Assembly: GCF_003439925.1 (NCBI RefSeq)
Contig: NZ_QQRR01000002.1
Coordinates: 496,001-560,000, forward strand
Reading direction: 5' to 3'
Length of the DNA: 64,000 nucleotides
Origin: Haloprofundus halophilus
GTDB taxonomy: Archaea; Halobacteriota; Halobacteria; Halobacteriales; Haloferacaceae
The notes below the pieces were generated by a model. That model searched no databases. It worked only from the letters and a program-made list of their open reading frames with translations, and was not told the origin of the DNA. Position 1 is the stretch's first letter. Every line of letters starts with the position of its first letter. The translations under genes and the position numbers were made by a program. Below are positions 1 to 64,000 of the stretch, one piece after another.

Positions 1-2
1 TC

Positions 3-92
3 ATCTTCGCCGGCGAGGGCGAAGGGTTCGAGAAGGCGGCCGGACGCGCCGCGCGGCGGATGAAGCGGCGACTCAACGAGTTTCGGTCGTAG
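3..92 (+). CDS. C-terminal end of an unidentified protein (truncated by window edge)
   Basis: An open frame enters from the left edge and stops at TAG 90-92. The 29 visible residues are basic and end in RMKRRLNEFRS. They contain no motif that identifies a family, so no function is proposed. The frame is assigned from its continuity to the window edge and its haloarchaeal codon use. Confidence 0.5.
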   Translation: MFAGEGEGFEKAAGRAARRMKRRLNEFRS

Positions 93-196
93 TCTCGGTA
101 CTCGACCGGCCGCCGTCCGAAGTGACTGGATGCTGTGCCGACTTCGAGAACGTCTCGCTCTCGTATCCGTCCGCCCGTCCGATTTCTGTCAATAGA

Positions 197-206
197 GTTA
201 ATTAAT
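197..206 (+). promoter_or_regulatory. TATA-like box of the GH5-like gene
   Basis: The AT-rich stretch GTTAATTAAT lies 24-33 bases before the ATG at 230, the spacing expected for a leaderless haloarchaeal promoter. This favours the start at 230 over an in-frame ATG at 212, which would leave no room for a promoter. Confidence 0.5.
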
Positions 207-229
207 CGCTCGTGGTACACTGCCCTCGG

Positions 230-1375
230 ATGGTACGTCAGCAGACGCGGCGGCAGTTCCTCGCGGCGGGAGCGACGGCGACGACGGCAGCCGTCGCGGG
301 CTGTCTCGTCGGCTCGGCCGACGCAGAGGGCGTGTTCCGACCGCCCGTCGACCTCCGCGGGGCGATATATCTCCCGGCACGGGCGTACAACACGTACCAG
401 ATGTGGGCCGACTACGACGAGGCCGTCGTCGAGCGGGACCTCGGGTACGCGGCGTCGCTGAATCTCAACGCCGTCCGGACGTGGGTGAACTACGAGTTCT
501 GGATGGAAGACCCCGAAGCGCACCGCCGCGCGATCGACCACTTCCTCGCCGCGGCGGCCGAACGCGATATCGGCGTCCTCCTCGGACTCTTCGAGGGCGT
601 CGGACAGCAGCCGACGGAAGCGAATCTCGAAGACACCGACCCGCTCACGGCGACAGCGGTTCAGTCACCCGCGCTCTGGCACCTCGAGCGGCGCGACCGG
701 TGGGAGAACTCGCGGCGGTTCGTCCGGTGGTTCATGGCGCGCTACCGCGACGACGAGCGACTGCTCGCCATCGAAGCGATGAACGAGCCGGGGTGGGCCT
801 CGTTGAAGCTTCGGTTCGCCGAGGCCATGTTTCGAACGCTCACCGAAGAGCGCGGGTCGGTGCCGCTCACCGTCGGGTCGACGAGTCTCGCAAACAACGC
901 GCAGTATCTCGATTGGGGCGCGGACATCCTCCAGTTTCACTACAACTTCGCCAACCGCCCCGGAACCATCGAGAACCTCCTCGCGGACGCAAATCGACTC
1001 GCGTCGCGCGTCGACAAACCCGTCTGGTTCTCCGAGTGGCAGCGAATTCGAACGGGCGTCGGATTCACCGGCGAGGTGACACACGACGACTGGTATCCGA
1101 ACTACTCGTCGCTCGCACCCGTCATCCGCCGTGCGGGCGTCGACAACTTCTTCTGGTCGCTGATGATCAAACCGGCCTACGTGGTCGTCCAGCGGAAAAA
1201 CGGCGTCGTCAACGGTGTCTTCCACGAGGACGGCGCGGTGTGGAGTCTCGACGACGCGCGGGCTCTCAAAGCGATGTCCGGCGACGACGAGTTCCACGCC
1301 GAGGAGCGCCCCGAGTGGCCCGCGTGGGCGGAGTCAGCGACGCAGTGGGTTCCACGTGGACCCTCCGAGCAGTGA
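230..1375 (+). CDS. Secreted GH5-like glycoside hydrolase, Tat lipoprotein
   Basis: 381-residue protein, probably a (beta/alpha)8 glycoside hydrolase resembling GH5 cellulases/mannanases. The N-terminus has a twin-arginine motif (TRRQFL, residues 7-12) followed by a lipobox (AVAGC), so it is probably exported folded and lipid-anchored outside the cell. The motif EAMNEPGW fits the GH5 Asn-Glu acid/base signature, and the Glu in WFSEWQ is a plausible nucleophile. The substrate cannot be told from sequence. The gene stands alone; the next gene, a beta-helix protein, converges on it from the other strand. Confidence 0.7.
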   Translation: MVRQQTRRQFLAAGATATTAAVAGCLVGSADAEGVFRPPVDLRGAIYLPARAYNTYQMWADYDEAVVERDLGYAASLNLNAVRTWVNYEFWMEDPEAHRRAIDHFLAAAAERDIGVLLGLFEGVGQQPTEANLEDTDPLTATAVQSPALWHLERRDRWENSRRFVRWFMARYRDDERLLAIEAMNEPGWASLKLRFAEAMFRTLTEERGSVPLTVGSTSLANNAQYLDWGADILQFHYNFANRPGTIENLLADANRLASRVDKPVWFSEWQRIRTGVGFTGEVTHDDWYPNYSSLAPVIRRAGVDNFFWSLMIKPAYVVVQRKNGVVNGVFHEDGAVWSLDDARALKAMSGDDEFHAEERPEWPAWAESATQWVPRGPSEQ

Positions 1376-1420
1376 TCGGGGTTCGAGTCGAGCGACTCGC
1401 AGTCTGTGCGTCTCACCGAC

Positions 1421-2062
1421 TCAGCATCTAGTCCACGCGACCAGTTGCCGGAGGGACGGGAAACCCCGGTGGACGTCGGTCCCCTGGTTACGCTGGGCCT
1501 GCACGCCGGAGAGTCGGTTGACCCACCGGACCGTCTCGACGCCGACGATGTTCCCCCGGGGTTCGCTGTCGGCGACCCGGATACCCGCTGCACGCTCGAG
1601 AGAGAGCCCGTAGGTGTTGTTCGTCGCTGTGACGGTGCTGATGCGTCCGCAGGTGCTCTTGCGGTAGTCGATACCGCGGTGCCAGTCGCGCACCTCGAGG
1701 TCGGTGACCGTGACGTTCCGCGCGTCGGCGGCGGTGACGGCGATACCAGTCGTGTTGCTCACGCCGTTCCCGTCGACGCGGTGGCCGTCACCGTCGAGGA
1801 CGACGTCGCCGGCGTCGATACGGATACACGCACGAGACAGAAGCGTCCCGCCCCCGTTCTCGATGTCCTCGGTGAGCGCGTATCTGCCGGGTTCCGAGAT
1901 AGTCGTGCACGAATCTATCGGCGTCACCCCGGAGGTGACGTCGGACGGCCCCGTGGCCGACCTGCCGTCGGCAGCGACGGGAGTCCCTACTGACCCCGCC
2001 GTGATCGTCACGAGCAAACCGAGCAGGACGACCGGTAGCCACTGTCCGACCCTTCGGCGCAT
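1421..2062 (-). CDS. Secreted NosD-like right-handed beta-helix protein
   Basis: 213 residues. A Sec-type signal peptide (basic MRRR, then a hydrophobic stretch to about residue 25, then AADG) precedes a region typical of haloarchaeal NosD-like parallel beta-helix proteins: SCTTISEPGRYALTEDI, then repeated short strands such as IRIDAGDVVLDGDGHRVDG and NTTGIAVTAADARNVTVTD. Such proteins bind or cleave carbohydrate or serve as surface scaffold. At 213 residues it is short and ends soon after the third coil. It converges on the GH5-like gene with a 45-base gap. Confidence 0.65.
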   Translation of the reverse strand: MRRRVGQWLPVVLLGLLVTITAGSVGTPVAADGRSATGPSDVTSGVTPIDSCTTISEPGRYALTEDIENGGGTLLSRACIRIDAGDVVLDGDGHRVDGNGVSNTTGIAVTAADARNVTVTDLEVRDWHRGIDYRKSTCGRISTVTATNNTYGLSLERAAGIRVADSEPRGNIVGVETVRWVNRLSGVQAQRNQGTDVHRGFPSLRQLVAWTRC

Positions 2063-2167
2063 TGTGGGAGAGAACGACGGAGGTGAAGTTAACGTATCGG
2101 AACTATCGAAAATATTACTAAACGAATCGCGAGACTACCGCTCCCGCGGGGAGGCGAGCCGTCGACC

Positions 2168-2305
2168 TCAGTCGACCAACCTGGCGTCGCGGACGTGCGC
2201 GTCGAGCGCCTCCTCGGTGTCGAACTCCTCGCCGCACGACTCGCAGACGTACGACTCCGGTTCGGCTCCGTCCGTCGACTCCGCGTCGTCGCCGGATTCG
2301 GTCAT
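2168..2305 (-). CDS. 45-residue C2H2-type zinc-finger microprotein
   Basis: A short gene translating to an acidic N-terminus followed by YVCESCGEEFDTEEALDAHV and a short tail. The pattern C-x2-C-x12-H is the start of a C2H2 finger; a second zinc-binding His is not obvious, so metal binding is inferred. Its ATG overlaps the TGA of the upstream zinc-finger gene (ATGA at 2302-2305), which implies translational coupling. Small single-finger proteins of this type are common in haloarchaea, and most have no known function. Confidence 0.6.
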   Translation of the reverse strand: MTESGDDAESTDGAEPESYVCESCGEEFDTEEALDAHVRDARLVD

Positions 2306-2490
2306 CGCATCACGTCAGACTGGTCGACTTCGCCCGTCTCGCCGCCGGTCTGTCGCGCCGCGGCCGCACACTGAACACAGACGCTCAGTTCGCGGTCGTA
2401 GTGCTCGTCGCAGACCATCGCGCCGCAGTTCGGGCACGTGTGCGTCGCTTCCGCCGACTCGCACACCTGGCAGACGCCGCTGACACTCAT
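2302..2490 (-). CDS. Small cysteine-rich zinc-finger protein
   Basis: 62 residues with spaced CxxC pairs: CQVC, CPNC, a CDEHYD segment and CVQC. This is a double-zinc B-box/HIT-like arrangement. The ATG at 2490 places MSVSG directly before the first CxxC; an in-frame ATG at 2514 would add eight basic residues and is less likely. It overlaps the next microprotein gene by four bases, forming a two-gene unit. The function is unknown; RNA or protein binding is a guess from the fold. Confidence 0.6.
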   Translation of the reverse strand: MSVSGVCQVCESAEATHTCPNCGAMVCDEHYDRELSVCVQCAAAARQTGGETGEVDQSDVMR

Positions 2491-2599
2491 ACGCACGGTA
2501 CGACGGCGAGTCACTTGAGCGCTGGGCAGGTCGCCGGCGCCGCCTCGAACCGCAGGCGCCGGGCGAGAGCCTTAGGTCCGTGCGGTCCGTAGCGCCCCT

Positions 2600-3100
2600 G
2601 TGGAGCGCGACCAGCTCGTCATGGGACTCGCCGCCGTCTTCGCGGGGATAACCGTCCTCCTCGCGGTGCTCGGGTTGAGCTACTCGCTCTTTCTGCTCGT
2701 CGTGGCCGTCCCCTTCGGCGCGACGACGTACTTCATGTGGTATCAGGCGAGCGGCCGACTCGCCGAACAGGCGCGCACTCGTCGCGTCCGTCGAGAACCG
2801 TCCGGGTTCGGCGCGGGTGCGCGCCGCGAGAACGTCCGGGAGAACCGTCGGCGCGCACGCCGCAACGGGCGCGGCGGCGGACAGAGCAGCGGCCGTTCGA
2901 GCACCGACGCACCGCGGACGACGCGGAGGCCGACCCGCGCCGAGGCGTACCGCGCGCTCGATCTGGAACCCGGCGCGAGCACCGCCGAGGTGAAACGCGC
3001 CTACCGCTCGAAGGTCAAGGAGGTCCATCCGGACACCGAAGACGGCGACGAGGAGTCGTTCAGACGGGTGAACCGGGCGTACGAGTCGTTGAACGAGTAG
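2600..3100 (+). CDS. Membrane-anchored J-domain (DnaJ-like) protein
   Basis: 166 residues with a GTG start. Two hydrophobic segments (about residues 8-27 and 28-47) anchor it in the membrane. A basic, Arg-rich linker (about 55-110) follows, and a C-terminal J domain (about 112-166) carries the diagnostic HPD tripeptide at residues 143-145. J domains stimulate Hsp70/DnaK ATPase, so a membrane-associated co-chaperone role is likely. There is no Gly/Phe or zinc-finger region, so it is not a canonical DnaJ. It stands alone. Confidence 0.7.
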   Translation: MERDQLVMGLAAVFAGITVLLAVLGLSYSLFLLVVAVPFGATTYFMWYQASGRLAEQARTRRVRREPSGFGAGARRENVRENRRRARRNGRGGGQSSGRSSTDAPRTTRRPTRAEAYRALDLEPGASTAEVKRAYRSKVKEVHPDTEDGDEESFRRVNRAYESLNE

Positions 3101-3284
3101 GCGGCCCGTTCGACGGTGTCCCGCGGTTCGCGTCGGGTCACTTCGCCTTCCGCGCCTTCGCGGGTCGGACGTATCGAACGGGTCCGAGGGCACGCTCGAA
3201 GGAGGATTCGGCACCAGCGGACTTCGAGAACCTCGTACCGTCCGGCGCGACGACCGTGGTATGCTCTTTCACGACACGAAAAAG

Positions 3285-3291
3285 GTTTTAG
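3285..3291 (+). promoter_or_regulatory. TATA-like box of the GTPBP1-type gene
   Basis: GTTTTAG lies 24-30 bases before ATG 3315, consistent with a leaderless transcript. It supports starting the protein at MSADR rather than at an upstream in-frame ATG (3261). Confidence 0.45.
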
Positions 3292-3314
3292 CAAACCGAC
3301 GCTTACCGCCGCCC

Positions 3315-4976
3315 ATGAGCGCCGACCGGGCCGCCCTCGAAGAGGCCCTACAGCGCGGAGAAGAAGAAGGCGGGTACATCGAATTCAAAGAACGGCTCTC
3401 CAAGGAGGTCCACCTCTCGGGTGGCCGCATGGAGAGTCTCGCCGCCCAGCTCCGACACCGAGTCCTCTCCGGGGAGGGCGAGGCGACGTACGTCGTCGGC
3501 GTCACCGACGACGGCGGCATCGCCGGAATCTCGCCGGACGCCTTCTCGGAGTCGATGGACGTCCTCTCGCTGCTCGCCGAAGAGGCAGGCGCGCACATCG
3601 AAGACGTAGATACCTGGGGTGTCGGCGACGAGACGCGACGCGCCTCGAACGGGTCGGGCGGGGGGACGACGCGAGGCGACGACCCCGACGCCGGCCTCGT
3701 CGGCGTCGCCACCATCCGCGAGGGGGCGATGCTCGAAACCGACGAGGAGCACATCGTCGTCGGCACCGCGGGCCACGTCGACCACGGGAAGAGCACGCTC
3801 GTCGGCTCGCTCGTCACCGGACAGGCCGACGACGGCGACGGCGGGACCCGCGGGTTCCTCGACGTGCAACCGCACGAGGTCGAACGCGGTCTCTCGGCGG
3901 ACCTCTCGTACGCCGTCTACGGCTTCGACGACGACGGTCCGGTCCACATGCGCAACCCGCACCGCAAGAGCGACCGCGCCCGCGTCGTCGAGACGGCCGA
4001 CCGCCTCGTCTCCTTCGTCGACACCGTCGGCCACGAGCCGTGGCTCCGCACCACCATCCGGGGACTGGTCGGCCAGAAACTCGACTACGGGCTGCTCGTC
4101 GTCGCCGCCGACGACGGGCCGACGAAGACGACGCGCGAACATCTCGGCATCCTCCTCGCGACCGAACTGCCGACGCTCGTCGCCATCACGAAAGTCGACG
4201 CCGTCAGCGACGAGCGCGTCGCCGAGGTCGAACACGAGGTCGAGAAACTGCTTCGCGACGTGGGCAAGACGCCGCTGGCGGTCGAACGCTACGGCGTCGA
4301 CGCCGCCGCCGAGGAGATAAGCGACTCCGTCGTCCCCATCCTCCGGACCAGCGCGGTCTCCACGGAGGGGCTGGACGACCTCGACTACCTGTTCGAGACG
4401 CTCCCGAAGACGAGCGACGGCCAGGGGCAGTTCCGGATGTACATCGACCGCAGCTACAGCGTCACCGGCGTCGGTGCGGTCGCTTCCGGGACGGTGAACT
4501 CCGGCACCGTCGAAGCGGGCGACGAACTGCTGCTCGGGCCGATGCCGGACGGCAGTTTCCGCGACGTGGAGGTGCGCTCCATCGAGATGCACTACCACCG
4601 CGTCGACGAGGCGAAGGCGGGCCGCATCGTCGGCATCGCGCTCAAGGGCGTCAAGGAAGCCGAGATAGAGCGCGGGATGGTGCTCGTCCCGAAGGCCTCC
4701 GACCCGCGAGCCGTCCGCTCGTTCGAGGCCGACGTGATAGTGCTCAACCACCCGACGCGCATCGGGACGGGCTACGAACCCGTCATCCACCTCGAAACCA
4801 TCAGCGAGGCGGCGGTGTTCCACCCCGACGAGGGGCGTCTCCTCCCCGGCGACACCGGCCACTCGCGCGTCGAGTTCAAGTTCAGACCGTACCTCATCGA
4901 GGAGGGCCAGCGGTTTGTCTTCCGCGAGGGGCAGAGCAAAGGCGTCGGTACCGTGACCGACGTGCACTACGACTGA
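3315..4976 (+). CDS. GTPBP1/2-family translational GTPase
   Basis: 553 residues. The N-terminal 140 residues match the GTPBP1 lead-in (YVVGVTDDGGIAGIS). A GTPase domain follows, with G1 GHVDHGKS at 153-160, G3 DTVG at 236-239 and the G4 variant TKVD at 292-295. Two beta-barrel domains of the EF-1A type follow (YSVTGVGAVASGTV; VIVLNHPTRI; RFVFREG near the C-terminus). Eukaryotic GTPBP1/2 act in ribosome surveillance and can deliver tRNA; the archaeal role is less certain. It stands alone after a 200-base spacer. Confidence 0.85.
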   Translation: MSADRAALEEALQRGEEEGGYIEFKERLSKEVHLSGGRMESLAAQLRHRVLSGEGEATYVVGVTDDGGIAGISPDAFSESMDVLSLLAEEAGAHIEDVDTWGVGDETRRASNGSGGGTTRGDDPDAGLVGVATIREGAMLETDEEHIVVGTAGHVDHGKSTLVGSLVTGQADDGDGGTRGFLDVQPHEVERGLSADLSYAVYGFDDDGPVHMRNPHRKSDRARVVETADRLVSFVDTVGHEPWLRTTIRGLVGQKLDYGLLVVAADDGPTKTTREHLGILLATELPTLVAITKVDAVSDERVAEVEHEVEKLLRDVGKTPLAVERYGVDAAAEEISDSVVPILRTSAVSTEGLDDLDYLFETLPKTSDGQGQFRMYIDRSYSVTGVGAVASGTVNSGTVEAGDELLLGPMPDGSFRDVEVRSIEMHYHRVDEAKAGRIVGIALKGVKEAEIERGMVLVPKASDPRAVRSFEADVIVLNHPTRIGTGYEPVIHLETISEAAVFHPDEGRLLPGDTGHSRVEFKFRPYLIEEGQRFVFREGQSKGVGTVTDVHYD

Positions 4977-4991
4977 GCCCGCGCAGCGCGA

Positions 4992-5042
4992 CGACCCGTG
5001 TGGAACGTCCGCCGACCCGCGTGGAACGGCCGCCGACCCGCC
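4992..5042. repeat. 21-bp tandem repeat, 2.4 copies
   Basis: Two copies of a 21-base unit (CGACCCGTGTGGAACGTCCG plus C) differing at two positions, followed by nine bases of a third. They fill the spacer between the GTPase gene and the next membrane protein. No coding role is apparent; this looks like slippage in GC-rich spacer DNA. Confidence 0.7.
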
Positions 5043-5089
5043 GGCGCTGCTCCCGCAACGTCCTTCTCTCCGAAGCGAATATTCGACGC

Positions 5090-5437
5090 ATGGAACAGCG
5101 ACAGGTCGTGCTGACGGTTACGGGAGCGCTGCTGGCGGGCGTCGTCACGGCGGTACTCGGGTCGACGGGACTCGACGGGCCGCTCGCCATCGTCGCCGGC
5201 GTCGCGGTGGCGATACCGCTGCTCAGAGCGGAGACGTTCGGCGGGTTCGACAGCCCCGGGTCGTTCGACAGCGGCGCGGCGTTTCTCGCCTCCCTCGGCG
5301 CGCTGGTCGTCGGTACCGTCGCCGTCTACGCGGCGGGTGCGCTCGGGGTGGGCCAGACGGTGACGGTCGGCCTCGGCGGCGGGGGCGCGTTCGCGGGGAG
5401 CTATCTGGGTGACGTGTTCGTCCAGCGGCGGTCGTGA
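5090..5437 (+). CDS. Small integral membrane protein, unknown function
   Basis: 115 residues, glycine- and alanine-rich, with about four hydrophobic segments (residues 6-24, 30-46, 66-86 and 88-108) and short loops. There is no signal cleavage site or catalytic motif. It resembles small haloarchaeal membrane proteins of unknown role. The ATG at 5090 directly precedes the first membrane segment. Confidence 0.55.
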   Translation: MEQRQVVLTVTGALLAGVVTAVLGSTGLDGPLAIVAGVAVAIPLLRAETFGGFDSPGSFDSGAAFLASLGALVVGTVAVYAAGALGVGQTVTVGLGGGGAFAGSYLGDVFVQRRS

Positions 5438-5453
5438 GCCGACGCGTCGGCGC

Positions 5454-5942
5454 TCAACACCGGACGTAGCCGTCCTCGAGACGCTCCGCGAGGTCGAGCA
5501 GCACGAACCACTCCAGCACGTCGCCGACGCGTTCGCGCCAGATCTCCTCCCAGCGGTTCGGGTTCTTGAAGTGCTCCCACTGCGGCACCCGGTCGCGGAC
5601 GCGGTCGTACGCCTCGTCGGCGCTCACCGGCTCTTCGGCGTCGTCGAGTACCGCGAGCAACTCCTCGGCGGTGAACACGCGGCGGACGAACGCGTCGCGC
5701 AGGTGGTCGGGCGTCGGGTCGTTTCGAAGCCGCTTGAAGCCGCCCGGCGTCTCGGTGGCCAGTTCCAGCGCCCGGAGGAACGTCAGCCACGTCCGAGCGG
5801 CGTCTCGACTCGGGAAGCCGACGCGACGTATCAGGCGCTCGCAGCAGTCGTCCTCCGAGTCGGGAACCAGCGGCACCGCTCTCTGGGCGTCGGCGACGAC
5901 GCCGAGGTCGTCGGGCGCGGGCGGGACGAGTTTGAACTGCAC
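5454..5942 (-). CDS. Conserved-looking acidic protein of unknown function
   Basis: 162 residues, acidic and soluble, rich in Trp and charged helices (PQWEHFKNPNRWEEIWRERV, then VGDVLEWFVLLDLAERLEDG). The composition and codon use are those of a real haloarchaeal protein, but I recognise no domain. The C-terminal half could be a winged-helix fold, which is a guess. It lies three bases downstream of mch on the same strand and is probably co-transcribed with it. Confidence 0.55.
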   Translation of the reverse strand: MQFKLVPPAPDDLGVVADAQRAVPLVPDSEDDCCERLIRRVGFPSRDAARTWLTFLRALELATETPGGFKRLRNDPTPDHLRDAFVRRVFTAEELLAVLDDAEEPVSADEAYDRVRDRVPQWEHFKNPNRWEEIWRERVGDVLEWFVLLDLAERLEDGYVRC

Positions 5943-5945
5943 GGC

Positions 5946-6887
5946 TCAGAGCTCGCGGAGGCCGAACGACTCCGCGAGCAGGTCTTCGTCCGTCTCGCCG
6001 AAGACGCGCGTCGACCCGTCGACGACGTCGACGGTCACCTGCGCTGGCGCGAACGCAGACACCGGCACCTGCGAGAAGTCCCAGTCGTTCTCGGCGAAGA
6101 TGTCCTCGAAGGGCGTGCCGTACTCGTCGGCGGCGGTCGACGGAACCTCGTCGAAGCGGTCGAACTCGTCGCGGACCGTCAGGTGGACCTGGCCGCCGTA
6201 GGCGAGCGCGTCGTTCGTCCGGCCCATCGCCACGCCCTCGTCGTAGCTGACGGGTGCCATAGGGGCGCTGCCGCTGACCGAGAGCACGTCCCGGGGGTCG
6301 TAGCCGAGCTCGAAGAGGCGGAAGACGGCGAGTTCAGATGCCCGAGACGCGATGTTGACGCTACCGGCGATGGAGCCGACGGCGAACGCCGGCAGGAAGA
6401 CGGCGCTCGGTTCGACCTCCGCGAGGTCGGCGACGTGTTCGGCCACCTCGTCGCCCGGCAGGTCGATGCTCTCGACGGCGAGGACGGTGAGGTCGAACTC
6501 GTCGTAGTAGCCGACGGCCTCGAACTCCGACTCCTGGCCGACGAGCGCGCGTGCGGGGCCGCTGCCGAGGCCGTCGAAGCGGTCGAACTCCAGCTCCCAG
6601 CCCGCCTTCTGCGAACAGAGCAGCGCGATGGCGGGGTGGTCCGTCGACAGTTCGACGTGCGGAATCGGCGCGCCGTCGACCGTACCCATCCGCGTCTGGA
6701 CGGTGGCGAGCCCGGCGGTCTGTATCTCCGTCAGCAGCAATCCCGCTTCGACCCCGCCCGTGGCGTCGACGCCGAAGTCCAGCACCGTCGCGCCCGACTC
6801 CAGTTCGTACGAGCCGACGTTCAACTCGTCGGCGAAGTCGAGCGCCTCGTCGACGAGTTCTATCGCCATCCGATTGAGACTGTCCAT
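5946..6887 (-). CDS. mch: Methenyltetrahydromethanopterin cyclohydrolase
   Basis: 313 residues, the usual length for Mch. It interconverts methenyl- and formyl-tetrahydropterin C1 units in the cytoplasm. Family sequences include MDSLNRMAIELVDEALDFAD at the start, ATGGVEAGLLLTEI, STDHPAIALLCSQKAGWE and SGSAPMAPV. The start at 6887 is set by the conserved MDSLNRMA; an upstream ATG would add 19 atypical residues. Haloarchaea are not methanogens, so the enzyme presumably serves C1 metabolism or is a retained relic. The gene is followed by a hypothetical gene after three bases. Confidence 0.9.
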   Translation of the reverse strand: MDSLNRMAIELVDEALDFADELNVGSYELESGATVLDFGVDATGGVEAGLLLTEIQTAGLATVQTRMGTVDGAPIPHVELSTDHPAIALLCSQKAGWELEFDRFDGLGSGPARALVGQESEFEAVGYYDEFDLTVLAVESIDLPGDEVAEHVADLAEVEPSAVFLPAFAVGSIAGSVNIASRASELAVFRLFELGYDPRDVLSVSGSAPMAPVSYDEGVAMGRTNDALAYGGQVHLTVRDEFDRFDEVPSTAADEYGTPFEDIFAENDWDFSQVPVSAFAPAQVTVDVVDGSTRVFGETDEDLLAESFGLREL

Positions 6888-6991
6888 ACCTCCGGTTGCG
6901 CCCATTCGGATAAAGGGTTTGGCGGTCGGCGGTCGCCCCGACACCGACTTCGGGGACTACGACCCCGGACGCTGCGGTCGGGCGCGTCGCT

Positions 6992-7306
6992 CTACTCGCC
7001 TCCGCTTCGTGCCTCGCGGCCGAGTTCGCGTTCGACGGCCTCGACTTTCTCCCGCGCTCGTTCGTCGCTGGTCCGCTTGTCGTCGATTTTGAGGAACGTA
7101 CTCACTCGGTCGGCGTCGACGGCGTTGTGTGCGGCGGCGACGGCGTCGAGCAGCGTCTCGACGTCCGCGGCTTCGACGACGGTTCCCATCGGATTCGTCT
7201 CGTACTCGACGTCGAACTCGTCGAGCGCGGCGACGGCGTCGGCCACGTCGGCGGCCATGCTCTCTTCTGTCACTGGTGCGACGCTCAGCAGTGCGATGAC
7301 GGTCAT
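6992..7306 (-). CDS. MTH1187/YkoF-type thiamine-binding protein
   Basis: 104 residues with the MTH1187 pattern: a start of MTVIALLSVAPVTEESMAADVADAV, then YETNPMGTVVEA, and a charged C-terminal helix. The family forms small alpha/beta tetramers reported to bind thiamine or related ligands. It lies upstream of mch on the same strand with about 100 bases between, so co-transcription is possible but not shown. Confidence 0.8.
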   Translation of the reverse strand: MTVIALLSVAPVTEESMAADVADAVAALDEFDVEYETNPMGTVVEAADVETLLDAVAAAHNAVDADRVSTFLKIDDKRTSDERAREKVEAVERELGREARSGGE

Positions 7307-7330
7307 ACCGGGGGGTCTGCAGCCAGCGTC

Positions 7331-7951
7331 CTAACTTTGCGGGTCGATCTCGTCGGCGAGCCGAGCGGTCTCGTTTCCGTTCTCGCGCCGGCGAGCGCAG
7401 TTGAACTCGACGGTGACCGTGTCGACGACGCTCCCGTCGGGGGCGACGCCGTCGAGTCGGTAGACGCCGTTCTGCGGACGCGGTCCGAGCGTCTGTTCGT
7501 ACTCGATAACGCCGGTACTCGGATACTTCCCCTGCGGCGCGTTCGGTTCGTGTTCCGAACGAACCGGCACGACGAACGCCGGGGCGTCCTGCCCGCGTCG
7601 ATACGCCTCGACGTACGCCGCGCCGGACTGCTCGATTCGGTCCCGTTGAAGCGGTATCACCAGTACGACGTTCTCCCCGTCGGCTTCGATGTGCGCGCCG
7701 TTGTTGAGGAGGCTCCCCTCGCCGTGGCTCGTCGCCCACGTGCTGCAGGCGTCCACGTCGTTGCTGGAACTGCTCTCGGAGCTTTCCCCGGAGAGACAGC
7801 CCGCGACGGTTGCGGCCGCGACGACACCTGCGGCGGTCAGTAGCTGTCGGCGCGTACGGGTTCGTGGATGGGCGTCTCGGGAGTCGTACTCTGTCTCCCG
7901 TCGACGTGTCGTCTCGGAGGGCACGGGGGACGGTTCGGCGACTCGTCGCAT
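7331..7951 (-). CDS. Tat-exported lipoprotein of unknown function
   Basis: 206 residues. A twin-arginine motif (RTRRQLLTAAG, about residues 32-42) and a lipobox (TVAGC) direct export and lipid anchoring, followed by a Ser/Glu/Asp-rich linker usual for haloarchaeal lipoproteins. The mature domain (about 150 residues, with one Cys near each end: DACSTWATS and VEFNCARRR) is not recognised and could be an Ig-like beta sandwich held by a disulphide. The start at 7951 leaves an unusually long 30-residue stretch before the Tat motif, so a later start may be used. Confidence 0.6.
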   Translation of the reverse strand: MRRVAEPSPVPSETTRRRETEYDSRDAHPRTRTRRQLLTAAGVVAAATVAGCLSGESSESSSSNDVDACSTWATSHGEGSLLNNGAHIEADGENVVLVIPLQRDRIEQSGAAYVEAYRRGQDAPAFVVPVRSEHEPNAPQGKYPSTGVIEYEQTLGPRPQNGVYRLDGVAPDGSVVDTVTVEFNCARRRENGNETARLADEIDPQS

Positions 7952-8059
7952 CAAACTGCTGACTTCGGCCGCCGACGGTGGGTGGCCATCTCGCTCCCGG
8001 CGGGCTTCGCTCCTACCGTTCCCGCGGTTCCGAACGCCCTCGGTTCCGACGAGTCGCCG

Positions 8060-8066
8060 TTTTATC
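8060..8066 (+). promoter_or_regulatory. TATA-like box of the rubredoxin-like gene
   Basis: TTTTATC sits 25-31 bases before ATG 8091, consistent with a leaderless transcript and supporting that start. Confidence 0.5.
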
Positions 8067-8090
8067 ACCGCACACTGTGTATAGATACCG

Positions 8091-8324
8091 ATGGACGCGA
8101 TTCACTCATCTCGAACACGGACCAGCGACTCGACCGCCGCCGGCGCGATTCCCCGACGCTCGGTCGTCAGAAACGAACGACTCAGCAGCTCCGCGTTCGG
8201 CGAAGCGTACCTCGTCTGGCGCTGTCACCGCTGCGGCGAGACCGGCGATTTGGAGGCGTTCCCCGTCGCCTGCTCGAACTGCGACGCGCCGCGCGAGGAG
8301 CTGTACTACTGGACGGAGGACTGA
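8091..8324 (+). CDS. Rubredoxin-like zinc-ribbon protein (DUF7130-like)
   Basis: 77 residues. The C-terminal half is a compact zinc ribbon, WRCHRCGE then ACSNCDAPREELYYWTED, with two CxxC knuckles and the PREEIYYWTED-type ending that I recall from the haloarchaeal DUF7130 family. The N-terminal 40 residues are polar and probably flexible. It probably binds zinc or iron; a partner or redox role is unknown. Confidence 0.7.
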   Translation: MDAIHSSRTRTSDSTAAGAIPRRSVVRNERLSSSAFGEAYLVWRCHRCGETGDLEAFPVACSNCDAPREELYYWTED

Positions 8325-8381
8325 CCGCTTCGCCCGACTGGAACCGAGCTCGTTTTTGTGCGCGACCGAACTGCATCCAGT

Positions 8382-8726
8382 ATGTACCTCTCACACCCTG
8401 TGCGTCGGATGCGCGACGACCCCATCGACGGCGAAGAGGTGACGCTCGTCGTCGAACTCGACGGCGGCGCGGACCGCGACGCGTTCGAATCGACCGTTCG
8501 GGAGGCCGGCGGTACCGTCGAGCGCGACCTACAGTTTCGCGCCGTGCTGGTGCGGGTCCCGGAGTCGGCGGTCACGTCGCTCTGCGAACTCGACGACCTC
8601 GCGCGAATCGAGACCGGAGAGACGCTCTCGCTCGGCGTCGACGAGGACGCGACGCTCCCGAGCGACGACGCTGGCGACGAATCCGGGTTCGACGACCGAC
8701 TCGAACCGGGCGACGAACGGCGTTAA
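8382..8726 (+). CDS. Small acidic protein of unknown function
   Basis: 114 residues. The core (EVTLVVELDGGADRDAFESTV, then GTVERDLQFRAVLVRVPESAV) has the beta-alpha-beta pattern of a small ferredoxin-like or inhibitor I9-like fold, followed by an acidic disordered tail. No family is recognised. The start at 8382 is supported by a T-rich box (CGTTTTTG, about 8351-8358). It shares its stop with the gene on the other strand: TTAA at 8723-8726 gives both stop codons. Confidence 0.5.
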   Translation: MYLSHPVRRMRDDPIDGEEVTLVVELDGGADRDAFESTVREAGGTVERDLQFRAVLVRVPESAVTSLCELDDLARIETGETLSLGVDEDATLPSDDAGDESGFDDRLEPGDERR

Positions 8727-9193
8727 CGCGGCCGTCGGGCGACGAGCGCGTGGGCGGTCCACGAGATGACGACTTCCTCGCGCTGGTTGACGCCCGTGAT
8801 TTCGACGTCGACGTAGCCGCGCTCGGGGTCGGAGTCGGAGACGCGCATCTCGCCGAGTTCGACCCACCCAGAGAGGGTGTCGCCGGGTCGAACCGGGCGG
8901 TGCCACCGGAAGTCGTCGAGGCCGCGGCCGCAGAGAAACGCGACCCGCTGAAAGAACGCCTCGGTCGCCAGTCGGTTGCAGACGCAGTAGGTGTGGAGAC
9001 CGCTCGCGATGAGTTCGCCGAACATCGACTCCCGCGCCGCGTCCTCGTCAACGTGGAACGGTTGGGGGTCGTACTGCTCGGCGAACGCGACGATGTCGTC
9101 TCTCGTCAACGTCGCCGTCTCCAGTTCCCAGCGACCCGCCGGGTCGAGGTCCTCGTAGTACTGTCGGGTGGAGGTGGCGGCGTCGGGTTCCAT
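8723..9193 (-). CDS. MaoC-family hot-dog dehydratase
   Basis: 156 residues. The hydratase signature DIVAFAEQYDPQPFHVDEDAA, followed by MFGELIASGLHTYCV, identifies a MaoC/R-specific enoyl-CoA hydratase-like hot-dog fold; the Asp and His in this segment are the expected catalytic pair. It probably acts on acyl-CoA esters. The start at 9193 is supported by GGTAATTCC 22-30 bases upstream and by the family start; longer in-frame starts are Arg-rich and unlikely. It converges with, and shares four bases with, the preceding plus-strand gene. Confidence 0.85.
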   Translation of the reverse strand: MEPDAATSTRQYYEDLDPAGRWELETATLTRDDIVAFAEQYDPQPFHVDEDAARESMFGELIASGLHTYCVCNRLATEAFFQRVAFLCGRGLDDFRWHRPVRPGDTLSGWVELGEMRVSDSDPERGYVDVEITGVNQREEVVISWTAHALVARRPR

Positions 9194-9595
9194 ACCGAAC
9201 GACGGTTCGCTGACGGAATTACCGTTCCGGTATCGACGAACGAGCGACATCGCGGCGGGTCGCGCCGACCTCGCCGCGACTGGCGTACGACCGCATCGAC
9301 CGGCCCCGCGGACCGCGACGGCCCGGTGTCTGCTCGTCGCTGGGCGGGCCGGTCGGTGGACTTCCCCCACGATGCGGTGTACGGCGTGCCGACGAAGCGT
9401 CGACTCTCTGCTTCGCTACAGAACTCTCGGTGCCACAGTCGCGTGCCCGATTTCGGTTCGTCGGCAGCGATTACCCTCTTGCGAGATGTCGTTATCAACT
9501 TGCGGGCCACCCGTCCGTTCGGAAGAGTGTGAGCCGAACGAGAGTCTGTGTGCTCCGTGACGGAACCCGTCGCTCGGAGTACTAAATTTAGAGAC
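9194..9595. other. Gene-poor stretch before the tRNA-Gly region
   Basis: About 400 bases without a credible gene. Open frames here are basic, low in acidic residues and unlike haloarchaeal proteins. A fragment near 9570-9595 (CGCTCGGAGTACTAAA) matches the leader found just before both tRNA-Gly loci (about 9790-9810 and 10369-10386), so the tRNA-associated repeat begins here. Confidence 0.5.
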
Positions 9596-9815
9596 GTGCG
9601 CCGGCCAGGACCGAGCAGACCGGAGGTCTGCGAGGGTTGGGCAGCGTACGACCGAAGGGAGTGCGCTGGCCAGGATTCGAACTGGGTCAGACGGTCGCAC
9701 TCGCTGCGCTCGTGCGCTGCGACTGATCGGCTCAAATCCTGCACATCGAATTTACCGCTTCAGAGCCTCGCGGCGCGACGAGACGCACCGCTCGGAGGTA
9801 CTGAAATCGTAGAGA
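9596..9815. repeat. Degenerate tRNA-associated module, copy 1
   Basis: Contains, in order: a block GTGCGCCGGCCAGGACCGAG at 9596, a tRNA 3-prime-like fragment GCGCTGGCCAGGATTCGAAC near 9663, an opposing fragment GGCTCAAATCCTG near 9729, and a block GAGCCTCGCGGCGCGA at 9763 leading into the tRNA-Gly-like locus. The same blocks recur in the same order at 10149-10392. The fragments look like broken copies of tRNA T-arm and acceptor sequence. Confidence 0.65.
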
Positions 9816-9889
9816 TGCGCTGGCCAGGATTCGAACACTGGGTTGCGGCCGTGGAAACGACCGCGTGTTGACCGCTACACTACCAGCGC
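9816..9889 (-). tRNA. tRNA-Gly(UCC)-like gene, possibly a pseudogene
   Basis: Reads as a cloverleaf on the minus strand: acceptor GCGCTGG/CCAGCGC, D-stem GTGT/ACAC, anticodon stem CGGTC/GGCCG, TTCGAAT in the T-loop and discriminator A. Two defects stand out. The anticodon loop is eight bases (GTTTCCAC) instead of seven, and the T-stem 5-prime side is CCAGTG where CCAGG would pair, a one-base insertion. A TATA-like TTTACTA lies about 34-41 bases upstream, so it may be transcribed. It is either an unusual tRNA-Gly(UCC) or a decayed copy. Confidence 0.5.
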
Positions 9890-10148
9890 AGGGTGACTGT
9901 CTGCACTCTCACCAACACGCGCCAGTAGTAAAGGCGTTTTCTCCCTTATCACGTCGCGAGACTGGCACTAGAAGAGATGCGGGTGGTGAAGCCGCATCTC
10001 AGATTCGAGTTGTGTAACCGTGTTCGACAGCGCTACGGAGGAGTTTTCTCGTCCGCAGGGTCCACTCTCGGCGGACGGACTCTCGGAGAGACGACTTTCC
10101 GTGGAGAGAACACGCTGACTGGGTATTCACCGAGCGCGACCGAAGGGA
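9890..10148. other. Spacer between tRNA-Gly loci
   Basis: No credible gene. It holds the probable promoter of the upstream-lying tRNA-like gene (CCTTTACTA on the minus strand, near 9923-9930) and otherwise unremarkable sequence. The segment near 10130-10148 (GCGCGACCGAAGGGAGTGCG) matches 9645-9665 and is part of the duplicated module. Confidence 0.45.
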
Positions 10149-10392
10149 GTGCGCTGGCTGGGACCGAGCAAATCGAAAGTTTGCGAGGGTCGGCGGGGCT
10201 ACTGAACGAAGTGAGCGAAGCGAACTGAGAGAAGCAGCCTCGCCGGGATTTGAACCGGAGCCGGACGGTCCTGCTCGGCTCACGTTGTTCGCTGCGGGCG
10301 ATTTGCAGGGCTCAAATCCCGTCACCTATTCACCGATTCGGAGCCTCGCGGCGCGATAAAACGCGCCGCTCGGAGTATTGAAATCGTAGAAG
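10149..10392. repeat. Degenerate tRNA-associated module, copy 2
   Basis: Second copy of the module at 9596-9815: GTGCGCTGGCTGGGACCGAG at 10149, a T-arm-like fragment CGCCGGGATTTGAACC near 10237 facing GGCTCAAATCCCG near 10309 (an imperfect inverted repeat), then GAGCCTCGCGGCGCGA at 10341 leading into tRNA-Gly(GCC). Divergence from copy 1 is moderate, and substitutions are spread evenly. Confidence 0.65.
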
Positions 10393-10463
10393 TGCGCTGG
10401 CTGGGATTTGAACCCAGGTTGTGACCATGGCAAGGTCACGTGATACCACTACACTACCAGCGC
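10393..10463 (-). tRNA. tRNA-Gly(GCC)
   Basis: A 71-base cloverleaf on the minus strand: acceptor GCGCTGG/CCAGCGC, anticodon stem TGACC/GGTCA around the seven-base loop TTGCCAT (anticodon GCC), T-stem CTGGG/CCCAG with loop TTCAAAT, and discriminator A. No CCA is encoded and there is no intron. An AT-rich CCTTATCAAC lies about 35-40 bases upstream as a probable TATA box. Confidence 0.93.
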
Positions 10464-10624
10464 CTGACTGCTGCATTTCCACAATCGCGGCATTTGTTGA
10501 TAAGGCTTGCGAATCAGCCCCGAATCGACAGCGGGCGTGGGGGTAGTTCGCATCCCAAAAACAGGCTGAATGTGTCGTCAGCAGTCATGTGAGCGCGTCT
10601 CACGGGCATTTGTATTCCGCTACC

Positions 10625-10632
10625 CTTTTTAG
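10625..10632 (+). promoter_or_regulatory. Probable promoter of the ribosomal protein operon
   Basis: CTTTTTAG, about 54-61 bases before ATG 10686, is the only strong T-rich box between the tRNA and the SPOUT gene. It would place transcription start near 10655 and leave a roughly 30-base leader, unlike most leaderless genes in this window. Confidence 0.4.
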
Positions 10633-10685
10633 TGCGTGTCGGATAGCAACGTCACAGTCTAGTGGCGAGACACCCAAACGACGGC

Positions 10686-11537
10686 ATGACACTCACCGTA
10701 TGCGTGCCGTCGTCGCTCGTCCGGGAAGCCGAGGACCAACGCGAGGCGACTCGCAAAATCGGCTACGTCGCCCGCGCGGCGACGGTGTTCCGGGCGGACC
10801 GGTTGGTCGTCTTCCCCGACGGGGAAGGCGAGCGCCGATGGGGCGGCGAGTTCGTCGCTACCGTACTCGAATACGCCGCGACGCCCCCCTACCTCCGACA
10901 AGAGGCGTGGGGCAAGCGCGACGAGTTACGGTACGCCGGCGTGCTGCCGCCGCTCCGTGTCTCGCCACGGACCGGCTCCGAATCCGACGATTCGGGGTCG
11001 TTAACACAGGGAATCGTGACCGAGGTCGGACCTGAAGGTCGCGTCCGGGTCAATTGCGGACTGCAACACCCGATCTCGCTCTACACGCCTCCGGAGATGG
11101 AGGCCGAGGAGGGAGAGCGCGTCACCGTCAGGATCTCTTCGAGAGAACCGGTCCGTGCGCGCATCGTCGACGAGACCCCACCGGGGTTCGTCGTCGAGCG
11201 CATGGACCTGTCGGAAGCGCTCGGCCGTGAGGACGCCGGCGTGAAAATCGCCACCTCCCGATTCGGACAGGAACTGTCCATCGGGCGGCTGTCGACGCTG
11301 GCCGGACGAACCGCCGACGGAATGACCGTCGCCTTCGGTTCGCCCGAGAGAGGGCTTCCGGACATCTTCGGGTTTCCGCCCGAAGCCGTCGCCGACGAGG
11401 AGTCGGCGGGCACACGAGTCGAACCCGGTCCGGGGTTCGACCTCTGGCTCAATACGGTTCCGCGACAGGGCAGCGAAGTGGTGCGAACGGAGGAAGCGAT
11501 GTTCGCCTCACTCGCCTGCCTAACACTCACGGAGTGA
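10686..11537 (+). CDS. SPOUT-class RNA methyltransferase (C9orf114/PF02598-type)
   Basis: 283 residues. It begins MTLTVCVPSSLVREAEDQREATRKIGYVARAATVF and contains RADRLVVFPD and PPYLRQEAW, the pattern of the archaeal putative rRNA uridine methyltransferases encoded just before rpl3. An OB-fold-like insert (VTEVGPEGRVRVNCG) splits the SPOUT domain, as in this family. The C-terminal knot (DGMTVAFGSPERGLPDIFG) should bind S-adenosylmethionine. It is the first gene of the ribosomal operon, four bases before rpl3. Confidence 0.85.
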   Translation: MTLTVCVPSSLVREAEDQREATRKIGYVARAATVFRADRLVVFPDGEGERRWGGEFVATVLEYAATPPYLRQEAWGKRDELRYAGVLPPLRVSPRTGSESDDSGSLTQGIVTEVGPEGRVRVNCGLQHPISLYTPPEMEAEEGERVTVRISSREPVRARIVDETPPGFVVERMDLSEALGREDAGVKIATSRFGQELSIGRLSTLAGRTADGMTVAFGSPERGLPDIFGFPPEAVADEESAGTRVEPGPGFDLWLNTVPRQGSEVVRTEEAMFASLACLTLTE

Positions 11538-11541
11538 AACA

Positions 11542-12558
11542 ATGCCACAACCAAGCAGACCACGAAAAGGCTCGATGGGCTTCGGCCCGCGTACGCGCGC
11601 AGCCAAAGAGGTTCCGCGCATCAAGTCGTGGCCCGACGACGAGGGCTCCCCTGCACTGCAGGGCTTCGCCGGTTACAAAGCCGGGATGACCCACGTCGTC
11701 ATGGTCAACGACACGGCGAACTCGGCCCGCGAGGGGATGGAAGAGTCCGTCCCCGTCACGGTCGTCGAGACGCCGCCAATGCGCGCCGTTGCACTCCGAG
11801 CCTACCAGAACACGCCGTACGGACAGAAACCGACGACCGAGGTCTGGGCGACCGACCTCGACGAGGACCTCGACCGCGTCCTCGACCTGCCGTCGGAAGA
11901 CACGTTCGAGGAGGACGCAGACGACCTCCGCTCGCTGCTCGACGACGGCGAGGTCGATGACCTTCGCGTCATCACCCACACCGTCCCGAGCGGCCTGAAG
12001 AACGTCCCGAAGAAGAAACCCGACGTGATGGAGACTCGCGTCGGCGGCGGTTCGCTCGACGAACGCGCCGACTTCGCGCTCGACCTCCTCGAAGCGGGCG
12101 GCGAGCACGCGATGGCCGACGTCTTCCGCGCGGGCGAGTACCTCGACGCGGCCGGCGTCACCAAAGGCAAGGGGACGCAGGGTCCCGTCAAGCGCTGGGG
12201 CGTCCAGAAGCGCAAAGGCAAGCACGCCCGCCAGGGATGGCGGCGTCGCATCGGTAACCTCGGCCCGTGGAACCCGAGCCGCGTCCGCTCGACGGTTCCC
12301 CAGCAGGGGCAGACCGGTTACCACCAGCGCACCGAACTGAACAAACGCCTCGTCGCGATGGGCGACGGCGACGACGCGTCCGTCGACGGCGGCTTCGTCA
12401 ACTACGGCGAAGTCGACGGCGACTACGCGCTCGTCGAGGGCTCGCTCCCGGGCCCCAACAAGCGCCTCCTGCGCTTCCGCCCGGCCATCCGACCGAACGA
12501 ACAGCCGCGCCTCGACCCCGAGGTGCGCTACGTCTCCACCGCGTCCAACCAGGGGTGA
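11542..12558 (+). CDS. rpl3: 50S ribosomal protein L3 (uL3)
   Basis: 338 residues, archaeal length. It starts MPQPSRPRKGSMGFGPRTRA and carries the uL3 core (FAGYKAGMTHVVM; TKGKGTQGPVKRWGVQ; HARQGWRRRIGNLGPWNPSR). It reaches toward the peptidyl-transferase centre of the large subunit and nucleates assembly. Second gene of the operon; rpl4 follows after seven bases. Confidence 0.97.
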   Translation: MPQPSRPRKGSMGFGPRTRAAKEVPRIKSWPDDEGSPALQGFAGYKAGMTHVVMVNDTANSAREGMEESVPVTVVETPPMRAVALRAYQNTPYGQKPTTEVWATDLDEDLDRVLDLPSEDTFEEDADDLRSLLDDGEVDDLRVITHTVPSGLKNVPKKKPDVMETRVGGGSLDERADFALDLLEAGGEHAMADVFRAGEYLDAAGVTKGKGTQGPVKRWGVQKRKGKHARQGWRRRIGNLGPWNPSRVRSTVPQQGQTGYHQRTELNKRLVAMGDGDDASVDGGFVNYGEVDGDYALVEGSLPGPNKRLLRFRPAIRPNEQPRLDPEVRYVSTASNQG

Positions 12559-12565
12559 CTAACGA

Positions 12566-13309
12566 ATGGAAGCAACAATCAAGGACCTGAACGGCGACGA
12601 TGCCGGCACGCTCGAGCTTCCGGAGGTCTTCGAGACGACGTACCGTCCGGACCTCATCAAGCGCGCCGTCCTCGCCGCACAGGCGAACCGAACGCAGGCC
12701 TACGGAGCCGACCCCCTCGCCGGGATGCGAACCCCGGCCGAGTCGCTCGGCAGCGGCCGCGGTATGGCGCACGTGCCCCGAGAGAACGGGCGCGCACGTC
12801 GTGTCCCGCAGGCCGTCAGCGGTCGCAAAGCGCACCCGCCGAAGGCCGAAAAGGAGCACGGCAAGAAGATCAACAAGAAGGAGCGCCAGTTGGCGGTCCG
12901 CTCGGCCATCGCGGCGACGACCGACGCGGAAGTCGTCGCGGAGCGCGGCCACCAGTTCGACGACGGCGTCGAACTCCCGCTCGTCGTCAGCGACGAGTTC
13001 GAGGAGCTCGTGAAGACGCAGGAAGTCGTCTCGCTGCTCGAAGCGCTCGGCGTCGACGCCGACATCGAGCGCGCCGAGGACCGCAAAGTCCGCGCCGGAC
13101 AGGGGAAGGCCCGCGGTCGCAAGTACAAGCGACCCAAATCCATCCTCTTCGTCACCAGCGAGGAGCCGTCGAAGGCGGCTCGCAACCTCGCCGGTGCCGA
13201 CGTGGTCACCGCCGCCGAGGTCAACACCGAGGACCTCGCGCCCGGCACCCACGCCGGTCGCCTGACCGTCTGGACCGAGAGCGCCGTCGAGGAGGTGGCC
13301 GACCGATGA
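12566..13309 (+). CDS. rpl4: 50S ribosomal protein L4 (uL4)
   Basis: 247 residues, starting MEATIKDLNGDDAGTLELP. The conserved loop (FETTYRPDLIKRAVLAAQAN, then GSGRGMAHVPRENGRARRVP) lines the peptide exit tunnel, and GADVVTAAEVNTEDLAPG near the end is the archaeal C-terminal signature. Overlaps rpl23 by four bases (ATGA at 13306-13309). Confidence 0.97.
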   Translation: MEATIKDLNGDDAGTLELPEVFETTYRPDLIKRAVLAAQANRTQAYGADPLAGMRTPAESLGSGRGMAHVPRENGRARRVPQAVSGRKAHPPKAEKEHGKKINKKERQLAVRSAIAATTDAEVVAERGHQFDDGVELPLVVSDEFEELVKTQEVVSLLEALGVDADIERAEDRKVRAGQGKARGRKYKRPKSILFVTSEEPSKAARNLAGADVVTAAEVNTEDLAPGTHAGRLTVWTESAVEEVADR

Positions 13310-13557
13310 GCGTCATCCGCCACCCCCTCGTCACCGAGAAGGCGATGAACGAGATGGACTTCGACAACAAGCTCCAGTTCATCGTCGACCTCGACGCCTC
13401 GAAGCCCGTGGTCAAGGAAGAGGTCGAATCGCGCTACGACGTGACCGTTTCGAGTATCAACACGCAGGTCACGCCGAAAGGAACGAAGAAGGCGACCGTG
13501 CGTCTGTCCGAGGACGACGACGCACAGGAGATCGCCTCCCGAATCGGGGTGTTCTAG
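13306..13557 (+). CDS. rpl23: 50S ribosomal protein L23 (uL23)
   Basis: 83 residues (MSVIRHPLVTEKAMNEMDFD, then KLQFIVDLDASKP), a complete uL23. It sits at the tunnel exit and serves as docking site for SRP and the translocon. It is immediately followed by rpl2 with no gap. Confidence 0.96.
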   Translation: MSVIRHPLVTEKAMNEMDFDNKLQFIVDLDASKPVVKEEVESRYDVTVSSINTQVTPKGTKKATVRLSEDDDAQEIASRIGVF

Positions 13558-14283
13558 ATGGGACGTAGAATCCAAGGCCAACGTCGCGGACGCGGCACGT
13601 CCACGTTCCGTGCGCCGTCGCACCGCTACAAGGCCGAACTCACGCACAAGAAGGAATCGAAGGACGGCGACACCATCTCCGGTACCGTCGTCGACATCGA
13701 ACACGACCCCGCGCGCGCCGCGCCGCTGGCCGACGTCGAGTTCGAAGACGGCGACCGGCGGCTCGTGCTCGCCCCAGAGGGCGTCACGGTCGGCGAGACC
13801 ATCCAGGTCGGTGTCTCCGCCGAGATCAAGCCCGGCAACACGCTGCCGCTGGCCGAAATCCCCGAGGGGGTTCCGGTCTGCAACGTCGAGCGCCAGCCCG
13901 GCGACGGCGGCAAGTTCGCCCGCGCCTCCGGCGTCTCGGCGCAGCTCCTGACCCACGACAAGCGCGTCGCGGCCGTCAAGCTGCCCAGCGGCGAGGTCAA
14001 ACGGCTCAACCCGCAGTGCCGCGCCACCATCGGCGTCGTCGCCGGTGGCGGTCGGACGGAGAAGCCGTTCGTCAAGGCGGGGAAGAAGCACCACAAGATG
14101 CGCGCCCGCGGTACCAAGTACCCGCGCGTCCGCGGTGTCGCGATGAACGCCGTCGACCACCCGTTCGGTGGCGGCGGTCGTCAGCACCCCGGCAAGCCGA
14201 AGTCCGTCTCGCGCAACGCGCCGCCGGGACGGAAGGTCGGAGACATCGCATCGAAACGCACCGGACGAGGTCGTAACAAATGA
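13558..14283 (+). CDS. rpl2: 50S ribosomal protein L2 (uL2)
   Basis: 241 residues starting [20 protein letters not shown]. The archaeal core includes [20 protein letters not shown] and the C-terminal [19 protein letters not shown], the region near the peptidyl-transferase centre. It is essential for subunit joining. The stop overlaps the rps19 start (ATGA at 14280-14283). Confidence 0.97.
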
Positions 14284-14702
14284 GCACAGATTACCGCACC
14301 GGCCGCGAGGGCGAGTTCACCTACCGCGGCCACACGCTCGACGAGCTGCAGGAGATGGAGCTCGAAGAGGTCGCAGAACTGCTCCCCGCGCGCATGCGGC
14401 GAACCATCAACCGTGGTCTGGGCGTCGAGCAGGAGAAACTGCTCGAGAAAGCCCGGAACAAGACCGAAGAGGAGACCGCGAACAACCCGATTCGGACGCA
14501 CCTGCGCGACATGCCCGTCGTGCCCGCGTTCGTCGGACTGACGTTCGCCGTCTACAACGGCCAGAGCTTCGAGCGCGTCCAGATTCAGCCCGAGATGATC
14601 GGCCACTACCTGGGCGAGTTCCAGCTCACCCGCAACTCGGTCGAACACGGGCAGGCCGGCATCGGTGCGACCCGGTCCTCGAAGTTCGTGCCACTCAAGT
14701 AA
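14280..14702 (+). CDS. rps19: 30S ribosomal protein S19 (uS19)
   Basis: 140 residues. The N-terminal 60 residues are an archaeal extension ([20 protein letters not shown]). The conserved uS19 domain follows, ending [20 protein letters not shown] and then KFVPLK. It binds in the 30S head. Four bases separate it from rpl22. Confidence 0.96.
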
Positions 14703-14706
14703 CACC

Positions 14707-15168
14707 ATGGGAATCAACTACAGCGTCGAGGCCGACCCCGACACGACGGCGAAAGCCATGCTCCGGGAGCGGCCCATCAGCCTGAAGCACAGCAAGGCCA
14801 TCGCGCGCGCCATCAAGGGCGAGCGCGTCGACGACGCCGAGTCGTACCTGCAGGACGTCATCGACGAGAAGCAGTCGGTGCCGTTCAAGCAGCACAACTC
14901 CGGCGTCGGCCACAAAGGCGACATCGACGGGTGGGACGCGGGTCGCTACCCGAACAAAGCCTCGAAGGACTTCCTGAAGCTGCTCGAGAACGCGCGTAAC
15001 AACGCCAACGAGCAGGGCTTCGACGGCGAATCGATGGTCATCAAACACGTCGCCCCCCACAAGGTCGACGAGCAGATGGGGCGCAAGCCCCGCGCGTTCG
15101 GACGAGCGGACCCGTGGAACACGACGCTCGTCGACGTGGAGCTCATCATCGAGGAGGTCGAAGAATAA
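14707..15168 (+). CDS. rpl22: 50S ribosomal protein L22 (uL22)
   Basis: 153 residues. The start at 14707 gives [20 protein letters not shown]; a longer in-frame start at 14665 overlaps rps19 and is not needed. The conserved hairpin region ([39 protein letters not shown]) lines the exit tunnel. Stop and next start share one base (TAATG at 15166-15170). Confidence 0.96.
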
Positions 15169-16142
15169 TGGCAGACGAACACCAGTTCATCGAAGACGGA
15201 CTCCAGCGCTCGCAGATCGACGAGTTCTTCGCCGAAGAGCTCGGCCGCGCCGGCTACGGCGGCATGGACGTCGCCAAAACGCCGATGGGGACGCAGATCG
15301 TCCTGAAAGCCGAGAAGCCCGGCATGGTCATCGGCAAGGGCGGGAAGAACATCCGGAAGGTCACCCGCCAGCTCGAAGAGCGGTTCAACCTCGACGACCC
15401 CCAGATCGACGTTCAGGAGGTCGACGAGCCCGACCTGAACGCGCGCATCGTCGCGGACCGCCTCGCCAACGCGCTCGAACGCGGCTGGTACTTCCGTAAG
15501 GCCGGCCACACGACCATCGACCGCATCATGGACGCCGGCGCACTCGGCGCGGAGATCAAGCTCAACGGCAAGGTCACCGGCGCCCGCTCGCGCGACGAGA
15601 AGTTCAACCGCGGCTACATCAAGCACAACGGCGAACCCGCCGAGGAAGTCGTCGACACCGGCCAAGGTGTCGCCGTCATGAAGCTCGGCACCATCGGCGT
15701 GACGGTGAAGATCATCCCGCCGGGAGCGCAGCTCCCCGACGACTTCTCCGTCGCCGAGGACGTCGAGGTCGAAGCGGTCGAACAGATCGCCGAGACCGAG
15801 GGCGTCGAGGACCTCCTCGAAGAGCCCGAAGACGAGAAAGTGCCGGACGTCGGCGAAGATGCCGACGACGTGCCCGCCGAACACGCCGGCGAGGACGACG
15901 CCCAGGACGCCATCGACGAGGAAGTCGTCGAAGAAGTGGTCGAGGAGACCGGCGAGACGGCCGACGCGCAGGAGGAACCGGTCGCCACCGGCGACGTCGA
16001 CGACGACGAGCACGCGCTCGACGAAGACGAGGAAGCCACCGACGACGTGGAGACGGAGCTCTCCGAACTCGACGAGGAAGTCGAGCAGGAGGCCGCCGAC
16101 CTCGTCGCCGAGATGGAAGCCGACGAGGAGGAGGGTCAGTAG
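15168..16142 (+). CDS. rps3: 30S ribosomal protein S3 (uS3) with long acidic tail
   Basis: 324 residues. Residues 1-200 are canonical: a KH domain ([19 protein letters not shown]) and the C-terminal domain ending [17 protein letters not shown]. Residues about 205-324 are almost entirely Glu, Asp, Val and Ala, an acidic extension seen in haloarchaeal S3 proteins and probably disordered. The protein forms part of the mRNA entry channel. Abuts rpl29 directly. Confidence 0.96.
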
Positions 16143-16349
16143 ATGGCCATCTTCTACCCCGACGAGATCCGCGACATGACGCCCGCAGAGCGCGAGGCGG
16201 AGATCGAGGAACTCGAGACGGAGCTCCTGAACGCCCGCGCCGTGCAAGCGGCGGGCGGCGCGCCGGAGAACCCCGGCCGAATCGGCGAGATTCGCCGGAC
16301 CATCGCCCGAATCAAGACCATCCAGAACGAAGAGGGCGACGACGAGTAA
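16143..16349 (+). CDS. rpl29: 50S ribosomal protein L29 (uL29)
   Basis: 68 residues. The two-helix uL29 pattern is clear: [20 protein letters not shown], then [20 protein letters not shown]. Located at the tunnel exit next to L23. The stop is one base before the rnp1 start. Confidence 0.95.
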
Positions 16350-16350
16350 G

Positions 16351-16905
16351 ATGGCCCTGACGCCCGAACGCCTCGCGCGACACGAACTCAACGGCCTGCC
16401 CGTCCGGGTGGCCGCCGCCGACAACCCCGACCTCGTCGGGATAGCCGGCCGTGTCGTCGTCGAGACGATGCAGACGCTGCACGTCGACTGCGACGTGCCC
16501 GCTGCCGCTCGACTGTTCGGCGACGAAGTCGCCGAGCGAGGCGCTCGGGTCGTTCAGGTGCCGAAACGCGGAACGACGTTCGAGTTCGCGCTCGAACGAA
16601 CGGACGGCGGCCCGACAACCGGGCCGTCGCGCACAAATGAAGCCGCCGGGAACCGTCGAGACCACCTCGACGAGTCGTCGGACACGCGCCGACGACGCCG
16701 CAAGGCCCCGGGGTCTGCGTCCAAACGGGAGTCGGAAACTGCCGGTGATTTAGCCGGTCAGTCTGGGTCGACCCGCGAGGGCTCGTCCGACGACGGTTCG
16801 TCGGACGACTGCGAGGGCGCAGTCTACGTTACGGTGGATGGTGCAAAGCTGCTCTCACGACCCGCATTGCGCACCGAAAACGTAGGTGAATCTACATGGC
16901 GATAG
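16351..16905 (+). CDS. rnp1: Ribonuclease P protein component 1 (Rpp29/Pop4-type)
   Basis: 184 residues. The N-terminal part ([20 protein letters not shown], then [19 protein letters not shown]) is the Sm-like Rpp29 barrel; it resumes only at the end ([19 protein letters not shown]). Between residues about 90 and 155 lies a Ser/Arg/Glu/Gly-rich, apparently disordered insert. RNase P trims tRNA 5-prime leaders. The end overlaps rps17 by ten bases. Its position between rpl29 and rps17 is usual for euryarchaea. Confidence 0.92.
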
Positions 16906-17285
16906 GACTGAACGTACCAGAACCGGAGGAGAGCTGCTCCGACGCGAACTGTCCGTTCCACGGCTCGCTTGCCGTGCGAGGACAGACGCTCGAGGGCACC
17001 GTTGCCTCCACAGACATGGACAAAACCGTCATCGTGGAGCGCGAATACGACGTTCGCGTTCCCAAGTACGACCGCTACATGAAGCGGCGTAGTCGCGTTC
17101 CCGCCCACGCACCCCCGTGCGTGGAGCTCGAGGAAGGCGATACGGTTCGCATCGCAGAGACACGACCGCTGTCGAAGACGAAATCGCACGTGGTCGTCGA
17201 GAAAATCGCGTCGCTGGAAGTCACCGAGGGCCTCGCGGCCCCGGAGACGGCCGGCGACGAGTCGGACGAAGAGGGTGAGGCGTGA
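16896..17285 (+). CDS. rps17: 30S ribosomal protein S17 (uS17)
   Basis: 129 residues. [25 protein letters not shown] is the archaeal uS17 start, with a Cys pair; the OB fold ([20 protein letters not shown]) follows. A short acidic tail ends the protein. It begins ten bases inside rnp1 and shares one base with the start of rpl14. Confidence 0.95.
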
Positions 17286-17683
17286 TGGAGGCGCTGAAAG
17301 CCGACGTCACGCAGGGCCTCGAACGGGGCTCGCTCATCGTCTGCGCCGACAACACCGGAGCCCGCGAGCTGAAAGTGATCAGCGTCGCCGGCTACTCCGG
17401 AACGAAGAACCGACACCCCAAAGCGGGCGTCGGCGACAAAGTGACCGTCTCGGTCACGAAGGGCACCCCCGAGATGCGTCGACAGGTGCTCGAAGCCGTC
17501 ATCGTTCGCCAGCGGAAATCCATCCGCCGGCCCGACGGCACGCGCGTCAAGTACGAGGACAACGCCGCCGTCATCATCGACGAGAACGGCGAGCCTCGCG
17601 GGACCGAAATCAAGGGTCCCATCGCGCGGGAAGTCGCCGAGCGCTTCGGGAGCATCGCATCCACGGCTACGATGATCGTATAG
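17285..17683 (+). CDS. rpl14: 50S ribosomal protein L14 (uL14)
   Basis: 132 residues starting [20 protein letters not shown]. The conserved [20 protein letters not shown] and the C-terminal [18 protein letters not shown] are typical. The ATG at 17285 is chosen over a GTG one codon earlier because MEAL is the family start. It binds 23S rRNA at the subunit interface. rpl24 follows after one base. Confidence 0.96.
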
Positions 17684-17684
17684 C

Positions 17685-18038
17685 ATGAGCAAGCAACCAC
17701 GCAAACAGCGAATCCAGAACCGCGACGCGCCGCTGCACGAGCGACACACGCAGGTCCGCGCGACGCTGTCGAGCGACCTCCGCGAGGAGTACGGTCGACG
17801 CAACGTCCGCGTGAACGCGGGCGACACCGTCGAGGTGCTCCGCGGCGACGACGCCGGAACGACCGGCGAAGTCGTCGACGTCGACCTCAAGCGCGAGGTC
17901 ATCACCGTCGAGGGCGTCGTCGTCGAGAAGGCCGACGGGGAAGAAGTCCCCCGGCCGCTCGACACCTCGAACGTCCGCGTGACGGAACTGGACCTCGAAG
18001 ACGAGCGCCGTCAAGCGCGTCTGGAGGGTGACGAATGA
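17685..18038 (+). CDS. rpl24: 50S ribosomal protein L24 (uL24)
   Basis: 117 residues: [20 protein letters not shown], then the KOW motif region [20 protein letters not shown]. An early assembly protein near the tunnel exit. Overlaps rps4e by four bases (18035-18038). Confidence 0.95.
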
Positions 18039-18769
18039 CGAAGCATCAGAAGCGACTCTCGGTCCCGAACTCGTGGCCGGTCGAACGGAAAGAACAGGTC
18101 TGGACGGTCAAAGCCGGCGCCGGTCCGCACGGCGAACAGGGTGTCCCCCTGCTCATCCTGCTGCGGGACGTTCTCGGCTACGTCAACACGAAGAAGGAAG
18201 CGCGCTACGCGCTCAACGAGGGGACCGTCCTCGTCAACGGCGACAACGTCGCCGACGAGCGTCGTCCCATCGGGATGTTCGACATCCTGGCGTTCACCGC
18301 CCGAGACGAGTACTACCGCGTCTTCCCCGACGAGGGTGGTCGCCTCGCGCTGACCGCCATCGACGAGGACGCGGCGTCGAGCCGCCTCGGCAAGATTGTC
18401 GGCAAGCGGCAGGTCGCCGGCGGCGCGTTCCAGCTGACGCTGCACGACGGAACGAACGTCAGCCTCGAGGACGCCTCGGAGTACAGCAGCGGCGACTCGG
18501 TCGTCGTCGACAACGAGTCGAAAGAGATCGTCGCGCACTTCCCGTACGAGGAAGGTGCGCTCGTGACGGCCGTCGCCGGGGGCCACTCCGGCGAAATCGG
18601 CGAGATCACGGAGATCACCGTCACGCTCGGCAGCGGCGACAACACCGTCACCGTCGAGCAGGAAGACGGCGAGAGCTTCGAGACGGTCGCCGACTACGTC
18701 GTCGTCATCGACGAGAACTTCACCGGCGGCGAGCCGGAAGTCACCACCACCGGAGGTGACGACGAATGA
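18035..18769 (+). CDS. rps4e: 30S ribosomal protein S4e (eS4)
   Basis: 244 residues. Starts [20 protein letters not shown]; it contains an S4-like RNA-binding domain ([20 protein letters not shown]) and a KOW segment ([19 protein letters not shown]). The family is found in archaea and eukaryotes only. Overlaps rpl5 by four bases. Confidence 0.95.
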
Positions 18770-19281
18770 GCGAGTCCGTCCACGAGATGCGCCAAGCGCG
18801 CGTCGAGAAGGTCGTCGTCCACATGGGCATCGGCCAGGGTGGCCGCGAACTCGCCAACGCCGAGGACATCATCGAGGCCGTCACCGGCCAACAGAGCGTC
18901 CGCACCACCTCGAAGCGTGCCGGACAGGACTTCGGCGTCCGCATCGGTACGCCGGTCGGCGCGAAGGTGACCCTTCGCGGCGAGACGGCCCACGAGTTCC
19001 TCGAGACGGCGCTGCCGCTGGCGGACCTCTCGGAGAGCAACTTCGACGACACGGGTAACTTCAGCTTCGGCGTCGAAGAACACACCGAGTTCCCGAGTCA
19101 GGAGTACGACCCCGAGATCGGTATCTACGGGCTGGACGTGACGGTCAACCTCGTCCGCCCCGGCTACCGTGTCGCGAAGCGAGACCAGGTGACGCGGAGC
19201 ATCCCCTCCAGTCACCGCCTGACCCCCGAGGACGCCGTTTCGTTCCTCGAGGAGTCGTTCGACGTAGAGGTTGAACAATGA
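18766..19281 (+). CDS. rpl5: 50S ribosomal protein L5 (uL5)
   Basis: 171 residues. [20 protein letters not shown] and the 5S rRNA-binding region [20 protein letters not shown] identify it. Part of the 5S RNP in the central protuberance. Overlaps rps14 by four bases (ATGA at 19278-19281). Confidence 0.96.
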
Positions 19282-19454
19282 GCGAGAGTGAATCAGACGT
19301 GACGGGCGAACACGCCACGCAGCGCACCGGCCAGCGCCACGAGTGCCGCCGATGCGGTCGCAAACAGGCGCTCGTCGGCAAGTACGACATCAACCTCTGC
19401 CGGCAGTGCTTCCGCGAGATCGCCCGCGAGATGGGATTCAAGAAGTATCGATAA
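19278..19454 (+). CDS. rps14: 30S ribosomal protein S14 (uS14), zinc-binding
   Basis: 58 residues. Cys23-x2-Cys26 and Cys41-x2-Cys44 form the zinc ribbon ([29 protein letters not shown]). This is the short zinc-binding form of uS14. Coupled to rpl5 by a four-base overlap; rps8 starts two bases after its stop. Confidence 0.95.
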
Positions 19455-19456
19455 CA

Positions 19457-19849
19457 ATGGCTGACAACGACCCACTCAGCAGCGCGCTCTCCGGCGTGGA
19501 CAACGCCGAGAGCGTCGGGCATCTGTCCCACGAGGTACAACCCGCCTCGAACATCATCGGCTCCGTTCTCGAGGTCTTCTACGACCGCGGGTACATCGAC
19601 GGCTTCGAGTTCGTCGACGACGGCAGAGCCGGTCGGTTCGAGGTCGAACTGAAAGGCGCTATCAATCACTGTGGCGCAGTCAAGCCCCGCTACTCGGCGG
19701 GCGCTGGCGAATTCGAGAAATGGGAGAAGCGATTCCTCCCCGCCCGTGACTACGGGGCGCTCATCGTCACGACGAGCCACGGCGTCATGAGCCACTACGA
19801 GGCCCGCGAACAGGGCATCGGTGGACAAGTAATCGCATACGTCTACTAA
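19457..19849 (+). CDS. rps8: 30S ribosomal protein S8 (uS8)
   Basis: 130 residues. ATG 19457 gives [20 protein letters not shown]; longer in-frame starts run through rps14. The conserved C-terminal [20 protein letters not shown] and GGQVIAYVY identify it. It organises the 16S platform and often autoregulates its operon; no regulatory hairpin is obvious here. Confidence 0.96.
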
Positions 19850-19850
19850 T

Positions 19851-20387
19851 ATGAGTCGAGTCGAAATCGAAATTCCAGACGACGCCTCCGCCGAGGTAGA
19901 CCACCTCGACCTCACCGTCGAGGGACCGAACGGGTCCGTCACGCGACGACTCTGGTACCCGAACGTCTCCGTCAGCGTCGACGACGACCGCGTGGTCGTC
20001 GAGAGCGACGCCGAGAACGCGAAGACGAACGCGACCATCGGAACGTTCGAGAGCCACATCCGAAACATGCTCCACGGCGTCACCGACGGTTGGGAGTACC
20101 GGATGGAGGTCTACTACGCTCACTTCCCGATGCAGGTCAGCGTCGAGGGTGACGAAGTGGTCATCGAGAACTTCCTCGGTGAGAAGGCACCGCGCCGCGC
20201 GCAGATCCGCGGCGACACCGACGTACAGATCGACGGCGAGGAGGTCATCCTGACCGGCTCCGACAAGGAAGCCGTCGGGCAGACCGCCGCGTCCATCGAA
20301 CAGCTGACGCGCGTCACCGACAAGGACACCCGCGTGTTCCAAGACGGCGTCTACATCACCGAGAAGCCACAGGCAGGTGGTGCATAA
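19851..20387 (+). CDS. rpl6: 50S ribosomal protein L6 (uL6)
   Basis: 178 residues starting MSRVEIEIPDDASAEVDHLD. Two similar domains, the second with NFLGEKAPRRAQIRGDTDVQ. Located near the sarcin-ricin loop. The stop directly abuts the rpl32e start. Confidence 0.96.
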   Translation: MSRVEIEIPDDASAEVDHLDLTVEGPNGSVTRRLWYPNVSVSVDDDRVVVESDAENAKTNATIGTFESHIRNMLHGVTDGWEYRMEVYYAHFPMQVSVEGDEVVIENFLGEKAPRRAQIRGDTDVQIDGEEVILTGSDKEAVGQTAASIEQLTRVTDKDTRVFQDGVYITEKPQAGGA

Positions 20388-21095
20388 ATGGCCGACGACG
20401 AACCGGAGACGCTCGAAGAGATCAGCGGCGTCGGGCCGAGCAAGGCCGAGGCGCTGCAGGAAGCCGGCTACGAGTCCATCGAGGACGTGAAGGCGGCGAG
20501 CCAGTCGGAGCTCGCCGACGTCGAAGGCATCGGCAACGCGCTGGCGGCCCGCATCAAAGCGGACGTCGGCGGACTCGAAGTCTCCGAGGAGACCGAGGCC
20601 GAAGTCGAAGACGAGGGCGAACCCGAAGCCGACGAGGCCGACGAGGACGTCGAGACGGAGCTCCGTCCGCGCGGCCACGCCGACAAGACGCCGAGCCTCG
20701 ACGACGAGACGGCGCGCGCGCTCGGGCAGAAGCACCGCGAGGGCATGCCCGCGTTCCGCCGCCAGAAGTACCACGCGAAGAAGCGAGTCCCCGAGTCGTG
20801 GCGCAAGCCGCGCGGCGGACTCTCCAAGCAGCGACGCGGCATCAAGGGCAAAGGCTCGATGGTCGAAGCGGGCTACCGCACGCCGAAGGCCGCCCGCGGT
20901 CTGCACCCGAGCGGCTTCGAGGAGGTCTACGTCCACAACGTCGGCGACCTCGAAGACGTCGACGGCGACACGCAGGCCGTCCGCATCGCCAGCAAAGTCG
21001 GCGCTCGCAAGCGCGAGCGCATCGAGGACGTCTGTGAGGACCGCGAGATTCGCGTCCTCAACCCGACCTACGTCGAAGTGGAGGTCGACCAATGA
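20388..21095 (+). CDS. rpl32e: 50S ribosomal protein L32e (eL32) with HhH extension
   Basis: 235 residues. Residues about 6-60 form a helix-hairpin-helix domain ([40 protein letters not shown]), followed by an acidic linker. The eL32 core starts near residue 120 ([20 protein letters not shown]). The N-terminal extension is typical of haloarchaea and absent from most other L32e. Overlaps rpl19e by four bases. Confidence 0.95.
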
Positions 21096-21553
21096 CGGAT
21101 CTGAGCGCACAGCGACGCATGGCCGCCGACGTCCTCGACGTCGGCAAGAGCCGCGTCTGGTTCGACCCGGACGAACAGGCCGAGATCGCCGAAGCCATCA
21201 CGCGCGAGGACATCCGCGACCTCGTCGACAGTGGCACCATCCGCGCGAAGGACGCCAAGTCCAACTCGCGCGGACGCGCCCGCGAGCGGCAGGCCAAACG
21301 AGAGTACGGCCACCGCAGCGGCCCCGGCACCCGCAAAGGGAAAGCCGGTGCGCGGCGAGACTCGAAAGACGAGTGGATGAGCCGGATTCGCGCCCAGCGA
21401 GCCCGACTCAAGGAGCTGCGCGACGACGGTCCGCTGAACCGAACCCAGTACCGCGAGCTGTACAACAAGGCCAGCGGTGGGGAGTTCGACAGCGTCGACC
21501 GCCTCGAAGCGTACGCACGGAACAACTACGAAATCGAACTGGAGGACCAATAG
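21092..21553 (+). CDS. rpl19e: 50S ribosomal protein L19e (eL19)
   Basis: 153 residues: [20 protein letters not shown], then the basic segment [21 protein letters not shown] long-helix protein forming part of an intersubunit bridge. Archaeal/eukaryotic family. Abuts rpl18. Confidence 0.95.
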
Positions 21554-22108
21554 ATGGCGACAGGACCACGATACAAGGTACCGATGCGACGCCGTCGCGA
21601 GGTCCGGACCGACTACCATCAGCGGTTGCGCCTGTTGAAATCCGGCAAGCCGCGGCTCGTAGCCCGCGTCAGTAACAAGCACGTCAGGGCGCAGCTGGTA
21701 ACCCCCGGACCCGACGGCGACAACACACACGCCGCCGCTTCCTCCGAGGAACTCGCCGAGTACGGCTGGGAAGCCCCCACGGGCAACCTCCCGAGCGCGT
21801 ACTTGACGGGCTACCTCGTCGGCAAGCGAGCGGTCGAAGCCGGCCTCGAAGAGGCCGTCCTCGACATCGGCCTGAACACGGCGACGCCCGGCAACAAGGT
21901 GTTCGCCGTTCAGGAAGGAGCGATAGACGCTGGCCTCGAAATCCCGCACAACGACAGCGTGCTGGCCGACTGGTCGCGTAACCGCGGCGAGCACATCGCC
22001 GAGTACGCGGAACAGCTCGACGAGCCGCTGTACGGCGGGGAGTTCGACGCCACGAAACTACCCGAGCACTTCGACGACGTGCTCGAACAACTACAGGACG
22101 ACGAATGA
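21554..22108 (+). CDS. rpl18: 50S ribosomal protein L18 (uL18)
   Basis: 184 residues: [20 protein letters not shown], then [20 protein letters not shown], the 5S rRNA-binding uL18 core. It has the archaeal C-terminal extension ([16 protein letters not shown]). Overlaps rps5 by four bases. Confidence 0.95.
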
Positions 22109-22749
22109 GCAGAAACAACAACGGCTGGGAGCCGCGAACGCGCCTCGGCCGAATGGTCCAGAACGACGACGTCACGTCGATGGAGCAGGCGCTCGACACG
22201 GGCCTGCCGCTGAAAGAGCCCGAGATCGTCGACCAGCTCCTCCCCGGACTGGACGACGACGTGCTCGACATCAACATGGTCCAGCGGATGACCGACTCCG
22301 GCCGCCGGGTGAAGTTCCGGTGCGTCGTCGCCGTCGGCAACCGCGACGGGTTCCTCGGCTACGCCGAGGCCCGCGACGACCAGGTCGGCTCGGCGATTCA
22401 GAAGGCCATCGACGTCGCAAAGCTGAACATCATCAAGGTCGACCGAGGCTCCGGTTCGTGGGAGGACCGCGCGGGCGGTACCCACTCGCTGACCCGGAAA
22501 GCCGAGGGCAAAGCCGGGTCGGTGACCGTCGAGGTCATCCCCGCGCCGATGGGTCTCGGCCTCGCGGCCGCGCCCACCGTCCGCAGCATCCTCGAACTCG
22601 CGGGTGTGCAGGACGCGTGGACGAAGTCCGACGGCAACACGCGGACGACGGTCAACCTCGCGAAGGCGACGTACAACGCGCTTCGGAACGCCTCGCAGTC
22701 CCGGACGCCGCGGCACGCCCGCGAAGTCCAGCAAGAGGTGAGCGAGTGA
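22105..22749 (+). CDS. rps5: 30S ribosomal protein S5 (uS5)
   Basis: 214 residues. Core segments [20 protein letters not shown] and [20 protein letters not shown] are diagnostic. It contributes to decoding accuracy at the mRNA entry. The stop and the rpl30 start share one base. Confidence 0.96.
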
Positions 22750-23213
22750 TGCGCGCAGTCGTTCAGATTCGCGGTGACGTCAACATGAGCGAAGCGGTGC
22801 ACGACACCCTGAAGATGCTCAACATCCACGGCGTCAACCACTGCGCGTTCGTCCCCGAGACGGACACTTACGAGGGCATGGTGACGAAAGTCAACGAGTA
22901 CGTCGCACACGGCGAACCGAGCGCCGACGTCGTCGAGACGCTGCTGCGCAAGCGCGCGGAGCCGCTCGAAGGCGACGCGACGGTCGACGACGACTACGTC
23001 GCCGACAACACCGACTACGACGACCTCGGCGCGCTCGCGGAGGCGCTCGTGGACGAGGAGACGACGCTGCGCGAGCAGGGTCTCTCCCCGTCGCTTCGGC
23101 TCCACCCGCCGCGCGGCGGGCACAAGGGTCTCAAGCACCCGACCACCGAAGGCGGCCAGCTCGGCAAACACGAGGCCGAGGACATCGACGAACTCCTGGA
23201 GGCGATGCGATAA
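22749..23213 (+). CDS. rpl30: 50S ribosomal protein L30 (uL30)
   Basis: 154 residues: [40 protein letters not shown], and the archaeal C-terminal RLHPPRGGHKGLKHPTTEGG. Longer than bacterial L30, as in all archaea. One-base overlaps on both sides. Confidence 0.95.
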   Translation: MRAVVQIRGDVNMSEAVHDTLKMLNIHGVNHCAFVPETDTYEGMVTKVNEYVAHGEPSADVVETLLRKRAEPLEGDATVDDDYVADNTDYDDLGALAEALVDEETTLREQGLSPSLRLHPPRGGHKGLKHPTTEGGQLGKHEAEDIDELLEAMR

Positions 23214-23716
23214 TGACATCCAAGAAACGTCGACAGCGCGGTTCCCGAACCCACGGCGGCGGCACGCACAAGAACCGGCGCGGCGCCGGTCACCGCGGCG
23301 GCCGCGGCCGCGCGGGACGCGCGAAACACGAGTTCCACAACTACGAACCGCTCGGCAAACACGGCTTCACCCGTCCCGACGACACGCAACTCGACGTCGT
23401 CGAGGTTCGACTCCAGAAGCTCGACGAGGACGCGGCGCTGTACGCCGCGGAGGACCTCGCCGAGGAGGAGGGTGACGGCTACCGTCTCGACGCCCGAGAC
23501 GTCGTCGACGCGCGAAGCGACACCGACGTCGTGAAAGTGCTCGGCGGCGGGCAGGTCCGCAACGAACTGCACGTCGTCGCCGACGCGTTCACGTCGACGG
23601 CCGTCGAGGACCTCGAGGAGAACGGCGGCAGCGCCGTCCTCTCCGAGTACGGTGAGCATCTCGTCGCCGAGGCCGAAGCGGCCGAGGAAGACGAAGACGC
23701 CGAAGACGACGAGTAA
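23213..23716 (+). CDS. rpl15: 50S ribosomal protein L15 (uL15)
   Basis: 167 residues: MTSKKRRQRGSRTHGGGTHK, then NRRGAGHRGGRGRAGRAKHE. The glycine- and arginine-rich N-terminus threads the 50S core; an acidic tail ends it. It is the last gene of the unbroken ribosomal run. secY, its usual downstream neighbour, is absent here. Confidence 0.96.
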   Translation: MTSKKRRQRGSRTHGGGTHKNRRGAGHRGGRGRAGRAKHEFHNYEPLGKHGFTRPDDTQLDVVEVRLQKLDEDAALYAAEDLAEEEGDGYRLDARDVVDARSDTDVVKVLGGGQVRNELHVVADAFTSTAVEDLEENGGSAVLSEYGEHLVAEAEAAEEDEDAEDDE

Positions 23717-23827
23717 CTCCGTCGTCCACGCGCGATTTCTCGCGTTATCGCTCTCGCGAGCGACTGCGCCGTCGACGACGTCGCGCCGAGAGTAACAATC
23801 AAACCCCTGGCACGCCGACCTGCTGCC

Positions 23828-24001
23828 GTGACCGAGACGACCGAGGAGTCGACCCGACAGAGTCGCTCGGAGACGGACTCCGAGGAGACGCCGCGCGGGC
23901 GACCCTGTCCGTTCTGCGGCGCGTCGATGCAGCACCGCCACTGCAAGTACGTCTGTCCGACCCACGGCGTCGTTTACGACTGCAGCGACACGTTCTGGTA
24001 A
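23828..24001 (+). CDS. 57-residue zinc-ribbon microprotein
   Basis: GTG start at 23828. The first 22 residues are Thr/Glu/Ser-rich; the rest is compact: PCPFCGASMQHRHCKYVCPTHG ending VVYDCSDTFW. Cys and His residues (CPFC, HRHC, VCPTHG, YDC) suggest one zinc site. It follows rpl15 by 111 bases in the same direction and may be read through from the ribosomal operon. Function unknown. Confidence 0.65.
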   Translation: MTETTEESTRQSRSETDSEETPRGRPCPFCGASMQHRHCKYVCPTHGVVYDCSDTFW

Positions 24002-24178
24002 CTAGGTCCCGTCGGCGCCGCGGCGGCGGCCAACCGAGCGACGAGAGGAGGAGCGCCGGCCGGTTTCCAACTTGTATCGGTACTAACGATTATGAGCCTG
24101 CACTCCCTAGAGATGGTAGCTCATGCGCTGTTGTGACCCGAGTAGACGATGGACAGGGCAACCGCAGGAAGCGAGCCC

Positions 24179-25132
24179 ATGGTGAGAGACGAGCAAGTCG
24201 CCCGAAGTAAAGCAATACAACAGCGAACTGGAAAGACGTTCCACTTCGCCACGCGACTTCTCCCCCAGCGGGTTCGCCACGCGACGTACGTCCTGTACGC
24301 GTTCTTCCGACTGGCCGACGAAGTCGTCGACGACGCCGGCGACGCGAGCCCCGAAGAACAGCGCGCGGAACTCGAACGGCTCCGCGCCGCGGCGCTCGGG
24401 GAAGCCGAGACCGACGATCCGGTGCTGTCGGCGTTCTCGGAGATGCGCGAGGAGTACGGCATCGACGACGCGGACGTGAACACGTTCGTCGACGCGATGG
24501 CGACCGACATCACGAAGAGTCGCTACGAGACGTACGCCGAACTGGAGGCGTACATGGACGGCTCGGCGGCCGCGGTCGGTCGGATGATGACTGCCGTCAT
24601 GGACCCCGAAGAGAAGGGGCGAGCGCTGCCGCACGCGACGAAGCTCGGCGAGGCGTTCCAGATGTCGAACTTCCTGCGCGACGTGCGCGAGGACATCGAC
24701 GAGCGGGACCGCATCTACCTCCCGCAGACGACGCTCGACGAGCACGGCGTGACGGAGGCGCAGCTCCGGCGCTACGAGCTCACCGAGGGCTTCACCACCG
24801 CCATGGAGTCGGAGCTCCACCGAACGGAGACGCTCTACCGCGAGGGCGTCGCCGGCATCAAGTACCTCCCCGAGGACTGCCAGTTCTCGGTGCTGTTGGC
24901 CGCCGTGCTGTACGCCGACCACCACCGCCTCATCCGCGACCGGAACTACGACGTGCTCTCGGCGACGCCGCAGTTGAGTCGACTCCGAAAACTGAGCCTG
25001 TTCGCCCGCACCCGCTACCACTGGATGTGGACGAAAGACCCCGAGACGGTGTTCTGGCGCGTCAGCTCGGTGTCGAAACGCGGGTCGCCGACGGCGGGGG
25101 CGGGACGCCACGACGGGCTTCCGGCGCGCTGA
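24179..25132 (+). CDS. crtB: Phytoene synthase
   Basis: 317 residues. It condenses two geranylgeranyl-PP into phytoene, the first step to bacterioruberin. The two Asp-rich motifs are present: DEVVDD (47-52) and DVREDID (168-174), with FATRLLPQRVRHATYVLYAF and DRIYLP. The start at 24179 (MVRDEQVARSKAIQQRTGK) matches where the family begins; an ATG at 24149 would add ten residues and cannot be excluded. It converges on the crtD-lyeJ-cruF unit, 37 bases away. Confidence 0.93.
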   Translation: MVRDEQVARSKAIQQRTGKTFHFATRLLPQRVRHATYVLYAFFRLADEVVDDAGDASPEEQRAELERLRAAALGEAETDDPVLSAFSEMREEYGIDDADVNTFVDAMATDITKSRYETYAELEAYMDGSAAAVGRMMTAVMDPEEKGRALPHATKLGEAFQMSNFLRDVREDIDERDRIYLPQTTLDEHGVTEAQLRRYELTEGFTTAMESELHRTETLYREGVAGIKYLPEDCQFSVLLAAVLYADHHRLIRDRNYDVLSATPQLSRLRKLSLFARTRYHWMWTKDPETVFWRVSSVSKRGSPTAGAGRHDGLPAR

Positions 25133-25169
25133 GTGGACCGCACTCCTCTCCTCTACTTCCAGTTCGAAC

Positions 25170-26030
25170 TCACCGAAGCCACGACGGCCGCAGCAGCCCC
25201 GCGTCGAACCGCTCGGTTCGCAGCAGACCGACTCCGAACAGCACCGCGACCAGCGCGGGGACGTAGTTGCCGAAGACGACGTTGACGCTCCCCCAGAGGA
25301 TGACGAAGCTCACGAGGTCGTCGAGCATGAACTCGCAGCGCGAGAGTCGCGCGAGCAACGCCCGGCGGTCGAACGCCCAGTCGAGCGTGACGACGGCGAC
25401 GGTGGCGCTGACGACCCACCCCGCGTAGTTCGACAGCGGGACGCCGTAGAAGCCGCCGCCGGGCGGGACGTCGGGGTACACCCAGAAGCCGAGCGCGACG
25501 GCACCGGGGTCGAGCACCACGTCCATCGCCAGCACGGTCACGACGACCGAAAAGAGGCGGACCGCCGGGTTGTCCGCGCGGTCGCCGAGCAGCAGCAGAC
25601 AGAGCAGATACGAGTTCATCACCAGCGGGAGAAAGAAGATAGGGAGCCCCAGCGGAATCCCCTCGACTGTCGGCCCGAGGTCGACGCCGTAGTAGAACTC
25701 GCCGTAGGGCCACCCCGTCTCCACGCCGGTGTACTCGATGGCGTAGGCGTACAGCGCGAGCGCCGAGACGCCGACGACGGCTCGACGGTCGAACAGCGGG
25801 AGCGTGCCGACGACGAGCGGCGAGCGCATCACGAACGTCCCGAGGAGGATGAGGAGGGCGTTGAACGCCAAGGGCGGCGGGAGCAGTTCGAGTCGACTGG
25901 CGACGAGCAGCACGCCGCCGACGACCGGGAACACCACGGAGATGGTGAAGCGGTTCTCGCGGACCAGACGGTCGAGACGGGCCTCCATCTCCGTGCGGTT
26001 CGAGGGAACGTACTCGGAGACCGTCGACAT
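25170..26030 (-). CDS. cruF: Bisanhydrobacterioruberin hydratase
   Basis: 286 residues, about seven to eight membrane segments. It hydrates the C50 carotenoid ends in the last step to bacterioruberin. YAIEYTGVETGWPYGEFYYG, DVVLDPGAVALGFWVYP and GVPLSNYAGWVVSA are the conserved acidic and aromatic segments of this family. The ATG at 26030 is four bases after the lyeJ stop; a GTG at 26042 overlapping lyeJ is an alternative. Third gene of the operon. Confidence 0.9.
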   Translation of the reverse strand: MSTVSEYVPSNRTEMEARLDRLVRENRFTISVVFPVVGGVLLVASRLELLPPPLAFNALLILLGTFVMRSPLVVGTLPLFDRRAVVGVSALALYAYAIEYTGVETGWPYGEFYYGVDLGPTVEGIPLGLPIFFLPLVMNSYLLCLLLLGDRADNPAVRLFSVVVTVLAMDVVLDPGAVALGFWVYPDVPPGGGFYGVPLSNYAGWVVSATVAVVTLDWAFDRRALLARLSRCEFMLDDLVSFVILWGSVNVVFGNYVPALVAVLFGVGLLRTERFDAGLLRPSWLR

Positions 26031-26034
26031 CGAA

Positions 26035-26868
26035 TCAGCCACGCAGCAACCTCCAGAGTGCGCCCATCGTGAGCACCATCCCGACACCCGTGTTCAGCGC
26101 CGGATACCACCAGTACGCCCGCGAGACGTCCACGTCGGACAGATAGATGGCGAAGACGACGACCGGATACGCCAGGAGCAACAGACCGATGCGGAGGTCG
26201 ACGAGACCGAACGCGAGCGCCGCCGCGAGCCAACACCCCGCGCAGTACGCGTAGGTCCGCGTCTCGCCGAGCACGGTCGCGGTCGTCCGAATGCCCGCCT
26301 CGCGGTCGGGTTCGATGTCGGGGATCGCCGAGAACGTGTGCATCCCCATCGTCCAGAGCCAGCCGCCGAGGACTGCCGCGAGCGGCGGCTGTTCGCCCGC
26401 GACGGCGGCGTAGGCGGCGACGCCCGGTAGGACGTACAGCCCGTTCGAGACGGAGTCTAAGAGCGGCTTGGTCTTGAACCGAAACGGTGGCGCGCTGTAC
26501 TCCACGGCGAGAAGGAAGTGCGCCGCCAGCCAGACCCACGCCACTCGCGGGGTCACGGCGAAGAGCGCCAGCCCCGCGAGTCCGGAGGCGACGACGACGC
26601 CGACGACGACGGGGTCGCCGCCGAATCTGACCTCCTTGTCCTCCTTCTTCGGGTTCTCGGCGTCGATTTCGGCGTCGAACACGTCGTTGACGCCGTACAG
26701 GAACACGTTCGCCGGGACGAGGAAGTAGCCGAACAGCGCCAGCGCGAGGGGGGCGAACAGGTCCGAAACCGACTCGGCGGCGAAGGCGACGCCGACGACG
26801 ACGGGGCCCGCGAGGTAGAACCAGAAGCGCGGGCGCGAGAGCTTCAGCAGGTAGCCGAGGCGACCCAT
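26035..26868 (-). CDS. lyeJ: UbiA-family lycopene elongase/hydratase
   Basis: 277 residues, membrane UbiA prenyltransferase. It adds C5 units to lycopene to give C50 carotenoids. Prenyl-diphosphate motifs are NDVFDAEIDAENPKKED (about 59-75) and DIEPDREAGIRTTA; KTKPLLDSVSNGLYVLPG is a further conserved segment. The start (26868) shares one base with the stop of crtD, so translation is coupled. Confidence 0.9.
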   Translation of the reverse strand: MGRLGYLLKLSRPRFWFYLAGPVVVGVAFAAESVSDLFAPLALALFGYFLVPANVFLYGVNDVFDAEIDAENPKKEDKEVRFGGDPVVVGVVVASGLAGLALFAVTPRVAWVWLAAHFLLAVEYSAPPFRFKTKPLLDSVSNGLYVLPGVAAYAAVAGEQPPLAAVLGGWLWTMGMHTFSAIPDIEPDREAGIRTTATVLGETRTYAYCAGCWLAAALAFGLVDLRIGLLLLAYPVVVFAIYLSDVDVSRAYWWYPALNTGVGMVLTMGALWRLLRG

Positions 26869-28610
26869 CAGTCGTCCGTTCGACTCGCCTGCTCTCGGCG
26901 TGTCGTCTCGTCGTCGGCACCACCGGACTCGGTCACGCTCCCGTCGGCCCGGACCGTCTCGTCCTCGACCGGCGGCCGCGGCTCCTCGCGCCCCGAGTGC
27001 TTCGCCATCGACTCGGCGGTGAGTCGGCCGCTGATGAGACACATCGGCACCCCGATGCCGGGTGTCGTGTACGACCCCGTGAAGTACAGTCCCGACACCT
27101 CCTTCGAGCGGTGCGGCGGGCGGAGCAGGGCGGTCTGGCGGAGCGTGTGTGCCATCCCGAGCGCCGTCCCCTGCTGGCTGTTGTAGCGCTCCGCGAAGTC
27201 GTCGACGCAGAACGACTTCTCGAAGACGATTCGGTCGCGCAGGTCGACGCCGGTGTTCTCGGCGACGTCGTCGAGAACGAGTTCGCGGAACGACTCGCGG
27301 AGTTCGGGGGTGTCCTCCAGTCCAGCGGCGATGGGAACGAGGACGAACAGGTTGCTGTGGCCCTCGGGGGCGACCGAGTCGTCGGTCTTCGAGGGGACAC
27401 AGAGGTAGTACGCCGGGTCGTCGGGCCACGAGTGGTCGCCGAAGATGGTGTCGAAGTGCGGTTCCCAGTCCGTGGGGAGGACGAGCGTGTGGTGGGCCAG
27501 TTCCTCGACGTCGCCCTCGACGCCGAGATAGAGGAGGTACGCCGACGGGGCGTAGGTTCGGGAGTCCCAGTAGTCGGCGTCGTACTGTCGCTTCTCCGGC
27601 GGGAGGAGTTCCTGTTCGGTGTGCGCGTAGTCGGCGTCGGAGACGACGAGGTCCGAGAGATACTCCTCGCCCGACTCGGTGCGGACGACGAACCCGCCCT
27701 CGCGTCCTCGGATTTCGGTGACGGCGTCGCCGGTGTGGAAGGTGACGCCGAGTTCCTCGCCGAGGTCGACCATCGCGTCGACGACGGCACCCAAGCCGCC
27801 GTCGGGGTAGTAGACGCCGAGTTCGAAGTCGACGTGGCTCATCAGGTTGTACAGCGCCGGCGTGTTCGACGGCGCGCCGCCGAGAAACACTAACGTGTAC
27901 TGCATTATCTGCTGGAGCTTCGGGTTGTCGAAGTACTCCTCGACGTGGCCCTGCATCGACCCGACGAGCGAGAGCCCCCACGCGTGCCGGAGCACGTCGG
28001 TGTCGACGTAGTCGCGGAGGCGGGGACGGTCTTTGTAGACGAAGTGCTCCATCCCGATGCGGTAGTTGCGCTCGGACTTTTCGAGGTAGCGTTCGAGCGT
28101 CTCACCCGCGCCCTCCTCGTAGGAGTCGAACAGCAGTTTGTTCGTCTCCATGTCGGGGACGAGGTCCACGCGGTCGCCGTCTTTGAAGAAAATCCGATAG
28201 TGAGGGTCGAGCCGTTCGAGGTCGTAGTACTCGGTGGGTCGCTTCCCGAAGTAGCCGAAGAAGTCCTCGAACACGTCGGGCATCAGATACCACGACGGCC
28301 CCATGTCGAAGCGGAAGCCCTCGGCCTCCAGACGGCTGGCGCGCCCGCCGAGCTGCTCGTTTTTCTCCAACACGGTGACGTCTGCTCCGGCGTCGGCGAG
28401 GTAGCAGGCCGTCGAGAGACCGCCGAAGCCGCTGCCGACGACGACGACGGATTGGCCCGACAGCGCCGACAACGCCTCGCGGACGCCCTCGCGGTCGCCG
28501 TCGAGACCGGACCCGAACCGTCGCCCGACGTCCGCGGCCGGGGTGTTCGCCTCGACGTCGCCGACGGCGTCGGCGTCGCCGGTGCCGTCGCCGTTCGTTG
28601 GAAAGGTCAT
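26868..28610 (-). CDS. crtD: Carotenoid 3,4-desaturase (CrtI/CrtD family)
   Basis: 580 residues, FAD-dependent phytoene desaturase family. The dinucleotide-binding motif GSGFGG is at 59-64, after a 50-residue acidic leader; RFDMGPSWYLMPDVFEDFFG and the C-terminal GSYTTPGIGVPMCLISGRL are family signatures. The neighbours lyeJ and cruF point to the bacterioruberin 3,4-desaturase role rather than phytoene desaturation. TTTTATG 25-31 bases upstream supports ATG 28610 and a leaderless transcript. First gene of the crtD-lyeJ-cruF operon. Confidence 0.9.
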   Translation of the reverse strand: MTFPTNGDGTGDADAVGDVEANTPAADVGRRFGSGLDGDREGVREALSALSGQSVVVVGSGFGGLSTACYLADAGADVTVLEKNEQLGGRASRLEAEGFRFDMGPSWYLMPDVFEDFFGYFGKRPTEYYDLERLDPHYRIFFKDGDRVDLVPDMETNKLLFDSYEEGAGETLERYLEKSERNYRIGMEHFVYKDRPRLRDYVDTDVLRHAWGLSLVGSMQGHVEEYFDNPKLQQIMQYTLVFLGGAPSNTPALYNLMSHVDFELGVYYPDGGLGAVVDAMVDLGEELGVTFHTGDAVTEIRGREGGFVVRTESGEEYLSDLVVSDADYAHTEQELLPPEKRQYDADYWDSRTYAPSAYLLYLGVEGDVEELAHHTLVLPTDWEPHFDTIFGDHSWPDDPAYYLCVPSKTDDSVAPEGHSNLFVLVPIAAGLEDTPELRESFRELVLDDVAENTGVDLRDRIVFEKSFCVDDFAERYNSQQGTALGMAHTLRQTALLRPPHRSKEVSGLYFTGSYTTPGIGVPMCLISGRLTAESMAKHSGREEPRPPVEDETVRADGSVTESGGADDETTRREQASRTDD

Positions 28611-28634
28611 GACACGCACTAGGGGCGTTCGGAG

Positions 28635-28641
28635 CATAAAA
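28635..28641 (-). promoter_or_regulatory. TATA-like box of the crtD operon
   Basis: On the minus strand TTTTATG lies 25-31 bases before ATG 28610, the spacing of a leaderless promoter driving crtD-lyeJ-cruF. Confidence 0.5.
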
Positions 28642-28709
28642 CGACTGACTGTGTCACTGTCTCGCAGTCTGTCGTCGTCGACCGCTCTCGACGGCGGGCT
28701 ACCGTCGAA

Positions 28710-29144
28710 CTACGGCTCCGCGTCTTCGGGGTCGACTGTCGTCCCGTCGACGGCGGCTTCGACGGCTTCGACGACGGCCGTCACTGCTTCGTCCGGCGAG
28801 AGCGCGAGAAAGATACCCTCCTGGTCGAAGTAGATGCGGAGAAACTTCAGGTAGTCCATCGCCGTCGTGACGTAGTTCACGCGGTCGGCGACGGGGAACA
28901 GCTCCTCGGTGAGGAGGTCTATCTCCGCGAAGTCGATACCGGCGTAGCTGTGTATCTGGTCGAAGTGAGCGACCATCTGCTCGCGGTCGCGATAGAACGT
29001 CTGTGTAGCGTCTTCGACGTGGAGCAGTTCGTACACGTCCGGCGTGTAGACGGCGAACGAGTAGAGCGGCCCGTCGACGGCTTCCCGGGCCGCCCCGAGC
29101 GCAGCGTCCGCGTCGAACGTCACGACATCGGAACCGTGTGTCAT
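28710..29144 (-). CDS. Haloarchaeal soluble protein of unknown function
   Basis: 144 residues, acidic, mixed alpha/beta (GPLYSFAVYTPDVYELLHVE; FAEIDLLTEELFPVADRVNY; LRIYFDQEGIFLALSPDEAV). It has the look of a conserved haloarchaeal family, but I cannot name it, and no catalytic motif is evident. Separated from crtD by about 100 bases on the same strand. Confidence 0.55.
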   Translation of the reverse strand: MTHGSDVVTFDADAALGAAREAVDGPLYSFAVYTPDVYELLHVEDATQTFYRDREQMVAHFDQIHSYAGIDFAEIDLLTEELFPVADRVNYVTTAMDYLKFLRIYFDQEGIFLALSPDEAVTAVVEAVEAAVDGTTVDPEDAEP

Positions 29145-29236
29145 ACTCCCACAGAGACAGCCACCGACAAAAGTCTGTACGCTTCCGCTCGGGCGAGGAG
29201 ACGCACCTTTAGGTCGGATTCGCCCTAACCGAGGGT

Positions 29237-29929
29237 ATGGACGATACGACGGTCGTCGTCACGGGTGCGAGTCGGGGAATCGGTCGCAGCGTCGCCGCAG
29301 CGTTCGCCGCGGAGGGCGCACGCGTCGTCGCCTGCGCCCGCGACGACGAGGCGCTGGACGAACTCGCGGCAGCGGTCGACGAGAGCGGCGCCGCGATACT
29401 CACCCAGCGAGCCGACGTCCGCGACGAGTTCGACGTTGAGCGTCTGATGGAGCGCGCGGCGCGGGAGGGTCGGCCGATAGACGTCCTCGTCGCGTGCGCG
29501 GGCGTCAGCCACGGAACGCCCGGCGAGATGCCGACCGCCGAGGAGTCGTACGCGCGCTTCGACGACACGATGCGGACGAACGTCCGCGGCGTGTTCGCGG
29601 CGGTCAAAGAGGCAGTCCCACACATGGCCGACGACGCCCGTGTGCTGGTCCCGTCCGGGTCAGTCGCCCGCGAGGCGAAAGCCGGGATGGGTTCGTACGC
29701 CGTCTCGAAAGCCGCCGCCGAGGCGTTGGCGCTCGGATTCGCCGCCGACCTCTCACAGACCGTCGGCGTCGTCGACCCCGGCCTCGTCGCCACCGACCTC
29801 ACCGACGAACGGGGCCGCGACCCCGACGACGCGGCGTCGATGTTCGTCTGGGCGGCGACGGAAGCGGATGCGAGCGAACTCGACGGGGAGATTCTCGACC
29901 TCCGGACGTGGAAGGAGGCGACGAGGTAG
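29237..29929 (+). CDS. Short-chain dehydrogenase/reductase (SDR)
   Basis: 230 residues, a classical SDR. The cofactor motif is TGASRGIG (about 10-17); CAGVSHG replaces the NNAG-type motif; the catalytic Ser and the Tyr-x3-Lys pair are in VPSGSVAREAKAGMGSYAVSKAA; VVDPGLVATDLTDE follows. An Arg/Asp pattern after strand 2 (CARDDEALDEL) does not settle NAD versus NADP. The substrate is unknown. It stands alone. Confidence 0.88.
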   Translation: MDDTTVVVTGASRGIGRSVAAAFAAEGARVVACARDDEALDELAAAVDESGAAILTQRADVRDEFDVERLMERAAREGRPIDVLVACAGVSHGTPGEMPTAEESYARFDDTMRTNVRGVFAAVKEAVPHMADDARVLVPSGSVAREAKAGMGSYAVSKAAAEALALGFAADLSQTVGVVDPGLVATDLTDERGRDPDDAASMFVWAATEADASELDGEILDLRTWKEATR

Positions 29930-30026
29930 ACCCGATTCACACCGAAGGCGGCTGGAAGCGGTCCGTCGTGGAGGAATCTGTCCGCGGACCGACGACCATA
30001 TTAATCCGAGCCGTCCAGTTCACAAC

Positions 30027-30851
30027 GTGCAACGACGCTCGGCGATAGGCATCGGTTCGGTCGCGCTGCTGGTCGCTCTCTCGGCCGTCGCGCTCCAACG
30101 CGGAGCGAGAGACCTCCTCGTCATCTCGTGGGTGGCGTTTCTGGCGATGGCCGTCGCGGGGTGGTTCGGCGCGCGGCGGACCGACGAGCGAGCGGACGTT
30201 CTCGTCTGGGGCTACGGCCTCGCCAGCGGCGCGATGATAACCAGCGCGGCGGTGTTCCTGCTCCCGCAGGCCATCGGCGTCAGCGGCGGGGTTCCCCAGT
30301 ACGGCGGCTTCGGCGTCGCACTCGGGCTGTTGGTCGGCTTCGGTTCGCACACAGTCGGCCACCGCCTCGCCCATCTCGACTTCCCGTTGGACCGAACCGC
30401 GACGGAGCTATCGGCGCACGCGCTCTCGGCGGGCGCTATCATCGGCATCGTCTACGGCAACATGGAGGTCGGCCTGACGCTCGGACTGGCCATCGTCTCG
30501 CACAAGGGGCCGGCGGGGTACGCCGCCGCGACGCGACTGCGCCGCGCCGGTCGGGAGTGGTCGGTGCTGCTGCTGCCCGCGGCGGGCGTCGGTCTCGCGG
30601 CCATCCTGTCGAGCGTCGTCGTCCTCCCGGCGACGGCCGCGGTCCGAGGTGTCGTCTTCGGGTTCGCTGCGGGCGTCTTCCTCCACGTGGCGATGGATTT
30701 CCTGCCCCGCTGCGAACTCGGCAGCGAGATTCACGAGACGCTCAGCGTCGAGGGTGACGCCCACGCGCTGCTCGACCGACTCCGGCTGCACGCCGTCGTC
30801 AGTACGAGTCTCGGCGGCCTCGTCGTCTTCGCCGCGTGGGTCGCGCTGTGA
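30027..30851 (+). CDS. ZIP-family divalent metal transporter
   Basis: 274 residues with eight hydrophobic segments and a GTG start. HTVGHRLAHL, SAHALSAGAIIGIVYGNMEV and LAIVSHKGPAGYAAA correspond to the ZIP metal-binding helices (family H-N-x3-D / H-x3-E motifs, here degenerate: H.LSAG and SHKGP). It probably moves zinc or iron across the membrane. The start is set by the first hydrophobic residues; an upstream frame continues through the SDR gene and is a shadow. Confidence 0.75.
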   Translation: MQRRSAIGIGSVALLVALSAVALQRGARDLLVISWVAFLAMAVAGWFGARRTDERADVLVWGYGLASGAMITSAAVFLLPQAIGVSGGVPQYGGFGVALGLLVGFGSHTVGHRLAHLDFPLDRTATELSAHALSAGAIIGIVYGNMEVGLTLGLAIVSHKGPAGYAAATRLRRAGREWSVLLLPAAGVGLAAILSSVVVLPATAAVRGVVFGFAAGVFLHVAMDFLPRCELGSEIHETLSVEGDAHALLDRLRLHAVVSTSLGGLVVFAAWVAL

Positions 30852-30857
30852 ACCGAA

Positions 30858-31151
30858 TCAGAGGTTGAGGCCGATGGGCCACTCGCAGGAGGGGCAGGTG
30901 AACGCCACCGAGATTTTCTCGGGGTCGCGCCCCTCGAAGAACGTCGGTTCGTACGTCGAGAGCGTCGCGTAGTGCCCGCACTCGGGACACTCCTCGGTGA
31001 GTTCCGAGAGGATGTCGTCTCGAATCAGTTCGACCGCGGCGTCTCTCTCCGTTCTGGGGACGGCGATAGCGCACTCGTGCTGTCGCTTCGTCTTCGGGTC
31101 CATCGCCCCCGTCGTCGGGTCCATGGTGGTTGGGGTCGGCGGCCCACTCAT
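30858..31151 (-). CDS. Zinc-ribbon protein of unknown function
   Basis: 97 residues. Two zinc knuckles, ECPECGHYATLST and FTCPSCEWPIGLNL, frame a short domain; the N-terminus (VPRTERDAAVELIRDDILSE) is helical. Several Met codons lie within the first 17 residues, so the true start may be 31151, 31124 or 31103. It converges tail to tail with the ZIP gene. A nucleic-acid or protein-binding role is possible. Confidence 0.6.
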   Translation of the reverse strand: MSGPPTPTTMDPTTGAMDPKTKRQHECAIAVPRTERDAAVELIRDDILSELTEECPECGHYATLSTYEPTFFEGRDPEKISVAFTCPSCEWPIGLNL

Positions 31152-31210
31152 AGGCCTTCTGAACCGTCTCGTGTCGGCGACGTAACCGGAGACGCGTCGG
31201 GTCGACGCCG

Positions 31211-31546
31211 TCAGTCCAATCGCCGCAGTTGCAGCGAGATGCCGCCGACGCAGAGCAGGAGCACGACGAGGTTGAACGCCGCGCGGAAGAAGATGCGGTA
31301 GTCGGGGGCGACCCAGCGGTCGATGACGCCGCCGACTGCGGTGTACAGTTGGACCGCGGTGACGAGCGCGAACAGCACCAACACGGCCAGTGCGGCGTAG
31401 TTGATGAGCGTCCGCACGTCTCGACCCGACCGGTCGCGGTCGTCGCTCGGATTCGTCTTGCTGTTCGCCGTTCCGCCGTCGGTTCGTGCTGTCGCGCTGG
31501 TGTCTGTGTTCATCGCTGTAGTCGTCGGTTCGTCGTTCGCGTTCAT
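31211..31546 (-). CDS. Small two-helix membrane protein
   Basis: 111 residues. A Thr/Asp/Ser-rich polar first half precedes two membrane segments (ALAVLVLFALVTAVQLYTAV; FFRAAFNLVVLLLCVGGISL) joined by a loop GGVIDRWVAPDYR. Its start overlaps the stop of the upstream PGF-CTERM gene by four bases (31543-31546), so the two are co-translated. Function unknown. Confidence 0.6.
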   Translation of the reverse strand: MNANDEPTTTAMNTDTSATARTDGGTANSKTNPSDDRDRSGRDVRTLINYAALAVLVLFALVTAVQLYTAVGGVIDRWVAPDYRIFFRAAFNLVVLLLCVGGISLQLRRLD

Positions 31547-32556
31547 TCCGAGCGCCTCCGGGCGAATAGCGCCGTCGAGAGCAGGGCGACGACGGCGACG
31601 ACGACGCCGAACCCGGGCGTGTCGGACTGCGTGGTTCCCCTGTTCGCGCCGCCGTCTTCGGCGGCGGGCGGCTCCTCGTCGTCGGACTCGAAGTCCTCCA
31701 CCTCGAACTCGACTTCCTGTTCGGTGACGTCCGCGCTGATGCGCTCGGTCGGGTCGAGGTTCGCCACGCTCTGGGCGGAGTCGACGTGGACGTCGTCGCG
31801 CCAGAGGATGGCGTCGACGTAGTAGTTGTACTCTGCGGGCACCGTCACCGAGGCGTCGGCGGTCGAGGTTCGCCCGGCGCGAATCTCGTCGACGGGGACC
31901 GTGACCCGGTCGGCGACGACGTTCGACTCCGCCTGCCGGACGACGAACGTCACTTCGAGGTCGCCGGTCGGCGCGTCGCCGCCGTTCGTCAGCGCCGCCG
32001 AGAGGTCCAGTGTCACCTGGTCGCCGTCGGCGGAACCGACCGAGACGGAGACGGGTTGCAGCCCCGTCGACTCGGCGAACTCGACGTTCGACCGCGCGTA
32101 GGCGGGGGTGAGCGCTTCGAGGCCGCTGACGCGCCGACTGGCGGTGTCGACGCGTTCGCCGTCGCGGAAGACGACGGTCTCTATCTCGTAACCGCCCTCG
32201 CGGGCGACGGTGAGATTCGCGCGAACGGGCGTCTCGCGGTCGCCCGTCAGTTCGCCGACGTCGACGGTGCGACTCGTCTCGACGAGGTTCGACTCGCTGT
32301 CGATGGCGCGGAACAGTACGGTCACGTTGTCGGTGGGGTTGCCTCGGTGTTCGAGTCTGGTTTCGACGGCCAGCGTGGCCGTCTCACCCGTCACAGCGCC
32401 GGGCGTGATGGGGACCTCCTCGACCTGGACGGGGCCGGGACGGAGCGGCCCGTCGTCGGTCGGGTCGGCGAGGGCACCGGGGACCACCGCGGCGGCGACG
32501 AGCGACACCACGGCCACGACGGCGGCCGCGGCGACGAACGTCGTTTCACGGTTCAT
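31543..32556 (-). CDS. PGF-CTERM surface protein (DUF7490-like)
   Basis: 337 residues. A signal peptide (FVAAAAVVAVVSLVAAAVV) precedes two Ig-like repeats of about 120 residues (VTGETATLAVETRLEHRGNP; DGDQVTLDLSAALTNGGDAP). A Glu/Asp linker and the C-terminal sorting signal TPGFGVVVAVVALLSTALFA with RRR complete it. The PGF-CTERM tail is processed by archaeosortase and lipid-linked, so the protein should sit in the S-layer. Coupled to the small membrane protein downstream. Confidence 0.8.
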   Translation of the reverse strand: MNRETTFVAAAAVVAVVSLVAAAVVPGALADPTDDGPLRPGPVQVEEVPITPGAVTGETATLAVETRLEHRGNPTDNVTVLFRAIDSESNLVETSRTVDVGELTGDRETPVRANLTVAREGGYEIETVVFRDGERVDTASRRVSGLEALTPAYARSNVEFAESTGLQPVSVSVGSADGDQVTLDLSAALTNGGDAPTGDLEVTFVVRQAESNVVADRVTVPVDEIRAGRTSTADASVTVPAEYNYYVDAILWRDDVHVDSAQSVANLDPTERISADVTEQEVEFEVEDFESDDEEPPAAEDGGANRGTTQSDTPGFGVVVAVVALLSTALFARRRSE

Positions 32557-32721
32557 GTCACGGCGGTTACGTGCCGAAGTTAAATGTTTTGTGTAGTTCC
32601 GGCGTGAAAAGAGTAGAAGGCACGAACCCGGGTGCGGTCTCGGGCGGGCGACCGCTCGACTTCGGTTTCGGACGCTGCTCGGTTGGGATACTGGACTCGT
32701 CTCTCGGCCCCGCCTCCGGCG

Positions 32722-33966
32722 CTACTGCTCGGCCTCGGCTTCGAACACTTTCTCGGCGAGCGTCGGGACGAACGTCCCGATGTCGGTCACCATGCCGATG
32801 GCCTGCGACGACCCGCGGTCGAGCAACTGGGTGACCGTCGCGGGGTTGATGTCGACGCAGACGGTTTTCGTCGTCGACGGGAGGCAGTTACCGACGGCGA
32901 CCGAGTGAAGCAGCGTCGAGAGCATCAACACGAGGTCGGCCTCGTGGGCCTGCTCGCGGATGGCGTTCTGCGCCTCGACGGCGTCGGTGATGGTGTCCGG
33001 CAGCGGGCCGTCGTCGCGGATGGAGCCCGCGAGCACGTAGTTCACGTCGTTCCGGACGCACTCGTACATCACGCCCTCCTGGATGAGTCCGGCGTCGACG
33101 GCCTCGGGGATACCGCCCGCGCGGATGACCTCGCTGATGGTGTAGATGTGGTGTTTGTGCCCTTTTCGGGGGTGCTCCATCGTCTCCATGTCCATGCCGA
33201 GGGAGGTGCCGTAGAGGCCGCGTTCGATGTCGTGGGTGGCGAAGCCGTTGCCCGCCGAGAGCCCGTCGACGAACCCCTCGCGGACGAGGTCCGCGAGCGC
33301 GTCGCCCGCGCCCGAGTGGATGAGCGCCGGCCCGGCGACGACGAGCACGTTGCCGCCGTCGCGCTTCGTCTCGACGAGCGCCTCGGCGACTTCGCGGATG
33401 AGCGACTCGGAAGGGCGCTCCGAGGAGACGCCGCCCTGCATGAAGCCGAACGGCCCGGAGGCGTCGCGGGGGCGCTCCGGCGGCTTGACCCTGATTCCCG
33501 ACTCGCCGACGACGACGAGGTCGTCCTCCCGAATCGCGTTCAGCACTTTCGTCCGGGCGCTGCGTTCGCCGTCCGCACCCTCCTCGATCACGACGGCGCA
33601 GTCCATCTCGATGTCGTCGACGGGAATCCACTCGTCGCGGTAGAACACCTCGGTCGGGTGGTTCGTCGTCGAGTAGAAGCCGGCGGGGACGACCCGGTCG
33701 TCGGGGGCGGGTTCGACTGAGGCCGGGCGCGGGTCGGCGGGGTTCGCGCCGTTCTGGTGGAGTTCGTGGACGATGGTCTGCAGGTCACCTTCGGTGTCGG
33801 CGGAGACGCGCATCCGGCAGTAGGTGGTGGCGTCTTTGTGGCGGCCGACCTCGAACTCCTCGACCTCGAACGAGCCGCCGAGGTCCATCACGATGCCGAA
33901 ACACTGGCCCATCATCCCCGAGTCGATGATGTGGCCCTCCAGTTCCACGGTGCGGGAGACGGTCAT
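32722..33966 (-). CDS. TIGR00300-family protein, archaeal ornithine cyclodeaminase type
   Basis: 414 residues. The N-terminal half has the LOR/SDH-type domain (VELEGHIIDSGMMGQCFGIV; EVEEFEVGRHKDATTYCRMR). The C-terminal Rossmann-like half contains VLVVAGPALIHSGAGDALAD, HPRKGHKHHIYTISEVIRAG and NCLPSTTKTVCVDINPATVT. A methanococcal member of this family was shown to be an ornithine cyclodeaminase (ornithine to proline plus ammonia) unrelated to bacterial Ocd; that role is carried over here by family. It stands alone. Confidence 0.8.
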   Translation of the reverse strand: MTVSRTVELEGHIIDSGMMGQCFGIVMDLGGSFEVEEFEVGRHKDATTYCRMRVSADTEGDLQTIVHELHQNGANPADPRPASVEPAPDDRVVPAGFYSTTNHPTEVFYRDEWIPVDDIEMDCAVVIEEGADGERSARTKVLNAIREDDLVVVGESGIRVKPPERPRDASGPFGFMQGGVSSERPSESLIREVAEALVETKRDGGNVLVVAGPALIHSGAGDALADLVREGFVDGLSAGNGFATHDIERGLYGTSLGMDMETMEHPRKGHKHHIYTISEVIRAGGIPEAVDAGLIQEGVMYECVRNDVNYVLAGSIRDDGPLPDTITDAVEAQNAIREQAHEADLVLMLSTLLHSVAVGNCLPSTTKTVCVDINPATVTQLLDRGSSQAIGMVTDIGTFVPTLAEKVFEAEAEQ

Positions 33967-34122
33967 AGCGGAGAGACGCGGGAGACCGAAAAGAGAGTTG
34001 CGTCGCGGGGGAAGCTTGCGACGCGAGCGGTGAGCCGGGTCGTCGGTCGTCCGCTCTCGCCGTCAGTTGGCGCCGGTCGCCGTCCGCCTCCACCGTCTGG
34101 CGTCAGTCGTCCGCTTCCGCCA

Positions 34123-35100
34123 TCAGTCGTCCGCCGGGTCGCCGACGACGCGGTCGAGGAAGGCGAACTGGTGGGCCAGCGCCTCCTCGAACGTCTCCCC
34201 GCCGTAGACGTCGAAGTGCCCCACCGGAAGTCGGAGGAACGTCCCGTTGGGGAGCTTCGACGCGGCGCTCTCGACGTCCGAGAGCGAGACGAGTTCGTCG
34301 TGTTCGCCCGCGACGACGAGCGTCGGGCAGTGGACCTCGTCGGTTTTCGTCCCGGGTCGGTAGCCGGGAATCGAGAGGAACACCCGCGCGGGCGTCTCGT
34401 TCTCCCAGTCCGAGCCCGACGGCACGAGGTCGAAGAAGCCCGTCTTCGCGCCCGGTTCGTTGATGACGGCGAACTCCTCGGGGGTGCCGACGACGGGAAC
34501 CGTCTTCGAGCGTCCGACGAACGAGAGGAGTTTGTCGGCGAGCGCCAACGGCAGCGACTTGGCGGCGAACTTCAGGCCCTTGCCGAGCGTCATCGACCGG
34601 CCGTCGACGAACGGAACCTGCGAGACGACCGCCGCGACGTGCGGTTCGCCCGCCGCGACCTCCAGGACGTGACCGCCCGCGAACGACGACCCCCAGAGGA
34701 CCAGTCGGTCCGCGTCGACGCCGTCTAACTCGTCGGCCCGTTCGATGGCCGCCCGCCAGTCGGCGATCTGTTTCGCGGGGCTGACCAGATTTCGCGGCTC
34801 CCCCTCGCTGTCGCCGAAGTGGCGGTGGTCGAAGAGGAAGACGGCGTAGCCTCGCTCCGCGAACCGCTCGGCGTAGACGGGGAGGCCGAACTCGCGGTCG
34901 GAGCCGAACCCGGCCGCCATCAGAACCAGCGGCGGGTTCTTCGGTCGGTCCGGGCGGTACAACGTCCCGACGCAGCGCTCGTCGTCGCTGTCGAATCGGA
35001 CGCTGACCGTCGAGAACTCGTAGCGGGAGGGACGACGCTGCTCGCCCGTCGTCGCGTCGACGCCTTCGCGGTGTCGCCACGCGCTCTCCTCTCGGCTCAT
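34123..35100 (-). CDS. Alpha/beta hydrolase
   Basis: 325 residues. The nucleophile elbow GSSFAGG follows VDADRLVLW; YRPDRPKNPPLVLMAAGFGS holds the oxyanion strand; TLVVAGEHDELVSLSDV carries the acid and VGHFDVYGGE the catalytic His. It resembles the alpha/beta hydrolases with a DLH/acetyl xylan esterase-like fold; the substrate is unknown. ATG 35100 overlaps the stop of the upstream gene (ATGA at 35097-35100), so the pair form an operon. Short imperfect repeats (CAGTCGTCCGC) follow its stop. Confidence 0.85.
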   Translation of the reverse strand: MSREESAWRHREGVDATTGEQRRPSRYEFSTVSVRFDSDDERCVGTLYRPDRPKNPPLVLMAAGFGSDREFGLPVYAERFAERGYAVFLFDHRHFGDSEGEPRNLVSPAKQIADWRAAIERADELDGVDADRLVLWGSSFAGGHVLEVAAGEPHVAAVVSQVPFVDGRSMTLGKGLKFAAKSLPLALADKLLSFVGRSKTVPVVGTPEEFAVINEPGAKTGFFDLVPSGSDWENETPARVFLSIPGYRPGTKTDEVHCPTLVVAGEHDELVSLSDVESAASKLPNGTFLRLPVGHFDVYGGETFEEALAHQFAFLDRVVGDPADD

Positions 35101-35480
35101 CTGTCGCCTCCGGCGAACATCGACGGCTCCTCTTCGAGCGTGTCGAGGACGAGTTCCGAGAAGTCCTCGTCGGAGAGGTTGTACGAGAGGTAGTCCTCGA
35201 ACCAGCCGGCTTCGACCCGCCAGCGACCCTGCACGTCGTCGTCGATTCGAATCGACGTCGCGCGGACCGGTTCGGGGCTCCACGCGCCCTCCCGCGCGAG
35301 GTCGATGAAGGCGGTCAGTGCCTGGCCGACTTCGCGGCGATTGACGTGGGCGGCGGGGAACGCCGTCATGTACGTCAGGTCGACGCCGCCGGTCTCGTCG
35401 ACCCCGTCGTCGACGTCCACCGATTCGACGCTGATTCCGTTGCCCCGGAGTTCCTCCTCGATGACGCTCGGGTCGGTCAT
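35097..35480 (-). CDS. Acidic protein of unknown function
   Basis: 127 residues, acidic, alpha/beta (IEEELRGNGISVESVDVDDG; DLTYMTAFPAAHVNRREVGQ; RWRVEAGWFEDYLSYNLSDE). I recognise no catalytic motif. It is translationally coupled to the alpha/beta hydrolase, so the two may act together or be regulated together. Confidence 0.6.
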   Translation of the reverse strand: MTDPSVIEEELRGNGISVESVDVDDGVDETGGVDLTYMTAFPAAHVNRREVGQALTAFIDLAREGAWSPEPVRATSIRIDDDVQGRWRVEAGWFEDYLSYNLSDEDFSELVLDTLEEEPSMFAGGDR

Positions 35481-35556
35481 AGGACGGGATACGAGCGCGG
35501 GGGGCTAAACGCTTGCCGCGCGGACAGTTCGGTTCGGGGTAGAACCAGACCGGCGA

Positions 35557-37632
35557 CTACGCCGACGGCGGCCGCTCCGTCGACCGCAGGTCGTCGGCGT
35601 CGAGCCCCAGGGAGCGACAGAGAAAGCCCCACTGCTCGGCCTGTTCGGTGACGTACATCGAGGTGGGTTTGCCGAGGCCGTGTCCCGCTTTCTCCTCGGT
35701 GCGGAGCAACACCGGTTCGTCGCCGGTGTTGACCGCCTGCAGTCGCGCGGTCATCTTCCGGGCGTGGCTCGGGTGGACGCGGGTGTCGCCGGCCGCCGTC
35801 GTGAACAGCGTCGCCGGGTACTCGGTCCGCTCGACGTTGTGGTACGGCGAGTACGCACGGATGTACTCGTAGTCGACGGGGTCGTCGGGGCTGCCGTACT
35901 CCGTCGTCCACGACGGACCGAGCAGGAAGTTGTGGAAGCGCAGCATGTCCAACAGCGGGACGAGACACAGCGCCGCGCCGAAGAGGTCCGGGCGTTGCGT
36001 GATGAGCGCACCGACGAGCAAGCCGCCGTTAGAGCCCCCGGAGACGGCGAGGCGGTCCGGGTTCGTGTACCGGCGCTCGACGAGGCCCTCGGCGACGGCG
36101 GTGGCGTCGTCGAACACGTTCTGTTTGTTCCCGCGTCGACCCGCCTCGTGCCACTGTTCGCCGAACTCCGCGCCGCCGCGCAGCGTCGCCGACACGTAGA
36201 CGCCGCCCGCTTCGAGAAACGGGACGGCAAAGCGGTTGAACGTCGGCGTGCGGTTGACCCGGAAGCCGCCGTAGCCCGTCAGAACCGTCGGGTTGTCGCC
36301 GTCCAGCTCGAGGTCCGAGCGGTGGACGACGAACGCCGGGATACGCGTGCCGTCGGCGGACTCGAACCACTCCTGTTTCACTTCGAGGTCGGCTTCGATT
36401 CCGACCTCGGGTTCGTCGAGCGTGCGCGTCTCCTCGGTTTCGAGGTCCGCACAGCAGACCCGCGGCGGGCGCTCGAACGACTCGACGGTGTAGAACAGCT
36501 CGCCGTCCCACGCGTACGTCCCGGCGACGGCGGCGTACTCGGGGAGGTCGATGCGACCGACGCGCTCGCCGTCGCGGGTGAACGTCGACAGCGCCGAGTG
36601 CGCGTTGCGGTGGTAGTGGGCGACGATTCGGTCGTCGCCGAGGGCGATGTCGCGGAGAATCTCCTTGTGTTCGGGGACGACGACGTCCATCTCGTCGGGG
36701 TGCGCGTCGCCAGAGAGCGCCGTCTCCACGTCGCAGCCGAGCAGTCGGGAACGCGGCGCGTCGAAGTCGGTGAGCAAGTAGAGGTAGCCGTCGCGGAGCG
36801 TCGGCTCGAACGTCGCGTCGAACTCCGTGACGACGGGGACGAGGTCCACCGGTTCGGTGCGTCCGGCGTCCGGCGTCTCGTCGAGCGCGTACACCTCGGA
36901 GCGGTCCCAGCCCTCGTAGTACTGGACGACGAGGACGTCGTCGTCGGTTTCGAGCACGGGCCAGACCTGCTCTTCGAAGTCGTCGACGACGAGCGCGTCG
37001 GTGTCGCTCGGCGACCCGAGCACGTGGTGTCTGATCTCTTTGTCGAGTTGGCGGACGCCGTCTCCCTCTCGGGTGCCGGTAGAGACGTAGTAGAAGCCGT
37101 CGGCGGTCCACGCGAAACCGGTCGCGGAGATGCGCCCGACGCCGACGAGTTCGTCGACCAGGTCGCCGGAGACGACGTCGATGATACGAACGTCGTACTG
37201 CTCGTCGCCGCCGGTAGCGACGCCGTAGGCGAGGAACTCGCCGTCGGGGTGCGGGACGAACCAGTCCATCGAGACGGTGCCGTCGTCGGACCACTCGTTG
37301 GGGTCGACGAGCGTCCGTCGGTCGCCGTCGAGCGAGTCCCGGACGCACAACACCGGCTGTTCGTCGTCGTGGGCTTTCACGCGCTGGAAGTAGCGGCCGG
37401 CCGCGGGCCGCACCGCCTCGTAGTCGGTGGCGCGAGCGAGTTCGTCGAACCGCGCTTCGAGAACGCGTCTCGCCGGAACGTCCAGCATAGACTCGGCGTA
37501 GGCGTTCTGTCGTTCGACCCACTCGCTGACTTCGGCAGACTCGGCTTCCAACCAGCGGTAGGGGTCGGTAACCTCCTCGCCGTGGAGGGTGTCGACCACC
37601 TCACGGCGCGGCGTCTGCGGAGGTTCGTGCAT
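35557..37632 (-). CDS. Prolyl oligopeptidase family serine peptidase (S9A)
   Basis: 691 residues, the normal POP length, with no signal peptide, so cytoplasmic. It starts MHEPPQTPRREVVDTLHGEE, then VTDPYRWLE, followed by a beta-propeller (about 70-400). The catalytic domain has GGFRVNRTPTFN, the Ser in SGGSNGGLL, the Asp in TAAGDTRVHPSH and the His in KAGHGLGKP. It cleaves short peptides after proline. The start is supported by TTATATAA at 37655-37662, 24-31 bases upstream. Confidence 0.92.
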   Translation of the reverse strand: MHEPPQTPRREVVDTLHGEEVTDPYRWLEAESAEVSEWVERQNAYAESMLDVPARRVLEARFDELARATDYEAVRPAAGRYFQRVKAHDDEQPVLCVRDSLDGDRRTLVDPNEWSDDGTVSMDWFVPHPDGEFLAYGVATGGDEQYDVRIIDVVSGDLVDELVGVGRISATGFAWTADGFYYVSTGTREGDGVRQLDKEIRHHVLGSPSDTDALVVDDFEEQVWPVLETDDDVLVVQYYEGWDRSEVYALDETPDAGRTEPVDLVPVVTEFDATFEPTLRDGYLYLLTDFDAPRSRLLGCDVETALSGDAHPDEMDVVVPEHKEILRDIALGDDRIVAHYHRNAHSALSTFTRDGERVGRIDLPEYAAVAGTYAWDGELFYTVESFERPPRVCCADLETEETRTLDEPEVGIEADLEVKQEWFESADGTRIPAFVVHRSDLELDGDNPTVLTGYGGFRVNRTPTFNRFAVPFLEAGGVYVSATLRGGAEFGEQWHEAGRRGNKQNVFDDATAVAEGLVERRYTNPDRLAVSGGSNGGLLVGALITQRPDLFGAALCLVPLLDMLRFHNFLLGPSWTTEYGSPDDPVDYEYIRAYSPYHNVERTEYPATLFTTAAGDTRVHPSHARKMTARLQAVNTGDEPVLLRTEEKAGHGLGKPTSMYVTEQAEQWGFLCRSLGLDADDLRSTERPPSA

Positions 37633-37808
37633 ACTTCGCGGTTGCGGACGCTCGTTATATAACTGTGGGCGTCGGTGATTCTCCGCCGGGGCCGGCGTGT
37701 ACCGCGGTTCGACGCGTTCGAGCGGCCGTTTCGTCGCGCCCTCGTCGGCGGCCCGTCGGCGGCTCGTCGGCAACTCGTTCGACGGCGGGCGGCCTTCGAA
37801 TAATAACG

Positions 37809-37815
37809 ATTAATA
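37809..37815 (+). promoter_or_regulatory. TATA-like box of the NikR-type gene
   Basis: GATTAAT, 25-31 bases before ATG 37839. TTAATA occurs twice (37810 and 37832), flanking the expected start site. That could also be part of a regulator site, but no convincing long dyad is visible. Confidence 0.4.
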
Positions 37816-37838
37816 GCTCAAGGGCAGTGAGTTAATAC

Positions 37839-38267
37839 ATGACCGTCGTCAGCGTCTCCATGCCGGAGGAACTGTTGGCACGCATCGACGCGTTCGCCGA
37901 GGACCACGGCTACACCGGCCGCAGCGAGGTCGTCCGCGAAGCCTCCCGCAACCTCCTCGGCGAGTTCGAGGACACGCGCTTGGAAGACCGCGAACTCATG
38001 GGCGTCGTCACCGTCGTCTTCGACTACGAGACGACGAGCGTCGAAGAGCGGATGATGCACCTGCGCCACGAACACGAGAGTCTCGTCGCCTCGAACTTCC
38101 ACAGTCACGTCGGCGCGCACTACTGTATGGAACTGTTCGTCCTCGAAGGGACGCTCGAAGAGATTTCGACGTTCGTCGGCAAGGTCCGCGCGACCAGAGA
38201 CACGCTCTCCGTCGACTACTCGGTGATGCCCGTCGACAAGTTCGGCCCGCTGGCCGACGTCGAGTGA
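37839..38267 (+). CDS. nikR: NikR-type nickel-responsive transcriptional regulator
   Basis: 142 residues. The N-terminal ribbon-helix-helix ([20 protein letters not shown], then [14 protein letters not shown]) binds DNA; the C-terminal ACT-like domain binds metal. In [11 protein letters not shown] the spacing H-x-H-x5-C, and an upstream His 11 residues before the first, reproduce the NikR square-planar Ni site (His76, His87, His89, Cys95 in E. coli). It normally represses nickel uptake. It converges on a zinc-type ABC transporter 79 bases away, so its target could be that operon or a nickel gene elsewhere. Confidence 0.88.
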
Positions 38268-38345
38268 GGCGGTCGCTTTCCTGCGCGGTGTCCGGTCGCG
38301 GTAGTGAGGCGGTTGCGGTAGAGAGCCGACTGTGTCGCAGCGATG

Positions 38346-39347
38346 TTACGGCCGGCCCTCTGCGTTTCTGACGTCCCCGCCGTCGGCGGTGGCCTCGGTC
38401 GCCGTCTCGGAGCGCCGGGGGGCGACCCGGTCGCCGACGACGGCGACGGCGTAGAGGCCGATGGCGACGAGGACGATGGCCCCGCCGGCGGCGACGCCGT
38501 ACTGGTAGGAGGCCGCGAGGCCGAGGAGGACGGCCAGTTCGCCGACGACGACGGCGACGAGCACCGACTCGCGGAAGCTGCGGGCGACCTGCGCCGCGGC
38601 GGCGACGGGGACGACGAGCATCGCCGCGACGAGGATGACGCCCATAATCTGCATGGCGGCGACGACCACGAGCGCCGTCAGCATCACCATCAGGCGGTTG
38701 TACAGCGGGACGTTCACCCGGGCGACGCGTGCGGCCGTCTCGTCGAACGTGACGAACAGGAGCTGTTTGTACGTCAGGCCGACGACGCCGACGACGAGCG
38801 CGCTGAGCAACAGCAGCACCGAGGCGTTCTCCAGCGTCACCGTCGAGAGACTGCCGAAGAGGTACTGGCTGATACCGACGGCGATACCGCCGTCGGTGAG
38901 ACTGATGACGACCGTTCCGAGCGCGAAGCCGCCCGAGAGGACGATGGCCATCGAGACGTCGCCGTAAGCGTCGGTGTAGTCGGCGATGAGTTCGATGAGT
39001 AGCGCCGAGAGGACGGCGACGACGAGCGCCGTCACGTACGGCGAGACGCCGATTTCGAACGCCGACCCGAGAAACAGCCCGATAGCGACGCCCGCGAAGG
39101 CGGTGTGCGCCAGCGTGTCGCCGATGAACGCCATCTCGCGGTGGACGAGGAAACTGCCGACGAGCGGCGCGACGACGCCGACGCAGAGGCCGGCGACGAA
39201 CGCCTGTTGCATGAACTGATAGCAGAGAATCTCGAAACCGAGCGGTCGCGTCGCCGCGCACATCCCGTCGCCGAACAGCTGCACTAACCGGTTCACGAAC
39301 TCCAAGAGGAGCACGGTCGAACTCTGTGGGAGCGGCGCGGCGGTCAT
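38346..39347 (-). CDS. Metal ABC transporter permease (ZnuB-like)
   Basis: 333 residues with about nine membrane segments; ABC-3 family. MQQAFVAGLCVGVVAPLVGS, FLVHREMAFIGDTLAHTAFA and VVAAMQIMGVILVAAMLVVP are typical. A short polar tail follows. It forms the channel for Zn2+ or Mn2+ import. The start overlaps the ATPase stop by four bases (39344-39347). An alternative start within the first 30 residues is possible, since the N-terminus is longer than in bacterial ZnuB. Confidence 0.9.
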   Translation of the reverse strand: MTAAPLPQSSTVLLLEFVNRLVQLFGDGMCAATRPLGFEILCYQFMQQAFVAGLCVGVVAPLVGSFLVHREMAFIGDTLAHTAFAGVAIGLFLGSAFEIGVSPYVTALVVAVLSALLIELIADYTDAYGDVSMAIVLSGGFALGTVVISLTDGGIAVGISQYLFGSLSTVTLENASVLLLLSALVVGVVGLTYKQLLFVTFDETAARVARVNVPLYNRLMVMLTALVVVAAMQIMGVILVAAMLVVPVAAAAQVARSFRESVLVAVVVGELAVLLGLAASYQYGVAAGGAIVLVAIGLYAVAVVGDRVAPRRSETATEATADGGDVRNAEGRP

Positions 39348-40144
39348 GGTTGCGAGCGGGTGCTGTCGTGGCTGTGGTCGTGGGTGTGGTCGTGGGCGTG
39401 GTCGTGGCTGTGGTCGTGTTCCAGCATCCGCTGGTTCGCGCCGTACGCCCGCGAGAGCGCGTCGCTCTCGGCGAAGCCCGAAGGCTCGCCGTGGAAGAAC
39501 AGCCGACGGTTCAGGCAGGCGACGGTGGTCGCGTGCTCGGTGACGACGCCGATGTCGTGTTCGATGAGCACGACGGTCAGGCCGTCATCGTTGAGGTCCC
39601 GGAGGAGGTCGTAGAACGCCTCTCTGGAGTCGGCGTCGACGCCGACGGCGGGTTCGTCCAGCGCGAGCAGGTCCGCCTCTCCCGCGAGCGCGCGAGCGAT
39701 GAACACGCGCTGTCGCTGCCCGCCCGAGAGGTGCGCGAGACGGCGGTCGGCGAGCTCGGCGACGCCGACGGTGTCGAGCGCGTCGGCGACGATGCGGCGG
39801 TCTTCCGCGCCGAGTCGACCGAAGCCGACGTGGGGGTAGCGACCCATCTCGACGACTTCGCGGACGGTGATGGGCATCTCCGTCGCGGCGTTGGCGACGT
39901 CCTGGGCGACGTAGCCGAGGCGCTCCCCCGCGTCGAACGACCGCGCGGACTCGCCGAACAGTTCGACGGTCCCCGCGTCGGGGCTGGCGAGTCCGAGCAT
40001 CAGTCGCAGGAGCGTGCTCTTACCGGAGCCGTTCGGCCCGACGAGGCCGAGGAACTCGCCCTCCTCGACGCTGAGCGACACGTCTTCGACGACCGGCGTG
40101 TCGGTGTAGCCGAACGTGACGTCGGATAGCTCGATTGCGGTCAT
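39344..40144 (-). CDS. Metal ABC transporter ATP-binding protein, His-rich tail
   Basis: 266 residues. Walker A GPNGSGKST (36-44), signature LSGGQRQRV, Walker B LLALDEPAVGVD, switch His in LIEHD. After residue 240 a tail of alternating His and Asp (DHSHDHAHDHTHDHSHD) extends beyond the normal ZnuC end and could bind zinc or nickel on the cytoplasmic face. It powers uptake by the neighbouring permease. Middle gene of the operon. Confidence 0.9.
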   Translation of the reverse strand: MTAIELSDVTFGYTDTPVVEDVSLSVEEGEFLGLVGPNGSGKSTLLRLMLGLASPDAGTVELFGESARSFDAGERLGYVAQDVANAATEMPITVREVVEMGRYPHVGFGRLGAEDRRIVADALDTVGVAELADRRLAHLSGGQRQRVFIARALAGEADLLALDEPAVGVDADSREAFYDLLRDLNDDGLTVVLIEHDIGVVTEHATTVACLNRRLFFHGEPSGFAESDALSRAYGANQRMLEHDHSHDHAHDHTHDHSHDSTRSQP

Positions 40145-40147
40145 ACG

Positions 40148-40336
40148 TTACTGGCGTCCGTCCCCTCGGTGGCGATCGTCTCTGCGTTCACTCGTCTCTC
40201 CATCTCTGCGTTCACTCGTCTCTCCATCTCTGCGTTCACCCATCTCTTCATCTCTGCGTTCACCCGTCTCTTCGTCCGCTCCGACGGTGCCGCGGGTGAA
40301 GCGTCTGACGGAACGGCCGTGTCGACCGGCGTTCAT
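40148..40336 (-). CDS. Possible small repeat protein between transporter genes
   Basis: A 62-codon frame starts at an ATG that overlaps the stop of the binding-protein gene (ATGA at 40333-40336) and ends three bases before the ATPase start. Its C-terminal half is a fourfold octapeptide close to GETSERRD, encoded by the 24-bp tandem repeat. The coupling geometry matches real operon genes, but the sequence is highly charged and low-complexity. It may instead be a slippage-expanded spacer. Confidence 0.3.
   Translation of the reverse strand: MNAGRHGRSVRRFTRGTVGADEETGERRDEEMGERRDGETSERRDGETSERRDDRHRGDGRQ
40178..40273. repeat. 24-bp tandem repeat, four copies
   Basis: Four contiguous 24-base units (consensus ATCTCTGCGTTCACTCGTCT plus CTCC) at 40178, 40202, 40226 and 40250, with one to three differences each. 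The unit is a multiple of three, so the frame through it stays open. It lies between the binding-protein and ATPase genes of the metal transporter. Confidence 0.9.
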
Positions 40337-41388
40337 TCTGCCCCGAGCGCGGTCTCGAGGCTGCCGAGGTTCACCTCTCGCATCACCTCGACGTACCCCC
40401 ACCCCTTCTCGTTCCACTCCTCGGTCACGCCCGGAATCGACGTGACCGGGAGGGTATCCTCGGCGTCGGTCTCTTCGACCAGCTGTCGAGCGGCGCGGTC
40501 GGACTCGAACACGGGCGCGAAGACGTGCGTGATGCCGTGCTCCTCGACGAGCCCCTGTGCCCGTGTGATGTCCTGCGCCGACGGTTGGTCGTCGGGCGAG
40601 AGGCCGGTCAGCGCGTGGACGTGGAACCCGTAGCGGTCGTCGAGATACTGGAGCGCGTTGTGTCCGGCGACGAGGACGTCGTCGCGCTGTCGCCCCGACA
40701 GCCTCTCCTCGAACGTCGCGTCGAGTTCTTCGAGCGTCTGAACGTAAGCGTCGGCGTTCTCGGCGTAGACGTCGGCGTTCGACTCGTCGAACTCGGCGAA
40801 GCCGTCTCTGATGGTCTCGACTGCAGTCGCCGCGCGCGTGGGGTCCAGCCAGAAGTGGGGGTCCGCATCGCTGTGCTCGTGTTCGCGGCCGCCACTGTCC
40901 TCGGACTCGTTGTGATGCTCCTCTTCGTGAGTTTCGTTCTGATGCGCTTCGTCGCCGTGGTCGTCGCCGTGGTCGTCGCCGTCGCTCGGAGCACCGAGCA
41001 AGTCGACCCCATGACGCGCTTCGATGACAGCCACGTCGCTCTCTGCGTCTTCGAGGTTCGTGACGACGTTGTCCGCCCACGGCTGGAACCCCTCGCCCAT
41101 GTAGACGAACGCGTCCGACTGCAACACCGTTCGCTGGAGGTCCGGTCCGGGTTCCCATCCGTGGCCGTGCTGGCCGAACGGAACGAGGTTCTCGACGGCG
41201 GCCGCGTCGCCGGCGACGCTCGACGCGAAATCCGAGAGGACGAAGAAAGACGCCTGCGCCGTCGGCTCGTCCTCCCCGTTCGCCCCGCTGGACCCCCCGC
41301 TCGCGTTCGTATCCGTACACCCGGCGAGTGCCGCGGTCAGGAGCCCGGCGCCCATCCCCAGGACATCTCTGCGGTTGTGAAGACTCAT
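40333..41388 (-). CDS. Metal ABC transporter substrate-binding lipoprotein (ZnuA-like)
   Basis: 351 residues. A Tat-like start (HNRRDVLGMGAG) and a lipobox (AALAGC) anchor it outside the membrane. Two lobes carry the metal ligands: His in GQHGHGWEPGPDL, His in DPHFWLDPT and the C-terminal lobe (HVFAPVFESDRAARQLVEET). A His/Asp/Glu-rich loop (about 135-170; GDDHGDDHGDEAHQ, EEEHH) is typical of zinc-specific members. It captures zinc (or another divalent ion) for the permease. First gene of the operon. Confidence 0.9.
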   Translation of the reverse strand: MSLHNRRDVLGMGAGLLTAALAGCTDTNASGGSSGANGEDEPTAQASFFVLSDFASSVAGDAAAVENLVPFGQHGHGWEPGPDLQRTVLQSDAFVYMGEGFQPWADNVVTNLEDAESDVAVIEARHGVDLLGAPSDGDDHGDDHGDEAHQNETHEEEHHNESEDSGGREHEHSDADPHFWLDPTRAATAVETIRDGFAEFDESNADVYAENADAYVQTLEELDATFEERLSGRQRDDVLVAGHNALQYLDDRYGFHVHALTGLSPDDQPSAQDITRAQGLVEEHGITHVFAPVFESDRAARQLVEETDAEDTLPVTSIPGVTEEWNEKGWGYVEVMREVNLGSLETALGAE

Positions 41389-41389
41389 G

Positions 41390-41424
41390 CTCTGGTTACT
41401 AATCCGCCCTCTCTGGTTAATAAG
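41390..41424 (-). promoter_or_regulatory. Promoter and direct repeat ahead of the metal transporter operon
   Basis: TTATTAAC (41417-41424) is the probable TATA box. The nonamer TAACCAGAG (minus strand) occurs at 41390-41398 and 41411-41419, exactly 21 bases apart (two helical turns), overlapping the TATA box and the start site. This spacing suits a repressor binding on one DNA face, for example a metal-responsive regulator. Function inferred only. Confidence 0.4.
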
Positions 41425-41635
41425 TTCTACTATCCAGTTGTGAACTGTTGTTAGCTGGTGGCGAAAGTGTATGAGAAGAGAGGCGGAGAACGACGCGACG
41501 AGGACCGAGCCGTCACTGTTGGGCGGGAAAGAATCGACACCGGCGACGGACTCTCGGTGACCAGCGAGACATCCGGAGGTAACTACCGAGAGGAGTGCAC
41601 ACACGAGAGGGAGTCGAAGAGGAGGAGCCGCTCGT

Positions 41636-43141
41636 CTACCGACCGAACATCTGGCGCATCATCGGATGCATCTCCATGAGCTGCTCCTCGGCGATCTCCT
41701 CGTACAGTTTGTACGTGATGGAGACCGTCAGCAGCAGACCCGTCCCGGAGACCTGGCCGATGGTACCGAGCATGTTCGCCATGACGGCGAGCAGGCCGAC
41801 GAGCGCGCCGCCGATGACCGTCACCTGCGGGATGTAGCGCTCCATCACTTTCTCTATGACCTGCGGGTTACGACGGAACCCGGGGATCTGCATCCCGGAG
41901 TTCTGAATCTGTCGCGCCGTCGACTCCGGGCCCATCCCGGTCGTCTCGACCCAGAAGATGGCGAATATCGCGCCGCCGATGACCATGAACGTCAGGTCGA
42001 TGGCGACCCGGATGAGAATCTGCCACGGCTCCGCCGCCGTCCCGGCGAGGAACCAGAGCCAGTCCTGCGGGGCCTGAATCGGCGCGAAGTAGTAGAACAG
42101 TCCGCCTACGGGCTGTCCGTCGGAGCCGTACTGACCGAGCCACGGCATCGACGTCCCGAACAGCGTAATCGCGTTAGCGCCGGCGGGACTCTGCGAGTAG
42201 AGGATGCGGCCGAGGAACTGGACGTTCGCCTGCAGCGCGCGGACGAGAATCATCGGCAGGACGGACGCGTAGATGAGCTTCACGGGGAAGCGCCCGCGAG
42301 CGCCCTTTACGCGGGCGTGGCTGAGCGGAATCTCGACGCGGACGGATTCGGCGTAGACGACGATGGCGAAGATGAGCACCGTCGTGAACAAGGCGAGAAT
42401 CTGTCCCGGTTGGAACAGTAGCGCCTGGATACCCGCACCGGTGAGTAACTGACCGTCGGCCAGTTGCTGCGAGCCGGTGAGGATACCGATCCACGTCGGG
42501 ATGAAGCCGGGCGCGCCGCCGAGCGACGGCCACGCGAACAGCCCGCCGACGAGCTGCTGGCTCACGCCGGCGATGATGAACAGCCCGACACCGGAGCCGA
42601 CGCCCCACTTGCTCACGATCTCGTCCATGAACAGGATGAGGACGCCGCCGACGAATATCTGGGCGAACAGCAGCGTTCTCACGCCGGTCGCCGAGATTCC
42701 GAGCGCCTCGGCGACGGCCTGACTCGGCGGGAGGAAGTTCCCGGCGAACACCATCGGGATGCCCGTCAGACAGATCATCACGACGACGAGGAACTTCTGC
42801 AGTCCCTGATAGAGGATCTGGTCGCGCGGGTCGTTCGTGTCGAGTCCCAGCAGGTCCGCACCACCGAGCAACTGGAGGACGATGCTCGCGGTGACGATGG
42901 GACCGATACCCAACTGTAGAATCGACCCCTGCGCCCCGGCGAGGATAGACCGGAAGCGTCCGAACAGGTCGCTTTGCGTCGAAACGTCTAACCCGAAGAG
43001 GGTGACGTTCGTGAGGAAGAAGTACAACACGAGAATCCCGGCGGTCCAGCCGAGCTTGCGCCGGAAGGGTACGTGCCCCTCCGGACGCTCGACTGCGGGC
43101 ATCCGCGTTAAAACTGGTTCGGCCGTCTCTTTCCAACCCAT
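41636..43141 (-). CDS. secY: Preprotein translocase subunit SecY
   Basis: 501 residues, ten membrane segments. The N-terminal MGWKETAEPVLTRMPAVERP is the archaeal SecY start; GVGSGVGLFIIAGVSQQLVG, PLSHARVKGARGRFPVKLIY and MVIGGAIFAIFWVETTGMGP are conserved. It forms the protein-conducting channel. A TACAAATC box (43164-43171, minus strand) about 25 bases upstream supports the start. It stands alone rather than behind rpl15. Confidence 0.95.
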   Translation of the reverse strand: MGWKETAEPVLTRMPAVERPEGHVPFRRKLGWTAGILVLYFFLTNVTLFGLDVSTQSDLFGRFRSILAGAQGSILQLGIGPIVTASIVLQLLGGADLLGLDTNDPRDQILYQGLQKFLVVVMICLTGIPMVFAGNFLPPSQAVAEALGISATGVRTLLFAQIFVGGVLILFMDEIVSKWGVGSGVGLFIIAGVSQQLVGGLFAWPSLGGAPGFIPTWIGILTGSQQLADGQLLTGAGIQALLFQPGQILALFTTVLIFAIVVYAESVRVEIPLSHARVKGARGRFPVKLIYASVLPMILVRALQANVQFLGRILYSQSPAGANAITLFGTSMPWLGQYGSDGQPVGGLFYYFAPIQAPQDWLWFLAGTAAEPWQILIRVAIDLTFMVIGGAIFAIFWVETTGMGPESTARQIQNSGMQIPGFRRNPQVIEKVMERYIPQVTVIGGALVGLLAVMANMLGTIGQVSGTGLLLTVSITYKLYEEIAEEQLMEMHPMMRQMFGR

Positions 43142-43317
43142 ATACCGGCTACTTCGCATCGGGATTTGTATGTTCTTCGCTTTTGTTGCCGGCCGGTTGT
43201 GGACTGGTATCATCGGCCGAGTAACGAGAATCAGACGCCGAAATCGGTAGACTGGAAGCCGTTCGCCGAGTCGTTCGCCGAACTACGGGAGGCGAGTCGA
43301 CCCGTCAGCGACGCACG

Positions 43318-43335
43318 CCCCCGATACCGAGTGAA
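43318..43335 (-). promoter_or_regulatory. ORB-like element A
   Basis: Minus strand TTCACTCGGTATCGGGGG; left-most copy, one base longer in the middle than the others. G-run points away from the AT-rich tract. Confidence 0.6.
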
Positions 43336-43387
43336 TTCGACCGAACGGTAGTCGTCGTCTGCGCTCGGCGGGATGTACCGGTGTCTC

Positions 43388-43513
43388 CTACCGAGAGTAC
43401 TGCACTCGGGGCGTTACATTCGGAACACTACATTCGGAGCGTTACATTCGGAATACTGCAATTGGAACACCACGTCCGGAACACCACGTCCGGAACACCG
43501 TACTCGGAGCGCG
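43388..43513. repeat. 14-bp tandem array, about nine units
   Basis: Contiguous 14-base units related to ACATTCGGAACACT. Units at 43416, 43430 and 43444 share ACATTCGGA; those at 43472 and 43486 are identical (ACGTCCGGAACACC); the outer units are degenerate. It lies between ORB-like elements A and B. An iteron-like protein-binding array or simple slippage DNA are both possible. Confidence 0.85.
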
Positions 43514-43576
43514 GTTTCGCGACCGCGTCGACGAACGGCGACGACCTCGGTGACGCTCAGGCTCTGCGACCGCTGT

Positions 43577-43597
43577 CACCCCTCGAACCGAGTGAAA
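43577..43597 (-). promoter_or_regulatory. ORB-like element B
   Basis: Minus strand TTTCACTCGGTTCGAGGGGT plus G; it matches element C at 19 of 21 positions in inverted orientation. It flanks the AT-rich tract on the left. Confidence 0.65.
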
Positions 43598-43648
43598 CGC
43601 TTCACGAGCGCACCACGACTGTAGCCGAAACAGTACCGGGTTCTCGCG

Positions 43649-43697
43649 TATATTATATATTTATCTATACAAGCAAAAACAACAACAGAAATTTTCA
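43649..43697. other. AT-rich tract, candidate DNA unwinding element
   Basis: About 49 bases of mostly A and T (TATTATATATTTATCTATAC followed by AAGCAAAAACAACAACAGAA) in an otherwise GC-rich genome, lying between the inverted ORB-like elements. Low melting stability fits the unwinding element of an origin. Confidence 0.65.
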
Positions 43698-43824
43698 CAG
43701 TTCGCCGACTCGAACCGCAAAACAGAGGCTTTTCTCATCACCGTGACAGTGTGGAGCACGGAGTATATATACGGGCGGCGTTCGCTCGGGTTCTCGACGA
43801 CTCTCCCACCCCATTCACTCACCA

Positions 43825-43845
43825 TTTCACTCGGTACGGGGGGTG
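43825..43845 (+). promoter_or_regulatory. ORB-like element C
   Basis: TTTCACTCGGTACGGGGGGT plus G, followed by a second G-run (to 43849). The best G-string of the four; oriented away from the AT-rich tract. Confidence 0.65.
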
Positions 43846-43914
43846 GGGGATTACCGCTCCCGCGGCTTCCGACCCGGACGGCGTTCCCGTGCCGTCGTTT
43901 GGAATGGGTCGAAC

Positions 43915-43930
43915 TTCACTCGGTACGAGG
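43915..43930 (+). promoter_or_regulatory. ORB-like element D
   Basis: TTCACTCGGTACGAGG, a weaker fourth copy ending just before the orc1 promoter box (TTTTATC at 43938-43944). It could also let Orc1 bind at its own promoter. Confidence 0.5.
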
Positions 43931-43970
43931 TCGGCAGTTTTATCTCACTGCCGTGTAGCTACGTGAGTCG

Positions 43971-45371
43971 ATGACCGACTCGGAGGCCGGAGGACGAGAG
44001 CGTCGTGACCGGAGACGACGAGGCGGTGAGTACGACGCCGACCTCCGGTCGTACGCGACGAGCGAAGATACGGAGACGAGCGAAGATACGGGGACGAGCG
44101 AAGGTGTAGAAACCGCTAGAACTGACACACCCACCGCAGTGACGACCGACGGCGGGGACCCGCGTCGAGACGACGACTCGTACGGGGATCCGTTCGCCGT
44201 CGGTTCCATCTTCGCGCGCGAGGAACTGCTCCGCGTCGGCTACGTTCCCGACCGGGACCGCATCATCGGCCGCGACGACGAGATTCGCGCGGTCGGGAAG
44301 GCGCTCGGTCCGGCCGTCAGGGGCGGTCCGCCGCGAAACCTCCTCCTCTACGGCAAGACGGGCACCGGAAAGTCGCTCGTCTCCAAGCACATGGCCCGCG
44401 AGGCGGGCGCGCGCGCCGGCGAGAACGGCGTCGACCTCATCTACCAGTACGTCGACTGCTCGAACGACGACACCGAGACGCGGGCGGCCCGCGAACTCGC
44501 GCTCGGCGTGCGCGACACGCTCGAACCGGACCTCTCGATTCCGCGGAAGGGAATCGGCGCGGCCGAGTACTTCAGACACGTCTGGGACCTGCTCGACGAC
44601 CACGACGTGCGCTCGCTCATCGTCATCTTGGACGAGGTGGACAAACTCGACGGCGACGACGACATCCTGATGACGCTCTCGCGCGCCGAGGAGTCGGGTA
44701 AGACCGACTCGTACGTCGGCATCATCGCTATCAGCAACAAGATCCAGTACCGCGAGTCCATGGGCGAGCGGGTCGACTCCTCGCTGCAGGACCGCGAGTT
44801 CGTCTTCCACCCCTACGACGCGACGCAACTGCGGCAGATACTCGAAAACCGGCGCGACGCTTTCCAACCGGACGTGCTCTCGGCGGACGTCATCCCGAAG
44901 GTCGCCGCGCTGGCCGCCCGCGAACACGGCGACGCGCGGAAGGCGATCGACATCCTCCGCTACGCGGGCGCGATAGCCGAAGAGTCCGACAGTGCGCAGG
45001 TGCTCGAAGAGCACATCGACAGCGCGATGGAGCGCGCGGAGGCCGACCGATTCGCCGAACTCGTCTCCGGCAGCACGCCCCACGTGAAGTTCATCCTCGT
45101 CGCGCTCGCGTCGCTGACGATACACCGCGACGAGGAGGAGTTCGCCAAACAGGACATCTACTCGACGTACAAGCGGGTCTGCGCGAACGAGGGCTCCGAC
45201 CCCATCTCGTGGGACCGCGTCTCCCGCCTGCTGAAAGAGCAGTCGTTTCTCGGCATCACCGAGAGTCGCCACACCGGCGGCGGCTACGAGAAGGGAAGTT
45301 ACCGCGTCCACTCGTTGAACCGCGACCCCGAAATCGTACTGAAGGCACTAGACTCGGGCTCTGAACTGTAG
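43971..45371 (+). CDS. cdc6: Orc1/Cdc6-type replication initiator
   Basis: 466 residues. A 70-residue polar leader contains a repeated SEDTETSEDTGTSEG stretch. The AAA+ domain follows: FAREELLRVGYVPDRDRIIG, Walker A GKTGTGKS (128-135), Walker B DEVD (221-224), sensor 1 region IIAISNKIQYRESMGERVDS, and Arg-rich HGDARKAIDIL. A winged helix (about 385-460) ends the protein. It binds ORB repeats and loads the MCM helicase. The start is supported by TTTTATC 27-33 bases upstream; the candidate origin lies directly upstream. Confidence 0.95.
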   Translation: MTDSEAGGRERRDRRRRGGEYDADLRSYATSEDTETSEDTGTSEGVETARTDTPTAVTTDGGDPRRDDDSYGDPFAVGSIFAREELLRVGYVPDRDRIIGRDDEIRAVGKALGPAVRGGPPRNLLLYGKTGTGKSLVSKHMAREAGARAGENGVDLIYQYVDCSNDDTETRAARELALGVRDTLEPDLSIPRKGIGAAEYFRHVWDLLDDHDVRSLIVILDEVDKLDGDDDILMTLSRAEESGKTDSYVGIIAISNKIQYRESMGERVDSSLQDREFVFHPYDATQLRQILENRRDAFQPDVLSADVIPKVAALAAREHGDARKAIDILRYAGAIAEESDSAQVLEEHIDSAMERAEADRFAELVSGSTPHVKFILVALASLTIHRDEEEFAKQDIYSTYKRVCANEGSDPISWDRVSRLLKEQSFLGITESRHTGGGYEKGSYRVHSLNRDPEIVLKALDSGSEL

Positions 45372-45438
45372 TCGGACGCTTCGTCGCTCCCGCACCGAAA
45401 CGAAGCGTGTTGGCGTCGCCGCTCCGTTTCGGTACTGG

Positions 45439-45514
45439 CGCTCTGTTCCAGTACTGGTAGTTTGCCTCGATACTAACGCTCTGTTCCAGTACTGGTAGTT
45501 TGCCTCGGTTCTGA
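45439..45514. repeat. 38-bp tandem duplication containing a perfect palindrome
   Basis: Two adjacent 38-base copies starting CGCTCTGTTCCAGTACTGGT at 45439 and 45477, differing only near their ends. Each includes the ten-base palindrome CCAGTACTGG. They lie in the 286-base spacer between the convergent orc1/cdc6 and reductase genes; related CGCTCTG and TTCCG fragments continue to about 45550. A recent duplication; role unknown. Confidence 0.85.
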
Positions 45515-45657
45515 CGCTTTGTTCCGACGCTCTGCTCCGGTACCGCCGCTTCGCTCCGGCGAACCTCGCGGCGTCGAACGAAACGAGAAAAGAGGGAGCG
45601 AGAAAAGAAGAAACGAGACGAAGAGAAGAATCGGAGGGTCGCTACGGCACTGCTATC

Positions 45658-48600
45658 TCAGCACTCCGACCAGCCGCAGGACTCGCACGTCTTGCAGCCC
45701 TCCGAGAAGTACAGCGTCAGGTTACCGCACTCGGGGCACTCGGGGCTCTCGCCCGCGGCCAAGAGGTCGTCCATCGCGTCCGACTTCGAACCGTCGGAAG
45801 GTGAAACCGACGCGCCGCCGTCCGGTTCGGGAGCCTCTTCGGCGTCCGCTTTCGCGTCGGCGTCCGTCGCCTCTTCTTCGATCTCGGTGAGGCTCTTCTG
45901 CTTGGGGTACGGCTTCTCGATCTCGCCGTCGAGGTAGCGCCGCATCGCCACGCCGATGGCGTCCGGGATGGAGTTAATCTGCTCGCCTTTGTCCCAGGCG
46001 ACCTTCGGACTGCGGATGCCCTGCAGGTCGGCGGCGATCTCGCGCGGGTCGACGCCCGAGCGCAGCGAGTAGCTGATGACTTTCGCCAACGCCTCGGTGA
46101 AGGAGTTGGTGAAGCCGCCGGAGTTACCGATGGTGGCGAACAGCTCGAACGGCTCGCCGTCCTCGTCCTCGTTGATGTTGACGTAGAGCTTCCCGTAGCC
46201 GGTGTCGATTCGCTGGGTGATGCCGTGGAGCACGTCCGGACGCGGACGCTCCTGCGCGTAGGCGCGGCCCTCGCGGGTCGCCTCCACGAACTCCTCGACG
46301 TCCCCGCCGAGGGCCTCGCGGACGCCCTCGTTTTCGAGGAACGCGTCGAGTCCGCCGAACGCCTCCCGAATCTGGTCGGCGATGACCTCCGCGGCTTCGT
46401 CCTCGTCGGCGAACTCCGCGTTGTCGGCGCGCGTCGTCAGCACCTGCTTCGAGCGGGTGCCGTCGCGGTAGACGGTGACGCCCTTCCCGCCGTGGTCGTA
46501 GATGTACCTGTAGACTTCGTCCATATCCTCCTTCGACGCGGAGTTCGGGAAGTTGCAGGTCTTCGAGATGGCGGAGTCGACGCCCTGCTGGCAGGCGCAC
46601 TGAACCGCGGCGTGGTCCTTGCCGGAGAGGTCGGCGGTGACGACGAACAGTTCGGAGATGGCGTCCGGAACCGTCGACAGCGAGTCGACGCCGCCGAACT
46701 CGTTGTTCGCCATCTGCTCTTGCGCCTCGCGTTTGACCTCGTCGACGTCGATGTCGTTGGCCTCCAGCACGCGCAGGAAGTAGTCGTCGAACTCGACGAG
46801 CATCTCGTCGCCCTGCACGTCGTCGGAGACGTTCTTGTAGTAGGCGACGTTGTAGATGGGTTCGCAGCCGCCCGTCGTGTTGCCGACCATCGACGTGGTG
46901 CCCGTCGGGGCGATGGTCGTCGTGTTGTGGTTGCGGACCGAGAAGCCGTCTGCCCACTCGTCGGCGTCGAGGCCCGTGTGGTGCTCGAACCACTGGCGGT
47001 ACTCGGTCGGGTCGGCGTACTTCGAGTCGTCCCAGTCGTCGAACGAACCGCGCTCCTCTGCGAGTTCGTGGCTGGCCCACTTCGACTGGTGGTTCATGTG
47101 GGTCATCAACTGACTCGCGACCTCGTTGCCCGCGTCGGAGCCGTAGCGGATGCCGAGCTGGATGTACAGCTGGGCGAGACCCATGACGCCGAGGCCGATC
47201 TTGCGCATCTCGCGCACCTTCTGCTCGATCTTCTCGACGGGGAAGTCCGACATCGTGACGACGTTCTCGAGGAAGCGCGTCCCGAGGTCGATGCGGCGGT
47301 CGAACTCCTCGAAGTCGATGGCGTCCTGCAAGAAGGCCTCGACGGCCGCCTCGTGGGAGTCGTACTCGTCGAGGTGCTCCTCGGACCAGACGCGCCAGTC
47401 GGGCGCGTCGAGCGACGCCAGCGTCGAGAGGTTGATGTGGCCGAGGTTACACGCCTCGTACTCCTCGAGCGGCTGCTCGCCGCACGGGTTCGTCGCGAGG
47501 ATGCGGTGGTCGGGGTGTTTCTCGACGTCGAAGGAGTGCTGTTTGTTGACGCGTTCGAGGTAGATGATGCCCGGTTCGCCGTTCTCGTGGGCACCGGAGA
47601 CGATGTGGTCCCAGAGTTCGGCGGCCGGAATCGAGAGCACCTCGCCGACTTCGACGTGCTCGCCGAGGCCGAACATCTCGTACAGCTCCTTCGTCTCGGG
47701 CGTGGCGACGTGCGGTTCCTCGGTTCGAGGATTGGTGAAGACGAACTCCTCGTCGTCGTACAGCGCCTCCATGAAGTCGTCGGTGACGCCGACGGAGATG
47801 TTGAAGTTCGAGAGGTGGCCCTCGACGGCGTTGCGGAGGTGTTTGGGAACCCGACCCTCCTCGTCGATGAGCTCGCGCGCCTCGTCGAGCGCGTCGGCGA
47901 ACTTCGTGTGCGTGTAGTCGTCGGGGTCGTTGAGACGGAGCGAGTGCGCCAGCGAGACGTCCTTGTTCTTCGCGTGGATGAACTGGATGACGTCGGGGTG
48001 GCTGACGCGCATGACGCCCATCTGCGCGCCGCGGCGCGCGCCGCCCTGCGCGATGGTCTCGCACATCTGGTCGTACGTCCGCATGAACGTGATGGGGCCG
48101 GAGGCGATGCCGCCGGTGGAGCCGACCGCGTCGCCGTACGGGCGGAGCTTCCAGAACGCGTAGCCCATCCCGCCGCCGGATTGGAACACCTCGGCGGCTT
48201 CCTTCATCGTCTGGTGGATGTCGGTGATGTCGTCGCCCGGCGAGTCGACGAAACACGCCGAGAGCTGCTGGAGCTCGTCGCCGGCGTTCATCAGCGTCGG
48301 CGAGTTCGGGATGAAGGAGAGCTGCTCCATCAGGCTCTGGAACTGCTCGCGCCGAGCTTCGACGGTCGACCGAACCGCCTCGGGGAGTTCGGGAACGACG
48401 GTGTCGTAGGCGAACTTGTTGACGTTGTAGACGGAGAGCGTCGTCTCCGCGTCGCTGTCGGCGGTGACGCCCTTGCCGAACACCTCGGCGGCGAGTTCGT
48501 CGCGGCGCGGGTGGTCCGGCTTCAACTGGTCGGGCGTGACCGTCACCGACTCGCCTGCCCGCTCGGCCTCGTAGACGGCCTCCGCGAGTGCGATGTTCTT

Positions 48601-48783
48601 CGCGACGCGGGCGAACAGCTCCTCCTGCGTCTCGGTGAGGTTGCCGTCGGCGTCCTTGCGGAGATACCGCGCGGGCAGGATGTTGTTGTACGCGTTCGAG
48701 GTCATCCGCGCTTCGAGGGTGTCGCCCTCGGTGCGCTTGACCGGGAGTACGAGTTCGTCCGCGCTCAAGTTGGCGTTACTCAT
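45658..48783 (-). CDS. nrdJ: Adenosylcobalamin-dependent ribonucleotide reductase (class II)
   Basis: 1041 residues, no intein. It reduces ribonucleotides to deoxyribonucleotides using B12. Active-site elements: IPNSPTLMNAGDELQQLSACFV (Cys177), the finger-loop NPCGEQPLEEYEACNLGHIN, and ATNPCGE with Cys and Glu; PTGTTSMVGNTTGGCEPIYN is a further signature. The C-terminal zinc ribbon (SPECPECGNLTLYF, CKTCESCGW) is typical. ATG 48783 gives MSNANLSADELVLPVKRTEG; longer frames are basic and unlikely. No B12 riboswitch is visible upstream. Confidence 0.93.
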   Translation of the reverse strand: MSNANLSADELVLPVKRTEGDTLEARMTSNAYNNILPARYLRKDADGNLTETQEELFARVAKNIALAEAVYEAERAGESVTVTPDQLKPDHPRRDELAAEVFGKGVTADSDAETTLSVYNVNKFAYDTVVPELPEAVRSTVEARREQFQSLMEQLSFIPNSPTLMNAGDELQQLSACFVDSPGDDITDIHQTMKEAAEVFQSGGGMGYAFWKLRPYGDAVGSTGGIASGPITFMRTYDQMCETIAQGGARRGAQMGVMRVSHPDVIQFIHAKNKDVSLAHSLRLNDPDDYTHTKFADALDEARELIDEEGRVPKHLRNAVEGHLSNFNISVGVTDDFMEALYDDEEFVFTNPRTEEPHVATPETKELYEMFGLGEHVEVGEVLSIPAAELWDHIVSGAHENGEPGIIYLERVNKQHSFDVEKHPDHRILATNPCGEQPLEEYEACNLGHINLSTLASLDAPDWRVWSEEHLDEYDSHEAAVEAFLQDAIDFEEFDRRIDLGTRFLENVVTMSDFPVEKIEQKVREMRKIGLGVMGLAQLYIQLGIRYGSDAGNEVASQLMTHMNHQSKWASHELAEERGSFDDWDDSKYADPTEYRQWFEHHTGLDADEWADGFSVRNHNTTTIAPTGTTSMVGNTTGGCEPIYNVAYYKNVSDDVQGDEMLVEFDDYFLRVLEANDIDVDEVKREAQEQMANNEFGGVDSLSTVPDAISELFVVTADLSGKDHAAVQCACQQGVDSAISKTCNFPNSASKEDMDEVYRYIYDHGGKGVTVYRDGTRSKQVLTTRADNAEFADEDEAAEVIADQIREAFGGLDAFLENEGVREALGGDVEEFVEATREGRAYAQERPRPDVLHGITQRIDTGYGKLYVNINEDEDGEPFELFATIGNSGGFTNSFTEALAKVISYSLRSGVDPREIAADLQGIRSPKVAWDKGEQINSIPDAIGVAMRRYLDGEIEKPYPKQKSLTEIEEEATDADAKADAEEAPEPDGGASVSPSDGSKSDAMDDLLAAGESPECPECGNLTLYFSEGCKTCESCGWSEC

Positions 48784-49181
48784 CTGTCGCTCTCTCCTCC
48801 GTTCGTGGGCGTGTAAGTGGCTGCGTATAGGGCATGTTGTCGACTCCGGCTCGTCATCTATGACGGAACGTTTGATACGGCAGTGACCCATTAATGCTTT
48901 CGAAGCCGGGTATTACCAACTAAATGACTTATGTGATATGTGAGTGTTCCGTCGGCTCGACTCGCCTTCACTCGCCTATCGAGTCGGCGACGACATAACG
49001 ATGTGCAGAGTGTGGTGAAAGTGATTATCAGGTGCTTCGAACCACCAGCGGGCGCGGCGATGTCCAGCGGAACAGAAGGGGGGTTTCGGGCGTCGCCTCC
49101 CGCCGTCCGCGGCGAAAACCTGTCGGCTCTCGAATTAGTGTCCGACACAGGCTTATGAGGTCGGAGATGCTATCGAGGTGT
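48784..49181. other. Divergent intergenic region upstream of nrdJ
   Basis: 398 bases between two divergent genes, without a credible gene; a minus-strand frame at 48891-49148 lacks acidic bias. A hairpin-forming pair CGACTCG (48958-48964) and CGAGTCG (48980-48986) is present, and AT-rich stretches around 48890-48945 are candidate promoter elements. No recognised NrdR-type box. Confidence 0.4.
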
Positions 49182-49391
49182 ATGGACGCCCTCCCCGTCG
49201 CCGAACTGCTACTACAGACCGCACTCAGCGAGACGCCGTACGGTTCGCTGTTCGTCGGACTGCTGACGCTCGGCGCGGTCGTCCTCGTCGGCCGCGTCCT
49301 CCTGCATCTCGCGTGGCGACTCGTAACCATCGCAATCGTCGTCGTCGGCTTGCTGGTCGTCGTCTCGATGGTCGCACCGGGACTACTGTAA
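49182..49391 (+). CDS. Small membrane protein of unknown function
   Basis: 69 residues starting MDALPVAELLLQTALSETPY. Two hydrophobic segments (about 22-40 and 45-65) make up most of the protein. Upstream in-frame codons encode Arg-rich sequence and are excluded. It faces trpG tail to tail, 14 bases apart. No motif gives a function. Confidence 0.5.
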   Translation: MDALPVAELLLQTALSETPYGSLFVGLLTLGAVVLVGRVLLHLAWRLVTIAIVVVGLLVVVSMVAPGLL

Positions 49392-49405
49392 GAGCGCTCT
49401 CAGCC

Positions 49406-50041
49406 TCAGTCGGCCGCGGACCGCGGCGCGTCGGCGACGCAGTTCCGCAAGAAGTTCTCGACGACGTCGTGACCGACGGCCGTCAGCACGCTCTCGGGGT
49501 GGAACTGGACGCACTCGATGGGGTGTTCGCGGTGGCGGACGCCCATCACCAACTCCGTCCCCTCGTGGTCGGTCGTCGCCGTGACCTCGAAGCAGTCCGG
49601 CACGTCCGTCGCCACGAGCGAGTGATACCGCCCGGCCGGAAACCCCTGTTCGAGTTCCGCGTAGACGCCTCGCCCGTCGTGGTCGACCGCGAACGCTTTC
49701 CCGTGGACGGGGTCGGGGGCGTGGCCGATCTCGCCGCCGTAGGCGTACACCGCCGCTTCGAGTCCGAGACAGACGCCGAGCGTCGGCACCTCGGGGCTCA
49801 GTTCCCGGAGCACGTCGAGCGTCACGCCGACGTCGCGGTCGTTCTCGGGGTGGCCCGGTCCCGGACTCAGGACGATGGCGTCGGCGCCGACGCCGCGAAC
49901 CTCGTCGAGCGACGCCGTGTTCTTCAGCACCTCCACGTCGACTCTCTCGGAAGTCCCTCCGCGTTCGACCCGCGCCTCCGAGAGGTACTCGACGAGGTTG
50001 TAGGTGAACGAGTCGAAGTTGTCGACGACGAGCGCCTTCAT
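49406..50041 (-). CDS. trpG: Anthranilate synthase component II (glutamine amidotransferase)
   Basis: 211 residues, class I amidotransferase that supplies ammonia to TrpE. MKALVVDNFDSFTYNLVEYL, VLSPGPGHPEND, the nucleophile Cys91 in LGVCLGLEA and the His/Glu pair in VQFHPESVLT are present. The usual CLGHQ is CLGLE here, a variation after the catalytic Cys. Last gene of trpD-F-E-G; overlaps trpE by four bases. Confidence 0.93.
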   Translation of the reverse strand: MKALVVDNFDSFTYNLVEYLSEARVERGGTSERVDVEVLKNTASLDEVRGVGADAIVLSPGPGHPENDRDVGVTLDVLRELSPEVPTLGVCLGLEAAVYAYGGEIGHAPDPVHGKAFAVDHDGRGVYAELEQGFPAGRYHSLVATDVPDCFEVTATTDHEGTELVMGVRHREHPIECVQFHPESVLTAVGHDVVENFLRNCVADAPRSAAD

Positions 50042-51654
50042 CGCGTCGCCTCCGCTGGCGCTTTCTCGTCGTTCGCTCCGCGTTCGATGCGTTCGAGCGC
50101 GTCGAGCACGCCGCCCATCTTCTGTTCGGTCTCCTCGTACTCGGCGGCCGGGTCGCTGTCGGCGACGATGCCCGCTCCCGCCCGAACACGGACCGTGTCC
50201 TCGTCGCCGTCGCGTTCGATAGTCGCCGTCCGGATGACGATGGCCACGTCGGCGTCGCCGGTCCACGAGTAGTAACCGACGCCGCCGCCGTACAGTCCCC
50301 GAGGAGTGGTCTCCAGCGCGTCGATTATCTCCATCGCGCGGACCTTCGGTGCCCCTGAGAGCGTCCCCGCCGGGAACGACGCCCGGGTGGCGTCGAACGC
50401 GTCCGATTCGCCGTCGAGAGTGCCCGAAACGGTCGACTCGATGTGCTGGACGTGGCTGTACTTGAGGACGTTCATGAACTCCTCGACGCGGACGCTGCCG
50501 GCTTCGGAGACGCGGCGCACGTCGTTTCGCGCCAGGTCGACGAGCATCGTGTGCTCGGAGCGCTCCTTGGCGTCGGCGAGCATCTCGCCCGCGAGTCGAC
50601 GGTCCTCGACGGGGCTGTTCCCGCGCGGACAGGTCCCCGCGATGGGGTTCGCGACGACCCGGTCGCCGCGCACCGAGACGAGCGTCTCCGGACTCGCGCC
50701 CACGACGGTTCGGTCGCCGTGGCGGAGCAGGTACATGTACGGCGAGGGGTTCACCTCGCGCAGCGACGCGTAGAGGCCGAGCGGATCGATCTCTCCGCTG
50801 AGCTCTCGGGTTCGGGAGATGACGCCCTGGTAGATGTCGCCGTCGAGGACGTGCTGTTTCGTCTCGCGGACCGCCGCCTCGTACGCCTCCCGCGATTCTG
50901 CCGTCTCGCGGCGCTTCTCGAACCCGCCGTGGTCGGGCGTCTCGGCCCCGGCGAGCTTCTCGCGCAGGCGCGTTGCCTCCGTCTCGAGTTCGTCGTAGAC
51001 CGCCTCGGGGTCGTCGTCGGGGCCGACGACGGGCGTGAAGACGAGCGACACCGAGTCGGTGGCGTGGTCGAAGACGAGCGTCTTCGTTGTCAGGACGAAC
51101 TGCGCGTCGGGCGTCGAAGATTCCTCGGCGCGGGCCGCGGGCCGTTCGACACCGACTTCCTCCAACCAGAGGTCGTAGACGGCGTCGTACGCCAGAAAGC
51201 CGACCAGGCCGCCGTCGAGGCGCTGGCGGGCGGTCCCCTCGCCCTCGTCGAACCCGACGCGTTCGACGTCCGGGAGCGCGCCGCGGAGCGCGTCGAGCAC
51301 GTCGCCGTCGTCGGGCGTGACGTAGTCCGACGCGCGCCCGCCGAGCGACTCGACCGTCGCCCCGTCGGCGTCGACGGTGACGACGGCCTCCGGGTCGTAG
51401 CCGACGAACGAGTAGCGGGCGTGGCGGTCGGTCGCCGTCCCGGGCGAGAACGCCCCGTCGGGGTCGCTCGACGGCGTCTTCTCGGCGCTCTCCAACAGGA
51501 AGCCGTAGTCGTTCTCGTCCGACAGCGCCGCGTACGCCGACAGCGGGGCGGTCGACGGGAGGTCGAGCGTCGCCGTGATTCGGGCCACCGCGGGGCCGTC
51601 GACGCCGTCGAACAGCGACGCGAAGGACGCCCGAGTCCGGTCGAGCGAACTCAC
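50038..51654 (-). CDS. trpE: Anthranilate synthase component I
   Basis: 538 residues, GTG start. It converts chorismate to anthranilate. The N-terminal LLES (53-56) is the tryptophan feedback-binding motif. The chorismate-binding domain contains YEAAVRETKQHVLDGDIYQG, MYLLRHGDRTVVGASPETLV, NPIAGTCPRG, and GAPKVRAMEIIDALETTPRG. GTG at 51654 overlaps the trpF stop (51651-51654), indicating coupled translation. Confidence 0.95.
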   Translation of the reverse strand: MSSLDRTRASFASLFDGVDGPAVARITATLDLPSTAPLSAYAALSDENDYGFLLESAEKTPSSDPDGAFSPGTATDRHARYSFVGYDPEAVVTVDADGATVESLGGRASDYVTPDDGDVLDALRGALPDVERVGFDEGEGTARQRLDGGLVGFLAYDAVYDLWLEEVGVERPAARAEESSTPDAQFVLTTKTLVFDHATDSVSLVFTPVVGPDDDPEAVYDELETEATRLREKLAGAETPDHGGFEKRRETAESREAYEAAVRETKQHVLDGDIYQGVISRTRELSGEIDPLGLYASLREVNPSPYMYLLRHGDRTVVGASPETLVSVRGDRVVANPIAGTCPRGNSPVEDRRLAGEMLADAKERSEHTMLVDLARNDVRRVSEAGSVRVEEFMNVLKYSHVQHIESTVSGTLDGESDAFDATRASFPAGTLSGAPKVRAMEIIDALETTPRGLYGGGVGYYSWTGDADVAIVIRTATIERDGDEDTVRVRAGAGIVADSDPAAEYEETEQKMGGVLDALERIERGANDEKAPAEATR

Positions 51655-52313
51655 GCCGACACCTCCTCGCGGAACGTCGCCGCCTTCGCCCGGTAGACGA
51701 ACTCACGAACCGCGTCGCGGTCCTTGATACCTCCGGCGAGTTCGACACCGCTGGCAGCGTCGACGCCGTACGGGTCGACCGTCTCGACGGCCGCCTCGAC
51801 GTTCTCCGGCGTCAGCCCGCCGGCGAGGACGACCGGCGAGCAGAGCCGCTTCGCGAGTTCGGCGGTCGCCTCCCAGTCGTGAGTCTCGCCGGTTCCGCCC
51901 GCGCCCTCGTCGGTCACCGAATCCAGGAGCACCGCGTCGACGACGGGGTCGAGTTCCCGCGCCCGTTCGGGCTCTTCGGCGTCGACCGCGGTGACGAGCT
52001 TCGTCTCCGCCTCGGCGCGGACGTACTGGAGTTCGTCGACGGTGAACTCGCCGTACAGCTGGAGCACGTCGGGGTCGACCAGACGCGAGAGTTCGACGGC
52101 ACGCTCCGGCGTCTCGGGCATGAGCACGAGGACAGTCGTGACGAACGGCGGCGTGGCGGCGACGAGGTCAGCCGCCGAGGAGGGCGTGACCTCCCGCGGG
52201 CTCTCGACGTCCGACGGGAGTTCGGTGATGACGCCGACGGCGTCGACGCCGGCGTCGGCGGCCACTCGGAGGTCCGCGGCGCGGGTGAAGCCGCAGAGTT
52301 TGACGCGCGTCAT
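51651..52313 (-). CDS. trpF: Phosphoribosylanthranilate isomerase
   Basis: 220 residues, TIM barrel. VKLCGFTRAADLRVAADAGV at the start carries the catalytic Cys; VLQLYGEFTVDEL, PVVLAGGLTPENVEAAVETV and GVDAASGVEL complete the phosphate-binding barrel end. The family usually has LQLHG at the position that reads LQLYG here. Shares one base with the trpD stop and overlaps trpE. Confidence 0.93.
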   Translation of the reverse strand: MTRVKLCGFTRAADLRVAADAGVDAVGVITELPSDVESPREVTPSSAADLVAATPPFVTTVLVLMPETPERAVELSRLVDPDVLQLYGEFTVDELQYVRAEAETKLVTAVDAEEPERARELDPVVDAVLLDSVTDEGAGGTGETHDWEATAELAKRLCSPVVLAGGLTPENVEAAVETVDPYGVDAASGVELAGGIKDRDAVREFVYRAKAATFREEVSA

Positions 52314-53332
52314 CAGTTGCTCCGGGCGGGTTCGGCCGGTGACTCCGTAAGCCGTCGGAGTTTCTCGGCGGCCGCGCCCGAGTCGATAGCCTCGCGCGCT
52401 CTGTCGACGCCGCCTTCGATGCTGTCGGCGAGGCCGGCGACGTAGACGGCCGCGCCCGCGTTCGCGAGGACGATGTCGCGCTTCGCACCGGTCACGTCGC
52501 CTTCGACGATGCCGCGGAGGTCGGCGGCGTTCTCCTGGGGGGTACCGCCGGAGACGGCCGCGATTGGTGCCGAGTCGAGCCCCATCTCCTCGGGCGTGAG
52601 CGCGTACTCGGTGATGTCGTCGCCGTCGACTTCGGCGACGGTCGTCTCGCCGTGGAGCGCGATCTCGTCGAGGCCGTCGCCGTGGACGACGAGCGCCCGC
52701 TCGACGGGCATGTGCGACACCGCGCGTGCGATGATCGGGACGAGGTCGTCATCGTAGACGCCGAGCACCTGCGCGTCGGCCCCTGCGGGGTTCGTCAGCG
52801 GGCCGAGCACGTTGAACAGCGTCCGCATCCCCAGCTCCTTCCGCGGGCCGATGACGGCTTTCATCGCCGGGTGGAACACCGGCGCGAGCATGAACCCGAT
52901 GCCGTCGCGTTCGATGGCGCGTTCGACCGCCGGCGGTTCGGCGTCGATCTCCACACCGGCGACTTCGAGCACGTCGGCGCTCCCCGACGAGGACGACACG
53001 GAGTAGTTCCCGTGTTTGGCGACGGCGACGTCCGCACCGGCCGCGACGATGGCGCTCGTCGTCGAGACGTTGATCGTGTCGTAGTCGTCGCCGCCGGTAC
53101 CGCAGGTGTCGACCAGCGGCGTTCGGTCGGGCGAAATCGTCCGCGCGGCGTCGCGCATCCCCCGCGCGAACCCGGCGATTTCGGCTTCCGTCTCGCCTTT
53201 CGCTCTCAGTGCGGCCAGCAGCGCACCGATCTGTGCCTCCGTTGCACCCTCGAAAACCGCGCTGGCGGCTCCGTGGGCCTCCTCGACACTCAGGCTCTCC
53301 CCCTCCGTGACGCGTTCGATGTATTCCTGCAT
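52313..53332 (-). CDS. trpD: Anthranilate phosphoribosyltransferase
   Basis: 339 residues. It transfers phosphoribose to anthranilate. DTCGTGGDDYDTINVSTTSA (PRPP site), KHGNYSVSSSSGSADVLE, and PVFHPAMKAVIGPRKELGMR with FNVLGPLTNPA are canonical. ATG 53332 gives MQEYIERVTEGESLSVEEAH; a longer frame runs through the operator and promoter and is excluded. First gene of the operon trpD-F-E-G; trpC, trpB and trpA are not in the window. Confidence 0.95.
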   Translation of the reverse strand: MQEYIERVTEGESLSVEEAHGAASAVFEGATEAQIGALLAALRAKGETEAEIAGFARGMRDAARTISPDRTPLVDTCGTGGDDYDTINVSTTSAIVAAGADVAVAKHGNYSVSSSSGSADVLEVAGVEIDAEPPAVERAIERDGIGFMLAPVFHPAMKAVIGPRKELGMRTLFNVLGPLTNPAGADAQVLGVYDDDLVPIIARAVSHMPVERALVVHGDGLDEIALHGETTVAEVDGDDITEYALTPEEMGLDSAPIAAVSGGTPQENAADLRGIVEGDVTGAKRDIVLANAGAAVYVAGLADSIEGGVDRAREAIDSGAAAEKLRRLTESPAEPARSN

Positions 53333-53364
53333 GGTGGACACCAATGTACGTATTCGTGTTGTAG

Positions 53365-53380
53365 TGTACAAATCAGTACA
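53365..53380. promoter_or_regulatory. TRP-box-like dyad upstream of trpD
   Basis: The inverted repeat TGTAC-AAATCA-GTACA ends 33 bases before the trpD ATG, over the promoter. A further TGTAC lies at 53345-53349. In Methanothermobacter the repressor TrpY binds TGTACA boxes in front of its trp operon. A similar tryptophan-responsive repressor is therefore plausible here, though none is encoded in this window. Confidence 0.5.
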
Positions 53381-53541
53381 TCGGGATAAGCCTGTCGCCG
53401 AGAACCGCGGCCAGCGGGTCCATCGCACGCCGAACGCTCCTATTTGAGGGCGTCGAAAGTCGCCGACGGAACCGCGTTCCGAAACCTTCAATTACTCGGC
53501 GGGGATACGTGATAGTGCGTTCAGCAGGTGAGCGCCGGACT

Positions 53542-53616
53542 GGGTTTGTGGTCTAGTCTGGTTATGACACCTCCTTGACATGGAGGAGGCCGGCAGTTCA
53601 AATCTGCCCAAACCCA
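53542..53616 (+). tRNA. tRNA-Val(GAC)
   Basis: A 75-base cloverleaf: acceptor GGGTTTG/CAAACCC, anticodon stem CCTCC/GGAGG around loop TTGACAT (anticodon GAC at 53577-53579), T-stem/loop with GTTCAAATC, and discriminator A. No intron and no encoded CCA. CTTCAATTAC about 45-55 bases upstream may hold its TATA box. Confidence 0.93.
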
Positions 53617-53912
53617 CTACCGTTTTCGAACTCTCCGCGTCTCCGCTCTGAACTGATACGACAGTCAGTTCTCCAATCCACCGTTCGACCGAGAAACGAC
53701 GGAGTAAAACGACGCCCGACGACCGCCTCGACAGCGTATCGTCCCTCTGCGCCCGTCGTTCGCGGCCCGGCCTCCCGCCCTTTCTCTCCGAATCCGCTGA
53801 CTGACAGCCGAGAGACACATACCGCACGAACGTTATGTTTCTCCGATAAACGTCACAATTCAAAAGTTCAACCGATGAAAAACAAAGTAGTTGCGGAGTG
53901 ACACTGGACGGG

Positions 53913-55016
53913 ATGGGTCAAACACAGGAGACGTATCGGGTCCGAGGGTACGCCGAGTCCGACCGGAAGACGTTCTGTGACCTCTTCGGCGAGGAGTGGT
54001 TCGAGATAGACGAACAGTGGTTCGAGTGGCGGTATTCGAGTCCGTACCTCGACGAGAAGGCGATCGCCGTCGCCACGGCGAACGGGAAACCGGTCGGGTT
54101 CTTCCCGTGTATGGTCTTTCCGCTCCGGGCGAACGGCGAACGAACGCTCGCGCTCCAACCTGCGGGCGTCGTCATCGACGCGAACCACCGAAGGCGCGGA
54201 CTGTTGACCAAACTCGCGACCTGGCTGTTCGAGACCTACGAAGGGACCGAGACGTCGGTGTTGTTCAACTTCCCGAACGAGGCCATCAGTCCGGGTCTCC
54301 AGAAACTGGGATGGAGGGAGATACTCTCGCTGACCTCGTACTTCCGCGTCCAACACCCGAACGCGCTCTTGCGCGCGCGCGGCCGAGAACTCGGTGCCCT
54401 CGGAGACGTGGCGCTGGACGCGCTCTCGAAAGTTCACCTCTCCTGTAGCCGGCAGTTTAGAGCCGACGAATCCGGTGTGACCGTCACCCATCACTCGACG
54501 GTACCGGCGGAGGAGTTCGAGTCGCTGTACGCCGAGAACATCCCGAACGCGATTCACGTCGCTCGTGACGCCGCGTTCTATCGCTGGCGCTACGACGCGC
54601 CGGAGCGCGACTACTGCGTCTACGTCGCTCGGCGCGACGAACCGGTCGCAGGCGCCATCACGTGCACCGAGCGGACGTCGAACGGACTCGTTCTCACCAA
54701 CGTGATGGAGGCGCAGCCGATGGGCGTCGACGACAGAGATCCGGCGTTCGAGCGGCTACTGGACGCGATAGCGGCCGACCACCCCGAGAGCGACCTGATA
54801 CGGGCGACGAAGGCGACGCTTCCTCGCGGGGCGGCGCTGCGTTCGGGTTACCTCCCCGACGACGAACTCCCGCTCTCGAAGGTCCGGAAACCGTCGACGA
54901 AGATGGTGGCCCGTCCGGTCTCGACGACCGGTCGGCCGTGGCGGCTGAACGGATTACCGCTCACCGACCCGGACAGTTGGGAACTCATGCTCAGTGAACG
55001 GGACCCGACGTACTGA
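53913..55016 (+). CDS. GNAT-family N-acetyltransferase
   Basis: 367 residues, two GNAT-like halves. The acetyl-CoA loop is probably in LQPAGVVIDANHRRRGLLTK (RRRG corresponds to Q/RxxGxG/A). FFPCMVFPLRANGERTLALQ precedes it, and VLFNFPNEAISPGLQKLGWR follows, as in haloarchaeal proteins annotated as GNAT acetyltransferases linked to cell-envelope sugar loci. The substrate is unknown. The start ATG 53913 is preferred; GTG 53898 would add five residues. Confidence 0.75.
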   Translation: MGQTQETYRVRGYAESDRKTFCDLFGEEWFEIDEQWFEWRYSSPYLDEKAIAVATANGKPVGFFPCMVFPLRANGERTLALQPAGVVIDANHRRRGLLTKLATWLFETYEGTETSVLFNFPNEAISPGLQKLGWREILSLTSYFRVQHPNALLRARGRELGALGDVALDALSKVHLSCSRQFRADESGVTVTHHSTVPAEEFESLYAENIPNAIHVARDAAFYRWRYDAPERDYCVYVARRDEPVAGAITCTERTSNGLVLTNVMEAQPMGVDDRDPAFERLLDAIAADHPESDLIRATKATLPRGAALRSGYLPDDELPLSKVRKPSTKMVARPVSTTGRPWRLNGLPLTDPDSWELMLSERDPTY

Positions 55017-55040
55017 GACGACCGCCTCAGAACGACCGCC

Positions 55041-55568
55041 TCAGAACGACCGCGCCGGTTCGTCGACCACTCGGTCGAACTGCGCCTTCAGTGCCCCGTC
55101 GACAGCGACGCCCGGTTGGACCGCGTGGACGCCGTGGAGCCGTCGACCCGCCGTCTTCTGCAGTACCGCCGAGAAGAACCGAGAGACGATGTCCGGTTCA
55201 CAGTACATCTCTAAGACGCCGAGCGCGTCGGTGACTACGCAATCGCCCTCCGAGAGCGTCGAGAGCGCGTCGACGAGACGCATCCCGACACCCGTCACGT
55301 CGCCGGGGTGGACGACGCCCGAGAGAGTCACGGGTCCGTCGTAGTCGAGTTCGACGGGCCAGACCGACAGCAGCGTCGCGCTCGCGGGGTCGAATCCCGA
55401 CTCGCGCAGCAGGCGTTCGAGCCGCTGCGGGTGGAGACGGGCGCTGACGACGAGGAGTCTGTCGGTTCGTGGTAGTGCCGCCGCGGGAAAGGGGTCGGCA
55501 GTGCGCACGAGCGTCTGTTCGCCCGGCGCCGGCGCGTTCGTCGCGTTCACATCTACGTCGAGAGCCAT
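55041..55568 (-). CDS. RecA/KaiC-like remnant protein (DUF7504-like)
   Basis: 175 residues, acidic. RLLVVSARLHPQRLERLLRE, ESGFDPASATLLSVWPVELD and EGDCVVTDALGVLEMYCEPD resemble strands and Walker-B-like region of RecA/KaiC ATPases, but no Walker A is present. Haloarchaea carry many such proteins of unknown role. A 14-bp direct repeat (ACGACCGCCTCAGA at 55018 and 55032) spans its stop codon. Confidence 0.55.
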   Translation of the reverse strand: MALDVDVNATNAPAPGEQTLVRTADPFPAAALPRTDRLLVVSARLHPQRLERLLRESGFDPASATLLSVWPVELDYDGPVTLSGVVHPGDVTGVGMRLVDALSTLSEGDCVVTDALGVLEMYCEPDIVSRFFSAVLQKTAGRRLHGVHAVQPGVAVDGALKAQFDRVVDEPARSF

Positions 55569-55735
55569 TGGAGATCCTGCGGCGTCGCCGCCGCGTACTC
55601 CCTCGTAAAACGGCCTCCCTTATCGACATACGCCGCCTACCGAGACCATAGCCACTCGTTACCGGATGGTTTGCTCCGCCTTCCGACGGCCTCGATGGGA
55701 GTCGAACCGACGGGAGACGACCGCCTCGCCCGCGT

Positions 55736-56095
55736 TCACTCGGTCTCTTCGCTCGGCGGTCCGTGCACGAGTTCGTGGATACCGACGACGAGTGACGGCA
55801 CGACGACGATGAAGATGTGTTCCTCCAGGGGGATGCCGAGCAGTTCGACGCCCGTCCGCAGCGGAATCGAGAAGACGCCCACTTCGAGCGTGTACCAGTC
55901 CCACACGTAGGCGATGGGGTAGAGCACGGCGACGGTCTTGCCCGCCCGGCGGAACGCGTTCGCCCGCCAGAGGAGGACGGCCGCGAAGCTTCCGAACAAC
56001 ACTTCGGTTAGTAAGTACGTGTACGGTCCGAAGACGCCGATATCCGGAAGTGTCGTACCGACCAGCCGAGCACCGCCGACCGCCCGTATCCCCAT
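55736..56095 (-). CDS. Small protein with a single lycopene cyclase domain
   Basis: 119 residues, three membrane segments. FGPYTYLLTEVLFGSFAAVL and the motif PLEEHIFIVVVPSLVVGIHE match one CrtYc/CrtYd-type repeat; full archaeal lycopene beta-cyclases contain two such repeats in about 230 residues. It could dimerise, need a partner, or act on another isoprenoid. The start at 56095 (MGIRAVGG) is chosen because upstream residues are atypical. Not linked to the carotenoid cluster 27 kb away. Confidence 0.65.
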   Translation of the reverse strand: MGIRAVGGARLVGTTLPDIGVFGPYTYLLTEVLFGSFAAVLLWRANAFRRAGKTVAVLYPIAYVWDWYTLEVGVFSIPLRTGVELLGIPLEEHIFIVVVPSLVVGIHELVHGPPSEETE

Positions 56096-56193
56096 GCTAT
56101 AGCACACCATACCTACTATACGACGCGGTATCGGAAAGCAGCGGGGGGTGAACAACCTTCAAGCCCTCCGACGGTGTACGTAAAAATTGGACC

Positions 56194-57336
56194 ATGGACA
56201 TTACTGACATAGCACTCCAGGACTTCGTGGAGCTGGAGGCCGACACCCGACTCGGGAAGGTCCGGTCTGCGTTCGAGCGCGAGAACCCGAAGGGTATCAT
56301 CATCACCGACGACGGCGACTACGTCGGGGTGGTCGGCGAGAAGCAGTTGATTCAGTCGCACATCGAAGACAACACGAAGGCCGCCGCGTTGATGCGCTCC
56401 GCGCCGCGCATCGACCGTCACGAGGATGTCCGCGAGGCGTCGCGGATGCTCATCGAGGGTGACACCCAGATCGCCCCCGTCTACGAGGGCGAGAAGCTCT
56501 GGGGCATCATCACGAGCGACGCGATTCTCGAAGCCGTCCACGACAACCTGGACGCGCTCACCGTCGAGCAGATCTACACCGAGGACGTGGTGACGATTCG
56601 GGAGGAGGACCGCAACGGGCAGGCGATAAACCGCCTCCGCGAGAACGGTATCTCTCGACTGCCCGTCCTCAACGAGAACGGCCAACTCACCGGCGTGCTG
56701 ACGACGCACGACATCACCGAGTTCGTCGTCCGCAACGAGGCCCGTCAGGGAACCGGGGACCGGAGCGGCGATCTCGAACGGATGCTCGACCTGCCGGTGT
56801 ACGACCTGATGACGAGCCCGGTGTTCACGACGAACCCCGGCGAGTCGGTCAAAGATGCCGTCTCCCGGATGTTCGAGAACGACATCGCCGGGCTGGTCGT
56901 CACGCCGTCGGACAGCGACTCGGAGGTGCTCGGCGTCCTCACGAAGACGGACGTGCTCCGGGCGCTCACCTACACCGAGGAAGAGCAGATGGACGTCCAA
57001 ATCACGAACGTCGACCTGCTCGACACCGCCTCTCGGACCGAACTGGTCGAGAGCCTCACACAGGTGGTCGACAAGTACCAGGAGATGCAGGTCCACCACG
57101 CGCACCTCCGGTTCCACGAACACAAGGAGAAACTCCGCGGGACGCCGCTCATCCAGGCGCAGATCAGGCTCCGGACGAGCCACGGACAGGTCGCGGGCTC
57201 CGGGGAGGGCTACGGCGCGGAACACGCCTTCCGCGTCGCCCTCGACAAGCTCGAACGCAACGTTCTGGAGCTGAAGGGAATCAACGCCGACGAGCAGTAC
57301 CGCGGCCAGCTGCTGCGGAAGCTCGGCGAGCTATAA
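56194..57336 (+). CDS. Four-CBS-domain protein with HPF-like C-terminus
   Basis: 380 residues. Four CBS repeats occupy about 1-270 (two tandem pairs: ALQDFVELEADTRLGKVRSA; AALMRSAPRIDRHEDVREAS; EQIYTEDVVTIREEDRNGQA; VYDLMTSPVFTTNPGESVKD). CBS pairs bind adenine nucleotides. Residues about 270-380 (VQITNVDLLDTASRTELVES; RTSHGQVAGSGEGYGAEHAF) resemble a ribosome hibernation factor/S30AE fold. This suggests an energy-sensing link to ribosomes, which is inference. Confidence 0.75.
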   Translation: MDITDIALQDFVELEADTRLGKVRSAFERENPKGIIITDDGDYVGVVGEKQLIQSHIEDNTKAAALMRSAPRIDRHEDVREASRMLIEGDTQIAPVYEGEKLWGIITSDAILEAVHDNLDALTVEQIYTEDVVTIREEDRNGQAINRLRENGISRLPVLNENGQLTGVLTTHDITEFVVRNEARQGTGDRSGDLERMLDLPVYDLMTSPVFTTNPGESVKDAVSRMFENDIAGLVVTPSDSDSEVLGVLTKTDVLRALTYTEEEQMDVQITNVDLLDTASRTELVESLTQVVDKYQEMQVHHAHLRFHEHKEKLRGTPLIQAQIRLRTSHGQVAGSGEGYGAEHAFRVALDKLERNVLELKGINADEQYRGQLLRKLGEL

Positions 57337-57342
57337 AACGAC

Positions 57343-57389
57343 CTTTTGCGCTGCGCTCGGGCGACTTCGTCGCCCTCGCTCGGCAAAAG
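57343..57389 (+). terminator. Nested inverted repeats after the CBS gene, possible terminator
   Basis: CTTTTGC (57343-57349) pairs with GCAAAAG (57383-57389), with an inner stem GGGCGA/TCGCCC (57359-57375). The hairpin begins seven bases after the CBS gene stop, so it may end or protect its transcript; archaeal termination does not require a hairpin. Confidence 0.35.
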
Positions 57390-57441
57390 CTCGACCAAAA
57401 ACACTCCTCCTTCGCTTCACTTCGTTCCGCTCAGTCGTCGG

Positions 57442-57466
57442 TCGAAAATCGCGGAGCGATTTTCGA
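57442..57466. repeat. Perfect palindrome with 11-base arms
   Basis: TCGAAAATCGC, three bases GGA, then GCGATTTTCGA. Arms match fully. It lies near the left border of the low-GC segment and could be a hairpin, a protein-binding site or a scar of DNA entry. Confidence 0.8.
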
Positions 57467-57671
57467 GCACGTCGGGGCGAAGTTCCGACGGCGGCCCGCT
57501 CGCTCACTTCGTTCGCTCGCGGTAGAACAGTTGGGCTCCCTCGAAACCCTCAATTGGTAACAGAAACGCCGTGATGGATACAGAGGGTGTATTCAGTACC
57601 CGGTACGAGTTGGGACCAAAATTTATTCGAGAACAGTACATGTAGCGAATCGGAATCAAGTAGAACACCAA

Positions 57672-58589
57672 ATGAGCTCGAAATTCGAACCTGCTGATGA
57701 ACCCTACGACACCGGAGATGTCGTTCATATTCATGCGCCAGACCCCGAGTACGAGCACCGTTTCGGATGCGAAGTAATCGAGATACACTGCGATAGTAAA
57801 CCGACTGCAACGGTCGAAGACCACTCATACACTCTGTATGCGTACGGTGTCGAGTGCGAGCTAGATTCGAAATACCCTCACAAGCACCTAATCCCGTCAC
57901 CACGCGGATACCCAAACATCAACGACCTACTCGGTGAAACACCAATTAACGGGGAGGAGTTTTTTGGGAAGTTCAGACGCCCCGATCTTCAGCTAATAAA
58001 CAAGTACCTCACGTTAGTGGACGTTGAATCAGACCCGACGTTGGATTGGTTAAACGAAATCAGGAAGGGTGACGTGGACCGAATTAATTCCGTATTCGCT
58101 GAACTGTATCTTCTGTACTACCTGCGGGAAGTGTATGGTACGGAGCAGGTATCGATGAACGCGGCGCTTTCTGACGGCAGTGACTCGAAGGATTTTGACC
58201 TTCGGCTCACCACTGACGATCAGGATATCTGGATTGAGGTCACGAAACCCGATCATGCCTCGGTATTAGAAGGAGGGTTTGGAATGGGAACAAGGACAAC
58301 GAACTCGATTGATAGGAAACTCAAAAACAAGTTCGGGCCCGCCCGTGACGCGGTTAACGACGACGCGGTCTTGGTGCTCGCGGTTTATCAGGAGGAGCAG
58401 ATAACACAAAGTCTCGAAATCAAAAGGTGGTTTGAGGAGGATTACTACGATGTCGGCGATTTCTCAGACGGGTGGATAACGTTCACGTATATTGGCGACC
58501 CGGATTTCGAGTACCACGCATTCACTGAGAACGGTGCGTGTTGCAACGACGTAGTAAAGGCGTTAACCGAGGTTGAGGAACCTCGATAA
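57672..58589 (+). CDS. Unidentified protein on a low-GC island, possibly nuclease-like
   Basis: 305 residues. The N-terminal 75 residues (YDTGDVVHIHAPDPEYEHRF, then DHSYTLYAYGVECEL) look like a small SH3-like beta barrel. Later, KDFDLRLTTDDQDIWIEVTK resembles the D...E-x-x-K core of PD-(D/E)XK nucleases, preceded by the helical INSVFAELYLLYYLREVYGT. Codon use is AT-rich, unlike its neighbours, so it was probably acquired. No partner genes (methylase, transposase) accompany it. The family is not recognised and the nuclease reading is tentative. Confidence 0.6.
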   Translation: MSSKFEPADEPYDTGDVVHIHAPDPEYEHRFGCEVIEIHCDSKPTATVEDHSYTLYAYGVECELDSKYPHKHLIPSPRGYPNINDLLGETPINGEEFFGKFRRPDLQLINKYLTLVDVESDPTLDWLNEIRKGDVDRINSVFAELYLLYYLREVYGTEQVSMNAALSDGSDSKDFDLRLTTDDQDIWIEVTKPDHASVLEGGFGMGTRTTNSIDRKLKNKFGPARDAVNDDAVLVLAVYQEEQITQSLEIKRWFEEDYYDVGDFSDGWITFTYIGDPDFEYHAFTENGACCNDVVKALTEVEEPR

Positions 58590-58729
58590 TACTTCCTATC
58601 AATCCTTCACGGACCCCTCTGATATTTGGTTTGGTCGGTGTGATGGATATGCGCCTTCTGTTCAGCACGACCGTCGAAACCTATCGTTGGGGGTTTTGAC
58701 AAAAGACCAAACAGCACCGCTCCGCCGCT

Positions 58730-59431
58730 TCAGAACTCTTCGGTCGCTTCCAGTCCCGACCCCGTAATCCGGAACGTCACGCTCTCCCCGGCGGCTTTCG
58801 CTCGGTGTTTCTCCAGCGTCGCCCGGCGGTTGCCGCCGCGGAAGCGGTCGAGTCGGACGACGACGCCGGTCCAGTGTTCGAGCGTGTTGCCGCCGAGCGC
58901 CCGCGTCCGGTCGGTGTCGGGGTCGGTGAACACCTGGTTCGTCAGCACGACGGCGATGTCGTGTTTTCGTGCCAGAGAGAGCAGATGCGTCACCTGTCGG
59001 GCGACGCGACGGAGCGATTCGCCGCTCTCTCCGCCCTCGATAGTACGTTCGAGGCGGTAGAACCCGGTGGCGCTGTCGAGGACGACGAGGTCGGCTCTGT
59101 CGGCGAACTCCTCGGCGTCGCGGACGGCCTCCTCCTGTTCGGCGAAGTCGTACGCCTCGGTGACGATGACGCGGGAGGCGACGTCCTCGAACGCCTGCTC
59201 GTCGTCCGTTCGGGCCTCGACTAACTGGCGAAACCGGTCGATGGAGAGCCCCTCGGTGTCGATGTAGACGACGGTGCCGCCGGCGGCGGCGACGTCGACG
59301 GCCGCCGACAGGGCGACGTTCGTCTTCCCCGCCGCCGGTGCGCCGTACACCTGCGTCACGGTCCCGCGTTCGAGACCGCCCCCGAGCAGGTCGTCGAGCG
59401 GCGCACACCCCGTCGAGAGTGTTTCGGTCAC
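58730..59431 (-). CDS. radB: DNA repair and recombination protein RadB
   Basis: 233 residues, the short archaeal RecA/RadA paralogue. LSTGCAPLDDLLGGGLERGT starts the core; Walker A is GAPAAGKT (30-37), Walker B LVVLDSATGF; the C-terminal ALGGNTLEHWTGVVVRLDRF is typical. It assists RadA recombination. GTG 59431 is supported by the family start and by TTTTT 25-29 bases upstream (leaderless). Divergent from the next gene. Confidence 0.93.
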   Translation of the reverse strand: MTETLSTGCAPLDDLLGGGLERGTVTQVYGAPAAGKTNVALSAAVDVAAAGGTVVYIDTEGLSIDRFRQLVEARTDDEQAFEDVASRVIVTEAYDFAEQEEAVRDAEEFADRADLVVLDSATGFYRLERTIEGGESGESLRRVARQVTHLLSLARKHDIAVVLTNQVFTDPDTDRTRALGGNTLEHWTGVVVRLDRFRGGNRRATLEKHRAKAAGESVTFRITGSGLEATEEF

Positions 59432-59597
59432 ACTCGGCGTTGGCGCGGTCCCCGGAAAAAGACCCCGGTCCGGCCCCGAGACACGCGATATACGGTGTCC
59501 GACGAGGCGACCGACTGGGGCGAACCGCGTTCTCCAGAGCGCCTCGGTGCAGATCCGGAACTGCACTTTTTACTCCCTCGCGGTCCAACGAGACCCG
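59431..59597. promoter_or_regulatory. Divergent promoter region between radB and the RNase H-like gene
   Basis: Two T-rich boxes point outward: TTTTT on the minus strand at 59456-59460 (25 bases before the radB GTG) and TTTTTA near 59572-59577 (about 20-25 bases before GTG 59597). Both fit leaderless haloarchaeal promoters. Confidence 0.45.
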
Positions 59598-60370
59598 TGA
59601 TAGTCGTCGCGACGGAGGATTTCGAGCTGTACCACGAGGCGGTCTCCGCGCTGCGCGAGCGCGGCGTGACGTTCACCACGGTCCGACCGGGCGAGGAACT
59701 CCCGGGCGCCGCGAACGTCCTCGTCACAGCGTCGGATGACGCCGTCGGCGAGCTCCCGGCCGAGGTGACCCACATTCGGACGACCGCCGACGACGTCCGG
59801 AAAGCCGTCGAAGAGGCGCTCGCCGTCCTCCGCGGCGGCGACCGACGGACGGTCATCGGCGTCGACCCCGGCACGCGGCCCGGAATCGCCGTCCTCTCCG
59901 GCGGGATGGTCGTCGCGGCGTTTCAGGTCCCGCTCTCGGAGGCGGTGGAGGCGATTCGCCGCGAGGCCGACGACGCCGTCGACCCGCTCGTCCGCGTCGG
60001 CGACGGGGCGCGCCTCCAGAGCGCCCAGATCGTCAACGACCTCGAAGACGTGCCGGTGGAACTCGTCGACGAGACGGGGACGACGCCGTACCTCGGGTCG
60101 GGCGCTCGCGGCATGGGCGACGTGCTCGCGGCGGTCAACATCGCCCATCTGGAGGGCGAACGCGTCGACTCCCGAGAGATAGAGCCGACGGCCGGCGAAC
60201 TGCAGATCATCAAGGACCGCTCGCGCGAACAGTCGCCCGAGAACCGGAGCATCGACGAGTCGCTGGCGCGCCGCGTCGCGGCCGGCGAACTGAGCGTCGA
60301 GGAGGCGTTAGAGGAGCATCGAACCGGCGGAACCGACGACGCCGAATCGGTCGCCGACGACGAGAACTGA
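59597..60370 (+). CDS. RNase H-fold-like protein of unknown function
   Basis: 257 residues from GTG 59597 (an in-frame GTG at 59495 would add 34 residues). IVVATEDFELYHEAVSALRE starts a Rossmann-like segment; TVIGVDPGTRPGIAVLSGGM is the first strand of a RuvC/RNase H-like fold with an Asp in the catalytic position; MGDVLAAVNIAHLEGERVDS follows. The C-terminus (ELQIIKDRSREQSPENRSID) is charged. Divergent from radB, which suggests but does not prove a DNA-repair link. Confidence 0.6.
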   Translation: MIVVATEDFELYHEAVSALRERGVTFTTVRPGEELPGAANVLVTASDDAVGELPAEVTHIRTTADDVRKAVEEALAVLRGGDRRTVIGVDPGTRPGIAVLSGGMVVAAFQVPLSEAVEAIRREADDAVDPLVRVGDGARLQSAQIVNDLEDVPVELVDETGTTPYLGSGARGMGDVLAAVNIAHLEGERVDSREIEPTAGELQIIKDRSREQSPENRSIDESLARRVAAGELSVEEALEEHRTGGTDDAESVADDEN

Positions 60371-61801
60371 CTACTCCTCGGACCGTTCGGACACCGCGTT
60401 CTCCGCGCGCCGCATCACCTCTCGAACGGCCAAATCCGTCTCTCGCGCCACCGCCAGCGCGTCGTCGAACTCGGTGCTCCGGTCGTAGACGACGCCGTCG
60501 GCGTCGCTTGCGACTTTCACGCTCACCTCGTACGCCTCGCCGCCGATCTCGAGCGTCGCCGTCTCGAATGCTCTGGAAGCGACCCAGCGGTGACCCGCGC
60601 CGTGTTCGCGCACGCCGAGCGTCCCCGTCTCTTCAGCCAATTTACGGGCGACGCGCTCGGCGTCGGCGGGACGAACGATGACCTTCACCAGATGTCCGGG
60701 ACGCGACTTCTTCATCGTCGCCGGGAGGATGGAAACGTCGCGTGCGCCCGCGTCGGCGAGCGTCTCCTGCAGACCGCCCAGAACTTCGGGCGGCGCGTCG
60801 TCGAGATTCGTCTCCAAGACGGTGATCTCCTCGCGCGTGAGTCGGCCGCCGCCGTCGCCGACGAGCGCGCGGAGTACGTTCGGGTGCTCCGGGAAGTCGT
60901 ATCCGCCCGCCCCGTAGCCCGACGCTCGAACCCGAATCGGCGGCAAGTGGTCGACGCCCTCGGCGTAGTGGGCGAGAATCGCCGCCCCCGTCGGCGTCAG
61001 CAGTTCGGCCTCGACGGGGCCGCCCTTCAGCGACCAGTCGGCGCGCTCGGCGATTTCGACCACGGCGGGCGTCGGCACGGGGTAGACACCGTGGCTCATC
61101 GACGCCTCGCCGCCGCCGGTCGAAAGCGGCGTCGTGACCGCCCGTTCGACGCCCAAATCGTGTATCAACAGACACGCGCCGACGATGTCGGCGATGGCGT
61201 CGTCGGCGCCGACCTCGTGGAAGTGCGTCTCGCCGAGGTCGGTGTCGTGAACCGCTGCCTCCGCCTCGCCGAGGATGCGGAAGACCGCCAACGCGTCGGC
61301 TTCCACGTCGCTCGGGAGGTCCATCGACTCCACGATGTCGACGACTTCGGTGTACTTTCGGTGCGGTCCCGAGCCCTCGGCGTGGGTGTGTTCGTGGTCG
61401 TGGTGATGTCCGTCGCTGTGGTCGTGTTCGTGGTCGTGGTGATGTCCGTCGCTGTGGTCGTGTTCGTGGTCGTGGTGATGTCCGCCGTGTCCGTCATCGT
61501 GTTCGTGGTGATGGTGGTCGTCGTGGTGGTGGTGGTGGTCGCCGTCGTGGTGAGGACCCTCAGTCGCGTGGGAATCGCCATCGCCCCGGTCTGCGTCCCC
61601 GTTCTCGCTGTCGCCGACGAGCAACACGTCGACCGTGGTCGAACTGATGCCGTTTTTCACCGTCTCCCCGATTTCGTACCGAACGTCCAGCGCCGCCTCA
61701 ACCGGCGACAGCGCCGCGGGATCTGCGCCAGCGGCTACCAACGCGGCGAGAATCATGTCGCCGCTGGCACCCATCCGGCCGTCGAACGCGAGTGTGTCCA
61801 T
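60371..61801 (-). CDS. larC: Nickel pincer cofactor biosynthesis protein LarC, His-rich insert
   Basis: 476 residues. LarC inserts nickel into the pyridinium pincer cofactor of lactate racemase-type enzymes. MDTLAFDGRMGASGDMILAA is the family start; HFHEVGADDAIADIVGACLL, STGGGEASMSHGVYPVPTPA and ETNLDDAPPEVLGG are conserved. Residues about 78-140 are His/Asp-rich, encoded in part by 36-bp tandem repeats, and probably store metal. A T-rich box about 25 bases upstream supports ATG 61801. larA, larB and larE are not in the window. Confidence 0.92.
   Translation of the reverse strand: MDTLAFDGRMGASGDMILAALVAAGADPAALSPVEAALDVRYEIGETVKNGISSTTVDVLLVGDSENGDADRGDGDSHATEGPHHDGDHHHHHDDHHHHEHDDGHGGHHHDHEHDHSDGHHHDHEHDHSDGHHHDHEHTHAEGSGPHRKYTEVVDIVESMDLPSDVEADALAVFRILGEAEAAVHDTDLGETHFHEVGADDAIADIVGACLLIHDLGVERAVTTPLSTGGGEASMSHGVYPVPTPAVVEIAERADWSLKGGPVEAELLTPTGAAILAHYAEGVDHLPPIRVRASGYGAGGYDFPEHPNVLRALVGDGGGRLTREEITVLETNLDDAPPEVLGGLQETLADAGARDVSILPATMKKSRPGHLVKVIVRPADAERVARKLAEETGTLGVREHGAGHRWVASRAFETATLEIGGEAYEVSVKVASDADGVVYDRSTEFDDALAVARETDLAVREVMRRAENAVSERSEE
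61385..61480. repeat. 36-bp tandem repeat inside larC encoding a His-rich motif
   Basis: Two full 36-base units and most of a third, each encoding HHHDHEHDHSDG. Near-identical at DNA level, so recently expanded; the number of units may vary between strains. Confidence 0.9.

Positions 61802-64000
<2,199 letters not shown>

Follow-up and report, generated by a model that had tools for sequence, protein, structure and literature searches.

The low-GC island between a gene with CBS stretches and radB in the window, the 64,000-nucleotide stretch of Haloprofundus halophilus DNA analyzed here, is probably an array with just one cassette, belonging to a cassette system of haloarchaea. Arrays of this system run START, cargo, (linker, cargo)n, END, and each linker pairs an R box with an L box lying 65–67 bp further on. 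Judged from the sequences, cassette arrays that are exchanged by a recombinase at the boxes offer the best explanation, and a likely one, of the observations presented below. The recombinase would act on boxes of the same class, R with R and L with L, cutting within their 7-bp spacers, so that arrays, plasmids and slots would trade cargos, or linkers. The process that we infer is site-specific recombination.

The original prediction described a low-GC island with one gene, and this description is accurate. The open reading frame is present, and GC content is 0.501 in the cargo gene and 0.493 in the stretch running from L box to R box, as compared with 0.666 in the remaining window, while GC3 is 0.585 in the cargo gene versus 0.895 in the CBS neighbor and 0.839 in radB. 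The segment 57601–58600 has a GC content of 0.494, below that of all 253 sampled 1-kb windows. The island was thus recognized correctly, but the cassette frame and the repeat boxes at its borders were missed; it is truly bounded by two such boxes, at 57577 and 58646 (Table 1). The gene was also said to be acquired and to stand alone, which agrees with the comparisons. It has no counterpart at the same place in four sister genomes, and the slot holds no partner gene, neither for immunity nor for defense. Full-length homologues are patchy, being found in 9 of the 392 genomes of the order (its own genome included), yet the protein is 75–84% identical between genera, as seen at four loci in a contig scan (Halolamina, Halorubrum, Halorussus and Halonotius). 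The TATA-like box TTTATT upstream of the gene is a putative promoter.

Table 1. Features of the cassette, its neighbors and the cargo protein. Nucleotide positions are those of the window.
Feature	Position	Strand	Description
Left neighbor, four CBS stretches	56194..57336	+	Conserved in all 5 genus genomes
START half-linker	57534..57598	+	Decayed tip GGGCTCCCTCGAAACCCTCA (cf. GGCTCTGTTGAAANCCTCA) leading into the L box
L box GATACAGAGGGTGTATTCAGTA	57577..57598	+	Left cassette border; arms GATAC and GTATTC; 7-bp spacer AGAGGGT
TATA-like box TTTATT	57622..57627	+	45 bp before the ATG, within the cassette
Cargo gene	57672..58589	+	305 aa, ATG start; ORF confirmed
R box GATATGCGCCTTCTGTTCAGCA	58646..58667	+	Right cassette border; 3 mismatches to consensus
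END half-linker	58646..58708	+	R box, then CGACCGTCGAAACCTATCG..., decayed tip TTTTGACAAAAGACC (cf. TTTCAACAGAGCC)
Right neighbor, radB	58730..59566	-	Conserved next to the slot in each of the four sister genomes
Cargo N-terminal domain	residues 1-79		Small; also found as a stand-alone protein
Cargo protein after residue 79	residues after 79		Candidate PD-(D/E)XK-like domain, from the alignment and a low-confidence model

The slot was compared in five Haloprofundus genomes, namely that of the window (G000) and its sisters G001–G004, of which G003 appears to be H. salinisoli (plasmid NZ_CP083664.1) and G004 H. halobius (NZ_CP083667.1, NZ_CP083668.1). The frame between the CBS gene and radB is fixed in these genomes and encloses five different cargos. 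BLAST end-points give a slot of 592–1089 bp in G001–G004, with conserved ends and a middle that is unrelated from genome to genome. Measured from stop to stop, the cargo frames have 82 aa in G003, 117 aa in G001 and about 168 aa in G002; that of G004 has 157 aa and lies on the opposite strand. The left conserved part stops, and the right one starts, in the two boxes of Table 1, which are related and share the form GATAC-7 bp-GTATTC. The window L box has one mismatch to the consensus and is the sole match in the window, with none in 100 shuffles. The START and END parts were identified by comparison with the canonical START and END elements of other arrays; between them, both decayed, lies one cargo and nothing more. 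Some further features of the slot surroundings were observed. The cargo of G004 is a CBS-domain-like protein in its own right, on the other strand (slot loci L068-L071), and the left neighbor (56194–57336) has a weak match to an S30AE ribosome-hibernation domain (E 0.012, below the cut-off). The intergenic stretch at 57385–57530 is rich in palindromes and has many similar copies in the genus; in each of the five genus genomes, a 1.5-kb query matched 16 to 34 times, mostly at this stretch.

Both borders are also recovered by a linker model, R1, built from 48 other linkers with the window left out. In a search of 220 kb, R1 matches 57542–57598 at model positions 40–96 (E 4.5e-8) and 58640–58683 at model positions 3–46 (E 6.9e-4). 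Detection of both borders by a model trained on other loci argues against a history in which a lone AT-rich gene came to a passive hotspot by ordinary lateral transfer and the boxes had no part in its acquisition. Such an origin, which is already strongly disfavored and which we consider very improbable, would account for those homologues that lie, free of boxes, on plasmids or in plasmid-like surroundings. Indeed, the homologues in Halolamina, Halonotius and Halorussus and on two plasmids have no adjoining box, indicating that the window gene also spreads by other routes. It would not account for the fact that the same borders hold four other cargos, one of which is also present in arrays, or for the retention of the START element with a homologue in Halorubrum vacuolatum. 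In the latter, an 80% identical homologue of the window gene lies behind its own START element, with 94 bp from the L box to the ATG as compared with 95 bp in the window.

Boxes and linkers recur across the genus. When up to three mismatches are allowed, the L pattern has 3 copies in G000, 6 in G004, 4 in G002, 11 in G001 and 12 in G003 (control, 0 in all five), and the R pattern has 20, 40, 6, 60 and 40 copies in the same order (control, 1 in all). At G001:C1:55263-92299, the sites are arranged as a directed array. A set of 21 array regions was chosen since pattern searches showed sites there, and for this reason the densities in them are not genome averages; they contain 76 R-to-L pairs within 30–110 bp, with 71 at 66 bp, four at 67 bp, one at 65 bp and none at other distances. 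For nine of these regions, the block-shuffled control yielded no linkers and a single R box, versus 70 linkers and 154 R boxes in the real sequence. Linkers are about 85–98 bp long and reach tens of copies per genome. At the settings used, 107 R boxes are without an L partner versus 92 with one. Medians over 114 cassettes are 800 bp for length and 0.51 for GC content, similar to the cassette of the window, and the listed coding sequences between linkers occupy both strands in a gene table that is incomplete. No known RNA family reached the gathering score in four array loci. START and END half-linkers terminate the arrays and carry GGCTCTGTTGAAA as inverted tips.

The tips bear on a different interpretation, in which the linkers would be MITE- or SMR-like elements, small and mobile, that landed between older genes, the R-int-L unit would be the autonomous parent transposon, and the cassettes would be mere intervals. 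The short R-L unit looks like an internally deleted copy of an R-int-L parent, and among terminal boxes, tips like the ends of insertion sequences are present on 13 of the 73 L boxes and 29 of the 107 R boxes, versus 0 of 81 and 0 of 92 in linkers. Repeats of this kind have a precedent in the SMRs of Haloquadratum, described as about 110 bp long with inverted ends (PMC3119063). An origin as mobile repeats is nevertheless unlikely given the order of the arrays: 70 linkers lie in 9 of the 21 regions and have a single orientation in eight of the nine, the ninth containing two sets in opposite orientation (8 and 3 linkers), and none of 25 linkers breaks a listed coding sequence. Homologous cassettes are alike up to the boxes, yet their linkers and neighbors differ, and at the CBS-radB slot it is the cargo, not the linker, that is exchanged. 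As for the tips themselves, the inverted pair GGCTCTGTTGAAA / TTTCAACAGAGCC (e.g. L163:16880-16944 and L150 near 7340) looks like insertion-sequence ends, perhaps of an IS6-family-like type, and the tip letters also adjoin a transposase-like frame in L043, just past the homologue of the window gene.

Exchange by a recombinase at the boxes, the preferred explanation, is reflected in the movement of cassettes. Among the 114 cassettes, 13 homologous pairs occupy different places. One pair involves adjacent cassettes (32 with 88 and 89), and its cargo is uninterrupted in cassette 32 where a linker is found at 88 and 89, a single instance of the kind that, in larger numbers, would favor an origin as mobile repeats; the others are single cassettes with differing neighbors. 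For 7 of the 9 pairs tested and for both slot comparisons, the left breakpoint is no more than 6 bp from the start of the L box; the two remaining pairs either have similar linkers or are uninformative in this test. By an ungapped test, which fails if there are indels near the R box, the right breakpoint is inside this box for 2 of 7 pairs and for both slot comparisons. At the other five right ends, the ungapped test failed or overran the box, and gapped alignments support an R-box end in some only. The slot cargo of G003 offers the clearest example; it is 86% identical to a cassette in a chromosomal array of G001 and 90% identical to one in a plasmid array of G004. The match spans L box to R box, with breaks at L -5 in both and at R +14 and +9. 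The breakpoints are resolved to the box and not to the spacer because the box bases are conserved in all copies.

A candidate for the recombinase is encoded in the linkers themselves, some of which carry a gene for a 234-aa tyrosine recombinase in place of the usual short core. On plasmid unnamed1 of H. halobius, this gene is enclosed by an R box at 80468 and an L box at 81275, and G003 has a 92%-identical copy in a like position, its R box damaged. The protein matches PF00589, and the expected catalytic set (with residue names that we take to be the standard ones) is kept in 17 intact copies, H-x-x-R being Y-x-x-R in one. Relatives with E <= 1e-30 are found in 78 of 392 genomes and 41 of 95 genera of the order. 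Around the 30 best matches, an R box is located upstream at 18 loci, an L box downstream at 14 and both at 12, whereas a shuffled control gave an R box upstream in 12 of 3000 and an L box downstream in 3 of 3000. Haloarcula marina NZ_CP100405.1 displays the entire arrangement in one direction, consisting of the recombinase, an L half-linker, cargos with five linkers and a terminal R half-linker; the cargos include a metal-transport ATPase and a rubredoxin-like gene.

Without any dedicated recombinase, cargo could also be swapped by homologous recombination among dispersed copies of the linker, making the slot a site of repeat-mediated gene conversion. The length and copy number of the linkers given above would permit such events, and a close copy of the linker recombinase (E <= 1e-30) is missing from three of the five genus genomes (G000, G001 and G002). 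The window genome is one of these, and the recombinase would therefore come in trans, or was lost. This alternative has a low probability in our estimation, as the breakpoints gather in the 22-bp boxes and not along the linker, the inverted arms and spacer of the boxes have the form expected of tyrosine-recombinase sites, and a tyrosine recombinase does lie between boxes at the 12 loci noted above.

The cassette system is widespread among haloarchaea. R1 matches 319 of 392 haloarchaeal genomes and 78 of 95 genera (E <= 0.001) in a survey that scored at most 10 places per genome, and many of the matches are full-length linkers while part are half-linkers. Across 246 genomes of the phylum, all 38 with an R1 match are in the order, and none of the listed genomes related at phylum level alone has one, in a listing that leaves out 188 non-matching genomes. 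A viral collection contains one R box, at L207:10785-10805 (IMGVR_UViG_2554235474_000003), the only exact match there.

A close parallel among known systems is the integron. As described by Ghaly et al. 2022 (PMC9668308), integron gene-cassette arrays likewise have a tyrosine recombinase, one-way repeated sites that separate mostly single small genes, arrays with and without the recombinase gene, and cassettes common to several genomes. One mark of an integron is present here, namely cassettes, mostly of one gene, set in a directed array and separated by repeated sites. Other marks were looked for and rejected. The linker recombinase is not IntI, as it scores 15.4 and 20.1 bits with TIGR02249, for which the cut-off is 265. 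An attC-type hairpin is not seen in the linkers: 48 of the 76, chosen by hand for alignment A4, align gap-free with conserved sequence, and their consensus structure has 2 pairs at -0.34 kcal/mol. When single linkers were folded against shuffles, one of three was better (z -4.98) and two were not (z -0.51 and -0.08). Promoterless cargo in one orientation, as in integrons, is at odds with the coding sequences listed on both strands in the incomplete gene table. Integrons have attI beside the recombinase gene, whereas here this gene is between boxes, and unlike in integrons, cargo and linker exchange separately. The system is not classified as an integron because IntI and the attC fold are lacking, cargos lie both ways, the recombinase is between boxes, and cargo and linker have separate histories. 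With its directed arrays, tyrosine recombinase and exchangeable single-gene cassettes, it appears to work like one.

It is about an even chance that a broader interpretation holds, namely an order-wide haloarchaeal exchange system that is parallel to integrons and not descended from them. Cargos and linkers would be separate modules joined at two box classes, with the recombinase gene inside a linker, slots of the CBS-radB type would be stocked from chromosomal and plasmid arrays, and the cargo of the window slot would be a new putative PD-(D/E)XK family with a shifted Lys.

Parts of this picture have been encountered in earlier work. The archaeal integrons of Ghaly et al. 2022 come from MAGs of nine phyla, and 'halo' is absent from the text (PMC9668308). 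Deletion-coupled insertions in Haloquadratum walsbyi resemble the slot in that unrelated DNA occupies the exact same chromosomal position in related haloarchaea; Dyall-Smith et al. 2011 (PMC3119063) report no conservation of border sequence in 64 cases and describe no mechanism, whereas the borders here are conserved boxes. In the same paper, haloarchaeal SMRs and MITEs are, like linkers, about 100 bp long, transposase-free and present in many copies per genome, but SMRs target IS605-type palindromes, whereas linkers sit between cargo genes in directed arrays (PMC3119063). The pR1SE, HSTV2 and SNJ2 families are PF00589 recombinases confined to haloarchaea and their elements, as is the case here, and 'cassette' is absent from the review on archaeal tyrosine recombinases that covers them (Badel et al. 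2021, PMC8371274). No description of a haloarchaeal cassette system was found in the set of open PMC papers and excerpts that was consulted.

If exchange holds, it would provide a defined engine for much of the single-gene variation and many low-GC islands in haloarchaea, with boxes, linkers and recombinase open to assay, and would supply a testable account of how unrelated DNA is swapped at fixed haloarchaeal positions. It would constitute a second route to arrays of integron type, one that uses neither IntI nor the attC hairpin, and would list small cargo genes for functional screening, defense included. The question for the window gene would become the contents of the cassette pool, and not the arrival of one nuclease-like gene.

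The cargo protein had been proposed to contain a PD-(D/E)XK nuclease core, for which the evidence is mixed. The motif FDLRL...WIEVTK is present at residues 175–192, and E144, D174, D176, E189, K216, E241 and Q246 are invariant in all 15 rows of an alignment in which two rows are the same protein. The lysine of the motif, in contrast, is not conserved: K192 (E+3) is Lys in 12 of the 15 rows and Tyr in 3 (two of the three being the same protein), the corresponding residue is Arg in a more distant 555-aa relative, and the spacing from E189 to K192 is E-x-x-K, with Thr, Met or Val at E+2. K216 lies on the helix after the E189 strand and is Lys in every row; if the protein is a PD-(D/E)XK enzyme, K216 may be the better lysine candidate. 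Two structure predictions have mean pLDDT values of only 37.7 and 37.9, and the latter displays the helix-strand-strand-strand-helix-strand order of the PD-(D/E)XK fold. This order and the retention of E144, D176, E189 and K216 are consistent with a nuclease, while family searches, the PDB and fold prediction provided no confident match. The protein has no family in Pfam, NCBIfam, PADLOC or PHROGs and no significant match in the PDB, and hhalign against one HsdR_N protein gave 0.2%. The best family matches among 15 homologues are Peptidase_A6 (0.014) and the SfsA RE domain (0.24), in one row each. A role in defense had also been suggested; PADLOC models gave no family up to E 5, and nothing links the protein to defense. 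A PD-(D/E)XK-type DNA-acting enzyme, perhaps defensive, is the most likely function, although the assignment is tentative.

Viral relatives of the cargo protein were not found, and plasmids carry three homologues, of which two have a query coverage of 80% or more. The N-terminal domain, about 75 residues, stands alone in many haloarchaea (L010-L014, L025-L038) and C-terminal forms are found in two further genomes of the order, from which it follows that the cargo protein is modular. In G144, a cargo-type N-terminal domain constitutes the C-terminal end of a 293-aa protein. The 555-aa protein (L031:1231-2898) has an E-helix...D...W-[IV]-E-[IV]-T-[KR]-P-D core as in the cargo protein (hhalign 93%, E 3e-7).
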